A stretch of DNA of 47,186 nucleotides from contig SIRX01000152.1 in NCBI GenBank assembly GCA_004563715.1, positions 1 to 47,186 of the forward strand, given 5' to 3'. A program made the position numbers and the translations under genes. A model generated the notes under the pieces. That model worked only from the letters and a program-made list of their open reading frames with translations, searched no databases and was not told the origin of the DNA. This DNA is from Actinomycetota bacterium (GTDB lineage Bacteria > Actinomycetota > Rubrobacteria > Rubrobacterales > Rubrobacteraceae). How positions within the stretch are numbered: position 1 is the stretch's first letter; every line of letters starts with the position of its first letter. Positions 1-47,186 of the stretch are shown here, in pieces.

Positions 1-2081
1 ACCACTACCCCCTGGCCCGCGGCGAGGTGAACCACATGGGCGAGGCGGTTGCCGTGGTGCTGGCCGACGGGCGCTACACGGCCCAGGACGCCCTGGAGCA
101 CATCGAGGTGGACTACGAGCCGCTGGACGTGGTCGTGGACATGGAGGCCGCGCTGGAGGACGGTGCGCCGCTCGTGCACGAGGACCTGGAGACCAACAAG
201 TCCTACGTGTGGCCGCTGGAAGTGGGCGACGTGGACGGCGCCTTCGAGCAGGCGGACGTGGTGGTCAGCGAGCGCTACATCCAGCAGCGCTTGATCCCGA
301 ACGCCATCGAGCCGCGGGCCGTGGTCTCTCAGCCAGACCCGGTGGGTGAGGGCGTGACCCTCTACAGCGCAACCCAGATCCCGCACATCCTGCGGACCGT
401 CCTCTCCGTGACGACGGGTATGCCGGACCAGAAGATCCGGGTCGTGGCGCCGGACGTGGGCGGGGGCTTCGGCTCCAAGCTCAACTTCTACGCCGAAGAG
501 GCGCTCGCTGCGGTGCTCGCCCGCAAGCTCGGCGCGCCAATCAAGTGGGTCGAGGATCGCTCGGAGAACTACGTGGCGACCATTCACGGGCGCGACCAGA
601 TCCAGGACATAGAGCTCGCCGCCACCAGCGATGGCAAGATCCTGGGTATGCGGGTGAACCTCCTGGCGGACATGGGCGCCTACATGCAGCTCGTTACGCC
701 CGGCATCCCGATCCTGGGCGCCTTTATGTACCCGGGCGTCTACGACTTCGGCGCCTACTCCTTTACCTGTACCGGGGTGTTTACGAACAAGACCCCGACC
801 GACGCCTACCGGGGGGCCGGACGGCCCGAGGCGGCCTACGCCATAGAGCGGATCATCAGCAGCCTCGCCCGCGAGCTGGAGATGGACCCGGTGGAGGTCC
901 GGCGCAAGAACTTCTACGAGCCGTTCGACGAGCCGACGGACACCCCGGCGGGCATCCAGTACGACTCGCTGAACCTGCAGATGGTGCTCGACCGGGCGCT
1001 GGAACTGGCGGACTATGAGGGCCTGCGCGAGGAGCAGCGCCGCCGCCGCGAGGAAGGCGACCCCGTCCAGCTCGGCATCGGGTTCTCGACCTACACCGAG
1101 ATTTGCGGCCTCGCCCCTTCCCAGGTGCTGGCCTCGTTGCGCTACGGCGCGCCCGGCTGGGAGGCCGCCACGGTGCGGATGTTCGCCTCCGGCAAGGTCG
1201 AGGTGGTGACCGGCACCTCGCCCCACGGCCAGGGCCACGAGACCTCCTGGTCCCAGATCGCCGCCGACGCCCTGGGCGTCACCCCCGACGACGTGGAGGT
1301 CATCCACGGCGACACGGCCTCCTCGCCCCACGGCCTCGATACCTACGGCTCGCGCAGCCTCCCCGTCGGCGGCGTCGCCGTACACCTGGCGGCCGAGAAG
1401 GTCGCCGACAAGGCCAAGAAGATAGCGGCGCACATGCTCGAAGCCTCCGAGGACGACCTGGAGTTCGAGGGGGGCAAGTTCAGCGTCGCCGGCTCCCCCG
1501 ACCAGAACGTCACCATCCAGGACGTGGCGGCGACGGCTTTCGGGGGTATCAACCTCCCGGAGGGGATGGAGCCGGGCCTCACCGCCGACTACTTCTACGA
1601 CCCGCCCAACTTCGTGTTCCCGTTCGGGGCGCACATCTGCGTGACCGAGGTGGACACCGAGACCGGCAAGGTAAAGGTCCGGGACTACTTCGGGGTGGAC
1701 GACTGCGGGCCGGTGATCAACCCGATCATCGTGGACGGCCAGGTCCACGGCGGCATCGCCCAGGGCATCGCCCAGGCCCTCTACGAGGAGGCCATCTACG
1801 ACGAGGACGGCACCCTCATCACCGGCTCGATGGTGGACTACATGATCCCCGGCGCGCCCGAGCTGCCGAACTACACCCTGGACCGCACGGTGACCCCCTC
1901 GCCCTCGAACCCGATGGGCGTAAAGGGCATCGGCGAGGCCGGGACCATCGGGTCCCCGCCGGCGGTCATCAACGCGGTGATAGACGCCCTGGAGCCGCTC
2001 GGGGTGACGCACATAGACATGCCGGCCTCCCCGATGAGGGTGTGGCAGGCTATCCAGGAAGCCCGGGGAGGTGAGGCGTAA
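1..2081 (+). CDS. coxL: Form II CoxL-type molybdopterin hydroxylase large subunit (5' partial)
   Basis: Large Mo-cofactor subunit of a CO dehydrogenase/xanthine-dehydrogenase family enzyme, cut by the window edge. The frame is open from base 3, so the GTG at 27 is not the real start; about 692 residues are visible of a family usually near 780-800. A GGGFGSK motif is encoded at 459-479, the active-site loop reads AYRGAGR at 804-824, and GIGEAG near 1925-1943 carries the conserved catalytic Glu. From family knowledge, AYRGAGR marks form II CoxL, while proven CO oxidisers (form I) have AYRCSFR with a Cu-binding Cys. The true substrate is therefore uncertain. It heads the visible operon, and its TAA overlaps the coxM start (TAATG). 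Confidence 0.93.
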   Translation, partial: HYPLARGEVNHMGEAVAVVLADGRYTAQDALEHIEVDYEPLDVVVDMEAALEDGAPLVHEDLETNKSYVWPLEVGDVDGAFEQADVVVSERYIQQRLIPNAIEPRAVVSQPDPVGEGVTLYSATQIPHILRTVLSVTTGMPDQKIRVVAPDVGGGFGSKLNFYAEEALAAVLARKLGAPIKWVEDRSENYVATIHGRDQIQDIELAATSDGKILGMRVNLLADMGAYMQLVTPGIPILGAFMYPGVYDFGAYSFTCTGVFTNKTPTDAYRGAGRPEAAYAIERIISSLARELEMDPVEVRRKNFYEPFDEPTDTPAGIQYDSLNLQMVLDRALELADYEGLREEQRRRREEGDPVQLGIGFSTYTEICGLAPSQVLASLRYGAPGWEAATVRMFASGKVEVVTGTSPHGQGHETSWSQIAADALGVTPDDVEVIHGDTASSPHGLDTYGSRSLPVGGVAVHLAAEKVADKAKKIAAHMLEASEDDLEFEGGKFSVAGSPDQNVTIQDVAATAFGGINLPEGMEPGLTADYFYDPPNFVFPFGAHICVTEVDTETGKVKVRDYFGVDDCGPVINPIIVDGQVHGGIAQGIAQALYEEAIYDEDGTLITGSMVDYMIPGAPELPNYTLDRTVTPSPSNPMGVKGIGEAGTIGSPPAVINAVIDALEPLGVTHIDMPASPMRVWQAIQEARGGEA

Positions 2082-2932
2082 TGTATCCGGTTCCCTTCGA
2101 CTACGAGGTCGCCGAGTCGGTGGACCACGCCATCGAGCTGCTCGGCGAGCGCGGGGAGGACGCCAAGCTGCTGGCCGGCGGGCACTCCCTGATCCCGCTG
2201 CTGAGGTTGCGGCTCGCCGCCCCTACGGTCCTTATCGACCTGGGGCGCCTGGACGACCTGAACTACGTCCGGGATGAGGGCGACCACCTCGCCATCGGCG
2301 CCCTGACCCGCCACCGCCAGGTCCACAACGACGAGCTTGTAAACGAGCACTGCGGCATCCTCGCCTACACGGCGGGGCTCCTGGGCGACCCCTCGGTCCA
2401 GCACCGGGGGACCATCGGCGGGGCTGTCTCCCACGGTGACCCCTCCGGCGACCTCCCGAGCGTCATAACGGCGCTCGAAGGCGAGATGGTCATTAAAGGC
2501 CCCGGCGGCGAGCGCACCGTAGCCGCCGCCGACTTCTTCCTGGATTACCTCTACACGGCGCTGGAGCCGCAGGAGGTGGTGACCGAGGTCCGGGTCCCCA
2601 AGCTGGGCGCGAACACCGGCTGGTCCTACAAGAAGTTCAGCCGCCGCTCCCAGGACTGGGCGATGGTCGGCGTCGCCGCCGTCGTGGAGAAGGACAACGG
2701 CAGCATCGGCTCGGCCCGCGTGGCGCTCACCAGCATGGGCTCCACGCCCATCCGGGCCACGGCCGTCGAGCAGGCGCTCTCGGGCGCGAGCCCGAACGCC
2801 GTCGCGGAGGCGGCCCAGTCCGCCGACGAGGGGACGAACCCTGCCTCGGACGGCGCGGCCACGGCCGATTTCCGGCGCCACCTGGCGCGGGTGTGGACCC
2901 GCCGGGCGGTCGAGGAGGCCCTGGGCCGTTGA
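2081..2932 (+). CDS. coxM: CoxM-type FAD-binding medium subunit
   Basis: 283-residue FAD subunit that passes electrons from the Mo/Fe-S subunits to the acceptor. The N-terminal FAD-binding motif AGGHSLIP lies near residues 31-38. The second flavin motif is TIGG followed by a variant (GAVSHGDPSGDLPS, near residues 110-125) of the common TIGGNIAHADPAADLP. Length matches the family. The ATG overlaps the coxL stop by one base. The order coxL-coxM differs from the classic coxM-S-L order, and no 2Fe-2S coxS lies downstream, so coxS is probably upstream of the window. Confidence 0.94.
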   Translation: MYPVPFDYEVAESVDHAIELLGERGEDAKLLAGGHSLIPLLRLRLAAPTVLIDLGRLDDLNYVRDEGDHLAIGALTRHRQVHNDELVNEHCGILAYTAGLLGDPSVQHRGTIGGAVSHGDPSGDLPSVITALEGEMVIKGPGGERTVAAADFFLDYLYTALEPQEVVTEVRVPKLGANTGWSYKKFSRRSQDWAMVGVAAVVEKDNGSIGSARVALTSMGSTPIRATAVEQALSGASPNAVAEAAQSADEGTNPASDGAATADFRRHLARVWTRRAVEEALGR

Positions 2933-3861
2933 CCGGAGCCACGGAAGAACGCCGGGGGGCATTGCCCTCCGGCGTTTCTCGTTCTCAGGACCTCCGGAAA
3001 AAGCTTCGGGAGGAGAGCTATCTGGCCGGTGCGGGGCTCTCCACGGCGATCTTCCTGGCCCTCAAGCTGGGTAGGCCGCTGTTCCTGGAGGGCGAGGCCG
3101 GGGTCGGCAAGACCGAGGTGGCGAAGGTCCTCTCCCGGATGCTGGAGACGCCCCTGATCCGGCTGCAGTGCTACGAGGGCATAGACGTCTACCAGGCCGT
3201 CTACGAGTGGGACTACCCCCGCCAGCTGCTCCACATCCGCACGGCGGAGGCGTTCGGCGCCGACGCGGACCGCAAGCGCTTCGAGGACGAGCTCTACACC
3301 CGGCGCTTTCTGGTCAGCCGACCGCTGTTGCAGGCGCTGGAGCACGAGGGGCCGATGCCGCCGGTGCTCCTCATAGACGAGGTGGACCGGGCTGACGACG
3401 AGTTCGAGGCGTTTCTGCTGGAGATACTGTCGGACTTCGCGATCACGGTCCCCGAGCTCGGCACCATCGAGGCCGCCCGGCCGCCAATCGCCATCATCAC
3501 CTCGAACCGGACCCGCGAGGTGCACGACGCCCTCAAGCGCCGTTGCCTGTACTTCTACATAGACCACCCGGATCTCGAACGGGAGGTCGAGATCGTGCGC
3601 CTGCGCGTCCCCGGCGCGGATGAGCGCCTCGCCCGGCAGGTGGCCGAGGCCGTCCAACGCCTGCGGGAAATGGACCTGTACAAGCCCCCCGGCGTCGCCG
3701 AGACCCTGGACTGGACCGAGGCGCTCGTGGCCCTCGGCGCGAAGGAGCTGGACGAGAGGCTCATAGAGGCCACGCTGGGCTCGGTGGTCAAGTACCGCGA
3801 GGACCAGCAGCGGGCGCTCGGGGCCGCCCTGAGCCTCCTCTCGGGGGGCGGCGGTGCCTGA
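2929..3861 (+). CDS. coxD: CoxD-like MoxR AAA+ ATPase
   Basis: AAA+ ATPase of the MoxR/CoxD type. In the cox system CoxD works with CoxE as a chaperone-like pair in active-site maturation (family knowledge). Walker A GEAGVGKT, Walker B LLIDEVD and a sensor/arginine region (ITSNRTRE, KRRC) are all present. I chose TTG at 2929 as start because it overlaps the coxM stop (TTGA) and has a GAGGAGG Shine-Dalgarno at 2912-2918. This gives 310 residues. The frame also stays open back to a GTG at 2893, inside coxM, with no better ribosome site. Confidence 0.9.
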   Translation: MTGATEERRGALPSGVSRSQDLRKKLREESYLAGAGLSTAIFLALKLGRPLFLEGEAGVGKTEVAKVLSRMLETPLIRLQCYEGIDVYQAVYEWDYPRQLLHIRTAEAFGADADRKRFEDELYTRRFLVSRPLLQALEHEGPMPPVLLIDEVDRADDEFEAFLLEILSDFAITVPELGTIEAARPPIAIITSNRTREVHDALKRRCLYFYIDHPDLEREVEIVRLRVPGADERLARQVAEAVQRLREMDLYKPPGVAETLDWTEALVALGAKELDERLIEATLGSVVKYREDQQRALGAALSLLSGGGGA

Positions 3862-5014
3862 GACAGTGTCCCCGCCAGCGTCGGAGGCCCCCGTGCTGGA
3901 GGCGGCGGTCGCCTTCGGGCGCCTCTTGTGCCGGGCCGGCCTCGCCGCCGGGACCGACCGGGTGGTGGAGTTCGCCCGCGCCCTCGAAGAGCTGGACGTG
4001 ACCCGCCGGGAGGATATGTACTGGGCGGGCCGGGTCACGCTCTGCTCCCGGCCGGAGGACCTGGAGCCCTACGACCGGGCGTTCGAGGCTTTCTGGGAGG
4101 GCCGGGAGAGGGCGCGGCCCTTACGGCAACCGAAGATGCGCCTGGAGGTCTCCGTGGAGGACTCCGTGCAGCCGCCCAAGAAGTCCGTGGAGAAGGACCC
4201 GGCGGGCGAGGAGGCGGTGCGGCTGCGCTACAGCCCGGTGGACGTGCTGCGCGCCAAGGACTTCGCCCTCTACACCGCCGAGGAGTTCGCCGAGCTGCAC
4301 AAGCTGCTGGCGGACCTGAGCTTCTCCGGGGCGCTGCGCCGGAGCCGGCGGCTCGAGCCCGCCCCGCGCGGCCGCCACGACCCGCGCCGCACGCTGCGCG
4401 GCGCCCTGCGTACGGGGGGCGAGCCCCTGCGCCACCGCTTCCGCAAGGCCCGCCGCCGGCCCCGGAGGGTGGTCTTTCTCTGCGACATCTCCGGCTCGAT
4501 GTCCTCCTACAGCCGGGTGTTGCTGCGCCTGCTGCACGCCGGCGTCGTCTCCGGGGAGCCGGTGGAGGCGTTCGTGATGGGCACGAGGCTCACCCGGGTG
4601 ACGCGGGAGCTGGCGAGCCGCGACCCGGACCGGGCCTTCGGGGAGGCGGCCGGGACGGTGCGCGACTGGTCCGGGGGGACGCGGCTGGGGGACACGATCA
4701 AGGAGTTCGTGGATCGCTGGGGGCAGCGCGGCATGGCGCGCGGAGCGGTCGTGGTGATCCTCTCCGACGGCTGGGACCGGGGGGACGTGGCGGTGCTCGC
4801 CGAGCAGATGCGGCGCATAAAGCGGCTGGCCCACAGGGTCATCTGGGTGAACCCCCTGAAGGCCGCCCCCGGCTACCAGCCGCTCGCGAAGGGCATGGCC
4901 GCCGCCCTGCCCTACGTGGACGTTTTTCTCTCGGGGCACAACTTCGAATCTTTAGAGGAGCTGGCCGTCACCGTGGCCGGGGCGGTCGGGGACCGGCAAG
5001 GAGGTGCGGGATGA
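3854..5014 (+). CDS. coxE: CoxE-like von Willebrand factor A domain protein
   Basis: 386-residue VWA protein, the usual partner of MoxR/CoxD ATPases. The MIDAS motif is visible as DISGSMSS near residue 215, followed by the conserved Thr in GGTRLGD and by LSDGWDRGD. The middle (about residues 150-205) is Arg-rich and probably flexible. The GTG start overlaps the coxD stop by 8 bases, which implies translational coupling. From family knowledge the CoxD-CoxE pair helps install the active-site cluster after the apo-enzyme folds. In a form II operon that exact chemistry is unproven. Confidence 0.9.
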   Translation: MPETVSPPASEAPVLEAAVAFGRLLCRAGLAAGTDRVVEFARALEELDVTRREDMYWAGRVTLCSRPEDLEPYDRAFEAFWEGRERARPLRQPKMRLEVSVEDSVQPPKKSVEKDPAGEEAVRLRYSPVDVLRAKDFALYTAEEFAELHKLLADLSFSGALRRSRRLEPAPRGRHDPRRTLRGALRTGGEPLRHRFRKARRRPRRVVFLCDISGSMSSYSRVLLRLLHAGVVSGEPVEAFVMGTRLTRVTRELASRDPDRAFGEAAGTVRDWSGGTRLGDTIKEFVDRWGQRGMARGAVVVILSDGWDRGDVAVLAEQMRRIKRLAHRVIWVNPLKAAPGYQPLAKGMAAALPYVDVFLSGHNFESLEELAVTVAGAVGDRQGGAG

Positions 5015-5325
5015 ACCCGGTAGTCGAGAAGGTCGCCGAGTGGCGCGAGCAAGACAGGCAGGCCGCGCTCGCCACGGTCGTAAAGGTCGAGCGTTCGGGG
5101 CCGCTGGGACCGGGGACCTCGATGGCCGTGAGCGAGGACGGGCAGGTCGTCGGCTCCGTCAGCGGCGGGTGCGTCGAGCCCGCGGTCTTCGAGGAGGCTA
5201 TGGGGACCATCGAGACCGGCGAGCCGAAGCTCCTTACCTACGGCATCTCGGACGATGAGGCGTTCGGCGTGGGGCTGACCTGCGGCGGGATCATCCACAT
5301 CTTCGTCGAGAAGGTGGATTGGTGA
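5011..5325 (+). CDS. XdhC/CoxI N-terminal-domain protein
   Basis: A 104-residue protein made of the XdhC/CoxI N-terminal domain alone, with the conserved SVSGGCVEP motif and a second Cys in LTCGG. XdhC proteins bind Mo-cofactor and help sulfurate and insert it into hydroxylases of this class. ATG at 5011 overlaps the coxE stop (ATGA) and follows an AAGGAGGTG ribosome site at 4998-5006. The Rossmann half usually fused to this domain is in the next gene, so the two may act as a split XdhC pair. Confidence 0.85.
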   Translation: MNPVVEKVAEWREQDRQAALATVVKVERSGPLGPGTSMAVSEDGQVVGSVSGGCVEPAVFEEAMGTIETGEPKLLTYGISDDEAFGVGLTCGGIIHIFVEKVDW

Positions 5326-6134
5326 TGGGCGAGCTGCTCGCCCGCTGGCGCGCGGCGCTCCGGGAGCAGTCGCCCGTCGCCGTGGCGACGGTTGTAGAAG
5401 GGCCGCAGGGTGTGGTTGGCGGGAAGGTTCTCGTTACGCCCGAGGAGCACGTTGGGACGCTGGATAACCGCGACCTGGACAAGGCCGTGGTCGAGACAGC
5501 CCGCGGGCTGCTGGAGGGCGGGCGCACGGAGACCGTGCATTTCGGTCCGCGCGGCCAGCGGCGCATGGAGGACGTGGCGGTCTTTATCCAGTCCTTCGCC
5601 CCGCCGCCCCGGATGTACGTCTTCGGGGCCATAGACTTCGCCAGCGCCGTCGCCCGGACCGGCAAGTTCATGGGCTACCGGGTGACGGTCTGCGACGCCC
5701 GGCCCGTATTCGCCACCCGCGAGCGGTTCCCGACGGCCGACGAGGTCGTCGTCGCCTGGCCCGACGAGTTCCTCAAGACCGCCGAGGTGGACCGGCGCAG
5801 CGTGATCTGCGTCCTCACCCATGACCCCAAGTTCGACGTGCCGGTGCTCAAGGAGGCGCTCAAGACCGAGGCGGGTTACATCGGGGCGATGGGCAGCCGC
5901 CGCACCCACGACGACCGGACGGCCCGGCTCAGAGAGGAGGGCGTAACGGAGGAGGAGCTATCGCGCGTCGCGAGCCCCATCGGGCTGGACATCGGGGCCC
6001 GCACCCCGGAGGAGACGGCTATCGCCATCGCGGCGGAGGTCATCGCGCTGCGCACCGGGCACTCGGGGGGGCGGCTCGCGGACCGGAGCGGCCCGATCCA
6101 CGCCCCCGAGGCCGGGGTCCGGGAGGGCGCGTGA
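5325..6134 (+). CDS. XdhC-family protein with C-terminal Rossmann domain
   Basis: 269 residues. The C-terminal two-thirds is the XdhC Rossmann domain (FGAIDFA, then CDARPVFATRERFP, THDPKFD and GYIGAMGSRRTH). The first 90 residues look like a second, degenerate XdhC N-domain: where the previous protein has SGGCVE this one has DNRDLD, so the conserved Cys is missing. ATG at 5325 overlaps the previous stop (TGATG). A TTG at 5319 is an alternative start. Expected role is Mo-cofactor maturation or delivery for the CoxL subunit, probably together with the small XdhC protein just upstream. Confidence 0.87.
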   Translation: MGELLARWRAALREQSPVAVATVVEGPQGVVGGKVLVTPEEHVGTLDNRDLDKAVVETARGLLEGGRTETVHFGPRGQRRMEDVAVFIQSFAPPPRMYVFGAIDFASAVARTGKFMGYRVTVCDARPVFATRERFPTADEVVVAWPDEFLKTAEVDRRSVICVLTHDPKFDVPVLKEALKTEAGYIGAMGSRRTHDDRTARLREEGVTEEELSRVASPIGLDIGARTPEETAIAIAAEVIALRTGHSGGRLADRSGPIHAPEAGVREGA

Positions 6135-6147
6135 TGCCCCGGGCGCG

Positions 6148-6783
6148 ATGCCGGGCTTGACCGGCGTCTCGGCCGTCCTGCTCGCCGCCGGGGCCGGGAG
6201 CCGGTTCGGGGGTGGCAAGCTGCTGTCCCCGTACCGGGGCCGGGCCCTCGTCGAAGCTACGCTCTCGGGTCTGCGCGGCGCCCCGGTGGATGAGATAATC
6301 GTGGTCGTCGGGAAGGAGGCGGAGGAGCTGCGGCGGGTGTGCGAGCCTTACGGGGTGCGAACCCTGGAGAACCCGGAGTGGGAAGCGGGCATGTCCACCT
6401 CGGTCCGGGCCGGCCTGGAGGCCCTGGGGCCCGGGACGGAGGCCGCGGCCGTCCTGCTCGCGGACCAGCCGCTCGTCGGAGCGGAGGCCGTCGCCCGGCT
6501 CGTCGCGGCCCACGAGGCGGGGGCGGAGGTGGCGGTCGCGACCTACGGCGGCGCGCCGCGCAACCCGGTACTCTTCGCCCGGGAGGTCTGGCCGCTCTTG
6601 CAGAGCGAGCTTTCGGGGGACGAGGGGGCGCGGGGGTTTATCCGGCGACACCCGGAGCTGGTGACGGAGGTACCCTGCGAAGACGTGGCCGACCCGGCGG
6701 ACGTGGACACCGCCGAAGACCTCGAACGTCTGGAAAAACGCGCGACCGCACGAGTCGCGCCCGGCAGAAGGAGGAGCTGTTGA
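6148..6783 (+). CDS. mocA: MocA-like molybdenum cofactor cytidylyltransferase
   Basis: 211-residue MobA/MocA-fold nucleotidyltransferase. The N-terminal LLAAGAGSRFGGGKLL is the nucleotide-binding loop, followed by NPEWEAGMSTSV and LLADQPLV, all typical of MocA. MocA makes molybdopterin cytosine dinucleotide, the cofactor form used by CoxL-type enzymes, so its place in this operon fits. The last 20 or so residues (RATARVAPGRRRSC) are Arg-rich and may be unstructured. Its TGA overlaps the TTG start of the following coxG. A TTG at 6157 is a possible alternative start. Confidence 0.88.
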   Translation: MPGLTGVSAVLLAAGAGSRFGGGKLLSPYRGRALVEATLSGLRGAPVDEIIVVVGKEAEELRRVCEPYGVRTLENPEWEAGMSTSVRAGLEALGPGTEAAAVLLADQPLVGAEAVARLVAAHEAGAEVAVATYGGAPRNPVLFAREVWPLLQSELSGDEGARGFIRRHPELVTEVPCEDVADPADVDTAEDLERLEKRATARVAPGRRRSC

Positions 6784-7220
6784 AGCTGGAGAACGAGTTT
6801 ACCGTCAACTCCCCCATAGAGCGGGTCTGGGAGGCCATGCTGGACCTCGAAGAGGTCACGCCGTGTCTGCCCGGGGCGCAGCTCACCGAGCAGGTGGGCG
6901 ACGAGTACCGGGGTACGATGACGATCAAGATGGGCCCCATCACCCAGAAGTACAACGGCACGGTCAGCATCGAGGAGACCGATCCGGAGAGCCACCGGGC
7001 GGTTATCAAGGCGGAGGGCAAGGACCAGCGGGGACAGGGCATGGCCTCGGCGACCATCACGTCCACCCTCAGCGAGGACGGGGGCGACAGCACCCACGTG
7101 CGCGTCGAGACCGACATGCACCTCTCGGGCCGGGTGGCCCAGTTCGGGCGGGGCGTCCACCGGGACGTGGCCTCGAAGGTCATGGGGCAGTTCGCCGACT
7201 GCCTGGAGAGGAAGCTCTAG
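6780..7220 (+). CDS. coxG: CoxG-like SRPBCC protein, unanchored copy
   Basis: 146-residue CoxG family protein (START/SRPBCC lipid-binding fold). It opens KLENEFTVNSPIERVWEAM and carries the LPGA and GTMTIKMGPITQKYNG segments typical of the family. TTG at 6780 is chosen because an AAGGAGGAG ribosome site lies at 6769-6777 and the codon overlaps the mocA stop. It is about 60% identical by eye to the next gene over its whole length, so the pair is a tandem duplication. Unlike the next copy it ends right after the fold. CoxG proteins are known to recruit CO dehydrogenase or quinone at the membrane. Confidence 0.88.
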   Translation: MKLENEFTVNSPIERVWEAMLDLEEVTPCLPGAQLTEQVGDEYRGTMTIKMGPITQKYNGTVSIEETDPESHRAVIKAEGKDQRGQGMASATITSTLSEDGGDSTHVRVETDMHLSGRVAQFGRGVHRDVASKVMGQFADCLERKL

Positions 7221-7244
7221 GAGAGAGAACCGCGGGAGGCGCAG

Positions 7245-7946
7245 GTGAAGCTGGAGAACGAGTTTACGGTAGACGCGCCGGTAGGCGAGGCTTGGGACGT
7301 GATGCTGGACCTGGAGCGGGTGACGCCCTGTTTACCCGGGGCCCGGCTCACCGAGCAGGAGGGGGACGAGTACCGGGGCACGATGACGGTCCGGCTCGGC
7401 CCCGTCAAGCAGGAGTACGCCGGTACCGTCAAGATCGAGGAGGCCGACGAGGCGAGCCACCGGGCCGTGCTCAGGGCCGACGGCAAGGACAAGAGAGGAC
7501 AGGGAACGGCCTCGGCCACGATAACCTCGACCATGAGCGAGGAGAACGGCGGTACCCGGGTAAAGGTCGAGACCGACATGCAGCTCACCGGCCGGGCCGC
7601 CCAGTTCGGACGCGGCGTGCAGCAGGACGTGGCGGCGAAGCTCCTGAACCAGTTCGCCGACTGCCTGGAAAAGGAGATCCTGGGCGAGAACGTCCCGGAA
7701 CCGGAGGAGCCGGAGGAACCCGAGGTAGCTCCCGCCGAAGCGGGGACCGCCGAGGCCAACGGCGCAGCGTCCGAGGAGCCGGAGGAGCCGCCCCGGCGCC
7801 GGATCATCCAGCACGACGAAGAGGTCGAGCCACTGGACCTCGGGGCCGCGAGCTACGAGGCGGTCCTGAAGCGGGTGGCCCCGGTCGCCGCGGGCGCGCT
7901 GCTGGTGGCGGTCGTGATCTGGCTGGCCCGGCGGCGCAAGAGCTGA
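7245..7946 (+). CDS. coxG: CoxG-like SRPBCC protein with acidic linker and C-terminal membrane anchor
   Basis: 233 residues. Residues 1-145 repeat the CoxG fold of the previous gene (KLENEFTVDAPVGEAWDVM). Residues about 146-205 are an acidic, Pro/Glu-rich linker (PEPEEPEEPEV). Residues about 209-228 form one hydrophobic helix (VAPVAAGALLVAVVIWLA) ended by RRRK, a tail-anchor arrangement. The start is GTG after GGGAGG. This copy could tether the Mo enzyme or its electron acceptor to the inner face of the membrane; that is inference from topology. It is the last gene of the operon and converges with the SDR gene. Confidence 0.88.
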   Translation: MKLENEFTVDAPVGEAWDVMLDLERVTPCLPGARLTEQEGDEYRGTMTVRLGPVKQEYAGTVKIEEADEASHRAVLRADGKDKRGQGTASATITSTMSEENGGTRVKVETDMQLTGRAAQFGRGVQQDVAAKLLNQFADCLEKEILGENVPEPEEPEEPEVAPAEAGTAEANGAASEEPEEPPRRRIIQHDEEVEPLDLGAASYEAVLKRVAPVAAGALLVAVVIWLARRRKS

Positions 7947-7976
7947 TCCGGAAAGCGGGCCAGACCTACCCGGCGC

Positions 7977-8747
7977 CTACTGGGCCACGTAGCCGCCGTC
8001 GGCCGCCAGGGCCTGGCCGGTAACGAACGAGGAGGCGTCCGAGCACAACCAGACGGTGGCCTCGGCGATCTCCTCCGACCGGCCCATGTGGCCTATGGGG
8101 TGCAGGGCGGAGATCTGGGCCATCACCTCCGGGTGGGCGCCCGCCTCCACGCCGCGCTCCATGACCATCGGCGTCTCTATAAAGCCGGGGCAGACGGCGT
8201 TTACCCGGACGCCCCGGGCGGAGTTTTCCAGGGCGGCCACCTTTGTCAGGCCGACGACGCCGTGCTTGGCGGCGGTGTAGGCCGGGGCGTTGGCGAAGCC
8301 CACGAGCCCCAGGATGGACGCGACGTTGACGATCACGCCGCCGCCGTTCTCCAGCATGCGCGGGATCTCGCTCTTCATGCACCGGTACACGCCGGTGAGG
8401 TTGACCGCCAGCACCCGGTCCCACACCTCGTCCGGATACTCGGCCAGGGGAGCCAGGACGCCCTCGATGCCGGCGTTGTTCACCGCGCAGTGCAGCCGCC
8501 CGTAGGTCTCGACCGCCGCGTCCACGAGCGATTCGACCTCCTCGGCCCGCGAGACGTCGGCTTTTACGAACGCGGCTTCACCCCCGGCCTCTTCGACCAG
8601 ACGGACGGTCTCCTCGCCGCCCTCGGCAGCCACGTCGGAGACGACCACCCTCGCGCCCTCCCGGGCGGCGACGAGGGCCACGGCCCGTCCTATGCCCGAG
8701 GCGGCCCCTGTGGCCAGCAGCGTCTTGTCCTCCAGAAGTCCCGGCAT
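7977..8747 (-). CDS. SDR-family NAD(P)-dependent oxidoreductase
   Basis: 256-residue classical short-chain dehydrogenase/reductase. It has TGAASGIG for cofactor binding near residue 13, NNAG, the catalytic Ser in NVASILG and YTAAK as the Tyr-Lys pair, and ends with a typical GQALAADGGY segment. Asp in VVSDVA after beta-2 suggests NAD(H) preference. ATG at 8747 follows a GGAGG ribosome site. The substrate cannot be read from the sequence. The upstream region contains a TGATCA dyad also found near the flavodoxin cassette at 24983-25001. Confidence 0.9.
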   Translation of the reverse strand: MPGLLEDKTLLATGAASGIGRAVALVAAREGARVVVSDVAAEGGEETVRLVEEAGGEAAFVKADVSRAEEVESLVDAAVETYGRLHCAVNNAGIEGVLAPLAEYPDEVWDRVLAVNLTGVYRCMKSEIPRMLENGGGVIVNVASILGLVGFANAPAYTAAKHGVVGLTKVAALENSARGVRVNAVCPGFIETPMVMERGVEAGAHPEVMAQISALHPIGHMGRSEEIAEATVWLCSDASSFVTGQALAADGGYVAQ

Positions 8748-8827
8748 TCAGCCTCCTTCGTCAGGTTCTCTCCAGGCTCACCTTACCCGCCGGGGCCCGA
8801 CGTTCCATGAGCAATCTGGGATAGATT

Positions 8828-8846
8828 TTTGATCTATTTTGATCAG
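8828..8846. promoter_or_regulatory. GATC-containing dyad upstream of the SDR gene
   Basis: On the minus strand the site reads CTGATCAAAATAGATCAAA; 17 of 19 bases match the site at 24983-25001. It contains an inverted repeat TGATCTA-TT-TTGATCA (one mismatch between arms) and overlaps a second dyad, ATAGAT-TTTTG-ATCTAT, at 8821-8837. It lies about 80 bases ahead of the SDR start, in a short AT-rich island within GC-rich sequence. A transcription-factor operator is likely, but the factor is unknown. Confidence 0.5.
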
Positions 8847-8900
8847 AACCGCCGCCCGAGGGTGGAAGGGAACGGCGGCTTCCGGGGACTAGCCGGTTGT

Positions 8901-9110
8901 CTAGGCGGTTACGGTGTAACCGGCGTTTTCGATGGCGGCTCTCACCCGCGCCTCGTCAGCCCGGCCTTCATCGTAGGCCACCACGACGACCTTGGAGCCG
9001 GGGTCGGCCACGGCCGTCTCGACGCCGGAGACACCCCTCAGGGTGTCTTCGATGGCGCTCTTGCAGTGGGCGCAGCTCATGTCCGGCACAGTGTACCTGG
9101 CTTCGATCAT
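8901..9110 (-). CDS. copZ: CopZ-like heavy-metal-binding chaperone
   Basis: 69-residue single HMA domain. The metal-binding motif is MSCAHC (Cys13, Cys16), and the C-terminal AIENAGYTV is typical of the ferredoxin-like fold. It would carry Cu(I) in the cytoplasm to the CopA ATPase. ATG at 9110 has an AAGGAG ribosome site. It is the last gene of the copA-csoR-copZ operon, 10 bases behind csoR. Confidence 0.93.
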   Translation of the reverse strand: MIEARYTVPDMSCAHCKSAIEDTLRGVSGVETAVADPGSKVVVVAYDEGRADEARVRAAIENAGYTVTA

Positions 9111-9120
9111 CTCTCGCTCC

Positions 9121-9459
9121 TTATACCTTGAGGAACCGTTCGACGGCGGCCACCAGCTCGTCTATCTTCTCCTCCGCCTCGTCCTCGTTGCGGATGGATT
9201 CCTTGACGCAGTGCTCCACGTGGTCCCGGAGGACCAAGGCGGCCACCTTCTCCGAGGCGGCTATGAGGCTGGAGATCTGGGTCAGGATGTCCACGCAGTA
9301 GGCTTCCTCGTCCACCATCCGCTGTACGCCCCGCACCTGGCCTTCTATCCGTCGCAGGCGGTTCGTTAACTGGTCCTTGTGGTCGGCCTTTATGTATCCG
9401 TGCAAGGGTTCCTCCGAGGTGGGTTTGTGGGGCTGCTCGGGCATCATTCTATCCGCCAC
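9121..9459 (-). CDS. csoR: CsoR-type copper-sensing transcriptional repressor
   Basis: 112-residue all-helical DUF156/CsoR family repressor. Cys55, His80 and Cys84 are visible (YCVDIL, HVEHC) with the C-(24)-H-(3)-C spacing of copper-sensing CsoR, and RLRRIEGQVRG is the family signature. Cu(I) binding would release it from operators. Matching sites lie at the copA promoter and 15 kb away at copB. The start is GTG 9459, six bases after the copA stop, or either of two ATGs at 9447 and 9444. The tight spacing implies coupling to copA. Confidence 0.92.
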   Translation of the reverse strand: MADRMMPEQPHKPTSEEPLHGYIKADHKDQLTNRLRRIEGQVRGVQRMVDEEAYCVDILTQISSLIAASEKVAALVLRDHVEHCVKESIRNEDEAEEKIDELVAAVERFLKV

Positions 9460-9465
9460 CAGCCG

Positions 9466-11952
9466 TCAGCCTATCCTCGTGCGCCGCAGCCGCAGGGCGT
9501 TACCGAGCACCGTCACCGACGAGAGCGCCATCGCCGCCGCCGCGAGCACCGGGTTCAGAAAGCCGTACTCCCCGAACGCGGGCTGCAGAAAGGCCGGGAC
9601 CGTCCAGCCGGTGAAGAAAGGGTAGAGGACGCCGGCCGCCACCGGGATGAGCGTCACGTTGTAGAAGAACGCCCAGAAGAGGTTCTGCTTGACGTTCCGG
9701 ACGGTGGCCTTGGAGAGCTTAATGGCCCGGGCCACCCCGCGCACGTCGCCCGAGATCAGGGTCAGGTCGGCGGCCTCCATCGCCACGTCCGCCCCGGTGC
9801 CGATGGCGACGCCCACGTCCGCCCGGGCGAGCGCCGGGGCGTCGTTGATCCCGTCGCCCACCATCGCCACGACCTCTCCCTCGGCCTGCAGCTTCTTGAC
9901 CTCGCCCACCTTGTCCTCCGGCAACACCTCCGAGAGCACCCGGTCTATGCCGAGCTCGCGGGCGATGGCCTCCGCCGTCCGGGTGTTGTCGCCGGTTAGC
10001 ATCGCCACCTTCAGGCCCAGGGCGTGTAGCTGTCTCACCGCCTCGCGGGCCTCGTCTTTTATGGTATCCGCCACGGCGACGAGCCCCGCCGCCACGCCGT
10101 CCACCGCCACGAACATCGGGGTCTTGCCCGCGGCGGCCAGCTCTTCGCCCCGGTGGACGAGCCCGGCGTCTCGGATGTCCTCCGCCTCCAGGAAAGCCGC
10201 GATCCCGGCGAGCACCCGGCGGCCTTCCACACGGGCCACGATGCCGCGCCCGGATACGGCCTCGAAGCGTTCGGTTTCCCCCGGCTCCACGCCGCGGGCG
10301 CGGGCTCCCCGGACGATGGCCTCGCCCAGGGGGTGCTCGCTGCCGCGCTCGGCGGAGGCGACGAGGTACAGTAGCTCGTCCTCGGAGAAGCCGTTGGCCG
10401 CTTCCACGTCGGTCAGCCCGGGTTCGCCGCGAGTGAGCGTTCCGGTCTTGTCCAGCACGACCGTCGTGAGCTTGTGGGCGCCTTCCAGGGTCTCGCCGCC
10501 CTTTATCAGGATGCCCATCTCCGCGCCCTTGCCGGTGCCGACCATTATGGAGGTCGGCGTGGCGAGCCCCAGCGCGCAGGGGCAGGCGATGATCAGGACG
10601 GCCACGAAGTTCAGCAGGGCGAAGGTGAACGCCGGCTCGGGTCCGAAGGCCCACCAGACGAGAAAGGCGGCGGCCGCTATTACGATGACCACCGGCACGA
10701 ACACGCCGCTCACCTTGTCGGCGAGGCGTTGGATGGGGGCCTTCGTCCCCTGGGCCTCCTCGACCATGCGTATGATCTGGGCGAGCGCCGTGTCTCGGCC
10801 TATCCTGGTGGCCTCCATGCGGAACGAGCCGGTCCTGTTGATGGTGGCCCCGATTACCTCGTCGCCCACGCCCTTGCCCACGGGTATGGACTCGCCCGTG
10901 ATCATGGACTCATCCACCGCCGACTCCCCGCGGAGCACGCGGCCGTCCACCGGCACCTTCTCGCCGGGCCGGACCACCACCTCGTCTCCGGCCACGACGT
11001 CTTCTACGGGCACGTCGATCTCTTCGCCGTCCCGGATCACCCGGGCGGTCCGGGCCTGCAGCCCGGCGAGCTTTTTTATGGCCTCGTTGGTGCGGCCCCG
11101 CGCCCGGGCCTCCAGCAGCCGCCCGAGCAGTATGAGGGTGATGATGAGAGCCGAGGTGTCGAAGTAAACATCTGCCCGGCTGCCCTCGACAAATAACTCC
11201 GGCGCCACCGTCGCCACCAGGCTGTAGAAGTACGCCGCGCTGGTCCCCACGGCGACGAGCGTGTTCATGTTGGCCTGCCCGTGCTTGAGCGCGCCCCAGG
11301 CGCCCCGGTAGAACCGCCACCCCGCCCAGAACTGCACCGGCGTGGCGAGCGCGAGCAACACCAGGTTCAACCAGGCCATCGGCACGGGGCTAGGCAACCC
11401 GAGCATGTGCGGTATGCTGCCGACCAGGATCAAGGAGGTGAGCACCGCCGCGAGGACGAGGGCCCGCCGCAGCTTGCGGTACTCTTTTGCCGAGGTCTCC
11501 TCGGCCGCACTTTCTCCTTCCCCGCCGGCCACGCCGTAGCCCGCGTCCTCGACGGCGCGCTCCAGGTCTCGCGCCGCAACCGCGCCCGGCAGATATTCCA
11601 CGCTCGCCTTCTCCGAGGCGAGGTTGACGCGGACGTCCAGAACGCCCGGCACGCCCCGCAGGGCCTTCTCGACCCGGCCCACGCAGCTCGCGCAGCTCAT
11701 CCCCGTAACTACCAGGTCCGCCTTTGCCAGCTCAGCGCCGTAGCCGGCGTCCTCCACGGCTTCGACCAGCGCTACCGGGCCTACCGTTCCAGGGTCGTAG
11801 TGTACGGTCGCCTTCTCGGCCGCGAAGTTCACGTTGACCTCCCCGACGCCCCCGGTCTCCGAGAGGGCTTTCTCGACCCGGTTCGCGCAGGCGGCGCACG
11901 ACATCCCCGTGATGGGGAGGATGAAGATCTCCTTTTCCCGGCCGGTGCTCAA
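9466..11952 (-). CDS. copA: CopA-type Cu(I)-exporting P1B-ATPase
   Basis: 828 residues. Two N-terminal HMA domains carry GMSCAAC (near 16-22) and GMSCASC (near 84-90). Further on come the actuator TGES, the membrane metal site ACPCALG, the phosphorylation site DKTGTLT, the SEHP nucleotide-site motif and [16 protein letters not shown] and MALSS in the last two membrane segments match the Cu(I) P1B-1 class. I chose TTG at 11952 because a GGAGGAGG ribosome site precedes it and no ATG lies nearby. It pumps Cu(I) out of the cytoplasm and is the first gene of the copper operon, with its promoter at 12003-12029. Confidence 0.96.
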
Positions 11953-11966
11953 ACGATGCCTCCTCC

Positions 11967-11992
11967 GTGAGCCTTTCGCCTGACGGGCTCAC
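11967..11992 (-). other. Leader hairpin directly before the copA ribosome site
   Basis: On the copA mRNA a 7-base stem GUGAGCC/GGCUCAC closes a 12-base loop and ends immediately before the GGAGGAGG ribosome site. It might modulate copA translation or mRNA stability. No riboswitch family is recognised. Confidence 0.45.
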
Positions 11993-12002
11993 GCGCGGAC
12001 CT

Positions 12003-12029
12003 ATTCTAGCATATACCCCCCTACCGTAT
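12003..12029 (-). promoter_or_regulatory. copA promoter with overlapping CsoR-type operator
   Basis: On the minus strand a -10 TAGAAT (12008-12003) sits just downstream of ATACGGTAGGGGGGTAT (12029-12013), which has the ATAC...GTAT outer arms and G/C-run centre of CsoR operators. A GTGATA at an 18-base spacing could be the -35. The operator fills the -35/-10 spacer, so CsoR would block RNA polymerase. A better copy of the site precedes copB. Confidence 0.65.
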
Positions 12030-12309
12030 CACGGTAGCGTTCCCGCGGGTTGAATCCACCGGGGTATCGCGGGCTCGCCACCGGGTGGCCTGCGCGCGGC
12101 CGAGGCGGGTTTCGAAGCGCTCCGCCAGCGACCCGCGTCAAACGGCGCCTCCGCCGGGTGGGTCTCCACCGTCTGGCGGGTGTAGCCTACGTAGGGGGCC
12201 TCGTTCCGGGTTCGACTCTGGTACGCGAATATCCCTACCCCTTTAGTCAAGGCGTGTTGTGGTATCGGAGCAGGCGTGAGGGGAGGTGGGTTCCGCGGGG
12301 TCGGGGAGC
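12030..12309. other. Intergenic region with no recognised gene
   Basis: Between the copA promoter and the small ORF at 12310 I see no ORF with protein-like composition on either strand, no complete tRNA and no repeat. A T-arm-like GGGTTCGACTC at about 12208 has no matching stems around it. Confidence 0.4.
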
Positions 12310-12522
12310 CTACTTCTTGGTGTCTTTGAGGATCTCGAAGATCTCGTCTATAAGGGCCTCGCGCTTGGCGGGCGGCAGGTCCCGGGGGTGGATGGTTTGT
12401 TTGTCGGACTGGAGGTTGCGGATCGTCGCCTCTTCGGCGAGGTACTGGTCTATGAGGCGGACGATAGCGTCCACTTTCTCGCGGGGGAGTCCGTCGCCGC
12501 CGCGGGTCAGTCTGCTCCACAT
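12310..12522 (-). CDS. Small hypothetical protein
   Basis: 70 residues, not recognised. Composition is charged and helical (EKVDAIVRLIDQYLAEEATIRNL, then AKREALIDEIFEILKD), with no membrane segment and no Cys. ATG at 12522 has AAGAAGGG about 10 bases upstream. It looks like a small soluble helical protein, perhaps an adaptor or regulator. It lies downstream of the metallophosphoesterase on the same strand (72 bases apart), and cotranscription is possible. Confidence 0.6.
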   Translation of the reverse strand: MWSRLTRGGDGLPREKVDAIVRLIDQYLAEEATIRNLQSDKQTIHPRDLPPAKREALIDEIFEILKDTKK

Positions 12523-12593
12523 GGTGTCGTACCCTTCTTCCCGTTGGGCGCGTCCGGCAGATTATAACCGCTGGGCCGGGGATCGGGCCGTGA

Positions 12594-13460
12594 TCAGGCA
12601 GACCGGGAGGTGGTCCGGCGGGGAAAGCCCCGTTCGCTGGCGGGGGCGAACCCGCCGGTTTTCTGCCAGGCGTAGGCGGTAATGCGCAGGCTATCCTCGT
12701 CGAAGCGGACCACGTTGAAGCTGGAGGACCGGCCGGCGCGCAGGCGGTTTGAGATGGTCCCCGCGGTAGAGATCACGAGGCCGGGGGCCGTTTCCTCGAT
12801 GGCGTGGACGGCCTCCTGATGGTCGTGGCCGCAGAGGACGAGCTCGGCGCCGATCTCCGCGAAGGAGCGCAGGGCTTGCTCGGTGTTGGCGAGGCCGTGG
12901 CGTCGGGAGATGGAGCCGCGGATGGGGTTATGGTGGATCATGATCACGCGGGCCACGCCGGGGGGGGCGCTGGAGAACGCCTTCTCCGCCAGCTGGATGT
13001 CCTCCCGCTTGACGTGCCCGATAACGCCCAGGTCCCGGAAGCGCCGGGTGAGCGAGCCGCGGGTTATACCGTGGGCCGTGTTGAGCCCCGCTATCACGAG
13101 GCCGGGGACCTCCAGGGAGGTGCTCAACTCCTCGGAGATGTGCCGGGTGTACCGGGAATACTTGAACTGGTGGGCTTTGTTCCCGATCAAGCCCACAACC
13201 CCCAGGTTGCGCAGCACGGCCCCGAGCCACCGGATGTCGTGGTTGCCGGGGACGACGATGTAGGGGGCTATCTTCTCCAGGGAGTCCAGGTACTCCCGGG
13301 CCTGGACGAACTCGCGGTTCGTGCACCGCTGGGTGAGGTCGCCCGAGACCGCTATGGCGTCTGGCCCTATCTCCCGGATGTAGTCCTTCAACGACTCCAG
13401 GCGTTCGGCGGACGCGGGTCGGCCGAAGTGCAGGTCCGAGATGTGGAGAACCGTGGCCAC
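12594..13460 (-). CDS. Metallophosphoesterase
   Basis: 288-residue calcineurin-like phosphoesterase with the full metal-binding set: DLHFG, GDLT, GNHD, IHHNP and GHDH. It is probably a phosphodiesterase or phosphatase acting on nucleotides or small phosphoesters; the substrate is not evident. The start is GTG at 13460, no Shine-Dalgarno is present, and TAGAAT lies 8 bases upstream, so the mRNA may be leaderless. The C-terminal 20 residues are Arg/Ser-rich. Confidence 0.88.
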   Translation of the reverse strand: MATVLHISDLHFGRPASAERLESLKDYIREIGPDAIAVSGDLTQRCTNREFVQAREYLDSLEKIAPYIVVPGNHDIRWLGAVLRNLGVVGLIGNKAHQFKYSRYTRHISEELSTSLEVPGLVIAGLNTAHGITRGSLTRRFRDLGVIGHVKREDIQLAEKAFSSAPPGVARVIMIHHNPIRGSISRRHGLANTEQALRSFAEIGAELVLCGHDHQEAVHAIEETAPGLVISTAGTISNRLRAGRSSSFNVVRFDEDSLRITAYAWQKTGGFAPASERGFPRRTTSRSA

Positions 13461-13468
13461 GATGCCTG

Positions 13469-13474
13469 ATTCTA
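13469..13474 (-). promoter_or_regulatory. -10 element of a probable leaderless metallophosphoesterase mRNA
   Basis: Minus-strand TAGAAT, 8 bases before the GTG at 13460. Initiation 6-8 bases past a -10 would place the transcript 5' end at or next to the start codon. Confidence 0.5.
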
Positions 13475-13523
13475 CCCGAGCTAGGGGGATAATAAAATTC
13501 GTCGTGCCACGGTCTCGACAGCT

Positions 13524-14312
13524 CTACAGGCGGGCCAGGAACTCCCCGAGGGCGGTGTTGAACCCGTCCGGGTTCTCCAGGTTCGAGAGGTGGCCCGCGC
13601 CGGGCAGGGTGACGTGGCGGGCGCCGGGGATCTTCTCCGCCATCGCGCCCATGACCTCTGGGGTGGAGATGGAGTCATCTTCGCCCCCGATTACGAGCGT
13701 CGGGACGTTTATCTCGGGGAGGAGCGGGGTCGAGTCCGAGCGCTCGCGCATCGCGCCCAGGGCGGCGACCACGCCGTCGGGGCTACTCTCCAGGATCATG
13801 GCCTTCACCTCCTCGACGGTGCGGGGGTCTTTCTCCAGGGTGGTGGGGGAGAGCAGGCGCTGCATCTGCAGCTCGATCAGGACCCCGATCCCCTCCTCGC
13901 CGACGCGCCAGGCCATCTCCTTGCGGGCCTCGCGGGCTTCTCCGGGGTCGGGGTCGGGGCGGGTGTTCGCCAGGATGAGGCCGGAGACCCGTTCCGGGAA
14001 GAGCCTCAGGCACTCGAAGGCTACATATCCGCCCATCGAGAGGCCGCCTAGGACCACACGGCCCAGCTCCAGCCGGTCGAGCAAACCGCCGACGCACGCC
14101 GCGTAGTAGCGCACGTCCGGCTGGGCCGGGGGGTGCGGAGAACGGCCGAAGCCGGGGTAGTCCGGTGTGACGAGGCGGTGGCCTTCGGCCACGGCCTCCA
14201 CCTGGGGCGACCACATCCGGGCGTTGAGCGGAAAGGCGTGCAGCAGGACGACGGGCGTCCCCGCGCCGTGCGAGATGTAAGCTAGTGGAACGCCTCGAAT
14301 ATGTTCTGCCAC
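13524..14312 (-). CDS. Alpha/beta-hydrolase fold protein
   Basis: 262-residue alpha/beta hydrolase. The oxyanion/N-terminal strand is VVLLHAFPLN, the nucleophile elbow is GLSMGG (Ser near residue 95), the acid is in GGEDDSIST, and the His is in GAGHLSNLE. It resembles 3-oxoadipate enol-lactonase and related esterases, but no pathway genes flank it, so the substrate is open. ATG at 14312 has a purine-rich GGAGAGGAGAG ribosome site. Confidence 0.88.
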   Translation of the reverse strand: MAEHIRGVPLAYISHGAGTPVVLLHAFPLNARMWSPQVEAVAEGHRLVTPDYPGFGRSPHPPAQPDVRYYAACVGGLLDRLELGRVVLGGLSMGGYVAFECLRLFPERVSGLILANTRPDPDPGEAREARKEMAWRVGEEGIGVLIELQMQRLLSPTTLEKDPRTVEEVKAMILESSPDGVVAALGAMRERSDSTPLLPEINVPTLVIGGEDDSISTPEVMGAMAEKIPGARHVTLPGAGHLSNLENPDGFNTALGEFLARL

Positions 14313-14389
14313 GGTCTCTCCTCTCCGGGTTACGCACCCCTCTTTACCCTTATGGCGTACACTAGCATCTTCTCGAAGAGGGAGCGCCT

Positions 14390-15250
14390 TTGCGACTGGT
14401 CTACACGCTGCTGCTGGTTGGTGTCACGGCCGTCTGGGGCTGGACTTTCGTGGTGGTGCAGGAAGCCATAAACGCCTACAGCGTACTCGGGTTTTTGGCC
14501 CTGCGCTTTACGCTCGCCGGCATCGCCCTGGCCCCGGTATTCGCCTTCCGGATAAAGCCCCGGACCCTGCTCGTCGGGGCCGGCATCGGGCTGGTGCTGG
14601 CGGCGGGCTACCTCTTCCAGACGCTCGGCCTCCTGTACACGACCCCGACGAACTCCGGGCTCATAACCGGCCTCTTCGTGGTCTTCGCGCCGCTGACGGC
14701 CCGGGCTCTGTTCAACGTTCGCATCCCGCCGCTCGTGCTGGCGGCGGTCTTCCTGAGCCTGGCGGGCATGGCGCTGCTCGCGGGACAGAGCCCTTCGGGG
14801 GTCAGGCTGGGTGACGCCCTCACGGTCGTCTGCGCGGCGGGGCTCGGGGCCCACATAGCCCTGCTCTCCCGCTACGCCCCCGAGCACGACGCGGGCGACC
14901 TGGCGTTCGCCCAGATATCCTCCATGGCCGGGCTGTTCGCGGTGATGTGGCTCTTCTCCGGGCCGGTGGGGGGTGAGCTGAGCCTGCCGCCCCGGGAGGT
15001 GTGGTTCGCCATCCTGCTCACCGGGCTCGTCGCCTCGGCCGGGGCGTTCTACGTGCAGACCCTGGTCCAGCAGAGGATATCCGCGGGACGGACCGCGGTC
15101 ATCCTGACGATGGAGCCCGTGTTCGCCGCCCTCTTCGGATACTGGCTTGCCGGGGACCGCCTCACGTCGGTGCAGCTAGCGGGCGCCGCCTTTATCCTGT
15201 CGGCGCTGGTCGTCGGCGAGGTGCTGACGGCCCTCCGGCGCCGCTCGTAA
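14390..15250 (+). CDS. EamA-family (DMT) transporter
   Basis: 286 residues with about ten hydrophobic helices in two EamA repeats. The first starts LLLVGVTAVWGWTFVVVQ; the second ends in EPVFAALFGYWLAGDRLTSVQ, the classic EamA signature. It probably exports a metabolite or amino acid; substrate unknown. TTG at 14390 is preceded by a GAAGAGGGAG ribosome site and nothing better is in frame. It is divergent from the hydrolase across 77 bases. Confidence 0.9.
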   Translation: MRLVYTLLLVGVTAVWGWTFVVVQEAINAYSVLGFLALRFTLAGIALAPVFAFRIKPRTLLVGAGIGLVLAAGYLFQTLGLLYTTPTNSGLITGLFVVFAPLTARALFNVRIPPLVLAAVFLSLAGMALLAGQSPSGVRLGDALTVVCAAGLGAHIALLSRYAPEHDAGDLAFAQISSMAGLFAVMWLFSGPVGGELSLPPREVWFAILLTGLVASAGAFYVQTLVQQRISAGRTAVILTMEPVFAALFGYWLAGDRLTSVQLAGAAFILSALVVGEVLTALRRRS

Positions 15251-15341
15251 GACCCGGACGGCCCACGGACGAGCCTTCTGGCACGTCACCGGGGGCACCA
15301 GAATTTCCAGGCGATTCGACCTCAGAGCCGGAGAAAGGGCG

Positions 15342-15376
15342 AGAAGGGGGGCGGCTTTGGAAGTCGCCCCCCTTCT
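15342..15376. terminator. Long GC-rich bidirectional terminator hairpin
   Basis: A 16-base-pair stem (AGAAGGGGGGCGGCTT with its complement, one G-T pair) closes a 3-base loop. It is followed on the plus strand by ATAAAAG and a weaker hairpin ending in TTTT. It lies between the convergent eamA-like gene and livK and would serve both. Confidence 0.75.
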
Positions 15377-15405
15377 ATAAAAGCCCGTTTTGTGCGGGTT
15401 ACCGC

Positions 15406-16665
15406 CTAGGAGGTCTCCGGGGGCTCCACGAGCTCGACCCGGGAGAGCTGGCCTTCATCGTCGAACTCCCAGACCTCGTACTGAGAGGAGACGTCGCCGT
15501 TCTCGTCGAAGTCCTGGGAGCCGGCGGCGCCCTCGTAGTTTATGTCCTCGCCGTTGGCGGCCTGTTCCAGGCCGGAGCAGATGTCCGTGGGGAGCACCTC
15601 GCTACCGCCCTGCGAAACGGCTTCGAGGTTCTCCTGGATGGTCTGGCCGTCGGTGTCGCCGCCCGCGGCGGCGGCCAGGGCCGCCAGCATCACGGCGTCG
15701 TAGGTGTTGGCCGAGAAGGTGCTCGGCGCGGAGTCGAACTCCTCTTCAAAGGCCGAGCTGAAGTCTTCGGCCCCTGGCCCCTCGGATGCCGGACGGGTGC
15801 CCTGCTCGCCGGCGAGGTCTACCCCGGCGTCCTGCGGGAACTCGGGGTCGGCCAACCCGTCGGTGAACAGGAACGGCGTCTCGCCTACCAGGCCCTGCTC
15901 CTGGGCGGCCTGCATTATTATGCTCCCGGTCTCCGGGAAGGCGACCACCAGGATGGCGTCGGGCTCGCCCTGGGAAGCCTGCTGCACCTCGGAGTCGAAG
16001 CTCGTGCCCGTCGGGTCGTAGGCGATGCTCTGGGCCACCTCGCCCTCGAAGCTCTCGGAGAAGGTGTCGGCGATGCCCTGGCCGTAGTCGTCGTTCAGGT
16101 GGATCACGTTAACCGTCTCGTAGCCGGCGTCCTGGGCTATCTGGGCCAGCACCACGCCCTGCAGCGCGTCAGAAGGAACGGTCCGGAAAAAGAAGCCGTT
16201 GTCCTCGTAGTCCGTAAAGTCCGGGCTCGTGGAGGCCGGAGAGATCTGGACCACCCCGTTTTGCGCCGCCGTGTCGACCACCGCGAACGACACCCGGCTG
16301 GAGGCCGCGCCCACGATGACCCCGACGTCGTCCGTGTTGATGAGCTTGTCCGCGGCGCTGGCCGCCGTCTGCTCGTTCGTGCCGGAGTCTTCGTAAGTGG
16401 CGTTGACCTCCATGGTGTCGCAGTCCTGGATCTGCTGCACGGCCAGCCGGGCGCCGTTCTCCATCGGGGGCCCGAACTGCGAGAGGTCACCGGTGAGCGG
16501 CAGAATGGTCCCGATGTTCAGGCTGAGGCTGCCGGGGTCCTCGCCATTGGCGGCCTCGCCGTTTTCTTCGCCGTCGCCCGCCTCTCCACCGTTGCCGCAG
16601 GCGGCCGCCAGCATCAGCGAGCCCGCCAGGCAACCGGCCAGACAGAGCTTTCTAAACTTTCCCAA
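15406..16665 (-). CDS. livK: Branched-chain amino-acid type ABC transporter substrate-binding lipoprotein
   Basis: 419-residue periplasmic-binding-protein type I lipoprotein, LivK-like. TTG at 16665 is the start: GGAGGAGG lies about 9 bases upstream, and translation from there gives a clean lipoprotein signal (GKFRKLCLAGCLAGSLMLAAAC). An acidic Gly/Glu linker follows, then LNIGTILPLTGDLSQFGPPMENG, the family's ligand-domain opening. Longer in-frame starts would put 29 extra residues before the signal. It is divergent from livHMGF and presumably feeds that transporter. Ligand may be branched-chain amino acids, urea or amides; not decidable here. Confidence 0.92.
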   Translation of the reverse strand: MGKFRKLCLAGCLAGSLMLAAACGNGGEAGDGEENGEAANGEDPGSLSLNIGTILPLTGDLSQFGPPMENGARLAVQQIQDCDTMEVNATYEDSGTNEQTAASAADKLINTDDVGVIVGAASSRVSFAVVDTAAQNGVVQISPASTSPDFTDYEDNGFFFRTVPSDALQGVVLAQIAQDAGYETVNVIHLNDDYGQGIADTFSESFEGEVAQSIAYDPTGTSFDSEVQQASQGEPDAILVVAFPETGSIIMQAAQEQGLVGETPFLFTDGLADPEFPQDAGVDLAGEQGTRPASEGPGAEDFSSAFEEEFDSAPSTFSANTYDAVMLAALAAAAGGDTDGQTIQENLEAVSQGGSEVLPTDICSGLEQAANGEDINYEGAAGSQDFDENGDVSSQYEVWEFDDEGQLSRVELVEPPETS

Positions 16666-16800
16666 AGCTTGTGCCTCCTCCTTTGCCGTTCCGGTTTCCA
16701 GCGAGCGTCGCCCCCGAAAACCCGGAGCTTCCGAACGATTATTGACGGACAATATACATTAGGGCGCGTTTGCGGGGCAACAGTCCGGAGAGGCCGTATC

Positions 16801-16829
16801 TTGACAGGGGGTGCGCGCGGGGCGAAAAT
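16801..16829 (+). promoter_or_regulatory. Possible livHMGF promoter
   Basis: A perfect -35 TTGACA at 16801-16806 is followed 17 bases later by a poor -10 (AAAATT), 38 bases before the livH start. The -35 is convincing, the -10 is not. Confidence 0.4.
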
Positions 16830-16866
16830 TCCGGCGATTACCTCTCCTCACTAGGAAGATGGAACT

Positions 16867-17742
16867 TTGGAAGAAGCTCTCCAGCTAATCGCCAACGGCG
16901 TCGTCATAGGCTCGGTAATAGCCGTCGCCGCCGTTGGCCTGACGCTGGTGTTCGGGATACTGCGCCTGATCAACTTCGCCCACGGCGACTTTCTGACGCT
17001 GGGGGCTTTCGCGGCCGTGGTAGGGACCGGCGCCGGCCTCCCGCTGTACGTGGCAGCGATACCGGCCATCCTGGTCGGCGCGGGCGTCATGGGCGGCCTG
17101 GAGAAGGTCCTGTGGGGCCCGATGCGCCGCCGGGGGGCCTCAACGGTCAACCTGCTCATCATCTCCATCGGGCTCGCGCTGGTGCTGCGCTACACGCTCT
17201 TCTGGATCTTCGGCTCCGGGGTCTACCGTTACGGGCCGATCTCCCAGCGGATAGACTTCGGCCTCTTCGCCCTCACGCCGCAGGACGTGATCATCGTCGT
17301 CGGCAGCGCGGCGGCGCTCTTCGGGGTCGCCCTCATGTTGCAGAAGACCCGGATCGGCAAGGCCATGCGGGCGCTCTCGGACAACAAGGACCTGGCCGAG
17401 GCCAGCGGCATCGACGTGAACCGGGTGACCATGATAACCTGGCTCATCGCCGGCGCCCTTACGGCCTACGGCGGCATCATGCTCGGGCTACAGGGGCGCG
17501 TCTTCGCCAACATGGGCTGGTTCCTGCTGCTGCTAATCTTCGCCGGGGTCATCCTCGGCGGCATCGGGTCGGCCTACGGGGCCATGATCGGGAGCATGAT
17601 CATCGGGGTGACCCAGGAACTGGCGACCCACTCCGCCATCGGCCTGCCCAGCGACCTGAAGACGGGCGTGGCGTTTCTGGTCCTTATACTGGTGCTGCTG
17701 GTCCGGCCGCAGGGCATAATGGGCAGAAAGCAGGCGTTATGA
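16867..17742 (+). CDS. livH: LivH-like ABC transporter permease
   Basis: 291-residue polytopic permease of the branched-chain amino-acid family. It shows LTLVFGILRLINFAHGDFLTLGAF, the LivH signature, and GIGSAYGAMIGSMIIG near the C terminus. TTG at 16867 follows AGGAAG; no ATG or GTG lies suitably in frame. It is the first gene of a four-gene operon and overlaps livM by ATGA. It would form the membrane channel with LivM, driven by LivG and LivF. Confidence 0.93.
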   Translation: MEEALQLIANGVVIGSVIAVAAVGLTLVFGILRLINFAHGDFLTLGAFAAVVGTGAGLPLYVAAIPAILVGAGVMGGLEKVLWGPMRRRGASTVNLLIISIGLALVLRYTLFWIFGSGVYRYGPISQRIDFGLFALTPQDVIIVVGSAAALFGVALMLQKTRIGKAMRALSDNKDLAEASGIDVNRVTMITWLIAGALTAYGGIMLGLQGRVFANMGWFLLLLIFAGVILGGIGSAYGAMIGSMIIGVTQELATHSAIGLPSDLKTGVAFLVLILVLLVRPQGIMGRKQAL

Positions 17743-18659
17743 TTCCGTATATCGAAGGCGTGATTCTGACGGCGGGCATCTTCGCCCTGCTGGCCCAGGG
17801 GCTGAACCTGCACTGGGGCTTCACGGGGCTCATAAACCTCGGGCACGTCGCCTTTTTCGCCGTCGGGGCGTACACGATGGGTATCCTCAACACCCAGTTC
17901 GAGGTGCCGCTGCTCCCCAGCTTTCTCGCGGCGATGGTGGCCGCGACGCTGATGGGCGTGATCGTCGGGCTGCCCGCCATCCGGCTCCGGACCGACTACC
18001 TGGCGATAGTGACCATTACCATTGGGGAGATCTTCCGGCTCATCCTCAAGTCCGGCCCCGGCGTCTCGGAGCTTACCCGCGGACCGCGCGGCATCCGGGG
18101 GTTCTCCAACGACTTCTACTTCTTCCGCATGGACATCGGGCTCGGCTTTCTCTCGCCCACCCAGTACCTGCTGCTGATCGTGTGGGTCACGGTGGCGGTG
18201 GTCGGCGTGCTGCTCTACCTGCTCATAAAAAGCCCGTGGGGCCGGGTGCTCAAGGGTATCCGGGAGGACGAGGACGCCGTGCGCGCCCTGGGCAAGAACG
18301 TAACGGCCTACAAGATGCAGTCCTTCGCCCTCGGGGCCGCCATAGCGGGGCTGGCCGGGGTGTTTTTCGCTATGGACATCGGCAGCCTGGCCCCGGACAC
18401 CTACCTGCCGATCATCACCTTCCAGGTCTGGACCATCATGATGCTCGGCGGCTCGGCGAGCCACTCGGGGCCGGTTGTGGGCTCGATCATCTTCTGGGCC
18501 ATCTTCAACGGCACGCTGTTCATACCGCGCGAGATCATCTCGGGTGCGGAGGCCGCCTACCTGCGCCAGATCGGCATCGGGGCGCTTATCATGGCGATAA
18601 TGATCTTCCGCCCCCAGGGTATCCTGGGCAACAGGGAGGAGATGGCCCTTGACAAGTGA
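17739..18659 (+). CDS. livM: LivM-like ABC transporter permease
   Basis: 306-residue second permease. GLTGLINLGHVAFFAVGAY-type opening (GFTGLINLGHVAFF) and RLRTDYLAIVTITIGEI are hallmark LivM segments, and the EAA-like loop is GIREDEDAVRALGKN. It ends IMIFRPQGILG. ATG overlaps the livH stop. The last 4 codons overlap the livG start, so the operon is translationally coupled throughout. Confidence 0.93.
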   Translation: MIPYIEGVILTAGIFALLAQGLNLHWGFTGLINLGHVAFFAVGAYTMGILNTQFEVPLLPSFLAAMVAATLMGVIVGLPAIRLRTDYLAIVTITIGEIFRLILKSGPGVSELTRGPRGIRGFSNDFYFFRMDIGLGFLSPTQYLLLIVWVTVAVVGVLLYLLIKSPWGRVLKGIREDEDAVRALGKNVTAYKMQSFALGAAIAGLAGVFFAMDIGSLAPDTYLPIITFQVWTIMMLGGSASHSGPVVGSIIFWAIFNGTLFIPREIISGAEAAYLRQIGIGALIMAIMIFRPQGILGNREEMALDK

Positions 18660-19506
18660 GAACGGCGCCGCGAACGGCTTCTCGAACGGCATCCCGATCC
18701 TGGTGGCCGAGGACGTGCGGCTCTCCTTCGGGGGGGTGGCGGCGGTGGACGGGGCTACCCTCTCGGTAGAGCCCGCCAAGATTACGGCTCTCATAGGCCC
18801 CAACGGCGCGGGCAAGACCAGCTTTTTCAACGTCGTTACCGGCTTCTACAGGCCCGACGGCGGGGACATCTCGTTCGACGGCGACCGCATCACCGGCAAG
18901 CCCCCGCACGCCATCGCCCGGCGCGGCCTGGTACGCACCTTCCAGCTCACCAAGTCCCTGGCCCGCATGACGGTCCTCGACAACATGATGCTCGCCGCCC
19001 CGAACCAGACCGGGGAGAAGATCTTTACCGCCTGGCTCGCGCCGTGGGTGATCCGCAAGCAGGAGAACGCCAACCGCGAGAAGGCGCTGGAACTGCTGGA
19101 GCTCTTCAACCTCATAGACAAGAAGGACGACTACGCCGCAACCCTCTCCGGCGGCCAGCGCAAGCTGCTGGAGCTGGCCCGCGCCCTCATGATGGAGCCG
19201 CGCATGATCCTGCTCGACGAGCCGATGGCCGGGGTGAACCCGACCCTCGGGGCCCGCCTGCTGGAGCACGTCGGCCAGTTGCGCGACGAGGGCATGACCT
19301 TCGTGCTGGTGGAGCACGACATGGACGTGGTGATGAACGTCTCCGAGAAGGTCATTGTCATGGCCAACGGCCGGGTCATCACCGAAGGCTCCCCCGACGA
19401 GGTCCGCACGAATCAGGAGGTCATAGACGCCTACCTGGGGGCCGGCGGCGGCGCGGTGGAAGAGGCCATAGACGAGGTGTTCGAGCGGGATAGGCCCGAT
19501 GGCTGA
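18649..19506 (+). CDS. livG: LivG-like ABC transporter ATPase
   Basis: 285-residue ATPase with Walker A GPNGAGKT, signature LSGGQRK, Walker B MILLDEP and the switch His in VEHDMDVV. RGLVRTFQ is typical for LivG. TTG at 18649 overlaps livM by 11 bases. The first 15 residues (NGAANGFSNG) are a non-conserved extension. The tail (GAVEEAIDEVFERD) is acidic and longer than usual. Confidence 0.93.
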   Translation: MTSENGAANGFSNGIPILVAEDVRLSFGGVAAVDGATLSVEPAKITALIGPNGAGKTSFFNVVTGFYRPDGGDISFDGDRITGKPPHAIARRGLVRTFQLTKSLARMTVLDNMMLAAPNQTGEKIFTAWLAPWVIRKQENANREKALELLELFNLIDKKDDYAATLSGGQRKLLELARALMMEPRMILLDEPMAGVNPTLGARLLEHVGQLRDEGMTFVLVEHDMDVVMNVSEKVIVMANGRVITEGSPDEVRTNQEVIDAYLGAGGGAVEEAIDEVFERDRPDG

Positions 19507-20239
19507 CGTCCTCCTCGAAGCCCGCGACCTGCGCGCCGGATACGTCCCCGAGGTGGACATCGTCCGCGGCTGCGACCTGGACGTCGCCGAGGGCGACCTC
19601 GTAAGCGTCATCGGTCCCAACGGGGCCGGCAAGTCCACCCTCATCAAAAGCCTCTTCGGGCTCGTCCCGGTCCGCGGAGGGACGGTGCGCTTCAAGGACG
19701 AGGACGTCACCGGCGCGCCGACACACCGGCTGGTCGCCGCCGGCATCGGTTACGTACCCCAGACGGAGAACGTCTTCCCGACGCTCACGGTCGAGGAGAA
19801 CCTGGAGATGGGAGCGTACCTGCGGCCCAGGATACTGGAGGATCGTTACGAGGAGCTTTTCGAGTGGTTCCCCATCCTGGCCGAGCGCCGGAAGCAGCGG
19901 GCGGGCACCATGTCCGGCGGCCAGCGCCAGCTCGTAGCCCTCGCCCGCGCCCTGATGCTGCAGCCTTCGCTGCTCCTGCTCGACGAGCCCTCCGCCGGGC
20001 TCTCGCCGGCGAACGTGGACGTCATCTTCGAGCGCATACAGCTCATCAACTCCAAGGGCGTCGCCATCCTCATGGTCGAGCAGAACGCCCGCCGGGCCCT
20101 GGCCATGAGCGACCGGGGTTACGTTCTGGAGATGGGCCAGAACCGCTTTACCGGACCCGGCAAGGAACTGCTCAACGACCCGAAGGTCATAGACCTCTAC
20201 CTCGGCGGGCGCGCCTCCGGCGGCGCCCAGAGCGCCTGA
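19499..20239 (+). CDS. livF: LivF-like ABC transporter ATPase
   Basis: 246-residue ATPase with Walker A GPNGAGKS, FPTLTVEENLEMG (LivF hallmark), signature MSGGQRQ, Walker B LLLLDEPSAGL and switch region VEQNARRAL. ATG at 19499 overlaps the livG stop by 8 bases. It pairs with LivG to power the transporter and is the last gene of the operon. Confidence 0.93.
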   Translation: MADVLLEARDLRAGYVPEVDIVRGCDLDVAEGDLVSVIGPNGAGKSTLIKSLFGLVPVRGGTVRFKDEDVTGAPTHRLVAAGIGYVPQTENVFPTLTVEENLEMGAYLRPRILEDRYEELFEWFPILAERRKQRAGTMSGGQRQLVALARALMLQPSLLLLDEPSAGLSPANVDVIFERIQLINSKGVAILMVEQNARRALAMSDRGYVLEMGQNRFTGPGKELLNDPKVIDLYLGGRASGGAQSA

Positions 20240-20262
20240 GAGGACAACAGCGACCGCAGGAC

Positions 20263-20278
20263 TAGCCCGTACGGGCTA
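20263..20278. repeat. Perfect 16-base palindrome after livF
   Basis: TAGCCCGTACGGGCTA reads the same on both strands. It lies 24 bases after the livF stop and 8 bases before the possible ATG of the signal peptidase. It could be a weak hairpin (6 bp stem, GTAC loop) or an operator for the peptidase gene. Confidence 0.5.
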
Positions 20279-20285
20279 CACAAAC

Positions 20286-20999
20286 ATGGCTAGTTTGCAC
20301 GATGAGCGGAAACGGCTCGCGTGGTGCAATAACGGCAGAATGAATGCCCGCGGAGCAGACGATACCGGGCGGGATAACCCCGTGGCCGGAGAGAACGCTT
20401 CGCCGGCGCTTCCTCTTACCGAGTGGAATCGGAGCCCGGCCCCCGGCGACCACGACGTTCGCGGCGGGCTTCGGGGCCACGGCCGGAAAAGCGCGGGTCT
20501 GATCGAGGCGCTGGTCATTCTGGCTCTTTGTGTGCTCTTTACGTTCGGCGTGGTGCGTCCCTTTGTCGTGGAGCCCCGGTACGTACCCACGGAGAGTATG
20601 GCCCCGACGCTGGTGGCCGGCGACAGGGTGATCACGGCAAAGTTCGTTTACTTCCTCGACGAACCCCGAAGGGGAGATCTGGCCCTCTTGAAAGACCCGG
20701 AAGGTGGAAGGGTAGACCTGATCAAGCGTGTCGTCGGCCTGCCGGGGGACACCGTTGAGATAAGGGACGGTGCGCTGTACGTGAACGGCGAGAGGAAACG
20801 TGAATCCTACGTGAACTACCGGCTCACCGACGGCACGTTTTTCGGGCCTTTGCGGGTGCCGGAAGAGCACGTTTTCGTGATGGGCGACAACCGCTCCAAC
20901 TCTCAGGATTCCCGGGAGTTCGGGCCGGTGCCGGAGGAGGACCTGTTAGGGAAAGTGGTCTTGCGCTTCTCCCCTCCGGAACGGTTCGGAAGGCTTTGA
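20286..20999 (+). CDS. lepB: Signal peptidase I
   Basis: 237-residue type I signal peptidase. One N-terminal membrane helix (ALVILALCVLFTFGVV, about residues 80-98) precedes TESMAPTL with the catalytic Ser, then KRVVGLPGDTVEI with the general-base Lys, then MGDNRSNSQDSR. It removes signal peptides outside the membrane. The 75-residue cytoplasmic N-tail is long and polar. Neither ATG 20286 nor ATG 20340 has a good ribosome site, so the start is uncertain. Confidence 0.9.
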   Translation: MASLHDERKRLAWCNNGRMNARGADDTGRDNPVAGENASPALPLTEWNRSPAPGDHDVRGGLRGHGRKSAGLIEALVILALCVLFTFGVVRPFVVEPRYVPTESMAPTLVAGDRVITAKFVYFLDEPRRGDLALLKDPEGGRVDLIKRVVGLPGDTVEIRDGALYVNGERKRESYVNYRLTDGTFFGPLRVPEEHVFVMGDNRSNSQDSREFGPVPEEDLLGKVVLRFSPPERFGRL

Positions 21000-21043
21000 G
21001 CGTCTTCCCAAACGCGGCGTGGCGGATGGTCTTCCGGTCCGCG

Positions 21044-21049
21044 TAGAAT
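21044..21049 (+). promoter_or_regulatory. -10 element of a probable leaderless lycopene cyclase mRNA
   Basis: TAGAAT 7 bases before ATG 21057. It overlaps the alternative ATG at 21048, which argues for the later start. Confidence 0.5.
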
Positions 21050-21056
21050 GGCGCTC

Positions 21057-22151
21057 ATGGGCGCAAGAGCGTACGACGTGGCTTTTGTCGGAGGCGGGCT
21101 GGCGGCCTTACTGCTTCTGAACGAGTTGAGAGGAGACCTGCCCGAAAGGACCGTGGTCGTGGATCCACACCCGGTACCGGAACGGCCTCTCATCCACTGG
21201 AGCTACTGGAGCCGCGAGCCTACCCTGTTCGATCGGTTCGCCGTCGGCGCCTGGCGCTGGGCCAGGGTTTCGGGGGTGCCACCGGAGCCTGTAGCCCCGT
21301 TTACCCTCCGCCTGGTGCGTTCGACCGACGTTCTCGCGCACGCAGCCTCGTTGCTGGAAGAAGCCCCGGTCGAGTGGCTGCACACCGCGGCCTGCTCTGT
21401 ATCGTGCCGGGACGACGGGCTGTACGAGGTCGGTACCGACGCCGGGGCCATACGTGCCCGCTGGGTGTTCGACAGCGTCCCGGAGGTGCCGCCGGTCTTT
21501 CCGCAACGCGGCCCGCAGGCGGTGGTGAGCGGCACCGGCATCCGCGTCGTGGCCGGCCGGCCGGTCTTTGAACCGGAGGTCGCCACCCTGTTCGACCCGC
21601 TGGACGAGCGCTCTTTCGCCTATTTGCTGCCGACGAGCCCGACCGAGGCGTTGCTGGAGTCGGCCCGGTTCGACACCGAACCCCAGGAAGAAGATCCGGA
21701 GCCGCTGCTCCGGTACCTTGAAGCCTGTTACCCGGAGGCCGGTTTCAGTATCGGCCACGTGGAGAGCGGCTCCATACCGCTGGGCTTCGCGCCCCGGAGA
21801 ACTTCTGGTCCTCGGCACGTCCTGATCGGGGCCAAGCGTGGTCTCGTAAAGCCCAGCGCCGGCTACGGTGTGGTCCGCATCGCCCGGGAGAGCAAGTACC
21901 TGGCCCACCTCTGGCGCCGGGGCCAGCCGCTGCCGCCGAGCTGGCGAGCCCCCGGAAACTGGCGGCTGCTCGATGTAGGGTTTCTCCGGCTCGCCGGACG
22001 AGACTCCCGCCGCCCGTTGGCGCTGCTGGACCAAACCATGCGGAGCGTTCCTCTTACCCGATCGTTGCGCTTTATCGACGAAGACCTCCCGCCGCGCGAG
22101 TTGGCAGCGATTTTCCGCGCAGCCCTGCCGACCGTATTCCGCAGGCCGTAG
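21057..22151 (+). CDS. Lycopene cyclase family protein
   Basis: 364 residues of the CrtY/CrtL lycopene cyclase flavoprotein family. The N-terminal dinucleotide motif is DVAFVGGGLAALLL; then come HWSYWS, FDSVP, and the C-terminal IPLGFAPRR and GLVKPSAGYGVVRI segments. It would close beta-ionone rings on lycopene for cyclic carotenoids or retinal precursors. No other carotenoid gene is nearby. I prefer ATG 21057 over 21048, because a -10 hexamer TAGAAT (21044-21049) overlaps the earlier ATG and lies exactly 7 bases before the later one. Confidence 0.82.
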   Translation: MGARAYDVAFVGGGLAALLLLNELRGDLPERTVVVDPHPVPERPLIHWSYWSREPTLFDRFAVGAWRWARVSGVPPEPVAPFTLRLVRSTDVLAHAASLLEEAPVEWLHTAACSVSCRDDGLYEVGTDAGAIRARWVFDSVPEVPPVFPQRGPQAVVSGTGIRVVAGRPVFEPEVATLFDPLDERSFAYLLPTSPTEALLESARFDTEPQEEDPEPLLRYLEACYPEAGFSIGHVESGSIPLGFAPRRTSGPRHVLIGAKRGLVKPSAGYGVVRIARESKYLAHLWRRGQPLPPSWRAPGNWRLLDVGFLRLAGRDSRRPLALLDQTMRSVPLTRSLRFIDEDLPPRELAAIFRAALPTVFRRP

Positions 22152-22176
22152 CCGTTGTGTGGCAGACTCCGACCGC

Positions 22177-23082
22177 TCACGGGACACGCGCCGGCCGGAC
22201 CGGTTCCGAGTCCGGAATACCGCGGAGGATCGCGGCCATAAACCAGAGGGCTACCAGGGCGAGCACCACGAACCCCGCTACAGGCCCCACCATCTCGGCG
22301 GGCGTAAACTCCACCCCGGCCGACACCTGGCTGACCGTCTGCGCCGTTATCACGGGCGCCAGCATGGCCTCGACGACGAGCAGCGAGAAGGCGATGAGGT
22401 AACCTAGCGGGTCGCGCCGGAGGACCAGTACCCCAACCAGGAACACGGCCGGTGTGATGATCGCCAGGTCCAGCGCGTAGGTGACCGGCGTCGTGTAGGT
22501 GTCCATCCGCTCCGGCGGCCCGCCGCTGACCAGGGCGGACACCAGCGGCTCGCCCCACACGAAGAGGGTCACCAGGCCGCTGACGAACATAAACGCGGCG
22601 AGGCCCCGGCGCGGCATCCGGACCGAAAACCGGGAGGACAGTACACCAGGGTATACCGACCTGAACGCCAGGATGAACGCGAAGAGGCTGGCCGAGAAGA
22701 GGGCGACGTAGACGAGGAAAAGCTCGTTGTAGGCGACGGTCCCCAGCGCGTAGCTCGCGTAGACGTAGAAGAAGTAGGCGAGCGTTCCAACCAGCAGCAA
22801 CGCACCCTTCAAGGAGCCGCGCCGGTAGAGCCAGGCCGAGAAGAGGAGCAGCGGAACGCCGAGAAAGAGCGTGACCGTGTCCGTCCCCCGGCTTCCCGCC
22901 CTTATAAAGAGCGTGTCGTAGCGGTAGAGGCCCTGGCCGTAGATCTCGGCGGCTTCTCCCCGGAGCGTGGTGAAGGTGTACGGGCCTCCCTCACCCTGCC
23001 AGAGCAACCCCGCTCCGGCGGCGAGCAGCGCCAGCACCGCCGTAAGAACCGAGAGCACCAACACCGCTTTCAACGGCTTCAT
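22177..23082 (-). CDS. Polytopic membrane protein of unknown function
   Basis: 301 residues with about eight hydrophobic helices. A first helix (residues 5-28) is followed by a 45-residue external loop with Tyr and Arg (YGQGLYRYDTLFIRAGSRGTD), then helices including TLAYFFYVYASYALG and LFLVYVALFSASLFAF. ATG at 23082 overlaps the stop of the DUF6544-like gene (ATGA) and follows GGGAGG. Function not recognised. As last gene of a four-gene cassette it may form a complex with the other membrane proteins. Confidence 0.8.
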   Translation of the reverse strand: MKPLKAVLVLSVLTAVLALLAAGAGLLWQGEGGPYTFTTLRGEAAEIYGQGLYRYDTLFIRAGSRGTDTVTLFLGVPLLLFSAWLYRRGSLKGALLLVGTLAYFFYVYASYALGTVAYNELFLVYVALFSASLFAFILAFRSVYPGVLSSRFSVRMPRRGLAAFMFVSGLVTLFVWGEPLVSALVSGGPPERMDTYTTPVTYALDLAIITPAVFLVGVLVLRRDPLGYLIAFSLLVVEAMLAPVITAQTVSQVSAGVEFTPAEMVGPVAGFVVLALVALWFMAAILRGIPDSEPVRPARVP

Positions 23083-23948
23083 GGAGCACCTCCCTGCGCC
23101 CGTTGGCCGTTCCCGGGGACCTTTCCGGAGACGTCTACGTTGTACTCGGCGCCCTCGATCTCGAAGATGGCGTAGGGCTCCCGCTCGTCTTCCCAGATGC
23201 CCTCCACGCGATGGGGGACCTCCATCCCGTGTAGCGGCCTCCACTCCGAAAACTCGCCGCGCCAGGGGGTCTTTGTCGCCTTCTGCCCCCGGTACCTCAT
23301 GCCCGTTACGCTCCGCAGCAGCCCGCTCTGCGGGTCGAACTCGGCCGTGAGGGCTTCCTCGTCGTCTCCGAAAGGAACGATCAGGCGCGCGGTGTGCGCG
23401 TCGACCGGCTCCCACCGGACCCGCGGGTCCAGAACGAGCGCCGAGGGCGTGGTGTACAGGGCCTCTCCCCACAAGGCGAGGTTCTGGCCCTGGTCGATCC
23501 TTTCTCCCGCCTCAGAGACGTTCACGAGCCCGCTAATGTCCAGGCGGCCTTCTCCGGCTAGGTAGGTGTCGGAGCCGTACAGTACCGGATGGCCGAACCA
23601 GGTGATCTCCATGTCCCGCCGGAAGTCCCGCCCGGCGACAGTGTAGGACTTGAAGCGCATGGGGGTCCACAACCCGTTCACCTTGAAGTCCGCCCGGCCC
23701 CACATAACGGCGGTCTCGACCTGGGGTATCCGGTCTCCCATCGCGACCTGGTAGTGCCGGCGGACCGGCTCCGGCAGGCCGGAGGGCAGCCCGACCGCCG
23801 CCAGCTCGGGCGTCGTCTCCGAATGGGCGGGGAAAGGGCCGGGCTCGATCCGCAGCCCCAGCCAACCCGCTCCGGCGAGCAGGACGGCGGCGCCTACTAC
23901 GGCGCCCGCCACGCCCAGCGCGACCTTTGCTCCCCTACGCCGCTTCAT
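23079..23948 (-). CDS. DUF6544-like membrane-anchored protein
   Basis: 289 residues. An Arg-rich start (MKRRRGAK) and one membrane helix (about residues 10-32) lead to a soluble, probably external domain of about 250 residues rich in Trp and Gly. I match it tentatively to DUF6544, from the LPEPVRRHYQVAMG and RADFKVNGLWTPMRF segments. No catalytic motif is evident. It overlaps the upstream small membrane protein by 14 bases. Confidence 0.75.
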   Translation of the reverse strand: MKRRRGAKVALGVAGAVVGAAVLLAGAGWLGLRIEPGPFPAHSETTPELAAVGLPSGLPEPVRRHYQVAMGDRIPQVETAVMWGRADFKVNGLWTPMRFKSYTVAGRDFRRDMEITWFGHPVLYGSDTYLAGEGRLDISGLVNVSEAGERIDQGQNLALWGEALYTTPSALVLDPRVRWEPVDAHTARLIVPFGDDEEALTAEFDPQSGLLRSVTGMRYRGQKATKTPWRGEFSEWRPLHGMEVPHRVEGIWEDEREPYAIFEIEGAEYNVDVSGKVPGNGQRAQGGAP

Positions 23949-24327
23949 GAGGCACCCGGCCTCTCCTGCGGCCGACAGCTACGTAAGCCAGAATCGCCAG
24001 GTTTACCAGCACCCCGAACCACGCTCCGGGCAGGCCCAGGATGGTAAGCCCCAGGGACAGCAGAGCGGTTCCGGCCGCCGCCCCCGGCCACCAGGGTTCC
24101 CCGAGCAACACGGCCGCCGCGGAGACCGAAAACCCCACCGCCGCCACGAGCCATGCCAGGCCGTAGATCCAGGCCCCAGCCTCGCCTACCTCCAACGCGC
24201 CGGCGAGCAACGCGGTTTCGTAAGGCAAGCCCTCCACCTCCGCCAACCGCCAGTAGGCGATAGAGCCGAGCAAGTGGATCAGGCCGTGCAGAAAGAGTAC
24301 CGCTCCCAGCACCATCCGCTGCACCAT
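23935..24327 (-). CDS. Small four-helix membrane protein
   Basis: 130 residues with four hydrophobic segments. The first begins MVQRMVLGAVLFLHGLIHLLGSIAYW, which includes two His near a membrane face. ATG at 24327 has an AAGGAG ribosome site. No family is recognised. It lies between the flavodoxin (32 bases upstream) and the DUF6544-like gene (overlapping), so all are probably one transcript. Confidence 0.75.
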   Translation of the reverse strand: MVQRMVLGAVLFLHGLIHLLGSIAYWRLAEVEGLPYETALLAGALEVGEAGAWIYGLAWLVAAVGFSVSAAAVLLGEPWWPGAAAGTALLSLGLTILGLPGAWFGVLVNLAILAYVAVGRRRGRVPHEAA

Positions 24328-24359
24328 GACCTTCTCCTTTCCAGACGTTCTTGCTCTGG

Positions 24360-24887
24360 CTACGGGGTAGCGGCGGTCTCGCGGCGCAACTCCCCGGCGA
24401 TGCCGCGCGCCCAGGCGCGGATGGCCTCCCCGTCTCGGAAGTCACCCTCGGGCACCCGCAACGCCAACACGATAGCCTTTTCGCCGAACCCCAGGGTTTG
24501 TTTGTCGAGCTTTCCGGCGAACACCCGTTGTTCGCGGGCTGCGGTGGCCTCCAGGATACCGGTGGCGTTCACCGGTTCCTCGTCGGGTTTGGGCGGGTCG
24601 CCGATCGGCCCGCTGGAGAATAGCCAGGTCGGCCGGGCAGTCAGCGCCTGCGCCTGCCGGTCTACCAGTTCCCGGGCCGGTTTTAGCCAGTGGCCCGCGT
24701 ACACCGCGCTGCCGAGCACGACCGCGTCGTAGCCCTCCACCGAGCCTACCTGTTCGACCGGCCGCACGTCCACGACGACCTCCTCGCCACCAGTGTCGCG
24801 CAGCGCCTTGCGCAGCGCCTCGCCGATCTCGGCGGCGATCTCGGCGGTCGTCCCGTGCTTGCTCGCCGCGGTTACGAGTACCTTCAT
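24360..24887 (-). CDS. Flavodoxin-domain protein (HemG/protoporphyrinogen-oxidase-like)
   Basis: 175 residues. The N-terminal VTAASKHGTTAEIA is the FMN-phosphate loop, followed by YDAVVLGSAVYAGHWL, which is the flavodoxin/HemG flavin-facing segment, and by WLFSSGPIG. It is likely an FMN protein carrying electrons. ATG at 24887 follows GAGGAGG and replaces a longer frame whose first 27 residues are Arg-rich. It heads the four-gene minus-strand cassette, and a TGATCA dyad lies about 100 bases upstream. Confidence 0.85.
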   Translation of the reverse strand: MKVLVTAASKHGTTAEIAAEIGEALRKALRDTGGEEVVVDVRPVEQVGSVEGYDAVVLGSAVYAGHWLKPARELVDRQAQALTARPTWLFSSGPIGDPPKPDEEPVNATGILEATAAREQRVFAGKLDKQTLGFGEKAIVLALRVPEGDFRDGEAIRAWARGIAGELRRETAATP

Positions 24888-24982
24888 GGCCCTCGGCCTC
24901 CTCTCTGTTTGGCGGGGCTGCTTCCTGTTTCCAATTCTCGTCCGGCGGGCCCGGTGGCGCATGAGCATTCTTGGCCTTTGGG

Positions 24983-25001
24983 CTGATCAAAGTTGATCAA
25001 A
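24983..25001. promoter_or_regulatory. TGATCAA-AG-TTGATCA dyad between the flavodoxin and GNAT-like genes
   Basis: CTGATCAAAGTTGATCAAA contains a perfect 7-2-7 inverted repeat at 24984-24999. It lies in the divergent region between the flavodoxin cassette (-) and the GNAT-like gene (+). The site near the SDR gene at 8828-8846 matches it at 17 of 19 bases. It is probably an operator; the binding protein is unknown. Confidence 0.55.
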
Positions 25002-25096
25002 GTTCGGAGAGGGTCCCGGGTAGAAGCCCGGCCGGAGGGTGTATATGCTGGTCGGAACCGTAAGGTCCTTGTGAACGCGCAGACGGGGGTGGGACC

Positions 25097-25588
25097 GTGG
25101 CTTTCTTGCCCGAGGAGTTTGAAGTTCCGACGTTGCTCGAGGCCGGGGCGTTTCGCGTGCGCCCGATCACCGTGCACGACGTGGTCAAAGACTACGACGC
25201 GGTGATGACCAACCGGGGGTACCTATGGGGCCTGTTCGGCGAAGCCTGGGGGTGGCCGCCGGCGGACCTTACCCTGGAACAGGACCTTATTGACCTCGGC
25301 TGGCATCAGAAGGAGTTCCAGACGCGCTCCTCGTTTGACTACGCCGTCATGAGCCTGGATGAGAAGCGCCTCCTGGGCTGCGTTTACATAGACCCCGCTG
25401 AGAAGGAAGGTTTCGACGCGGAAGTGTACTTCTGGGCGCGCCCCAACGCGCCGGAGAAGGACCTGGAGAGAGACCTCGAACAGGCGGTGAAACGCTGGAT
25501 CTCCGAGGCGTGGCCTTTCGCGAGGGTCGCGTACCCTGGACGAGATATCTCCTGGAAGGAGTGGGAAACCTTACCGGACCGCCGGTAA
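25097..25588 (+). CDS. GNAT-like acetyltransferase-fold protein
   Basis: 163 residues. FRVRPITVHDVVKDYDAVM near the N terminus and YAVMSLDEKRLLGCVYIDP followed by AEVYFWARP are typical of the GNAT fold. The usual acyl-CoA pyrophosphate loop (R/Q-x-x-G-x-G/A) is not clear, so catalysis is uncertain. GTG at 25097 is the only start that keeps the first strand. No strong ribosome site. It converges with the kinase gene, 14 bases away. Confidence 0.72.
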   Translation: MAFLPEEFEVPTLLEAGAFRVRPITVHDVVKDYDAVMTNRGYLWGLFGEAWGWPPADLTLEQDLIDLGWHQKEFQTRSSFDYAVMSLDEKRLLGCVYIDPAEKEGFDAEVYFWARPNAPEKDLERDLEQAVKRWISEAWPFARVAYPGRDISWKEWETLPDRR

Positions 25589-25602
25589 CGAGCAGGCTCG
25601 GC

Positions 25603-27348
25603 CTACGGGTTCGTCTCCCCCGGCTTGCCGGAGAGCCGCTTCTTGATCGTTTCCCGGGTGGCGTCCCGGATCTCCGACGCCGAAACCGGGCTTGCCTGGC
25701 GGGTCCCCGGGGGCGCTTCATCGACTTCCCCGGCTTCCGGAGCGGTCTCTCGCGCCGTGGCGTCCGCTGGGTCCGCCGGCTTCTCCGGGATGGCCTCGAC
25801 CTCCTGCAGAGAGGACTTGTCGGCGACGGGATCTGGTTTTTCGGAGCCTGTCTGTTCGGAGACGACGGCGTCCTCGCTCTCCTCGGGCTCAGGATCGGGC
25901 GCGACGACCGTTTCTCTCCGGGTGGTAGTCGTTTCCCGGGACGACGGTTGCGGTTCCCGGACGGCCTCGCTCCGGGTAACTTCACCCGGGTCCGGGACGA
26001 AGCTCGGAACGGGAGCGGTAGCGGCGGTTGGTGCAGGCTCTACTTCGGAAGTTTCTACGGCGGGTGTTACGGCGGGCGTCGCGGCTGGGGTGCCGGTAGA
26101 CGCTGCTTGTTGAACCGCGGCGGGGTTTTCGTCACCGGGCTTTTCTTCTTCAACTAGAGTGCTGGTCTCGGGCAACCCGGGAACCTCGGGCGTAGCAGCC
26201 GCCGGCGGCACCTCGACCGTGGCGACAGCCCCGCTCTGCCGGGCGTCTCCAACCGTGTCCTCCACCGTTGCACGCAGGCCTCCCAGCCTCTCCGCCGCGT
26301 CCGCGGCAAACCCGCCGGAAGCGGCGGGCAACAGGGCGATGCCCAGCATCGCGGCGGCGAGGGTGGCGGCCACACCCACGTTCCGCCTCCGCCTCCGCAG
26401 CCGCCGGCTGGTCGCCTCTTCGGCCCTGGCCAGCCATACGGTCTCCGCGTCCGGATCGCCGGGGGGCGCTTCCCGGATACCGGCGGGTGACGATGCTGGC
26501 GGGGCGGCCAACGCCACGGGGCGCTGCCCGTCCAGGTAGCGTGCCAGGTCTTCGGACAGTTCGGCGGCCGAAGCGTACCGGTGTTCGGGGTCTTTGGATA
26601 ACAGCTTCAGGTTTATCGCTTCCAGGGCCGGGGAGATCTCCGGTTTAGCCCGCCGCGGGGGAGTTGGAGCCTCCCTCACGTGCTTCATGGCTATGGCGAT
26701 TGGGTTCTCGGCGTCGAAGGGGACCTCGCCGGTCAGCATCTCATACAGCGTTATGCCCAGAGAGTAGAGGTCGCTGGCCGGCCCGACCTCGGCGCCGGTC
26801 GCCTGCTCCGGCGAGAGGTAGCGGACGGTTCCCAGGATAAGGTCGGTGGCGGTGACGGTCGTGGAGTCGGCGGCCTTGGCTATGCCGAAGTCGGCCACTT
26901 TTACCGCGCCGCTTTCGGTGAGCAGCACGTTCTGGGGCTTTACGTCCCGGTGCACGATCCCTTTTTCGTGGGCGTACGAAAGGGCTCGTGCCACCTCGGC
27001 GGCGATCCGCACCGCTTCGTCCGGCGGGAGAGATCCCTCCCGCTCGATCCGCTCCTCCAGGTTCCCTCCCGAAACGACCTCCATCGCCATGTAACAAACG
27101 CCTCCGGAGGTCTCCCCCGCGTCGAAGACGGAGACTACGTGCGGGTGGGAGAGGGAGGCCGCGCTCCTGGTCTCGTTTTTGAAGCGCTCTCTGAAGAGCC
27201 CTTCTTCAGAAGCCGTGCCTTTTAGTATCTTTAATGCTACCTCACGGTCCAATAAAAGATCGCGTGCGAGGTATACACTTCCCATACCCCCACGACCCAG
27301 AAGCTTCAGGATCTCATAGCGGTTCTCCAGAGTAGCTCTCCTTCCCAT
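25603..27348 (-). CDS. PknB-like membrane Ser/Thr protein kinase
   Basis: 581 residues. Residues 11-275 are the kinase domain: glycine loop LGRGGMGSVY, Lys40 in VALK, HRDVKPQN at 133-140, DFG at 153-155, and a Thr-rich activation loop (TTVTATD) before GTVRYLSPEQ. After an Arg-rich stop-transfer-like stretch, one helix lies near 325-350, then about 230 residues of Pro/Thr/Glu/Ala-rich sequence predicted outside. There is no PASTA repeat, unlike PknB. ATG 27348 lacks a Shine-Dalgarno; TAGGGT lies 7 bases upstream. Confidence 0.92.
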   Translation of the reverse strand: MGRRATLENRYEILKLLGRGGMGSVYLARDLLLDREVALKILKGTASEEGLFRERFKNETRSAASLSHPHVVSVFDAGETSGGVCYMAMEVVSGGNLEERIEREGSLPPDEAVRIAAEVARALSYAHEKGIVHRDVKPQNVLLTESGAVKVADFGIAKAADSTTVTATDLILGTVRYLSPEQATGAEVGPASDLYSLGITLYEMLTGEVPFDAENPIAIAMKHVREAPTPPRRAKPEISPALEAINLKLLSKDPEHRYASAAELSEDLARYLDGQRPVALAAPPASSPAGIREAPPGDPDAETVWLARAEEATSRRLRRRRRNVGVAATLAAAMLGIALLPAASGGFAADAAERLGGLRATVEDTVGDARQSGAVATVEVPPAAATPEVPGLPETSTLVEEEKPGDENPAAVQQAASTGTPAATPAVTPAVETSEVEPAPTAATAPVPSFVPDPGEVTRSEAVREPQPSSRETTTTRRETVVAPDPEPEESEDAVVSEQTGSEKPDPVADKSSLQEVEAIPEKPADPADATARETAPEAGEVDEAPPGTRQASPVSASEIRDATRETIKKRLSGKPGETNP

Positions 27349-27355
27349 GTTCTGA

Positions 27356-27361
27356 ACCCTA
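27356..27361 (-). promoter_or_regulatory. Possible -10 of the kinase gene
   Basis: Minus-strand TAGGGT, 7 bases before ATG 27348, the same geometry as at other genes here. The hexamer itself is weak. Confidence 0.3.
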
Positions 27362-27575
27362 CCCCATAAACCCTTCCGCCGAAACCTACTTTAGCGGATT
27401 TCAAGAATCTTTAACCTAACCTTAATTGTTGGTCTGAACAGGGATCAGGCCGCCGGATCGGGGGCGGTGGGCAGTTAGCCCGGCCGAGCCCTGCCAACGT
27501 CCGAAAGAAACTCGAAAAACCCGGGGCTTCCAGCCTTTTCAACAACCGGCCGCCCGGTAGAGGATAATCTCATCC
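27362..27575. other. AT-richer divergent intergenic region
   Basis: Between the kinase and the copB promoter, with a distinctly AT-rich stretch at 27391-27440 that includes the repeat TAACCTAACC. Promoter elements for the kinase may lie here. No gene is seen. Confidence 0.4.
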
Positions 27576-27604
27576 TTGATATATACCCCCATAGGGTATA
27601 TACA
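27576..27604 (+). promoter_or_regulatory. copB promoter with embedded CsoR-type operator
   Basis: A -35 TTGATA (27576-27581) and a -10 TATACA (27599-27604) are 17 bases apart. The spacer is filled by the dyad ATACCCCCATAGGGTAT (27583-27599), flanked by further TAT repeats. The ATACCC/GGGTAT arms match the CsoR operator class, and the copA site at 12013-12029 has the same outer arms. Bound CsoR would occlude the promoter, and Cu(I) would release it. Confidence 0.75.
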
Positions 27605-27647
27605 CTGCCAGGAGACTGGCCTGCACGAGCCTTTGGAGAGGTTGCTA

Positions 27648-27797
27648 ATGGCGCGGGACGAGAAAGGTATCAGAAGTCACGACGGCGAGCACGGGGTTGC
27701 GGGGGCTTCGCACGCGGAGCACGGTGGGGGTAAGGAGACCGGGGAGCATTCCGGGCACGCCGGGCACAGCGTGGCGATGTTCCGGGATCGCTTCTGA
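27648..27797 (+). CDS. His-rich N-terminal piece of CopB, ended by an in-frame TGA
   Basis: 49 residues with eight His in motifs such as SHDGEHG, ASHAEHGG and HSGHAGHS, the metal-binding N-tail usual for CopB ATPases. It ends MFRDRF followed by TGA. ATG at 27648 has a GGAGAGG ribosome site. The next gene starts with GTG directly after the stop in the same frame. CopB relatives normally read through here (MFRDRFW-like), so this is most likely the detached N terminus of the ATPase rather than an independent protein. Confidence 0.7.
   Translation: MARDEKGIRSHDGEHGVAGASHAEHGGGKETGEHSGHAGHSVAMFRDRF
27795..27797 (+). other. In-frame TGA in the copB reading frame
   Basis: The TGA stands between FRDRF and VSLALSVPVVLYSEMIQ. 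Family members carry Trp (TGG) or another residue at this position, so a single G-to-A change would explain it. The sequence stays in frame on both sides. Confidence 0.75.
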
Positions 27798-29735
27798 GTG
27801 TCGTTGGCACTGTCGGTGCCGGTGGTGCTCTACAGCGAGATGATCCAGATGTGGTTCGGGTTCTCGATGCCGGAGTTTCCCGGATCGATGTGGATTGCTC
27901 CCGTGCTGGGCACGTTCGTGTTCTTGTGGGGTGGCTGGCCGTTCCTTGGGGGCGGCGTCCGGGAGGCGCGGGAGCGGCAACCGGGGATGATGCTGCTCAT
28001 AAGCATGGCGATAACGGTCGCCTTCGTGGCGAGCGCGGCCACCACCTTCGGCTTTTTCGACCTGGACTTCTGGTGGGAGCTGGTGTTGCTGGTGACGATC
28101 ATGCTGCTCGGACACTGGCTGGAGATGCGGGCCGTGGGGCAGGCGTCGGGGGCGCTCGAGGCCCTGGCGGCGCTCCTGCCCGATGAGGCCGAGCGGGTCG
28201 GCTGGGACGGTGGTGCGGAGAAGGTCTCGGTCGGAGACCTCGCCCTCGGGGACGTGGTGCTGGTGCGCTCCGGCGGGCGGGTTCCGGCGGACGGAGAGAT
28301 AGTCGAGGGGGCCGCAGAACTGAACGAGTCGATGATCACCGGCGAGTCCAAGCCGGTTCCGAAAGGAGCGGGGGACCGGGTCGTGGCCGGGACGGTGGCG
28401 ACGGACTCGGCCATCCGGGTAAAGGTGACGGCCGTGGGCGAGGAGACGGCGCTGGCCGGCATCCGCAGGCTCGTGGAAGAGGCGCAGTCTTCCCGTTCGC
28501 GGGCGCAGATGCTGGCGGACCGGGCGGCGGCGCTGCTCTTCTACTTCGCGGCTTCGGCGGCGGTTATCACCTTCGTGGTCTGGATGGTCTTGGGGAACCC
28601 GGGCCAGGCGATAGAAAACACGATGACGGTGCTCGTCATCTCCTGCCCGCACGCTTTAGGGCTTGCGATACCGCTCGTGATCGCGCTCTCGACGGCGCTC
28701 TCGGCCAGGCACGGCATCCTCATCAAAGACCGCCTCGCCCTGGAGCGGATGAGGAGCGTGGACGCCGTCCTCTTCGACAAGACCGGCACGCTCACCAGGG
28801 GGGAGCCCGCCGTGACGGGCGTGGCATCCTTGCGTGACGGCGAGGATTCCTTGCTGGCGCTCGCCGCCTCGGTGGAGGCCGACTCCGAACACCCGCTCGC
28901 CCGCGCTATAGTCGCGGCGGCCAAAGAGAAGGACCTGGAGATCCCGGCTTCGAGCGGCTTCCGCTCGATCACCGGGCGCGGCGTGGAGGCCGAGGTTGAA
29001 GGCTCGAAGATCGCCGTCGGCGGCCCGGCGCTGCTGAGGGAAGCTGGTATAGGGAGCGTCGAACCGCCGGAAGAATTACGCGGCACGGTAGATGCCTGGA
29101 AGGCGCGGGGGGCGGCGGTGCTGCACGTCGTGCGCGACGGTGAGGTTACCGGCGTGCTCGCGCTGGAAGACGGGGTCCGGCCGGAATCTCGGGAAGCGGT
29201 AAAAGAGCTGCACGAGGCGGGCATCAGGGTCGTCATGATCACGGGCGACGCAAGCCAGGTCGCCGACGCCGTGGCGGAAGACCTCGGTATAGACGAGGTC
29301 TTCGCCGAGGTCTTGCCCGAGGACAAGGACCGCGTCGTCGCCGAGCTTCAGAGGCGTGGAGAACAGGTGGCGATGGTCGGCGACGGCGTCAACGACGCCC
29401 CCGCTCTCGCCCGGGCCGACGTCGGTATCGCCATAGGCGCCGGCACCGACGTTGCTATAGAATCGGCGGGTGTCGTGCTGGCTTCGAACGATACGCGGGC
29501 GGTTCTGGGGGTCGTGAGGCTCTCGAAGGCCGGCTACCGCAAGATGCTCCAGAACCTCGTGTGGGCGGCGGGCTACAACGTGGTCACGGTCCCCGTGGCC
29601 GCCGGGGTGCTCGCCCCCGTAGGCATACTCCTCGCACCCGCCGTAGGCGCGGTGTTGATGAGCGCCTCGACCATCGTCGTGGCTCTCAACGCCCAACTAC
29701 TGCGACGTCTGGACCTCAGGCCGGGGCGAACCTAG
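27798..29735 (+). CDS. copB: CopB-type P1B copper/silver ATPase (core, after the TGA)
   Basis: 645 residues containing the complete ATPase core: the first membrane helix (VSLALSVPVVLYSEMIQ), actuator TGES, the metal site SCPHALG (CPH, typical of CopB/P1B-3, against CPC in CopA), DKTGTLT, SEHP and GDGVNDAP. The final helices have AGYNVVTVPVAAG and MSASTIVVALNAQ. GTG at 27798 directly follows the TGA; no Shine-Dalgarno precedes it, so expression would need reinitiation or readthrough. It exports copper or silver and lies downstream of a CsoR-type operator. Confidence 0.9.
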   Translation: MSLALSVPVVLYSEMIQMWFGFSMPEFPGSMWIAPVLGTFVFLWGGWPFLGGGVREARERQPGMMLLISMAITVAFVASAATTFGFFDLDFWWELVLLVTIMLLGHWLEMRAVGQASGALEALAALLPDEAERVGWDGGAEKVSVGDLALGDVVLVRSGGRVPADGEIVEGAAELNESMITGESKPVPKGAGDRVVAGTVATDSAIRVKVTAVGEETALAGIRRLVEEAQSSRSRAQMLADRAAALLFYFAASAAVITFVVWMVLGNPGQAIENTMTVLVISCPHALGLAIPLVIALSTALSARHGILIKDRLALERMRSVDAVLFDKTGTLTRGEPAVTGVASLRDGEDSLLALAASVEADSEHPLARAIVAAAKEKDLEIPASSGFRSITGRGVEAEVEGSKIAVGGPALLREAGIGSVEPPEELRGTVDAWKARGAAVLHVVRDGEVTGVLALEDGVRPESREAVKELHEAGIRVVMITGDASQVADAVAEDLGIDEVFAEVLPEDKDRVVAELQRRGEQVAMVGDGVNDAPALARADVGIAIGAGTDVAIESAGVVLASNDTRAVLGVVRLSKAGYRKMLQNLVWAAGYNVVTVPVAAGVLAPVGILLAPAVGAVLMSASTIVVALNAQLLRRLDLRPGRT

Positions 29736-29738
29736 AAG

Positions 29739-30263
29739 GTGCCCGGGGTGTTGCGGACAGCAGGGTGGAACGGTCTGCTCCGTTCCGCCCTCGCTACCTC
29801 CCCAGGTGGCGTGGGGGTAGGTTGGGCAAGGGTTCCCGGCCGCCAAGTCCTGGCCGTGTTGCTGGCAACGGCGCTCCTGCTGTGCCACGGTGTCTTCGGG
29901 GCGTCGCACGCCCTCGCGAACCACGGTGTCTCCTCTACGGACAAGGCGCCGGCGCCGCACCAGACGTTGCACCAGGAAGGTGCGACGCCCGGCGTTCTGG
30001 CCGGGCAAGATATAGAGGCGTCAAAGGCGCCGGCTGCAGGCGGCGAGCAGTCAGCCGCAGTTCACACCGAGCGGGCGGAGAACTACTTTGCTGTGCTGCT
30101 GGTGCTGACCCTCGCGACGATGCTCGGCCTCCCGCGCGGCGCCTTCTCTATGCCGATCCGCCGGGCGGACCCACAGGCCCCGATTGTGCGCCGGCGTTTC
30201 GTTGGAAGGCCCTATTTTTCCTGTAAGCTCTTTCCTCCGCTCTTGCAGGTGTTCCGGCTGTAG
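29739..30263 (+). CDS. Small His-containing membrane protein of the copper locus
   Basis: 174 residues from a GTG four bases after copB. One N-terminal helix (QVLAVLLATALLLCHGVFGASHALAN) and one C-terminal helix (YFAVLLVLTLATMLGLP) flank a polar segment with several His. It loosely resembles small actinobacterial proteins (DUF6153-like) found near metal genes. The first 30 residues may not be translated, as later starts are possible. No specific function is claimed. Close spacing suggests cotranscription with copB. Confidence 0.6.
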   Translation: MPGVLRTAGWNGLLRSALATSPGGVGVGWARVPGRQVLAVLLATALLLCHGVFGASHALANHGVSSTDKAPAPHQTLHQEGATPGVLAGQDIEASKAPAAGGEQSAAVHTERAENYFAVLLVLTLATMLGLPRGAFSMPIRRADPQAPIVRRRFVGRPYFSCKLFPPLLQVFRL

Positions 30264-30333
30264 CCCGCCTGCGGACGCCGGTGGGCGTCCACCACAAAGC
30301 ACGACGCACCGCACCACCGATCAAAGGAGCAAG

Positions 30334-31053
30334 ATGAACCTTTACGGCAGACTCGGGCTGCTCGCGCTGGTCTTCGCCGCGGTCCTGGCGCTGGCGGCCT
30401 GTGGCCCGGATGAGCCCGCCCAAGAGGGAGAGACCATCAACGAAGCTGAACCCGTCCAGCAAGAAGAGACGGCGGGGGAAGAAACGTCCGGTAGGACGGG
30501 CAGCCCGGACGACCCCGGAGAGATGGGACACCATCAGCATGATGCCGCGCACGGGGACATGCGGGCCATGCTCGAAGAAAACGGCGAGTACACCGATGAA
30601 CTGTTCATAGACCACATGGTGCCCCACCACGAGGGTGCCATAGAGATGGCGGAGGTCGCGCTCGAGAACGCCGAGCGACCGGAGATCCTGGAGCTTTCCC
30701 GGAGCATTATCGCCTCCCAGGAGGCGGAGATCGAAGAGTTAAAAGACATCCGGGAGCGGCAGTTCGGCAGCCGCGAGGTGGGGATCGAGATGGACCACGA
30801 CGATATGGAGATGATGGAGGCGATGGGCATGTCCATGAGCCCCGTGGAACTGGCGGCCCAAGAGCCCTTCGACCGGGCGTTCATAGACGAGATGATCCCG
30901 CACCACGCCTCGGCCATAGAGATGTCGGAGGTGGCGCTGGAAGAGAGCGATAACCCGGAGATCCGGGAGTTGGCCGAAGGCATTATAGAGGAGCAGGAGA
31001 GGGAGATCGCGCAGCTCAGGGAGTGGCGCGAAGAGTGGTACCCGCAGGGCTGA
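30334..31053 (+). CDS. DUF305 lipoprotein
   Basis: 239 residues. A signal with lipobox LALAAC (Cys23) is followed by an acidic linker and the DUF305 domain with its two hallmark motifs, HMVPHHEGAIEMAE and EMIPHHASAIEMSE, plus a Met/His/Asp-rich stretch between them (EMDHDDMEMMEAMGMSMS). His and Met side chains suggest metal binding outside the membrane; DUF305 genes often accompany copper genes. ATG at 30334 has an AAAGGAGC ribosome site and is preferred over a longer frame starting at 30184. Confidence 0.9.
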   Translation: MNLYGRLGLLALVFAAVLALAACGPDEPAQEGETINEAEPVQQEETAGEETSGRTGSPDDPGEMGHHQHDAAHGDMRAMLEENGEYTDELFIDHMVPHHEGAIEMAEVALENAERPEILELSRSIIASQEAEIEELKDIRERQFGSREVGIEMDHDDMEMMEAMGMSMSPVELAAQEPFDRAFIDEMIPHHASAIEMSEVALEESDNPEIRELAEGIIEEQEREIAQLREWREEWYPQG

Positions 31054-31069
31054 CAGACGCGTGAGAGTC

Positions 31070-31103
31070 CTGGCCGGGGTCCGGTTTCCTAGACCCCGGC
31101 CAG
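31070..31103 (+). terminator. Hairpin after the DUF305 gene
   Basis: A 12-base-pair stem, CTGGCCGGGGTC with its perfect complement, closes a 10-base loop, 17 bases after the stop. No U-run follows, so it is a GC-rich, U-less terminator or mRNA-stabilising hairpin. Confidence 0.6.
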
Positions 31104-31270
31104 CGTCTCATCCTGCGGTCCGGCCGACAGCGCGCGACCGCCCCGGCCGCCGGACGTACGGCGCGTTAGCCGTAGCAGGCTCTCTGGACGGGCAGTTCGT
31201 CGTTCCGGAGAGCATCCGGGACGTGCTAACATTTTGTCCTTCTGGGATATCGGCAACGGGGAGGAGGAGC

Positions 31271-31732
31271 TTGGACGGCATAGCGCGGCGTCCGCGGGAC
31301 GGAGAAAGCGCCGGGAGGCGCACCACGGCCCGCTACATGGTGGGCTATCCGCCCGAAACCGTTTTGGGCGGCGCGCAGCTGCACTTCGCCCGCAACTGGC
31401 CCCACGCCGGGGAGATACGCCGCGCCCTCGCTACGGTGGAGTTCCGGGGCGAGGTGGGTGGGGGAGGCCGCAGGGCACGCCGGCGCCGGCGGTTTCTGCG
31501 CCCGCTGAAGATGATCGGCCTGGGCATCGTTACGCTGGGGATCTATCCGGCCGGCCGCTACCTGCTCGGCCGGCGCGGCCGGGAAGGTTACTGGGCCGAG
31601 GTCTTCGCCCGGAAAGACGAAGACGGAACCCTCGTGGTGCTGAATGCCGGCCGGGAGCGATACCTGAGCCTGCTGGAGTTGTGGGTCAGGGAGGAGCTCG
31701 GCGGGCAGCCCGTGCGGGATCAGTTCGACTGA
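31271..31732 (+). CDS. Hypothetical protein with one membrane-like segment
   Basis: 153 residues, not recognised. Arg-rich N terminus, then ARYMVGYPPETVLGGAQLHFARNW, an Arg cluster (RRARRRRRF) and a hydrophobic helix (LKMIGLGIVTLGIYPAGRYLLG), ending in a soluble segment (YWAEVFARKDEDGTLVVLNAGRERYLSLL). TTG at 31271 follows GGGGAGGAGGAG, a strong ribosome site, and replaces a longer frame. No partner genes are obvious. Confidence 0.65.
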   Translation: MDGIARRPRDGESAGRRTTARYMVGYPPETVLGGAQLHFARNWPHAGEIRRALATVEFRGEVGGGGRRARRRRRFLRPLKMIGLGIVTLGIYPAGRYLLGRRGREGYWAEVFARKDEDGTLVVLNAGRERYLSLLELWVREELGGQPVRDQFD

Positions 31733-31801
31733 AGCCACCTTTTCCCGGCGTCTCCGCGCGGAGGGCACGACGCTCCCGGGCGGGCTATCGTTGCCGGTTA
31801 C

Positions 31802-31845
31802 CCGGCTGAAGCGAGCCGCCGAAAGGGAGGGCTCGCTTCAGCCGG
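31802..31845. terminator. 16-bp hairpin overlapping the sbcC stop codon
   Basis: CCGGCTGAAGCGAGCC pairs perfectly with its copy at 31830-31845, with a 12-base loop. The right arm contains the sbcC stop codon (31838-31840). It sits between convergent genes, and neither side shows a U-run. Confidence 0.6.
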
Positions 31846-34699
31846 ATGAGACCTCGCCTATGAGGGGGGCGGCGGGGTCTTGCCCGGCGCGCCGGACGGT
31901 GCTCTTGCCGTCCTCGTCTTCCTCCAGCATCCAGACCTCGTCCACGAGGGCGGCCTCCTGCACCTCCCCGACGTGGGAGATGACAAAGATCTGCCCGAAG
32001 GACTTTTTCAGCCGTTCCAGGGCGAGCAGCACGTTGTTGCGGCGCTCGTCGTCCAGGCTGCCGAAGACCTCGTCGAGCACGAGAAAGCCCAGGGTCTCGC
32101 TGCTCCGGGCGGCTATTATCTTGGAGAGCGCCACCCGGGCCGAGAGGCTGGCCACGTCCGCCTCGCCGCCGGAGAAGCGCTCGATAGCGTAGGAGTCGTC
32201 GAACCGGTCGAGTAGCCGAACCCGGTAGTTGTCGTCGAACTCCAGCCGCTCGTAGCGGCCGTCGGTGAGGTCCCGCACCAGGCTCGACGCTTCGTTCTCC
32301 AGCGTGGGGCGCACCCGGGAGGTGAGGCTCCGGAAGAACTCGGTGAACAAGACGTCCATCTCGTCCATCCGGGACGCGGCCGCCGCCTGTTCCCCGGCGA
32401 GCTTCCGCTCCGCCTCGAACCGCTTGAGTTCTCCGGTGAGCGTGTCTATCAGGTGCTCGGCGTCCTTCCACTCGTTGCCCAGGTGCTCCCGGGCATCCCG
32501 GAGCCGTGACAGCTTCTCTTCGGTTTCGGTGACCTGGTTTGCGGCGGCTTCGTACTCCCCCTCGTCAAAGCCGAGGACGGAGACCTCCCGCCGCAAACCG
32601 GCGGCTCTCGCCTCCGCCGCCCGTGCTCGCTCCCGGGCCTCCTCGAGCGCGCGCTCGATTCCGGGCCGCCTCCGTACCCGGCGCTCCAGCTCTTCACACC
32701 GGCCCCGGCCCCTCTCCAGCCGGTCTTTCTCCTCGCGCAGCTCTTCGTGGACCCGGGCTTCGTATGCGGCGCCGTCCAGCGTCTCCAGCTCGGATGAGAG
32801 CGCTTCGGCCCGCCTCCGGAGGCTGGCGTGCTCCCGGGCCAGGCTTTCCACGCCGGGCCGGGCGTCCCGCAGCGCCTGCAGCCGCTCGCACCGGCCGCGC
32901 GCATCTTGCAGCTCCTCGTCGGTGGGGGCGGCGGTTTCGGAGACCCGCTCCTCCAAGCCCCGGACCCGCTCCCGGGCGTTTTCCAGGGCTTCGAGGCGGG
33001 CCCTGGCCCGTTCCTGCGCCAGGCCCAGCGCCTCCCGGAGCTCCCGCCAGCGGCCGAGCTTGCCCGAGACCTTCTCCAGCCGCTCCCCGGCGGCCTCCGC
33101 GGAGGCGGTGAGCTTCCCGGTCTTTTCTTTCTCGCGGGCGGCGCGGCGCCGGAGGGAGGCGGCCTGACGCCGGAGGGTGTCCAGGATCTCGTCCTGCTCG
33201 CCCGCGACGAAGGGCCGCCGGCAGGTCGGGCAGTGGTCCTCCACGCCGCTTTCTATGGCTTTTAGTGCCTTGTCTACGTTGCCCGCCTCCTGCTCGTCGG
33301 CGCTGTTCCGCGCGCGATGCCCGGAGGCGAGCTCCAGCAGCTTCTGGCGCTCCTGACGCAGCTCGTCCTCCCGGCGTTCCAAGTCCTCGCCGCCGGAGAC
33401 GTCCTCGGTCTCGGCCGCCAGCCGATCCACCTCCCGCCGGGCTTCGTCGTGGCCCTCCCGCGCCCGCCGGGCTTCTTCTTCGGCCCGGCGCAGCTCCTCG
33501 TGCCCTTCCCTGAGCTCCCGTAGCTTCTCGTGCCGCTGCTCGGCCTGCTCTAACGAGCCGGCGGCCCTCTCCAGCGCCCGGGCCGTCTCCTCCAGGAGCT
33601 CCGGCCCGTCCAGCTCGAAAAGGGCGTCCCAGCCCTCAACCGGCTCTTCGTCCCGGCCGTCCAGATCCTCCAGGATGTCCCAGACCCCGGACTCGATCCT
33701 GGAGATCCTCTTCCGGGCTTCCAGAAGCTCCGCGCGGGCCGCCTCGCGCCGCTCCACGCGCCGCCGCTCCTCCTCCAGGGCCTCCAGCTTCTCCGTCAGA
33801 TCTGGCAGCCGGGAGATCTGGGGTCTCAGCCGCCCGAGCTCCTCTTCGGCGGCGTCCAGCTCCTCCAGTTCCTGCTCCGCTGCCGAGGCCCGGTCTGCCG
33901 CCCGGTCCCGGTCGCCCTCGGCTTTCCGAAGCTCGCCCGAGAGCCGGTTGTGCTCCCGGTAGGAGGTCTCCAGCGCCGCGCGGGCCTCGCGGGCGGCGTT
34001 CAGCTCCTCCCGCGCGCGCTCCATCTCCTTGACGACCCTATCCAGCTCCTCCTCGACGCGGTGGAGCCCGGCGCGCTGCTCCTCCAGGCTCTTTTCGATC
34101 GCCGCCGGGTCGGCGGCGTCGAGGCGGGACTCCAGCACCCGCACCTCGGAGCGGAGCTGGTTGCGGTCCTCCCGCAGGAGCTTCTGGGCGTCCTCCACCC
34201 GGCTGATGCCGAGCATCCGGCTGACGCGTCGCACCCGGTTTATGCCGTCGTCGTGGGCGAAAAAGCGCAGCTCCTTTTGCCGGGCGAAAAAGGTCGCCTC
34301 GAACGCCGTCCGGTCCATGCCCAGCAGGTTCTCCTCGACCCACCGGGTGACGTCCGAGGAGCCCTCCACGATCGTCTTGCCCGAGCCGTCGCGGGCCTCG
34401 GCCGCCGTGGAGCCGCTCTTGAGCTGCCGCCGGACGGTGTAGGAGTCGTCGCCGAGGGCCAGGGTCACCTCCACAACCGTGGGGTCCTTGGCGGAGCCGC
34501 CGCTCCAGGGGATCAGCTCGTTGGAGAAGCGGGGTCCGCCGCCCCGGCTTCCGAAAAACGCCCACAGGATGCTCTCGAACAGGCTGGATTTGCCGGAGCC
34601 GTTGCGCCCGATCACCCCGATGGCCCCCTCCGGTGGATAGAGTTCCAGCGGGTCGTGCAGCTGCTTGTAGTTCTCGATGTAGAGGCGCTCCAGGATCAC
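31838..34699 (-). CDS. sbcC: SbcC-like SMC-type nuclease ATPase
   Basis: 953 residues of the SbcC/Rad50 type. Walker A is GRNGSGKSS at 31-39, long Glu/Arg-rich coiled coils follow, and the zinc hook CPTC is at 490-493. The C terminus has the signature FSGGEADVASLSARVALSKI and Walker B FLVLDEVFGSLDD. It processes DNA ends and hairpins with SbcD. GTG at 34699 overlaps the sbcD stop (GTGA). The stop codon lies within a long hairpin. Confidence 0.93.
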   Translation of the reverse strand: MILERLYIENYKQLHDPLELYPPEGAIGVIGRNGSGKSSLFESILWAFFGSRGGGPRFSNELIPWSGGSAKDPTVVEVTLALGDDSYTVRRQLKSGSTAAEARDGSGKTIVEGSSDVTRWVEENLLGMDRTAFEATFFARQKELRFFAHDDGINRVRRVSRMLGISRVEDAQKLLREDRNQLRSEVRVLESRLDAADPAAIEKSLEEQRAGLHRVEEELDRVVKEMERAREELNAAREARAALETSYREHNRLSGELRKAEGDRDRAADRASAAEQELEELDAAEEELGRLRPQISRLPDLTEKLEALEEERRRVERREAARAELLEARKRISRIESGVWDILEDLDGRDEEPVEGWDALFELDGPELLEETARALERAAGSLEQAEQRHEKLRELREGHEELRRAEEEARRAREGHDEARREVDRLAAETEDVSGGEDLERREDELRQERQKLLELASGHRARNSADEQEAGNVDKALKAIESGVEDHCPTCRRPFVAGEQDEILDTLRRQAASLRRRAAREKEKTGKLTASAEAAGERLEKVSGKLGRWRELREALGLAQERARARLEALENARERVRGLEERVSETAAPTDEELQDARGRCERLQALRDARPGVESLAREHASLRRRAEALSSELETLDGAAYEARVHEELREEKDRLERGRGRCEELERRVRRRPGIERALEEARERARAAEARAAGLRREVSVLGFDEGEYEAAANQVTETEEKLSRLRDAREHLGNEWKDAEHLIDTLTGELKRFEAERKLAGEQAAAASRMDEMDVLFTEFFRSLTSRVRPTLENEASSLVRDLTDGRYERLEFDDNYRVRLLDRFDDSYAIERFSGGEADVASLSARVALSKIIAARSSETLGFLVLDEVFGSLDDERRNNVLLALERLKKSFGQIFVISHVGEVQEAALVDEVWMLEEDEDGKSTVRRAGQDPAAPLIGEVSSG

Positions 34700-35847
34700 G
34701 GCGGGGGCTCCCCGCTCGTCGCGCGCGCCAGGTACCCGCGGCCTTTCTCCAGGAACTCCTCGGCGAACCGCTTCTCCAGCTCCCCGCGCTCCCGCCGGGC
34801 GGCGACGAACGCTGCGAACTCCTCGCCCAGCGGGCCGAACACGGCCGTCGCTGGGGCGGCGTCCGCCTCTTCCGGCCTTTGTTCGGCGTGGATCTCCAGG
34901 CTGAAGTTCAGGCAGCGCCGCTGGAGGTCGCGCAGGAGGTCGCGGTCGACGCCGCTCGGCACCCCGCGCTGCACGTCGTAGGCCCGGAGGCGGACCACCG
35001 CGCCGTCCAGGTCGGCGTCGGCGGTGCGGGCCCGGATCCCCTCCGTAAGCCCTTCGGCGTCCAGGCCGTGGGCGGAGATCTTGGGCAGGTCGATCATGGG
35101 CCGCGCCTCTATCGGGACGTGCTCGACCGTGGGCGGCCCGCCGCCCGCGAGCTCCACCACCGCGAAGCCCGGAACGGAGGCGACCTCGCCGAAGCCGAAC
35201 CGCTCGGTCGCTCCGGCGTAGTAGGCGTTCTCCCGGTGCTCGTGGAACTCGTGGTAGTGGCCGAGGGCTACGTAGTCGAAGGCCCCTTCCAGCATCCCGG
35301 AGTGGAGGTTCGCCTCGCCCATCTCGTGCTGGCGCGTCTCCAGTTGCGGTACCAGGCCGTGGGTGACGAGGATGTTGACGTCCGCGTCGCGGTCCGGCAG
35401 CACGGCCCCCGAGCCGGCGACCGCGCCGTGGGGCACCAGGGTCACGCCCACGGCTACGTCACCGGCCGCCTCCACGCAGCGCTCCATCTCGAAGCCGTGG
35501 GCCGAGCGGGCGTTCACCAGGTTCGCGTACTCCAGGGCGGCGGTCGTGGTCCGCAGGCGCGGCGTCTCGTGGTTGCCGGCGGCAACCAGGTACGGGATGT
35601 CCGTGCGGGTAATGCGGAACGTCTGCTTCAGAAAGCCGATGATCACGTGCGTCGCCGGGCGCACCGAGTCGAAGACGTCGCCGGAGTGGATGACCAGGTC
35701 CACGTCCCGCTCCAGGACGGCGTCCACCACCCGCTTGTACGCCTCCTGCACGTCCACCTCCCGCTGGTTGCGGTTGGTTTTCGGGCACAGCTTCGAGTAG
35801 CGGGAGTAACCCAGATGCGTGTCCGAGATGTGGGCGACCCTGACTAT
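34696..35847 (-). CDS. sbcD: SbcD-like exonuclease subunit with apparent ATA start
   Basis: Mre11/SbcD nuclease partner of SbcC. VAHISDTHLGYSRYS (first metal motif) is encoded from 35838 down, then HSGDVFD, AAGNHETPR, THGL and GHYHEFHEHR. The first ATG/GTG/TTG in frame is GTG 35757, which would remove HISDTHLG and kill the nuclease. Upstream the frame reaches a TAA without any standard start. ATA at 35847 lies 10 bases after AAAGGG and gives 383 residues, the family length, with an opening (IVRVAHISDTHLG) matching other SbcD proteins. A G-to-A change of an ATG, or a non-canonical start, is the simplest reading. Confidence 0.85.
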   Translation of the reverse strand: MVRVAHISDTHLGYSRYSKLCPKTNRNQREVDVQEAYKRVVDAVLERDVDLVIHSGDVFDSVRPATHVIIGFLKQTFRITRTDIPYLVAAGNHETPRLRTTTAALEYANLVNARSAHGFEMERCVEAAGDVAVGVTLVPHGAVAGSGAVLPDRDADVNILVTHGLVPQLETRQHEMGEANLHSGMLEGAFDYVALGHYHEFHEHRENAYYAGATERFGFGEVASVPGFAVVELAGGGPPTVEHVPIEARPMIDLPKISAHGLDAEGLTEGIRARTADADLDGAVVRLRAYDVQRGVPSGVDRDLLRDLQRRCLNFSLEIHAEQRPEEADAAPATAVFGPLGEEFAAFVAARRERGELEKRFAEEFLEKGRGYLARATSGEPPP

Positions 35848-35878
35848 CTTCCGACGACCCTTTCTAGAAAGCCCCCGT

Positions 35879-35885
35879 TATTCTA
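35879..35885. promoter_or_regulatory. Symmetric bidirectional -10 between sbcD and the glycosylase gene
   Basis: TATTCTA reads as TATTCT forward and TAGAAT on the minus strand. Either could serve as the -10, giving divergent transcription of sbcDC and the glycosylase from overlapping promoters. Confidence 0.45.
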
Positions 35886-36046
35886 ACCGGATCGGCCCGG
35901 AGTTCACGGGTGTCGTTGTCCGGTGGAGGTTGCTGTATCCTCACGAGGATGCTCGTCACGAACCCCGAGAAGCCCGGAAGCGCCGGCGGAGCCCGGCCGG
36001 GAGTTCCCTCCTGAGCCCCGGACAGGAAATAGCGCAGGTTCCGCTC

Positions 36047-36958
36047 GTGGGCCCGGCGGGAGAGAGGGTAGACCTCGACCGCACCTTCCTCTCGCACGGC
36101 CTGACCTCGCTGCCCCCGATGCGGGTGGACCTCCCGACCCGGGCCTTCGAGGTCACCCTGCCTCTCGCCGGGTACCGGCCGCGCGTGGTGAGGATGTACC
36201 CCGGAAACCCGGGGTACGCCGGCGTCGCGGTAGCCGGCCCGCCTCCCGCAAGCCGGGAGAGCGTAGAGGTTCTGGCCGGCGTCCGGCACGTGCTGCGCCT
36301 GGACGAAGACCTCTCGGAGTTCTACGAGCTGGCCGCCGGTGACCCGGACCTCGCCTGGGCCGCGGGCGGGGCTGGACGCCTGGTGCGGAGCCCGACCGTC
36401 TTCGAGGAGGTCGTGAAGACCATCTGCACCACCAACTGCGCGTGGTCGGCCACGGAGCGCATGGTTGGGGCGCTCGTCGAACACCTGGGGGAGAGGGCGG
36501 CCGGAGCGGACCTCGTCGGAGGCTGGAACCGGGCCTTCCCCACCCCGCGGGCGATGGCCGAGGCCGGGGAGGAGTTCTACCGGGACGTGGCCCGCGCCGG
36601 CTACCGGGGACGCTACCTGCGCTCGCTCGTCACCTCGGTTGCCGAGGGTTCGCTGGACCTCGAAGCGCTGGGAGACGCCACCCCCGAGGAGCTGCCGGAC
36701 GGCGAGCTGGAGCGGCGGCTGCTGGCCCTGCCGGGCGTGGGACCCTACGCCGCCGCCCACGTCATGATGATGCTCGGGCGGTACTCGCGCCTGATCCTCG
36801 ACTCCTGGACCCGGCCCCGGTACGCGCGGCTCGCGGGCCGGGAGAGCGTGCCGGACGCGGAGATCGTCGGGCGCTACGCGGCCTACGGGCGGCACGCGGG
36901 GCTCGCCTTCTGGCTCTACCTCACGCGGGACTGGGTGGAGGCCGAAGGGTCGTCCTGA
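36047..36958 (+). CDS. HhH-GPD family DNA glycosylase
   Basis: 303 residues in the chosen frame. The helix-hairpin-helix is LPGVGPYAAAHVMM, and the catalytic Asp follows in LILDSW. The N-terminal half (LDRTFLSHGLTSLPPM, FEVTLPLAGYRP) resembles the AlkA-type domain of 3-methyladenine/8-oxoguanine glycosylases. It removes damaged bases. The frame is open far upstream, with TTG 35930 as an alternative start, but the extra 39 residues are Arg/Pro-rich and unlike the family. The start is therefore uncertain. It is divergent from sbcDC. Confidence 0.85.
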   Translation: MGPAGERVDLDRTFLSHGLTSLPPMRVDLPTRAFEVTLPLAGYRPRVVRMYPGNPGYAGVAVAGPPPASRESVEVLAGVRHVLRLDEDLSEFYELAAGDPDLAWAAGGAGRLVRSPTVFEEVVKTICTTNCAWSATERMVGALVEHLGERAAGADLVGGWNRAFPTPRAMAEAGEEFYRDVARAGYRGRYLRSLVTSVAEGSLDLEALGDATPEELPDGELERRLLALPGVGPYAAAHVMMMLGRYSRLILDSWTRPRYARLAGRESVPDAEIVGRYAAYGRHAGLAFWLYLTRDWVEAEGSS

Positions 36959-36965
36959 GCCCCGT

Positions 36966-37889
36966 TCAGGAGGCCCCGGAGGCCTGCCGGACGAACTTGT
37001 TTATGGAGGGGGCGCTCAGCTCGGTGTACACGCCGGGGTAGCCGGCCCGGCCGCAGCCGTTGCCGAAGCTCGTCACCCCGATCTGGCGGTACCCGCCCCG
37101 GACGGGGACGAAGAGCGGTCCTCCGCTGTCCCCCTGGCAGGTATCCACCTTTTCCCGGCCCGCGCAGACCATCAGCCGGGGAAAGACCCGGAGGGAGGGC
37201 TCTCCCAGCGAGGCGTAGCTGCGGCGGCATTTCCTGTCGGAGACGATTGGGGGCCGGGCCTCCCGCATCCGGTCGACGGTGCTGCCGCCAAAAACGCCGG
37301 GCTCTTGCCTGAGCCCCCAGCCGGCCACCAGCACCCGGCGCCCGGGGCTCTTGAACGCGTTGGACCCGGACCTGTCGAGCTGGATGGGCTTTGCCTTCAC
37401 CGGTTTGTTCAGCCGGATCACCGCGACGTCGAAGGCGGCGTTCCTACCCGTGTAGCGGGGGTGGATGCGGATCGCGCGGGGTCCCGTGACCCGGCGTATC
37501 ACGCCCTGGCGGCTGTTCAGGACCGTCCGGCCCACCGTGACCCGCACCTGCCGCAGGGGGAAGGTGCCGTTCTTTATAGCCCGAGCGCAGTGGGCCGCGG
37601 TCATGACGTGCTGGCGGCTGACGAGGGTCGCGCCGCAGAAGTGGTCCTCGCGCGGGGAGGTGCCGGCCCGCTCGTTCTGCAGCGACGCCATAAACCGATA
37701 CTTGCCATTCGCCACGAGACCGCCGCCCACGACCTGCCCCTCTAGCGTTGGCTCCTCGGCTGCCGGGGCTGAAACCGCCGCGGCCAGGCACGACCCAACT
37801 GCCAGGACGAGCGCCACAACCGCGCAGGCCCCCAGCCTGAAATACCTGTTTCCGGCAGCGGCCACGCCCGTCCCGGTGGTCTGTCTCAC
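36966..37889 (-). CDS. Secreted trypsin-like serine protease (S1)
   Basis: 307 residues. A signal sequence with a hydrophobic core (about 18-43) precedes a chymotrypsin fold: TAAHC (His100), FDVAVIRL (Asp154) and GDSGGP (Ser255), with Asp249 at the base of the specificity pocket, as in trypsin, predicting Arg/Lys cleavage. The activation site is unusual: QVVGGG instead of the classical R-IVGG. GTG 37889 has GGGAGGAC upstream. Cys pairs in the fold fit an exported enzyme. Confidence 0.9.
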   Translation of the reverse strand: MRQTTGTGVAAAGNRYFRLGACAVVALVLAVGSCLAAAVSAPAAEEPTLEGQVVGGGLVANGKYRFMASLQNERAGTSPREDHFCGATLVSRQHVMTAAHCARAIKNGTFPLRQVRVTVGRTVLNSRQGVIRRVTGPRAIRIHPRYTGRNAAFDVAVIRLNKPVKAKPIQLDRSGSNAFKSPGRRVLVAGWGLRQEPGVFGGSTVDRMREARPPIVSDRKCRRSYASLGEPSLRVFPRLMVCAGREKVDTCQGDSGGPLFVPVRGGYRQIGVTSFGNGCGRAGYPGVYTELSAPSINKFVRQASGAS

Positions 37890-37951
37890 GCCGTCCTCCC
37901 CCTATCCGCTGTTTCTCTACCGCAGCAGGCCCTACGAGACGAAAGTTACTT

Positions 37952-37966
37952 GCGGGGGCTACCCGC
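37952..37966 (-). terminator. Weak hairpin spanning the PH-gene stop
   Basis: GCGGG/CCCGC stem of 5 base pairs with a 5-base loop, covering the stop codon at 37959-37961 of the upstream minus-strand gene. No strong U-run follows. Confidence 0.3.
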
Positions 37967-39422
37967 TGTCAAGTCGGGCGGGGCCGGGGCCCAACGCTTC
38001 GACCAATTTGCCGGCTGCCGAGCGGTCCAGGTCCACAACCTGAAAAGTCGCGCCGCCCCCGCCGGAGGCGACCCGCGCGTGGAGGGTCGCCAGGCGGACC
38101 CGCCGCTGGAACGGGCTCAAGGATATGCCGCGCGACTGGAGCCGGCGGCGGGGGGCCACGGCCGTCGTGCGGGCCAGCGTCCGGGTGCGCACGACCAGGC
38201 TGTCGCCCGCCAGCGCCCAGCCCGCGTCCCGCCAGCGCAGCCAGCCGTAGAAGGCCGCCGGTACGGCGAGCAGCAGGGCGAAGAACCCCAGAAAAGAGCC
38301 GAAGTTGACGAAGGCGAACAGCCCGATACCGGCGCCGACCAACAGGAAGACGGCCGTGGACCGGAACACGTAGCGCCGGAGGGCCCGGCGTGGGAGCGGG
38401 CGCAGCTCCGGCTCGACCGCGAACTCCGGGGTGGCGGTCTTGAGAAACTTTCGGACCTCCCGGCGCGGCAGCAGCGGGAACAGGGTGGTCGAGACGCCGG
38501 CGTCCTCGCCGTAGCCGGCGCTCTCCACCTTCAGCATAGCGAGGCCGAACGGCTGGCGCAGCACGCCCTCGACCATCTGTACGGCCTGGATGCGGGCGAG
38601 CGGTATCGTGGCCTCGCGCCGCTCCAGCAGGCCGCGCTTGATGTACAGGAAATCCCCGTCGCGGGAGAGGGTAAAGCCCGTGTAGGCCAGGACCGTGCCG
38701 GCGATGGCGAGTAGCCAGGCGAAAAAGCCGACCACAAGCGCAAGGGCCGCCAGGGCCACCACGGAGGTCGGCGCCAGGAACTCGTAGAGGCGCGCCAGAA
38801 CCCTCTCCGAGAGAAAGTTGTCCAAAAACTGGGAGGCGACCGCGATCAGGGAGAGGGCCACCCCGATCTGGCCGCTGGTGGCGCCCGCCACCAGCAGGCC
38901 CCGTGTCCCCAGACGCCGGATGACCTCCGGTCCTGCGGCTGCTTTCTCCGCGCCCTCGGACGGTTCGGGACGGTAGCCCTCTATCTCCCGGCGCAGGGCT
39001 TCGGCGGCCTCCCGGCTCACCGCCGAAAGCGAGGCGTCGGGCTCGCCGGCGGTGCCGCCCGCCGTCTCGACCCGTACCTCCACGACCCCGAAAAGGCGCT
39101 GGACGACGCCCTGCACCGTATCCACCGATTGGACGTGGTCCAAGGGCACGGTCCGCTCGTTCTTCTGCAGCACGCCCTGGCGCAGGTGGAACGCACCGGC
39201 GGAGGTCCAGTACCGGGTCGCCCGCCAGGAGAGAAAGCCCCAGACCGCCGAAAAGACCACGACCAGGATGCCGGCGATGATCAGGAATACCGTAAACCGC
39301 ATCCCGCCACCGAAGATCGCCGCCGCGCCCCCGGCGGCGAGGGCCCCGACCCACTGCCGGACGGTCCTGAGGGCCCCGACGAGCATGGCCGCCGGGTGGA
39401 GGCGGCGGGGCTCAGAGCTCAT
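37959..39422 (-). CDS. Bacterial PH-domain (bPH2/YdbT-like) membrane protein
   Basis: 487 residues of the YdbT-like family. Hydrophobic pairs of helices (about 42-68, 170-245, 345-385) alternate with bPH2 modules that share the pattern GxLxRREATIPLxRIQxVxxxEGxLRxxFGLAxLxVE (visible near 85-120 and 255-300) and a partial third near the C terminus. Such proteins are thought to act at the membrane; exact role unclear. ATG 39422 overlaps the upstream PH gene by 11 bases. Confidence 0.85.
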   Translation of the reverse strand: MSSEPRRLHPAAMLVGALRTVRQWVGALAAGGAAAIFGGGMRFTVFLIIAGILVVVFSAVWGFLSWRATRYWTSAGAFHLRQGVLQKNERTVPLDHVQSVDTVQGVVQRLFGVVEVRVETAGGTAGEPDASLSAVSREAAEALRREIEGYRPEPSEGAEKAAAGPEVIRRLGTRGLLVAGATSGQIGVALSLIAVASQFLDNFLSERVLARLYEFLAPTSVVALAALALVVGFFAWLLAIAGTVLAYTGFTLSRDGDFLYIKRGLLERREATIPLARIQAVQMVEGVLRQPFGLAMLKVESAGYGEDAGVSTTLFPLLPRREVRKFLKTATPEFAVEPELRPLPRRALRRYVFRSTAVFLLVGAGIGLFAFVNFGSFLGFFALLLAVPAAFYGWLRWRDAGWALAGDSLVVRTRTLARTTAVAPRRRLQSRGISLSPFQRRVRLATLHARVASGGGGATFQVVDLDRSAAGKLVEALGPGPARLDSG

Positions 39423-39891
39423 CTTGCTCCCCGGTCAGGGCGGCGATCCGGTCCCGCACCTCGGCGGCGATCGGGGCGGAGAGCTCGGGGATGTGGTTCG
39501 CCCCGGCGGCGGTGTAGAAGACGACCGTCGCGAGCCCGAACCAGCGCTGGAGCGGGCCGTGGCGGGTGTCCACGTGCTGGATGCGGGAGAGGGGCACCAG
39601 CGTCCGGCTGACCCAGATAATGCCGCGCTGGAGGTCCACCTCGTCTTCCCGGATCTCGTAGCGCCACCACCGCCAGCGCAGCGGCGGCAGCACGCCGACG
39701 AACAACACCACCAGCGCCAGCGCCGCCAGCGCCGGCAGGAGGGCGATCGGCAGGGGAAGGTTCGTGAACCTCACGAGGAACGCGCTGATCCCCGCGCCGG
39801 CGCCCACGAACGGCGCCGTCCCGAGGGCGGCCGAGATCCGCCACAGGGTCCTGGCGCGGGGGTCCAGCCTCTCTGAAGGCTCGCTCTTCAC
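39412..39891 (-). CDS. Small bacterial PH-domain (YdbS-like) membrane protein
   Basis: 159 residues: two membrane helices (about 15-38 and 45-68) followed by one bPH2 domain (YEIREDEVDLQRGIIWVSRTLVPLSRIQHVDTRHGPLQRWFGLATVV). It is the usual partner of the larger YdbT-like protein encoded downstream. GTG at 39891 lies five bases after the rlmN stop, so rlmN and the two PH genes are probably one operon. Confidence 0.87.
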   Translation of the reverse strand: MKSEPSERLDPRARTLWRISAALGTAPFVGAGAGISAFLVRFTNLPLPIALLPALAALALVVLFVGVLPPLRWRWWRYEIREDEVDLQRGIIWVSRTLVPLSRIQHVDTRHGPLQRWFGLATVVFYTAAGANHIPELSAPIAAEVRDRIAALTGEQDEL

Positions 39892-39896
39892 GGGCG

Positions 39897-40940
39897 CTAG
39901 GTGAGCTGGACTACGGGCCGCCCGCGCAGGTCCTTCGCCGCGAGCTGGCCGCAGGCGGCGTCTATGTCCTGGCCCCGGCTCGGCCGCAGCGTCGCCGGGA
40001 GGCCACGCTCCCGGGCCTCCGCCAGGAACTCCCGCGCCCGCTTTTTGGAGGTCGCCGCGTACCCGGTGTCCGTCCAGTTAAAGCGGAGCAGGTTCAGGTG
40101 GTAGAGCGGGTGGTCCAGGAGCTTCGAGAGGGCGGCAGCGTGCTCCGGCTGGTCGTTCACGCCCGCGAGCAGAGTGTACTCGAAAAAGAGCTTCCGGCGG
40201 GTCTTGTCGACGTAGTAGCGGGCGGCGGACATCAGCTCCGGGATGGAGTGGCGGGCGGCGACCGGCATGATCTCGCGCCGCTGCTCCTCAAAGGGGGTGT
40301 GCAGCGAGATCGCCAGGTGGAACTGCTCCGGCTCGTCGGCGAAGCGCCGGATCCTGTCCACCAGCCCGCTGGTAGAAGCCGCGATGGACCGGGCCGCGAG
40401 CCCGAAGCCCTCCGGGTCGTTGAGCACCTTGAGCGCCCGCAGCGTCTCGGTGTAGTTCAGGAACGGCTCCCCCATCCCCATGACGACGACGTTGGAGACC
40501 CGCTCGGGCGCGATGTCCCGGGCCGCGACGAAGACCTGCTCGGCGATCTCGCGGGCCTTCAGGTTGCGCTTGATGCCGAGCAGCCCCGTGGCGCAGAAAG
40601 TGCAGGCCATCGGGCAGCCGATCTGGGTTGATATACAGACCGTGCGCCGCTTTTTCTCCGGGATCATGACCGTCTCGATGGCGTGGCCGTCGTGGGTGTG
40701 GAACAGGTACTTCCGGGTCCCGTCGGAGGCCCGGTAGTGGCGCTCCAGGGTAAGGGTCGAGGCCGGGACCTCCGCCGCCAGCGCGGCCCGCAAGCCCTTG
40801 GGCAGGGAGGTCACCTCCTCCCAGTCGCGCACGAGCGAGTTCGTGAGGGCTTTATAAGCCTGGTCCAACCGGTAGGCGGGCTCGCCGCGTTCGGCGAGGA
40901 GTCTCTGTACGTCGGGTATGAAGTCTGCGGCTCTCGTCAT
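39897..40940 (-). CDS. rlmN: RlmN-like radical SAM rRNA/tRNA adenine methyltransferase
   Basis: 347 residues. The radical SAM cluster motif is CPMACTFC (Cys109, Cys113, Cys116), followed by [10 protein letters not shown] and, near the C terminus, [11 protein letters not shown] with the methyl-carrying Cys. It methylates adenine 2503 of 23S rRNA and some tRNAs. ATG at 40940 gives the family length; a longer frame upstream is Arg/Pro/Gln-rich and not protein-like. A perfect TATAAT lies 7 bases before this ATG, so the mRNA is probably leaderless. Confidence 0.93.
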
Positions 40941-40947
40941 GCCCCGG

Positions 40948-40953
40948 ATTATA
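40948..40953 (-). promoter_or_regulatory. Perfect -10 (TATAAT) of rlmN
   Basis: Minus-strand TATAAT, 7 bases before ATG 40940 with no Shine-Dalgarno between: leaderless geometry. A 12-base tandem repeat lies at the -35 position. Confidence 0.65.
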
Positions 40954-40965
40954 CCGGCGGCCGGC

Positions 40966-40989
40966 CGTTTGACAGGTCGTTTGACAGGT
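40966..40989. repeat. Tandem 12-base repeat between rlmN and marP
   Basis: CGTTTGACAGGT occurs twice in a row without mismatch. Each unit contains TTGACA on the plus strand, but neither is correctly spaced from the marP -10. It covers the -35 area of rlmN. Confidence 0.65.
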
Positions 40990-41017
40990 GAACGAGGTAG
41001 GAAAGGAGTTTCGAGGG

Positions 41018-41023
41018 TAGAAT
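41018..41023 (+). promoter_or_regulatory. -10 element of a probable leaderless marP mRNA
   Basis: TAGAAT, 7 bases before GTG 41031. AAAGGAG at 41002-41008 is 22 bases away, too far to serve as ribosome site. Confidence 0.5.
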
Positions 41024-41030
41024 CTGCTGC

Positions 41031-42179
41031 GTGAGCGCCCTGGACCTGTTTATAGCCCTCTTCGTCGTCCTGGTCGTGCTCCGGGGCGTCCGGACGGGCT
41101 TTCTGGGCGGGGTCTTCTCCCTGGCCGGGGTGGTGCTGGGCGTCTCTCTGGGCTCCCGGATAGCGCCGATGCTGGTGCCCGAGAACGAGGGGCTCATCTT
41201 CCGGGCGGGGATCACGCTGGCCAGCATCCTGGCGTTCGCCATACTGGGGGACGTTCTGGCGCGGGCCGTTGGAAGCTCGATCCGGGCGCGGCTCCGGAGC
41301 CCGGCTTCCGAGAGGCTGGACGGCCTGGGCGGCGCGGCGCTCGGGCTGGCGCTCTCGCTGACGCTGGTGTGGGTGACGGGCCTCTTCGTGCTCCAGGCCC
41401 CGACGCTGGCGGGCCTGCATCCGACGGTCAACGACTCCCGGATACTACAGGTTCTGAACGAACGCATGCCCAGCCGGTTCTTTACGGAGGCCGTGTCCAA
41501 GCTGGACCCGCTGCCCCAGATCCGGGCCCCCCGGGCCGACGTGGACGAGCCGGTGGCGGACATCGTCCAGGACCCCGACGTGATCGACGCGGCCTCCCGG
41601 ACGGTCCGGATCACGGGCGTGGCCTGCGGCTACGGGGTAGAGGGCTCGGGCTGGGTGGCCGCCCCGAACCTCGTGGTGACCAACGCGCACGTGGTGGCCG
41701 GCGAATCCGTGACCCACGTGCAGGCCGGTGGCACGGGGCCGCGCAAAAAGGCCCGCGTGGTCTACTTCGACGAGAAAAACGACATAGCCATGCTCCGCGT
41801 CCGGCAACTCGGGCTCTCCCCGCTGCCGGTGGACGAGCCCGCACCCGGCGAGCCGGTGGCGGTGCTCGGTTTCCCGGAGAACGGTCCCCTGGATATCCGC
41901 CCGGGGCGCACGGGGGAGACGCGGCGCGTGATCTCCACCGACGCCTACAACAACGGACCCGTGGAACGGACCGTGACCAGCTTCCGCGTCTACGTCCGGC
42001 CCGGCAACTCCGGCGGCCCCGCCGTGAACGAGGACGGCGAGGTGGTCTCGACCATCTTCGCCAGCCGGGCCGACTCGAAGAGCTCCGGCTACGGGGTCCC
42101 CTCCCAGCTCGTCCAGCAGCAGATCGAAGACCTCGGCGGCCGCGCCAGGACCGTCAGCACCGGACCTTGCATCAACTGA
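41031..42179 (+). CDS. marP: MarP-like membrane serine protease (CvpA domain plus trypsin fold)
   Basis: 382 residues. Four N-terminal helices form a CvpA domain (residues 1-125); then comes an external chymotrypsin-like protease with His220 (TNAHVV), Asp251 (KNDIAML) and Ser327 (RPGNSGGP). Cys199 and Cys380 lie where MarP of Mycobacterium has its stabilising disulfide. In mycobacteria MarP supports acid and oxidative stress resistance through cell-wall enzymes. GTG 41031, 7 bases after TAGAAT, fits a leaderless mRNA. The end overlaps the sulfotransferase gene. Confidence 0.92.
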
Positions 42180-42943
42180 GCGGCGAGGAAAACGCCGGCC
42201 TCGCGGTGATCGGGGCCGGCTTCGGCCGCACCGGCACGATGTCCTTGAAGGCCGCGCTCGAAGAGCTGGGCTTCGGCCCCTGCTACCACATGACCGAGGT
42301 CTTCGAGAACCCGGAGCACGTGGAGCTGTGGGAGGCCGCCGCGCGAGGCGAGCCCGTAAACTGGGAAGAGGTCTTCGGCGGCTACCGGGCGGCCGTGGAC
42401 TGGCCCGCCGCCGCGTTCTACGAGGAGTTGATGGCGCGGTACCCCGAGGCCCGGGTCGTCCTCACCGTCCGGGACGCGGACCGCTGGTACGAGAGCGCCC
42501 GGAGCACCATCTACGGTATCCGCGGGCTCGCCGCCTCGCCCGCGTTCACGGTTGCATCCTGGTTCGTGCCGCGCCTGAGGAACCTCCGCCGCGCCGCGCT
42601 GATGGCCGGCGAGCTCATCTGGGACGGCGTGTTCGACGGGAGGTTCGAAGACCGGCGCCACGCTATCGGGGTCTACGAGCGCTGGAACGAGGAGGTCCGC
42701 CGCCGCGTGCCGGCACACAGGCTCCTCGTTTACGAGGTGAAGGAGGGCTGGGGGCCATTGTGCGGCTTCCTGGAGGTCGACGTACCGGAAGGCAAGCCTT
42801 TTCCGCACCTAAACGACGGGGCCTCGTTCCGGAGGACGGTCCGCCGCCGGCTCCACCTGGCCTCGGCGGCCTTCGTCCTTCTGGCGCTCGTTCCGCCGCT
42901 GGTCTACGCCTTCGCCCGCAGGAGGCTCGGGAAGACCGGCTAG
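42167..42943 (+). CDS. Sulfotransferase family protein with C-terminal membrane helix
   Basis: 258 residues from TTG 42167. The PAPS-binding loop is GFGRTGTMSLKAALEELG, followed by CYHMTEVFENPEH and LTVRDADRWYESA, as in the sulfotransferase_4 family. One C-terminal helix (LASAAFVLLALVPPLVYAFA) ends in RRRLGK, suggesting a membrane tail anchor. The start is uncertain: TTG 42167 overlaps marP by 13 bases, and GTG 42206 would begin just before the P-loop. Substrate unknown. Confidence 0.82.
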   Translation: MHQLSGEENAGLAVIGAGFGRTGTMSLKAALEELGFGPCYHMTEVFENPEHVELWEAAARGEPVNWEEVFGGYRAAVDWPAAAFYEELMARYPEARVVLTVRDADRWYESARSTIYGIRGLAASPAFTVASWFVPRLRNLRRAALMAGELIWDGVFDGRFEDRRHAIGVYERWNEEVRRRVPAHRLLVYEVKEGWGPLCGFLEVDVPEGKPFPHLNDGASFRRTVRRRLHLASAAFVLLALVPPLVYAFARRRLGKTG

Positions 42944-43131
42944 CGGGCCTCTTCGCGGATAATCTTCTCCAGCTCCAGCCGGCTCCGGTTGAGCTCGGCC
43001 TCGACGGTCGAGAGGCGGGCCAACGAAGTTTCACCCACCCGGTCGCGCTCGACCTCCTGGGCGACGGCGGAGACGGCTTCCTCGATGGCGGTCACGGCGC
43101 TCTCCAGCCGCATCAAACCTTCGGCGTCCAT
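42940..43131 (-). CDS. Small coiled-coil protein
   Basis: 63 residues, nearly all helical and charged (MDAEGLMRLESAVTAIEEAV, then VERDRVGETSLARLSTVEAELNRSRLELEKIIREEAR), fitting a coiled coil. An earlier ATG at 43167 is possible and would overlap the previous gene by 23 bases. No family recognised. Confidence 0.55.
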   Translation of the reverse strand: MDAEGLMRLESAVTAIEEAVSAVAQEVERDRVGETSLARLSTVEAELNRSRLELEKIIREEAR

Positions 43132-43144
43132 AGCAGAGATGGTA

Positions 43145-43375
43145 CTATCGGGCTCCTCGCCGCGCATTTATCCGCTCGGCGGAGCGGTAGGCGTCGTAGA
43201 CGGCGTAGACCAGGACTATGGGGTACGTGATAAAGCCGATCAGCACGTTCATCAGCAGGACGTTGATAGCCTGCAGAACCACCAGGAACAGGCCCTTCAA
43301 GATCTGGCCGTTGTAGATCTGTCCCAGTCCCTGGATCAGGAAGCTCAAGACCGCCGCTATGCCCGGGCTTTTCAT
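43145..43375 (-). CDS. Small TM2-like membrane protein
   Basis: 76 residues with two hydrophobic helices. GIAAVLSFLIQGLGQIYNGQILKGL is the TM2-domain signature, followed by the helix ITYPIVLVYAVYDAY, which ends with the conserved D-A-Y motif. AAGGCGGCGAG precedes the ATG, a modest ribosome site. Role unknown. Confidence 0.7.
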   Translation of the reverse strand: MKSPGIAAVLSFLIQGLGQIYNGQILKGLFLVVLQAINVLLMNVLIGFITYPIVLVYAVYDAYRSAERINARRGAR

Positions 43376-43442
43376 CGTTGCTCGCCGCCTTTCTGTGGAG
43401 CTTTTGTAAGGATGCCTACGGATAAGTGTACGCGGAACCGGC

Positions 43443-43862
43443 CTACGGGTTGCGCTTTTTGTGCAGCTCCTTGAGCCGCTGGTACTCTTCGTCCTCGGCC
43501 GCGGCGCGCCACTTTTTGTAAAAGGTCTCCGCCGCCCGGCTTTTTTCCGGGTCGGGGGTCTCTAGCGGGCGGTTCTTGTTTCCACCCTTATGCTTGGCGT
43601 AGCGCCGCGCCCGGGTGTAGCCCATCTGCAGGTACTTACGGGCCACGTCCATCCCGACGAAGTCTTCCGCGGCCCGGTACTCCAGGAACTTGCCGTAGAT
43701 GGCCTCCGAGGACTCCCGGGCGGCCTCCCCGGTCTTGAAGCTCCAGAGAGGCAGCAGCTCTCCCTTGTAGGGCTCGGCGTGAAAGACACCCTGCTCTCCC
43801 CGGCCGATCCGGTACGCTTCCGGGTGCTCGCGCAGGTCTATGCCGTCGTAGGGATAGCTCAC
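43443..43862 (-). CDS. DUF4385 family protein
   Basis: 139 residues. YRIGRGEQGVFHAEPYKGELLPLWSF and the block DFVGMDVARKYLQMGYTRARRYAKHKGG match the DUF4385 family, whose function is unknown; the Lys/Arg-rich C terminus may bind nucleic acid. GTG at 43862 has no Shine-Dalgarno, and TATACT lies 6 bases upstream, so the mRNA may be leaderless. It is divergent from the nucleotidyltransferase. Confidence 0.82.
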   Translation of the reverse strand: MSYPYDGIDLREHPEAYRIGRGEQGVFHAEPYKGELLPLWSFKTGEAARESSEAIYGKFLEYRAAEDFVGMDVARKYLQMGYTRARRYAKHKGGNKNRPLETPDPEKSRAAETFYKKWRAAAEDEEYQRLKELHKKRNP

Positions 43863-43863
43863 A

Positions 43864-43880
43864 GGCCAAGTATATTGGCC
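43864..43880. promoter_or_regulatory. Palindrome embedding the DUF4385 promoter -10
   Basis: GGCCAAGTATATTGGCC has 6-base inverted arms around GTATA. On the minus strand TATACT (43874-43869) inside it is the -10 of the DUF4385 gene, 6 bases from its GTG. A repressor bound to the dyad would block this start directly. Confidence 0.55.
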
Positions 43881-43900
43881 CTGGCGCCGGATAGAACGGT

Positions 43901-43906
43901 TATTCT
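43901..43906 (+). promoter_or_regulatory. -10 element of a probable leaderless nucleotidyltransferase mRNA
   Basis: TATTCT, 7 bases before ATG 43914, with no Shine-Dalgarno between. Confidence 0.45.
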
Positions 43907-43913
43907 TACACCG

Positions 43914-44771
43914 ATGGCGGCGGACCCTTCCATAGTGCTTGCGAGGGAGGTTGCGTCCCGGCTCGGGGAGGTCGAGGGCGTCGCCGCCGTCGCGCTCGGC
44001 GGCTCGTGGGCCCGCGGGGAGGCCCACCCCGACTCGGACGTGGACCTCGGCGTCTACTATCGGCCGGGCCGCCGGCCGGCCGTCGAGGCCCTCCGGCGTT
44101 TGGCCCGGGAGCTGGACGACCGGCACCTCCCGGACCTCGTGACGGAGTTCGGGGAGTGGGGACCCTGGATCGACGGCGGGGGCTGGCTCCGGGTCCGGAG
44201 CCGGCCGGTAGACTGGCTCTACCGCGACCTGGGCCTGATGGAGCGGGTGATCTCGGCGTGCCGGGCCGGGCAGACCGCCTGCCACTACCAGCCCGGCCAC
44301 CCGCACGGCTTCCACACCCACATCTACCTGGGGGAGATCCACCACGGCCAGCCGCTCCACGACCCAAACGGTGAGCTCTCGTCCCTGAAGAAGCTCGTCG
44401 CAGACTACCCGCCGCGTCTCCGGCGCGCGATCGTGGATAAGTACCTCTGGGAAGCCGGCTTCGCGCTCGATACCTGCCGCAAGCCGGCCGAACGGGGCGA
44501 CGTTTTCTACGTCTCCGGGTGTCTGTTCCGGTGCGCGGCCTGCCTGGTGCAGGTGCTGTTCGCGCTCAACGAACGCTACTTCGTAAACGAGAAGGGCGCG
44601 CTGGACGCCGTGGAGTCCTTCGGGATCAAACCAGCGGGGTTCGGCGAAACGGTCTCCGGGACGCTCGCCGGGCCGGGCAGCACCCCGGACGGGTTGCGCG
44701 CGAGCCTGAAGCGGCTCGAATGCCTGCTCCGGGAGACGGAGGGGCTCTCTACCGGCGCCCCCGAGTTGTGA
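43914..44771 (+). CDS. Nucleotidyltransferase-domain protein
   Basis: 285 residues. VALGGSWARGEAHPDSDVDLGVYY is the pol-beta nucleotidyltransferase signature with the two Asp ligands. The C-terminal half is helical with Cys residues and no clear second motif, in the manner of DUF4037/aminoglycoside-nucleotidyltransferase-like enzymes; substrate unknown. ATG 43914 is chosen because the frame upstream is Arg-rich and TATTCT lies 7 bases before it. Confidence 0.82.
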   Translation: MAADPSIVLAREVASRLGEVEGVAAVALGGSWARGEAHPDSDVDLGVYYRPGRRPAVEALRRLARELDDRHLPDLVTEFGEWGPWIDGGGWLRVRSRPVDWLYRDLGLMERVISACRAGQTACHYQPGHPHGFHTHIYLGEIHHGQPLHDPNGELSSLKKLVADYPPRLRRAIVDKYLWEAGFALDTCRKPAERGDVFYVSGCLFRCAACLVQVLFALNERYFVNEKGALDAVESFGIKPAGFGETVSGTLAGPGSTPDGLRASLKRLECLLRETEGLSTGAPEL

Positions 44772-44780
44772 TAAACATTC

Positions 44781-44801
44781 CATACCGAAGTGTCCGGTAT
44801 G
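44781..44801. promoter_or_regulatory. Inverted repeat upstream of ppk2
   Basis: CATACCG and CGGTATG are separated by 7 bases, in the 46-base gap before ppk2. It could be an operator or a hairpin in the leader. Confidence 0.45.
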
Positions 44802-44817
44802 AGAGTCGGCGAGATTT

Positions 44818-45723
44818 GTGAGGGAGACGGTGACGAAGGCGAAAAAGAAGAACAAGGGCAAGGCCGGTGGCCGCGTGGCGCAGGGCATGGCGGAGGCGGA
44901 CCGGGCGGTGGAAGGGGCCGTAGACGGGCTCGCGCGCAACAAAGCTGGCAGGCTCAAGCGCGCGGTGTACGAGGCGGAGTTGACGAGGCTCCAGATCGAG
45001 CTGGTCAAGCTTCAGGAGTACATCAAGGAAGAGGGGATGAGGGTCGTGGTCGTGTTCGAGGGGCGCGACGCGGCGGGGAAGGGCGGCGCGATCAAGCGCA
45101 TCCAGGACGCGATGAACCCGCGCGTGTGCCGCATCGCCGCCCTGCCGGCCCCGAGCGACCGCGAACGAACCCAGTGGTACTTCCAGCGCTACGTGGCCGA
45201 GCTGCCCTCGGCCGGGGAGATGGTGCTGTTCGACCGCTCCTGGTACAACCGCGCCGGCGTCGAGCGCGTCATGGGCTTCTGCACGGAGGAGGAGTACCAG
45301 GAGTTCCTGCGGGCTACCCCGCTGTTCGAGGAGATGCTGATACGCTCGAACATCAAGCTCATCAAGTACTGGTTCTCCGTCTCCGACGAGGAGCAGGAGC
45401 GTCGCTTCCAGGCCCGGCTCGCCGACCCGAGCAAGCACTGGAAGCTGAGCCCGATGGACCTGGAGTCTCGCAAGCGCTGGGTCGAGTACTCCCGGGCCAA
45501 GGACATCATGTTCGCGCACACCGACACGAAGCTGTCCCCCTGGTGGGTCGTCGAGGCCGACGTCAAGCGGCACGCGCGGCTGAACACCATCAACCACCTG
45601 CTCTCCAGCATCCCATACGATTACGAGCCGAAGCCGCCGCTCAAGCTACCCGAGCGTCAGGACGACACCGGCTACGTACGCCCGCCGCGCGAGACCATGC
45701 GCTACGTGCCGGAGGTCTACTAG
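44818..45723 (+). CDS. ppk2: Polyphosphate kinase 2 (PPK2)
   Basis: 301 residues of the PPK2 family. Walker A is GRDAAGKGG (82-90), Walker B is VLFDRSWYNRAGVE (136-149), and lid residues are in EEQERRFQARLADP. It transfers phosphate between polyphosphate and nucleotides; the subclass is not certain from sequence alone. The N-terminal 45 residues are Lys-rich and variable. GTG 44830 is an alternative start close to an AGGGAG. Its TAG shares bases with the stop of the convergent debranching enzyme. Confidence 0.93.
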   Translation: MRETVTKAKKKNKGKAGGRVAQGMAEADRAVEGAVDGLARNKAGRLKRAVYEAELTRLQIELVKLQEYIKEEGMRVVVVFEGRDAAGKGGAIKRIQDAMNPRVCRIAALPAPSDRERTQWYFQRYVAELPSAGEMVLFDRSWYNRAGVERVMGFCTEEEYQEFLRATPLFEEMLIRSNIKLIKYWFSVSDEEQERRFQARLADPSKHWKLSPMDLESRKRWVEYSRAKDIMFAHTDTKLSPWWVVEADVKRHARLNTINHLLSSIPYDYEPKPPLKLPERQDDTGYVRPPRETMRYVPEVY

Positions 45724-47186
45724 AAGGACGGATCCCCGGCGCCCGGGAACACGGACTTGGGCGCCCGGACCTCCCGCAGGTAGCCTTCCGGCCCCGTCTC
45801 CTCCGGCGGTGGGCCGTCGGGCTCGATCCCGAGCACCGCGCGCACGAGCAGGGGCGTGGTCCCCGCCGCCCACGCCTGCGGGCTGCACGAGGTCGGGTAC
45901 TCTACGGGCTTGCTTTCTTCCTCCCGGGTATGTCCCCCGAAGACCTCCGGGAGCCGGTAGCCGAAGTGCGGGGCGGCGTCGAGGAGCGCGGCCGCGATGC
46001 GGCTGGCTTCTCTATGGAAGCCGTAGCAGGCGAGGCCGTGGGCGATCAGGGCGTTGTCGTGCGGCCAGACGGAGCCGTTGTGGTATGAGACCGGGTCGTA
46101 GCCGCCCTCTCCCTCGGCCATGGTCCGCACGCCCCAGCCGCTGAATAGCCTCTCGCCCAGGAGCCGGTCCGCGACGGCCCGCGCCTTTTCCGGCGGCAAG
46201 AGGCCGCTCCAGAGCAGGTGTCCGGGGTTCGAGGTTATGGAGTCCACCTGGCGGCCTTCCCCGTCCAGGGCGAGGGCGTAGTAGCTGCGATCCTCCATCC
46301 AGTAGTCGCGGTCGAAGCGCGCTTTCAGCTCTCCGGCTTTCTCGCGGAGGTCGGCGGCCAGGGCTTTGTCCTCCCAGATCTCCTCCGCGAGCCCGGCGGT
46401 CCGCCGGAGGGCGTCGTAGACGTAGCCCTGCACCTCGCAGGGAGCCACAGGGGGTTCGGCGAGGGTACCGTCGCGGAAGAGCATGGAGTCGTAGTGGTCT
46501 TTCCAGCCCTGGTTCCGGAGGCCCTCGGTAGAGCGGGTGGCGTAGGCCACGTAGCCGTCGCCGGTCTTGTCCGAGTGGTCGAGGATCCAGGCCAGACACC
46601 GCCGCGCCGCCCCCTCCAGCTCCCGCACGATCTCCGCGTCACCGGTCCAGCGCCAGAGCTCGTGCAGCAGGACGAGAAAGAGCGGGGTGGCGTCGGCGGT
46701 CCCGTAGTACGGGGAGTGGGGGACCTCCCCGAAGCGGGCCAGCTCCCCGGAACGCAGCTCGTGCGGGATCTTGCCGGGCTCCGCGTCGGTGAAGTCGTCG
46801 CGGACCGTAGCCTGGTGGCGGGCGAGCGCCCGCAGCGTGTTGCGCGCCGGCTCGGACCCGAGCAGCATGGTCTGGTACGCGGTGATCAGGGCGTCCCGCC
46901 CGAAAAGGGCCATGTACCACGGCGACCCCGCCGCCGGGACCAGCAGCCCGTCCCCGGCGTCGAAGGCGAGCGACTCCAGGTCCTCGACGCTCTGCTCCCA
47001 CGTCCGGCGCAACGCCTCCCAGTCCGATTCCAACGCCGGGGCACCCTTGTACAGCCCCCGGGACCTGGGGACCAGGCGGACTTCTTCGCCGTCCTCCTCC
47101 AGCACCACCGAGACGAGCACCCCGCGCTCCTCCCCCGGCCCGATACGCAGGCTGAAGGAGATACTTCCCGCCTCCGCGAGCGGCTC
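45720..47186 (-). CDS. Glycogen debranching enzyme / amylo-alpha-1,6-glucosidase (5' partial)
   Basis: C-terminal 488 or so residues of a larger protein; the frame is open to the window edge, so GTG 47120 is not the start. The visible start (ISFSLRIGPGEERGVLVSVVLEEDGEEV) is the end of a beta-sandwich N-domain. Then comes an (alpha/alpha)6 barrel with SPWYMALFGRDALITAYQTML, NQGWKDHYDSMLFRDG, SVWPHDNALIAHGL and SPQAWAAGTTPLLVRAVLGI, typical of bacterial debranching-like glycosidases. It acts on glycogen or related alpha-glucans, and converges with ppk2, with stop codons overlapping at CTAG. Confidence 0.9.
   Translation of the reverse strand, partial: EPLAEAGSISFSLRIGPGEERGVLVSVVLEEDGEEVRLVPRSRGLYKGAPALESDWEALRRTWEQSVEDLESLAFDAGDGLLVPAAGSPWYMALFGRDALITAYQTMLLGSEPARNTLRALARHQATVRDDFTDAEPGKIPHELRSGELARFGEVPHSPYYGTADATPLFLVLLHELWRWTGDAEIVRELEGAARRCLAWILDHSDKTGDGYVAYATRSTEGLRNQGWKDHYDSMLFRDGTLAEPPVAPCEVQGYVYDALRRTAGLAEEIWEDKALAADLREKAGELKARFDRDYWMEDRSYYALALDGEGRQVDSITSNPGHLLWSGLLPPEKARAVADRLLGERLFSGWGVRTMAEGEGGYDPVSYHNGSVWPHDNALIAHGLACYGFHREASRIAAALLDAAPHFGYRLPEVFGGHTREEESKPVEYPTSCSPQAWAAGTTPLLVRAVLGIEPDGPPPEETGPEGYLREVRAPKSVFPGAGDPSF

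Follow-up and report, generated by a model that had tools for sequence, protein, structure and literature searches.

The sbcD/mre11 locus

The window (the whole stretch of DNA analysed here, 47,186 nucleotides of contig SIRX01000152.1) belongs to a draft assembly of a soil bacterium of the Rubrobacteraceae, 3.47 Mb in 176 contigs. On its minus strand lie a nuclease gene of the SbcD/Mre11 type and, directly after it, the gene for an SbcC/Rad50-type ATPase. The features of this locus are as follows.

31838..34699, minus strand: sbcC/rad50 (Rad50/SMC models), with a canonical GTG start overlapping the sbcD stop (GTGA)
34696..35847, minus strand: sbcD/mre11 coding sequence, ATA to TGA, 383 codons plus stop, an archaeal-Mre11-type calcineurin-like nuclease (profile matches)
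35755..35757, minus strand: GTG, the first canonical in-frame sbcD codon, downstream of the motif and no credible start (sequence reading)
35809..35832, minus strand: HISDTHLG metal-binding motif, upstream of all canonical start codons in the sbcD frame (sequence reading)
35845..35847, minus strand: ATA, proposed sbcD/mre11 start codon (codon 0 of a sharp conservation edge; ATA or ATC in 24 of 35 family genes)
35858..35863, minus strand: AAAGGG, weak Shine-Dalgarno (SD)-like site 10 nt ahead of the ATA (sequence reading)
35878..35880, minus strand: TAA, in-frame stop bounding the sbcD frame upstream (sequence reading)
35880..35885, minus strand: TAGAAT, probable -10 promoter box of sbcD (putative; TAnAAT recurs in the family)

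From stop to stop, the sbcD frame occupies 34696..35877 (minus strand, 393 codons) and reads RGLSRKGRRK-I-VRVAHISDTHLGYSRY. Between the TAA and the motif its codons are CGG GGG CTT TCT AGA AAG GGT CGT CGG AAG ATA GTC AGG GTC GCC, and those of HISDTHLG (CAC ATC TCG GAC ACG CAT CTG GGT) follow directly. We take this motif to bind metal, from what is generally known of calcineurin-like phosphoesterases. Reading the window's codons, we found no ATG, GTG or TTG in frame between TAA 35880-35878 and HISDTHLG; the first canonical codon, GTG 35757-35755, comes only after the motif. An earlier sequence-only reading of this DNA had described just this arrangement, with the motif in frame upstream of the first GTG and AAAGGG (35863-35858) ten bases ahead of ATA 35847, and our reading agrees with it on each point.

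The sbcD product matched the Pfam calcineurin-like phosphoesterase model (PF00149) above its cut-off (E=1.1e-13). It differs from bacterial SbcD in scoring best to archaeal Mre11/Rad50 models: the top NCBIfam model was Mre11_Halo (E=2.3e-26, 92.8 bits), which outscored the model for bacterial SbcD sensu stricto (TIGR00619, 63.6 bits against a cut-off of 77.65), both matches falling below the models' own cut-offs. As in SbcD/Mre11 proteins, the phosphoesterase domain carries a D-x-H motif and the gene has an SbcC/Rad50 gene beside it. Because this ATPase gene adjoins and overlaps sbcD, we regard the pair as a bacterial Mre11-Rad50 (SbcDC) operon. The one-base overlap between the sbcC start and the sbcD stop recurs in 32 of 33 family operons, and the sbcC start is canonical in all 33 (GTG 25, TTG 6, ATG 2). 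Divergent to sbcD, at 35819-36958 on the plus strand, lies a gene resembling 8-oxoguanine DNA glycosylase (TIGR00588, E=1.9e-10, below cut-off), so that two repair-type genes share the sbcD upstream region.

sbcD start codons across the Rubrobacteraceae

The sequence-only reading had proposed comparing the start codon in related genomes. We detected sbcD homologues in 35 of 39 family genomes and at 19 named loci, and compared 35 distinct genes. The start codon was ATA in 19 genes, ATC in five, CTG in five, GTA in two (probable), TTG in two (L030 and L062) and GTG in two (L036 and L059). ATG was found in none of the 35, complete genomes among them. The five CTG assignments are based on position alone; they comprise L029, L033 and L035, and one codon upstream, L058 and L060. 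The GTA in L031 and L032, with a strong AGGAGGTG, is our own reading of the likely start and not the aligned codon, which is GCG. In 24 of the 35 genes the stretch from the upstream stop through to the end of the motif is free of canonical start codons, and in L011, L026 and L050 the sole canonical codon is a TTG within HISDTHLG itself. Homologues from outside the family (32-34% identical) use ATG (L180, L181) or GTG (L179) for a start at this position or close to it, and a further one (L182) has an in-frame GTG nearby.

That the window's ATA is a sequencing or assembly error, or an ATG mutated in this strain as the sequence-only reading had allowed, is next to impossible: ATA and ATG are a single transition apart and the 176-contig assembly is a draft, but ATA (19) or ATC (5) stands at the aligned place in distinct family genes from independent assemblies of different projects, large-contig assemblies such as G025 included, and no relative has ATG there. 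The G-to-A parallel that the same reading drew with copB fails as well, since that case concerns an in-frame TGA just before GTG 27798 and not a conserved start codon. The copB-like P-type ATPase gene (window 27780-27798, plus strand) reads ...MFRDRF, TGA, GTG 27798 VSLALSVP; the TGA stands just before its first canonical start, and a nonsense mutation or an error may have shortened the N terminus.

Two genomes (G007 and G036) each carry two sbcD copies on separate contigs, which may reflect mixed bins and not paralogues. In one locus (L063, G024 contig C14; 1303-1390 and 2063-2150) the intact sbcD is preceded, 760 bp upstream, by a degenerate duplicate of its first 30 codons. This remnant is 80% identical; it starts with ATA and has an internal TAG and a damaged motif.

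The coding edge and leader of sbcD

We measured pairwise identity at each codon position among the 24 genes with ATA or ATC, where only the third base of codon 0 is informative because the first and second are identical through the selection of these genes. Upstream of codon 0, identity was near random (about 0.25-0.5) with no three-base periodicity. Amino-acid agreement leapt at codon 0, from 0.12 at codon -1 to 0.76-1.0 at codons 1-5. Per-position identities were 0.84/0.92/0.33 at codon 1 and 0.48/0.92/0.35 at codon 2, where CGN and AGG arginine codons replace one another (amino-acid identity 0.92), and throughout codons 5-13 the amino acids were fully conserved with changes at third positions. 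The edge of conservation falls exactly at the ATA, which supports the earlier suggestion that starting there gives an N terminus matching the family. We consider the start position at ATA 35847 well supported by this comparison. The window's sbcD has in common with genes whose starts are discriminated by IF3 that no ATG, GTG or TTG occurs at its N terminus, and its non-canonical start is kept between species and coincides with a sharp coding edge.

Some relatives (for example L018, L021, AGGAATGAGAT) have out-of-frame ATGs near the SD, as if translation began at a canonical codon in another upstream frame and entered sbcD by programmed frameshifting or stop-codon readthrough. These ATGs are missing from most relatives and from the window, and the upstream sequence has neither coding conservation nor a shared slippery site; we rejected this route as extremely improbable.

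We give scarcely more credence to a start at a canonical codon of the sbcD frame itself, either upstream or internal (GTG 35757 or later). Being the first canonical codon, GTG 35757 would be picked by gene callers that accept no starts besides ATG, GTG and TTG, and SbcD would then be truncated N-terminally and lose the metal-binding motif. The resulting shorter protein would lack HISDTHLG, leaving out VRVAHISDTHLGYSR; the 30 codons lost rank with the best-conserved parts of the protein, vary at synonymous sites and include metal-binding residues. On the upstream side, several relatives have stops one or two codons ahead of the site (TAA ATC in L052, TAG ATC in L011, TAA AGA ATC in L024 and TGA GAT ATA in L012). 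These exclude an earlier in-frame start, and with a stop so close the ATC or ATA cannot be an internal isoleucine.

The leaders of the relatives contain AAAGGA or AGGAGG 5-10 nt from the start. Many have a strong AGGAGG at 5-6 nt; the window has the weak AAAGGG, 10 nt from its ATA, and a leader that is able to fold. A TAnAAT box lies 30-46 nt ahead of the start in 26 of the 35 family genes, a placing that suggests a short sbcD leader with its own promoter. We treat this promoter as putative, because a sigma-70 consensus scan requiring a -35 element detected no full sbcD promoter in the window.

Evolution and possible role of the weak start

On a maximum-likelihood tree of SbcD we counted at least 12 changes of start codon, of which only three crossed the divide between canonical and non-canonical codons. 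Swaps between ATA and ATC recur, and ATG never arises. Repeated switching of a weak start among codons, without a single case of ATG, is good evolutionary evidence of selection for weakness itself. The weak start is not obligatory, since TTG or GTG serves as the start in four genes of the family. Those four genes, and the strong AGGAGG that accompanies the weak codon in many relatives, would also suit a start that is genuinely weak and yet neutral, tolerated and not selected, with expression set by the promoter, the ribosome-binding site or autoregulation. We consider such neutrality unlikely, given that none of the 12 or more changes led to ATG, a single transition from ATA, and that sbcC in the same operon is always canonical.

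We think it probable that sbcD is read from AUA, and that its weak start is under selection, discriminated by IF3, and holds the coupled Mre11-Rad50 pair low. The near-cognate AUA (35847-35845) would be read by the ordinary initiator tRNA, inserting fMet, after a short leader with an SD-like site. Among the 30 of 43 tRNA loci that we read, three were CAU tRNAs, one of them initiator-like, and none was an initiator reading AUA; we rejected a special AUA initiator tRNA, having found only the ordinary CAU initiator-like one in this set. IF3 destabilises initiation complexes in which the codon mismatches the CAU anticodon. By rejecting complexes with a third-base mismatch, it would keep initiation on sbcD low, and purifying selection in the Rubrobacteraceae would keep the start weak while letting it drift among AUA, AUC, CUG and probably GUA, not AUG. 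In vitro, IF3 discriminates against pairs mismatched at the third base (PMC10158994).

With a one-base overlap between sbcC and the sbcD stop, the weak start of sbcD probably holds back both genes of the pair. The likely purpose would be to avoid a surplus of Mre11-Rad50 nuclease, which is potentially harmful. The conservation and interchange of weak codons across the family lend support to the sequence-only proposal that a rare AUA start tunes SbcCD down, and suggest that the Rubrobacteraceae keep SbcD/Mre11 scarce on purpose. From this pattern we infer reduced expression of sbcD and its control by IF3, with fMet use, low yield, IF3 sensitivity, coupling and a nuclease-limiting purpose as parts of the same model. 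The gene is possibly under the control of this translation factor to the extent of responding to its availability.

Comparison with known systems

To our knowledge, very few bacterial genes are known with purposeful non-canonical starts, and in the literature that we searched we found no earlier report of a non-AUG start for sbcD or mre11. The window's gene pair resembles SbcCD and Mre11-Rad50 in having a calcineurin-like nuclease gene with an SMC-type ATPase gene directly after it; sbcD adds a repair-nuclease gene to the examples of an already known mechanism. IF3 is reported or believed to keep expression low for infC (AUU/AUC), pcnB (AUU), sigR (GTC) and ccpN (AUA) (PMC5472188, PMC13009471).

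Like sbcD, infC has a near-cognate start (AUU, AUC or AUA) that is conserved within clades. Unlike sbcD, infC feeds back on its own expression in an autoregulatory loop; the product of sbcD is a nuclease, which would make this gene a target only and not the sensor. The sigR gene of Streptomyces is closer in being actinobacterial, with a conserved non-canonical start (GTC) in the first of two coupled genes (PMC5472188). There, replacement by ATG causes overexpression and IF3 represses the GTC start (PMC5472188); for sbcD such effects are predicted. The two also differ in that sigR encodes an oxidative-stress sigma factor and has a single conserved codon, while sbcD alternates among several weak ones.

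The AUA start of ccpN in Staphylococcus and Bacillus and the AUU start of staphylococcal cvfC1 are, like that of sbcD, conserved across species (PMC13009471). In S. aureus, AUA and AUU starts (ccpN, citZ, cvfC1) give about 10-30% of the AUG reporter yield (PMC13009471); for sbcD a reduced yield relative to AUG is predicted. Neither ccpN nor cvfC1 encodes a repair nuclease, and both have a strong extended SD in place of the weak SD-like site of the window. The pcnB gene of E. coli, as Binns and Masters 2002 is cited in PMC13009471, is held low by its AUU start and resembles sbcD in encoding a nucleic-acid enzyme with an inefficient start; it differs in its codon and in its product, a poly(A) polymerase. 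Culturable Rubrobacter species would allow the weak start of sbcD to be tested directly.

infC and other non-canonical starts in the family

In the family, infC, which encodes IF3 itself (loci L064-L093, and G000:C69:36819-37025), starts with GTA in most loci and with ATA in L085. The context in most is AGGAG TGGTGYACA GTA GCN, with a nearly invariant AGGAG. Such a start is as expected for an IF3-controlled gene, and the infC N terminus of this family would escape gene callers that recognise ATG, GTG and TTG alone. A more tentative idea, which we put forward as possible though doubtful, is that SbcCD abundance is set by IF3, whose own gene starts with GTA or ATA, and that Mre11-Rad50 is in this way placed under translational-fidelity control in the Rubrobacteraceae. 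If so, lower IF3 activity would bring more double-strand-break processing, and an IF3 regulon would tie DNA repair to the state of translation, in a lineage noted for radiation resistance.

We also screened about 150-160 orthologous pairs, drawn from the window and four further genomes and sorted by inspection, for genes whose N terminus is conserved but has no canonical start. The screen was rough, with noise from the G+C-rich neighbourhood, and sbcD and infC were the only clear cases. An earlier screen with G014 and G015 was uninformative because these genomes are very close and their upstream frames are conserved too. We rejected a genome-wide habit of odd starts, given the canonical sbcC starts in 33 of 33 operons and the rough screens, in which no genes but sbcD and infC stood out. 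Near infC, a trmH/spoU-like gene (L170, G025 C1 near 1,954,300) has ATC at its apparent start where G012 has ATG; it has no clear SD that we could see and may be a further non-canonical start.
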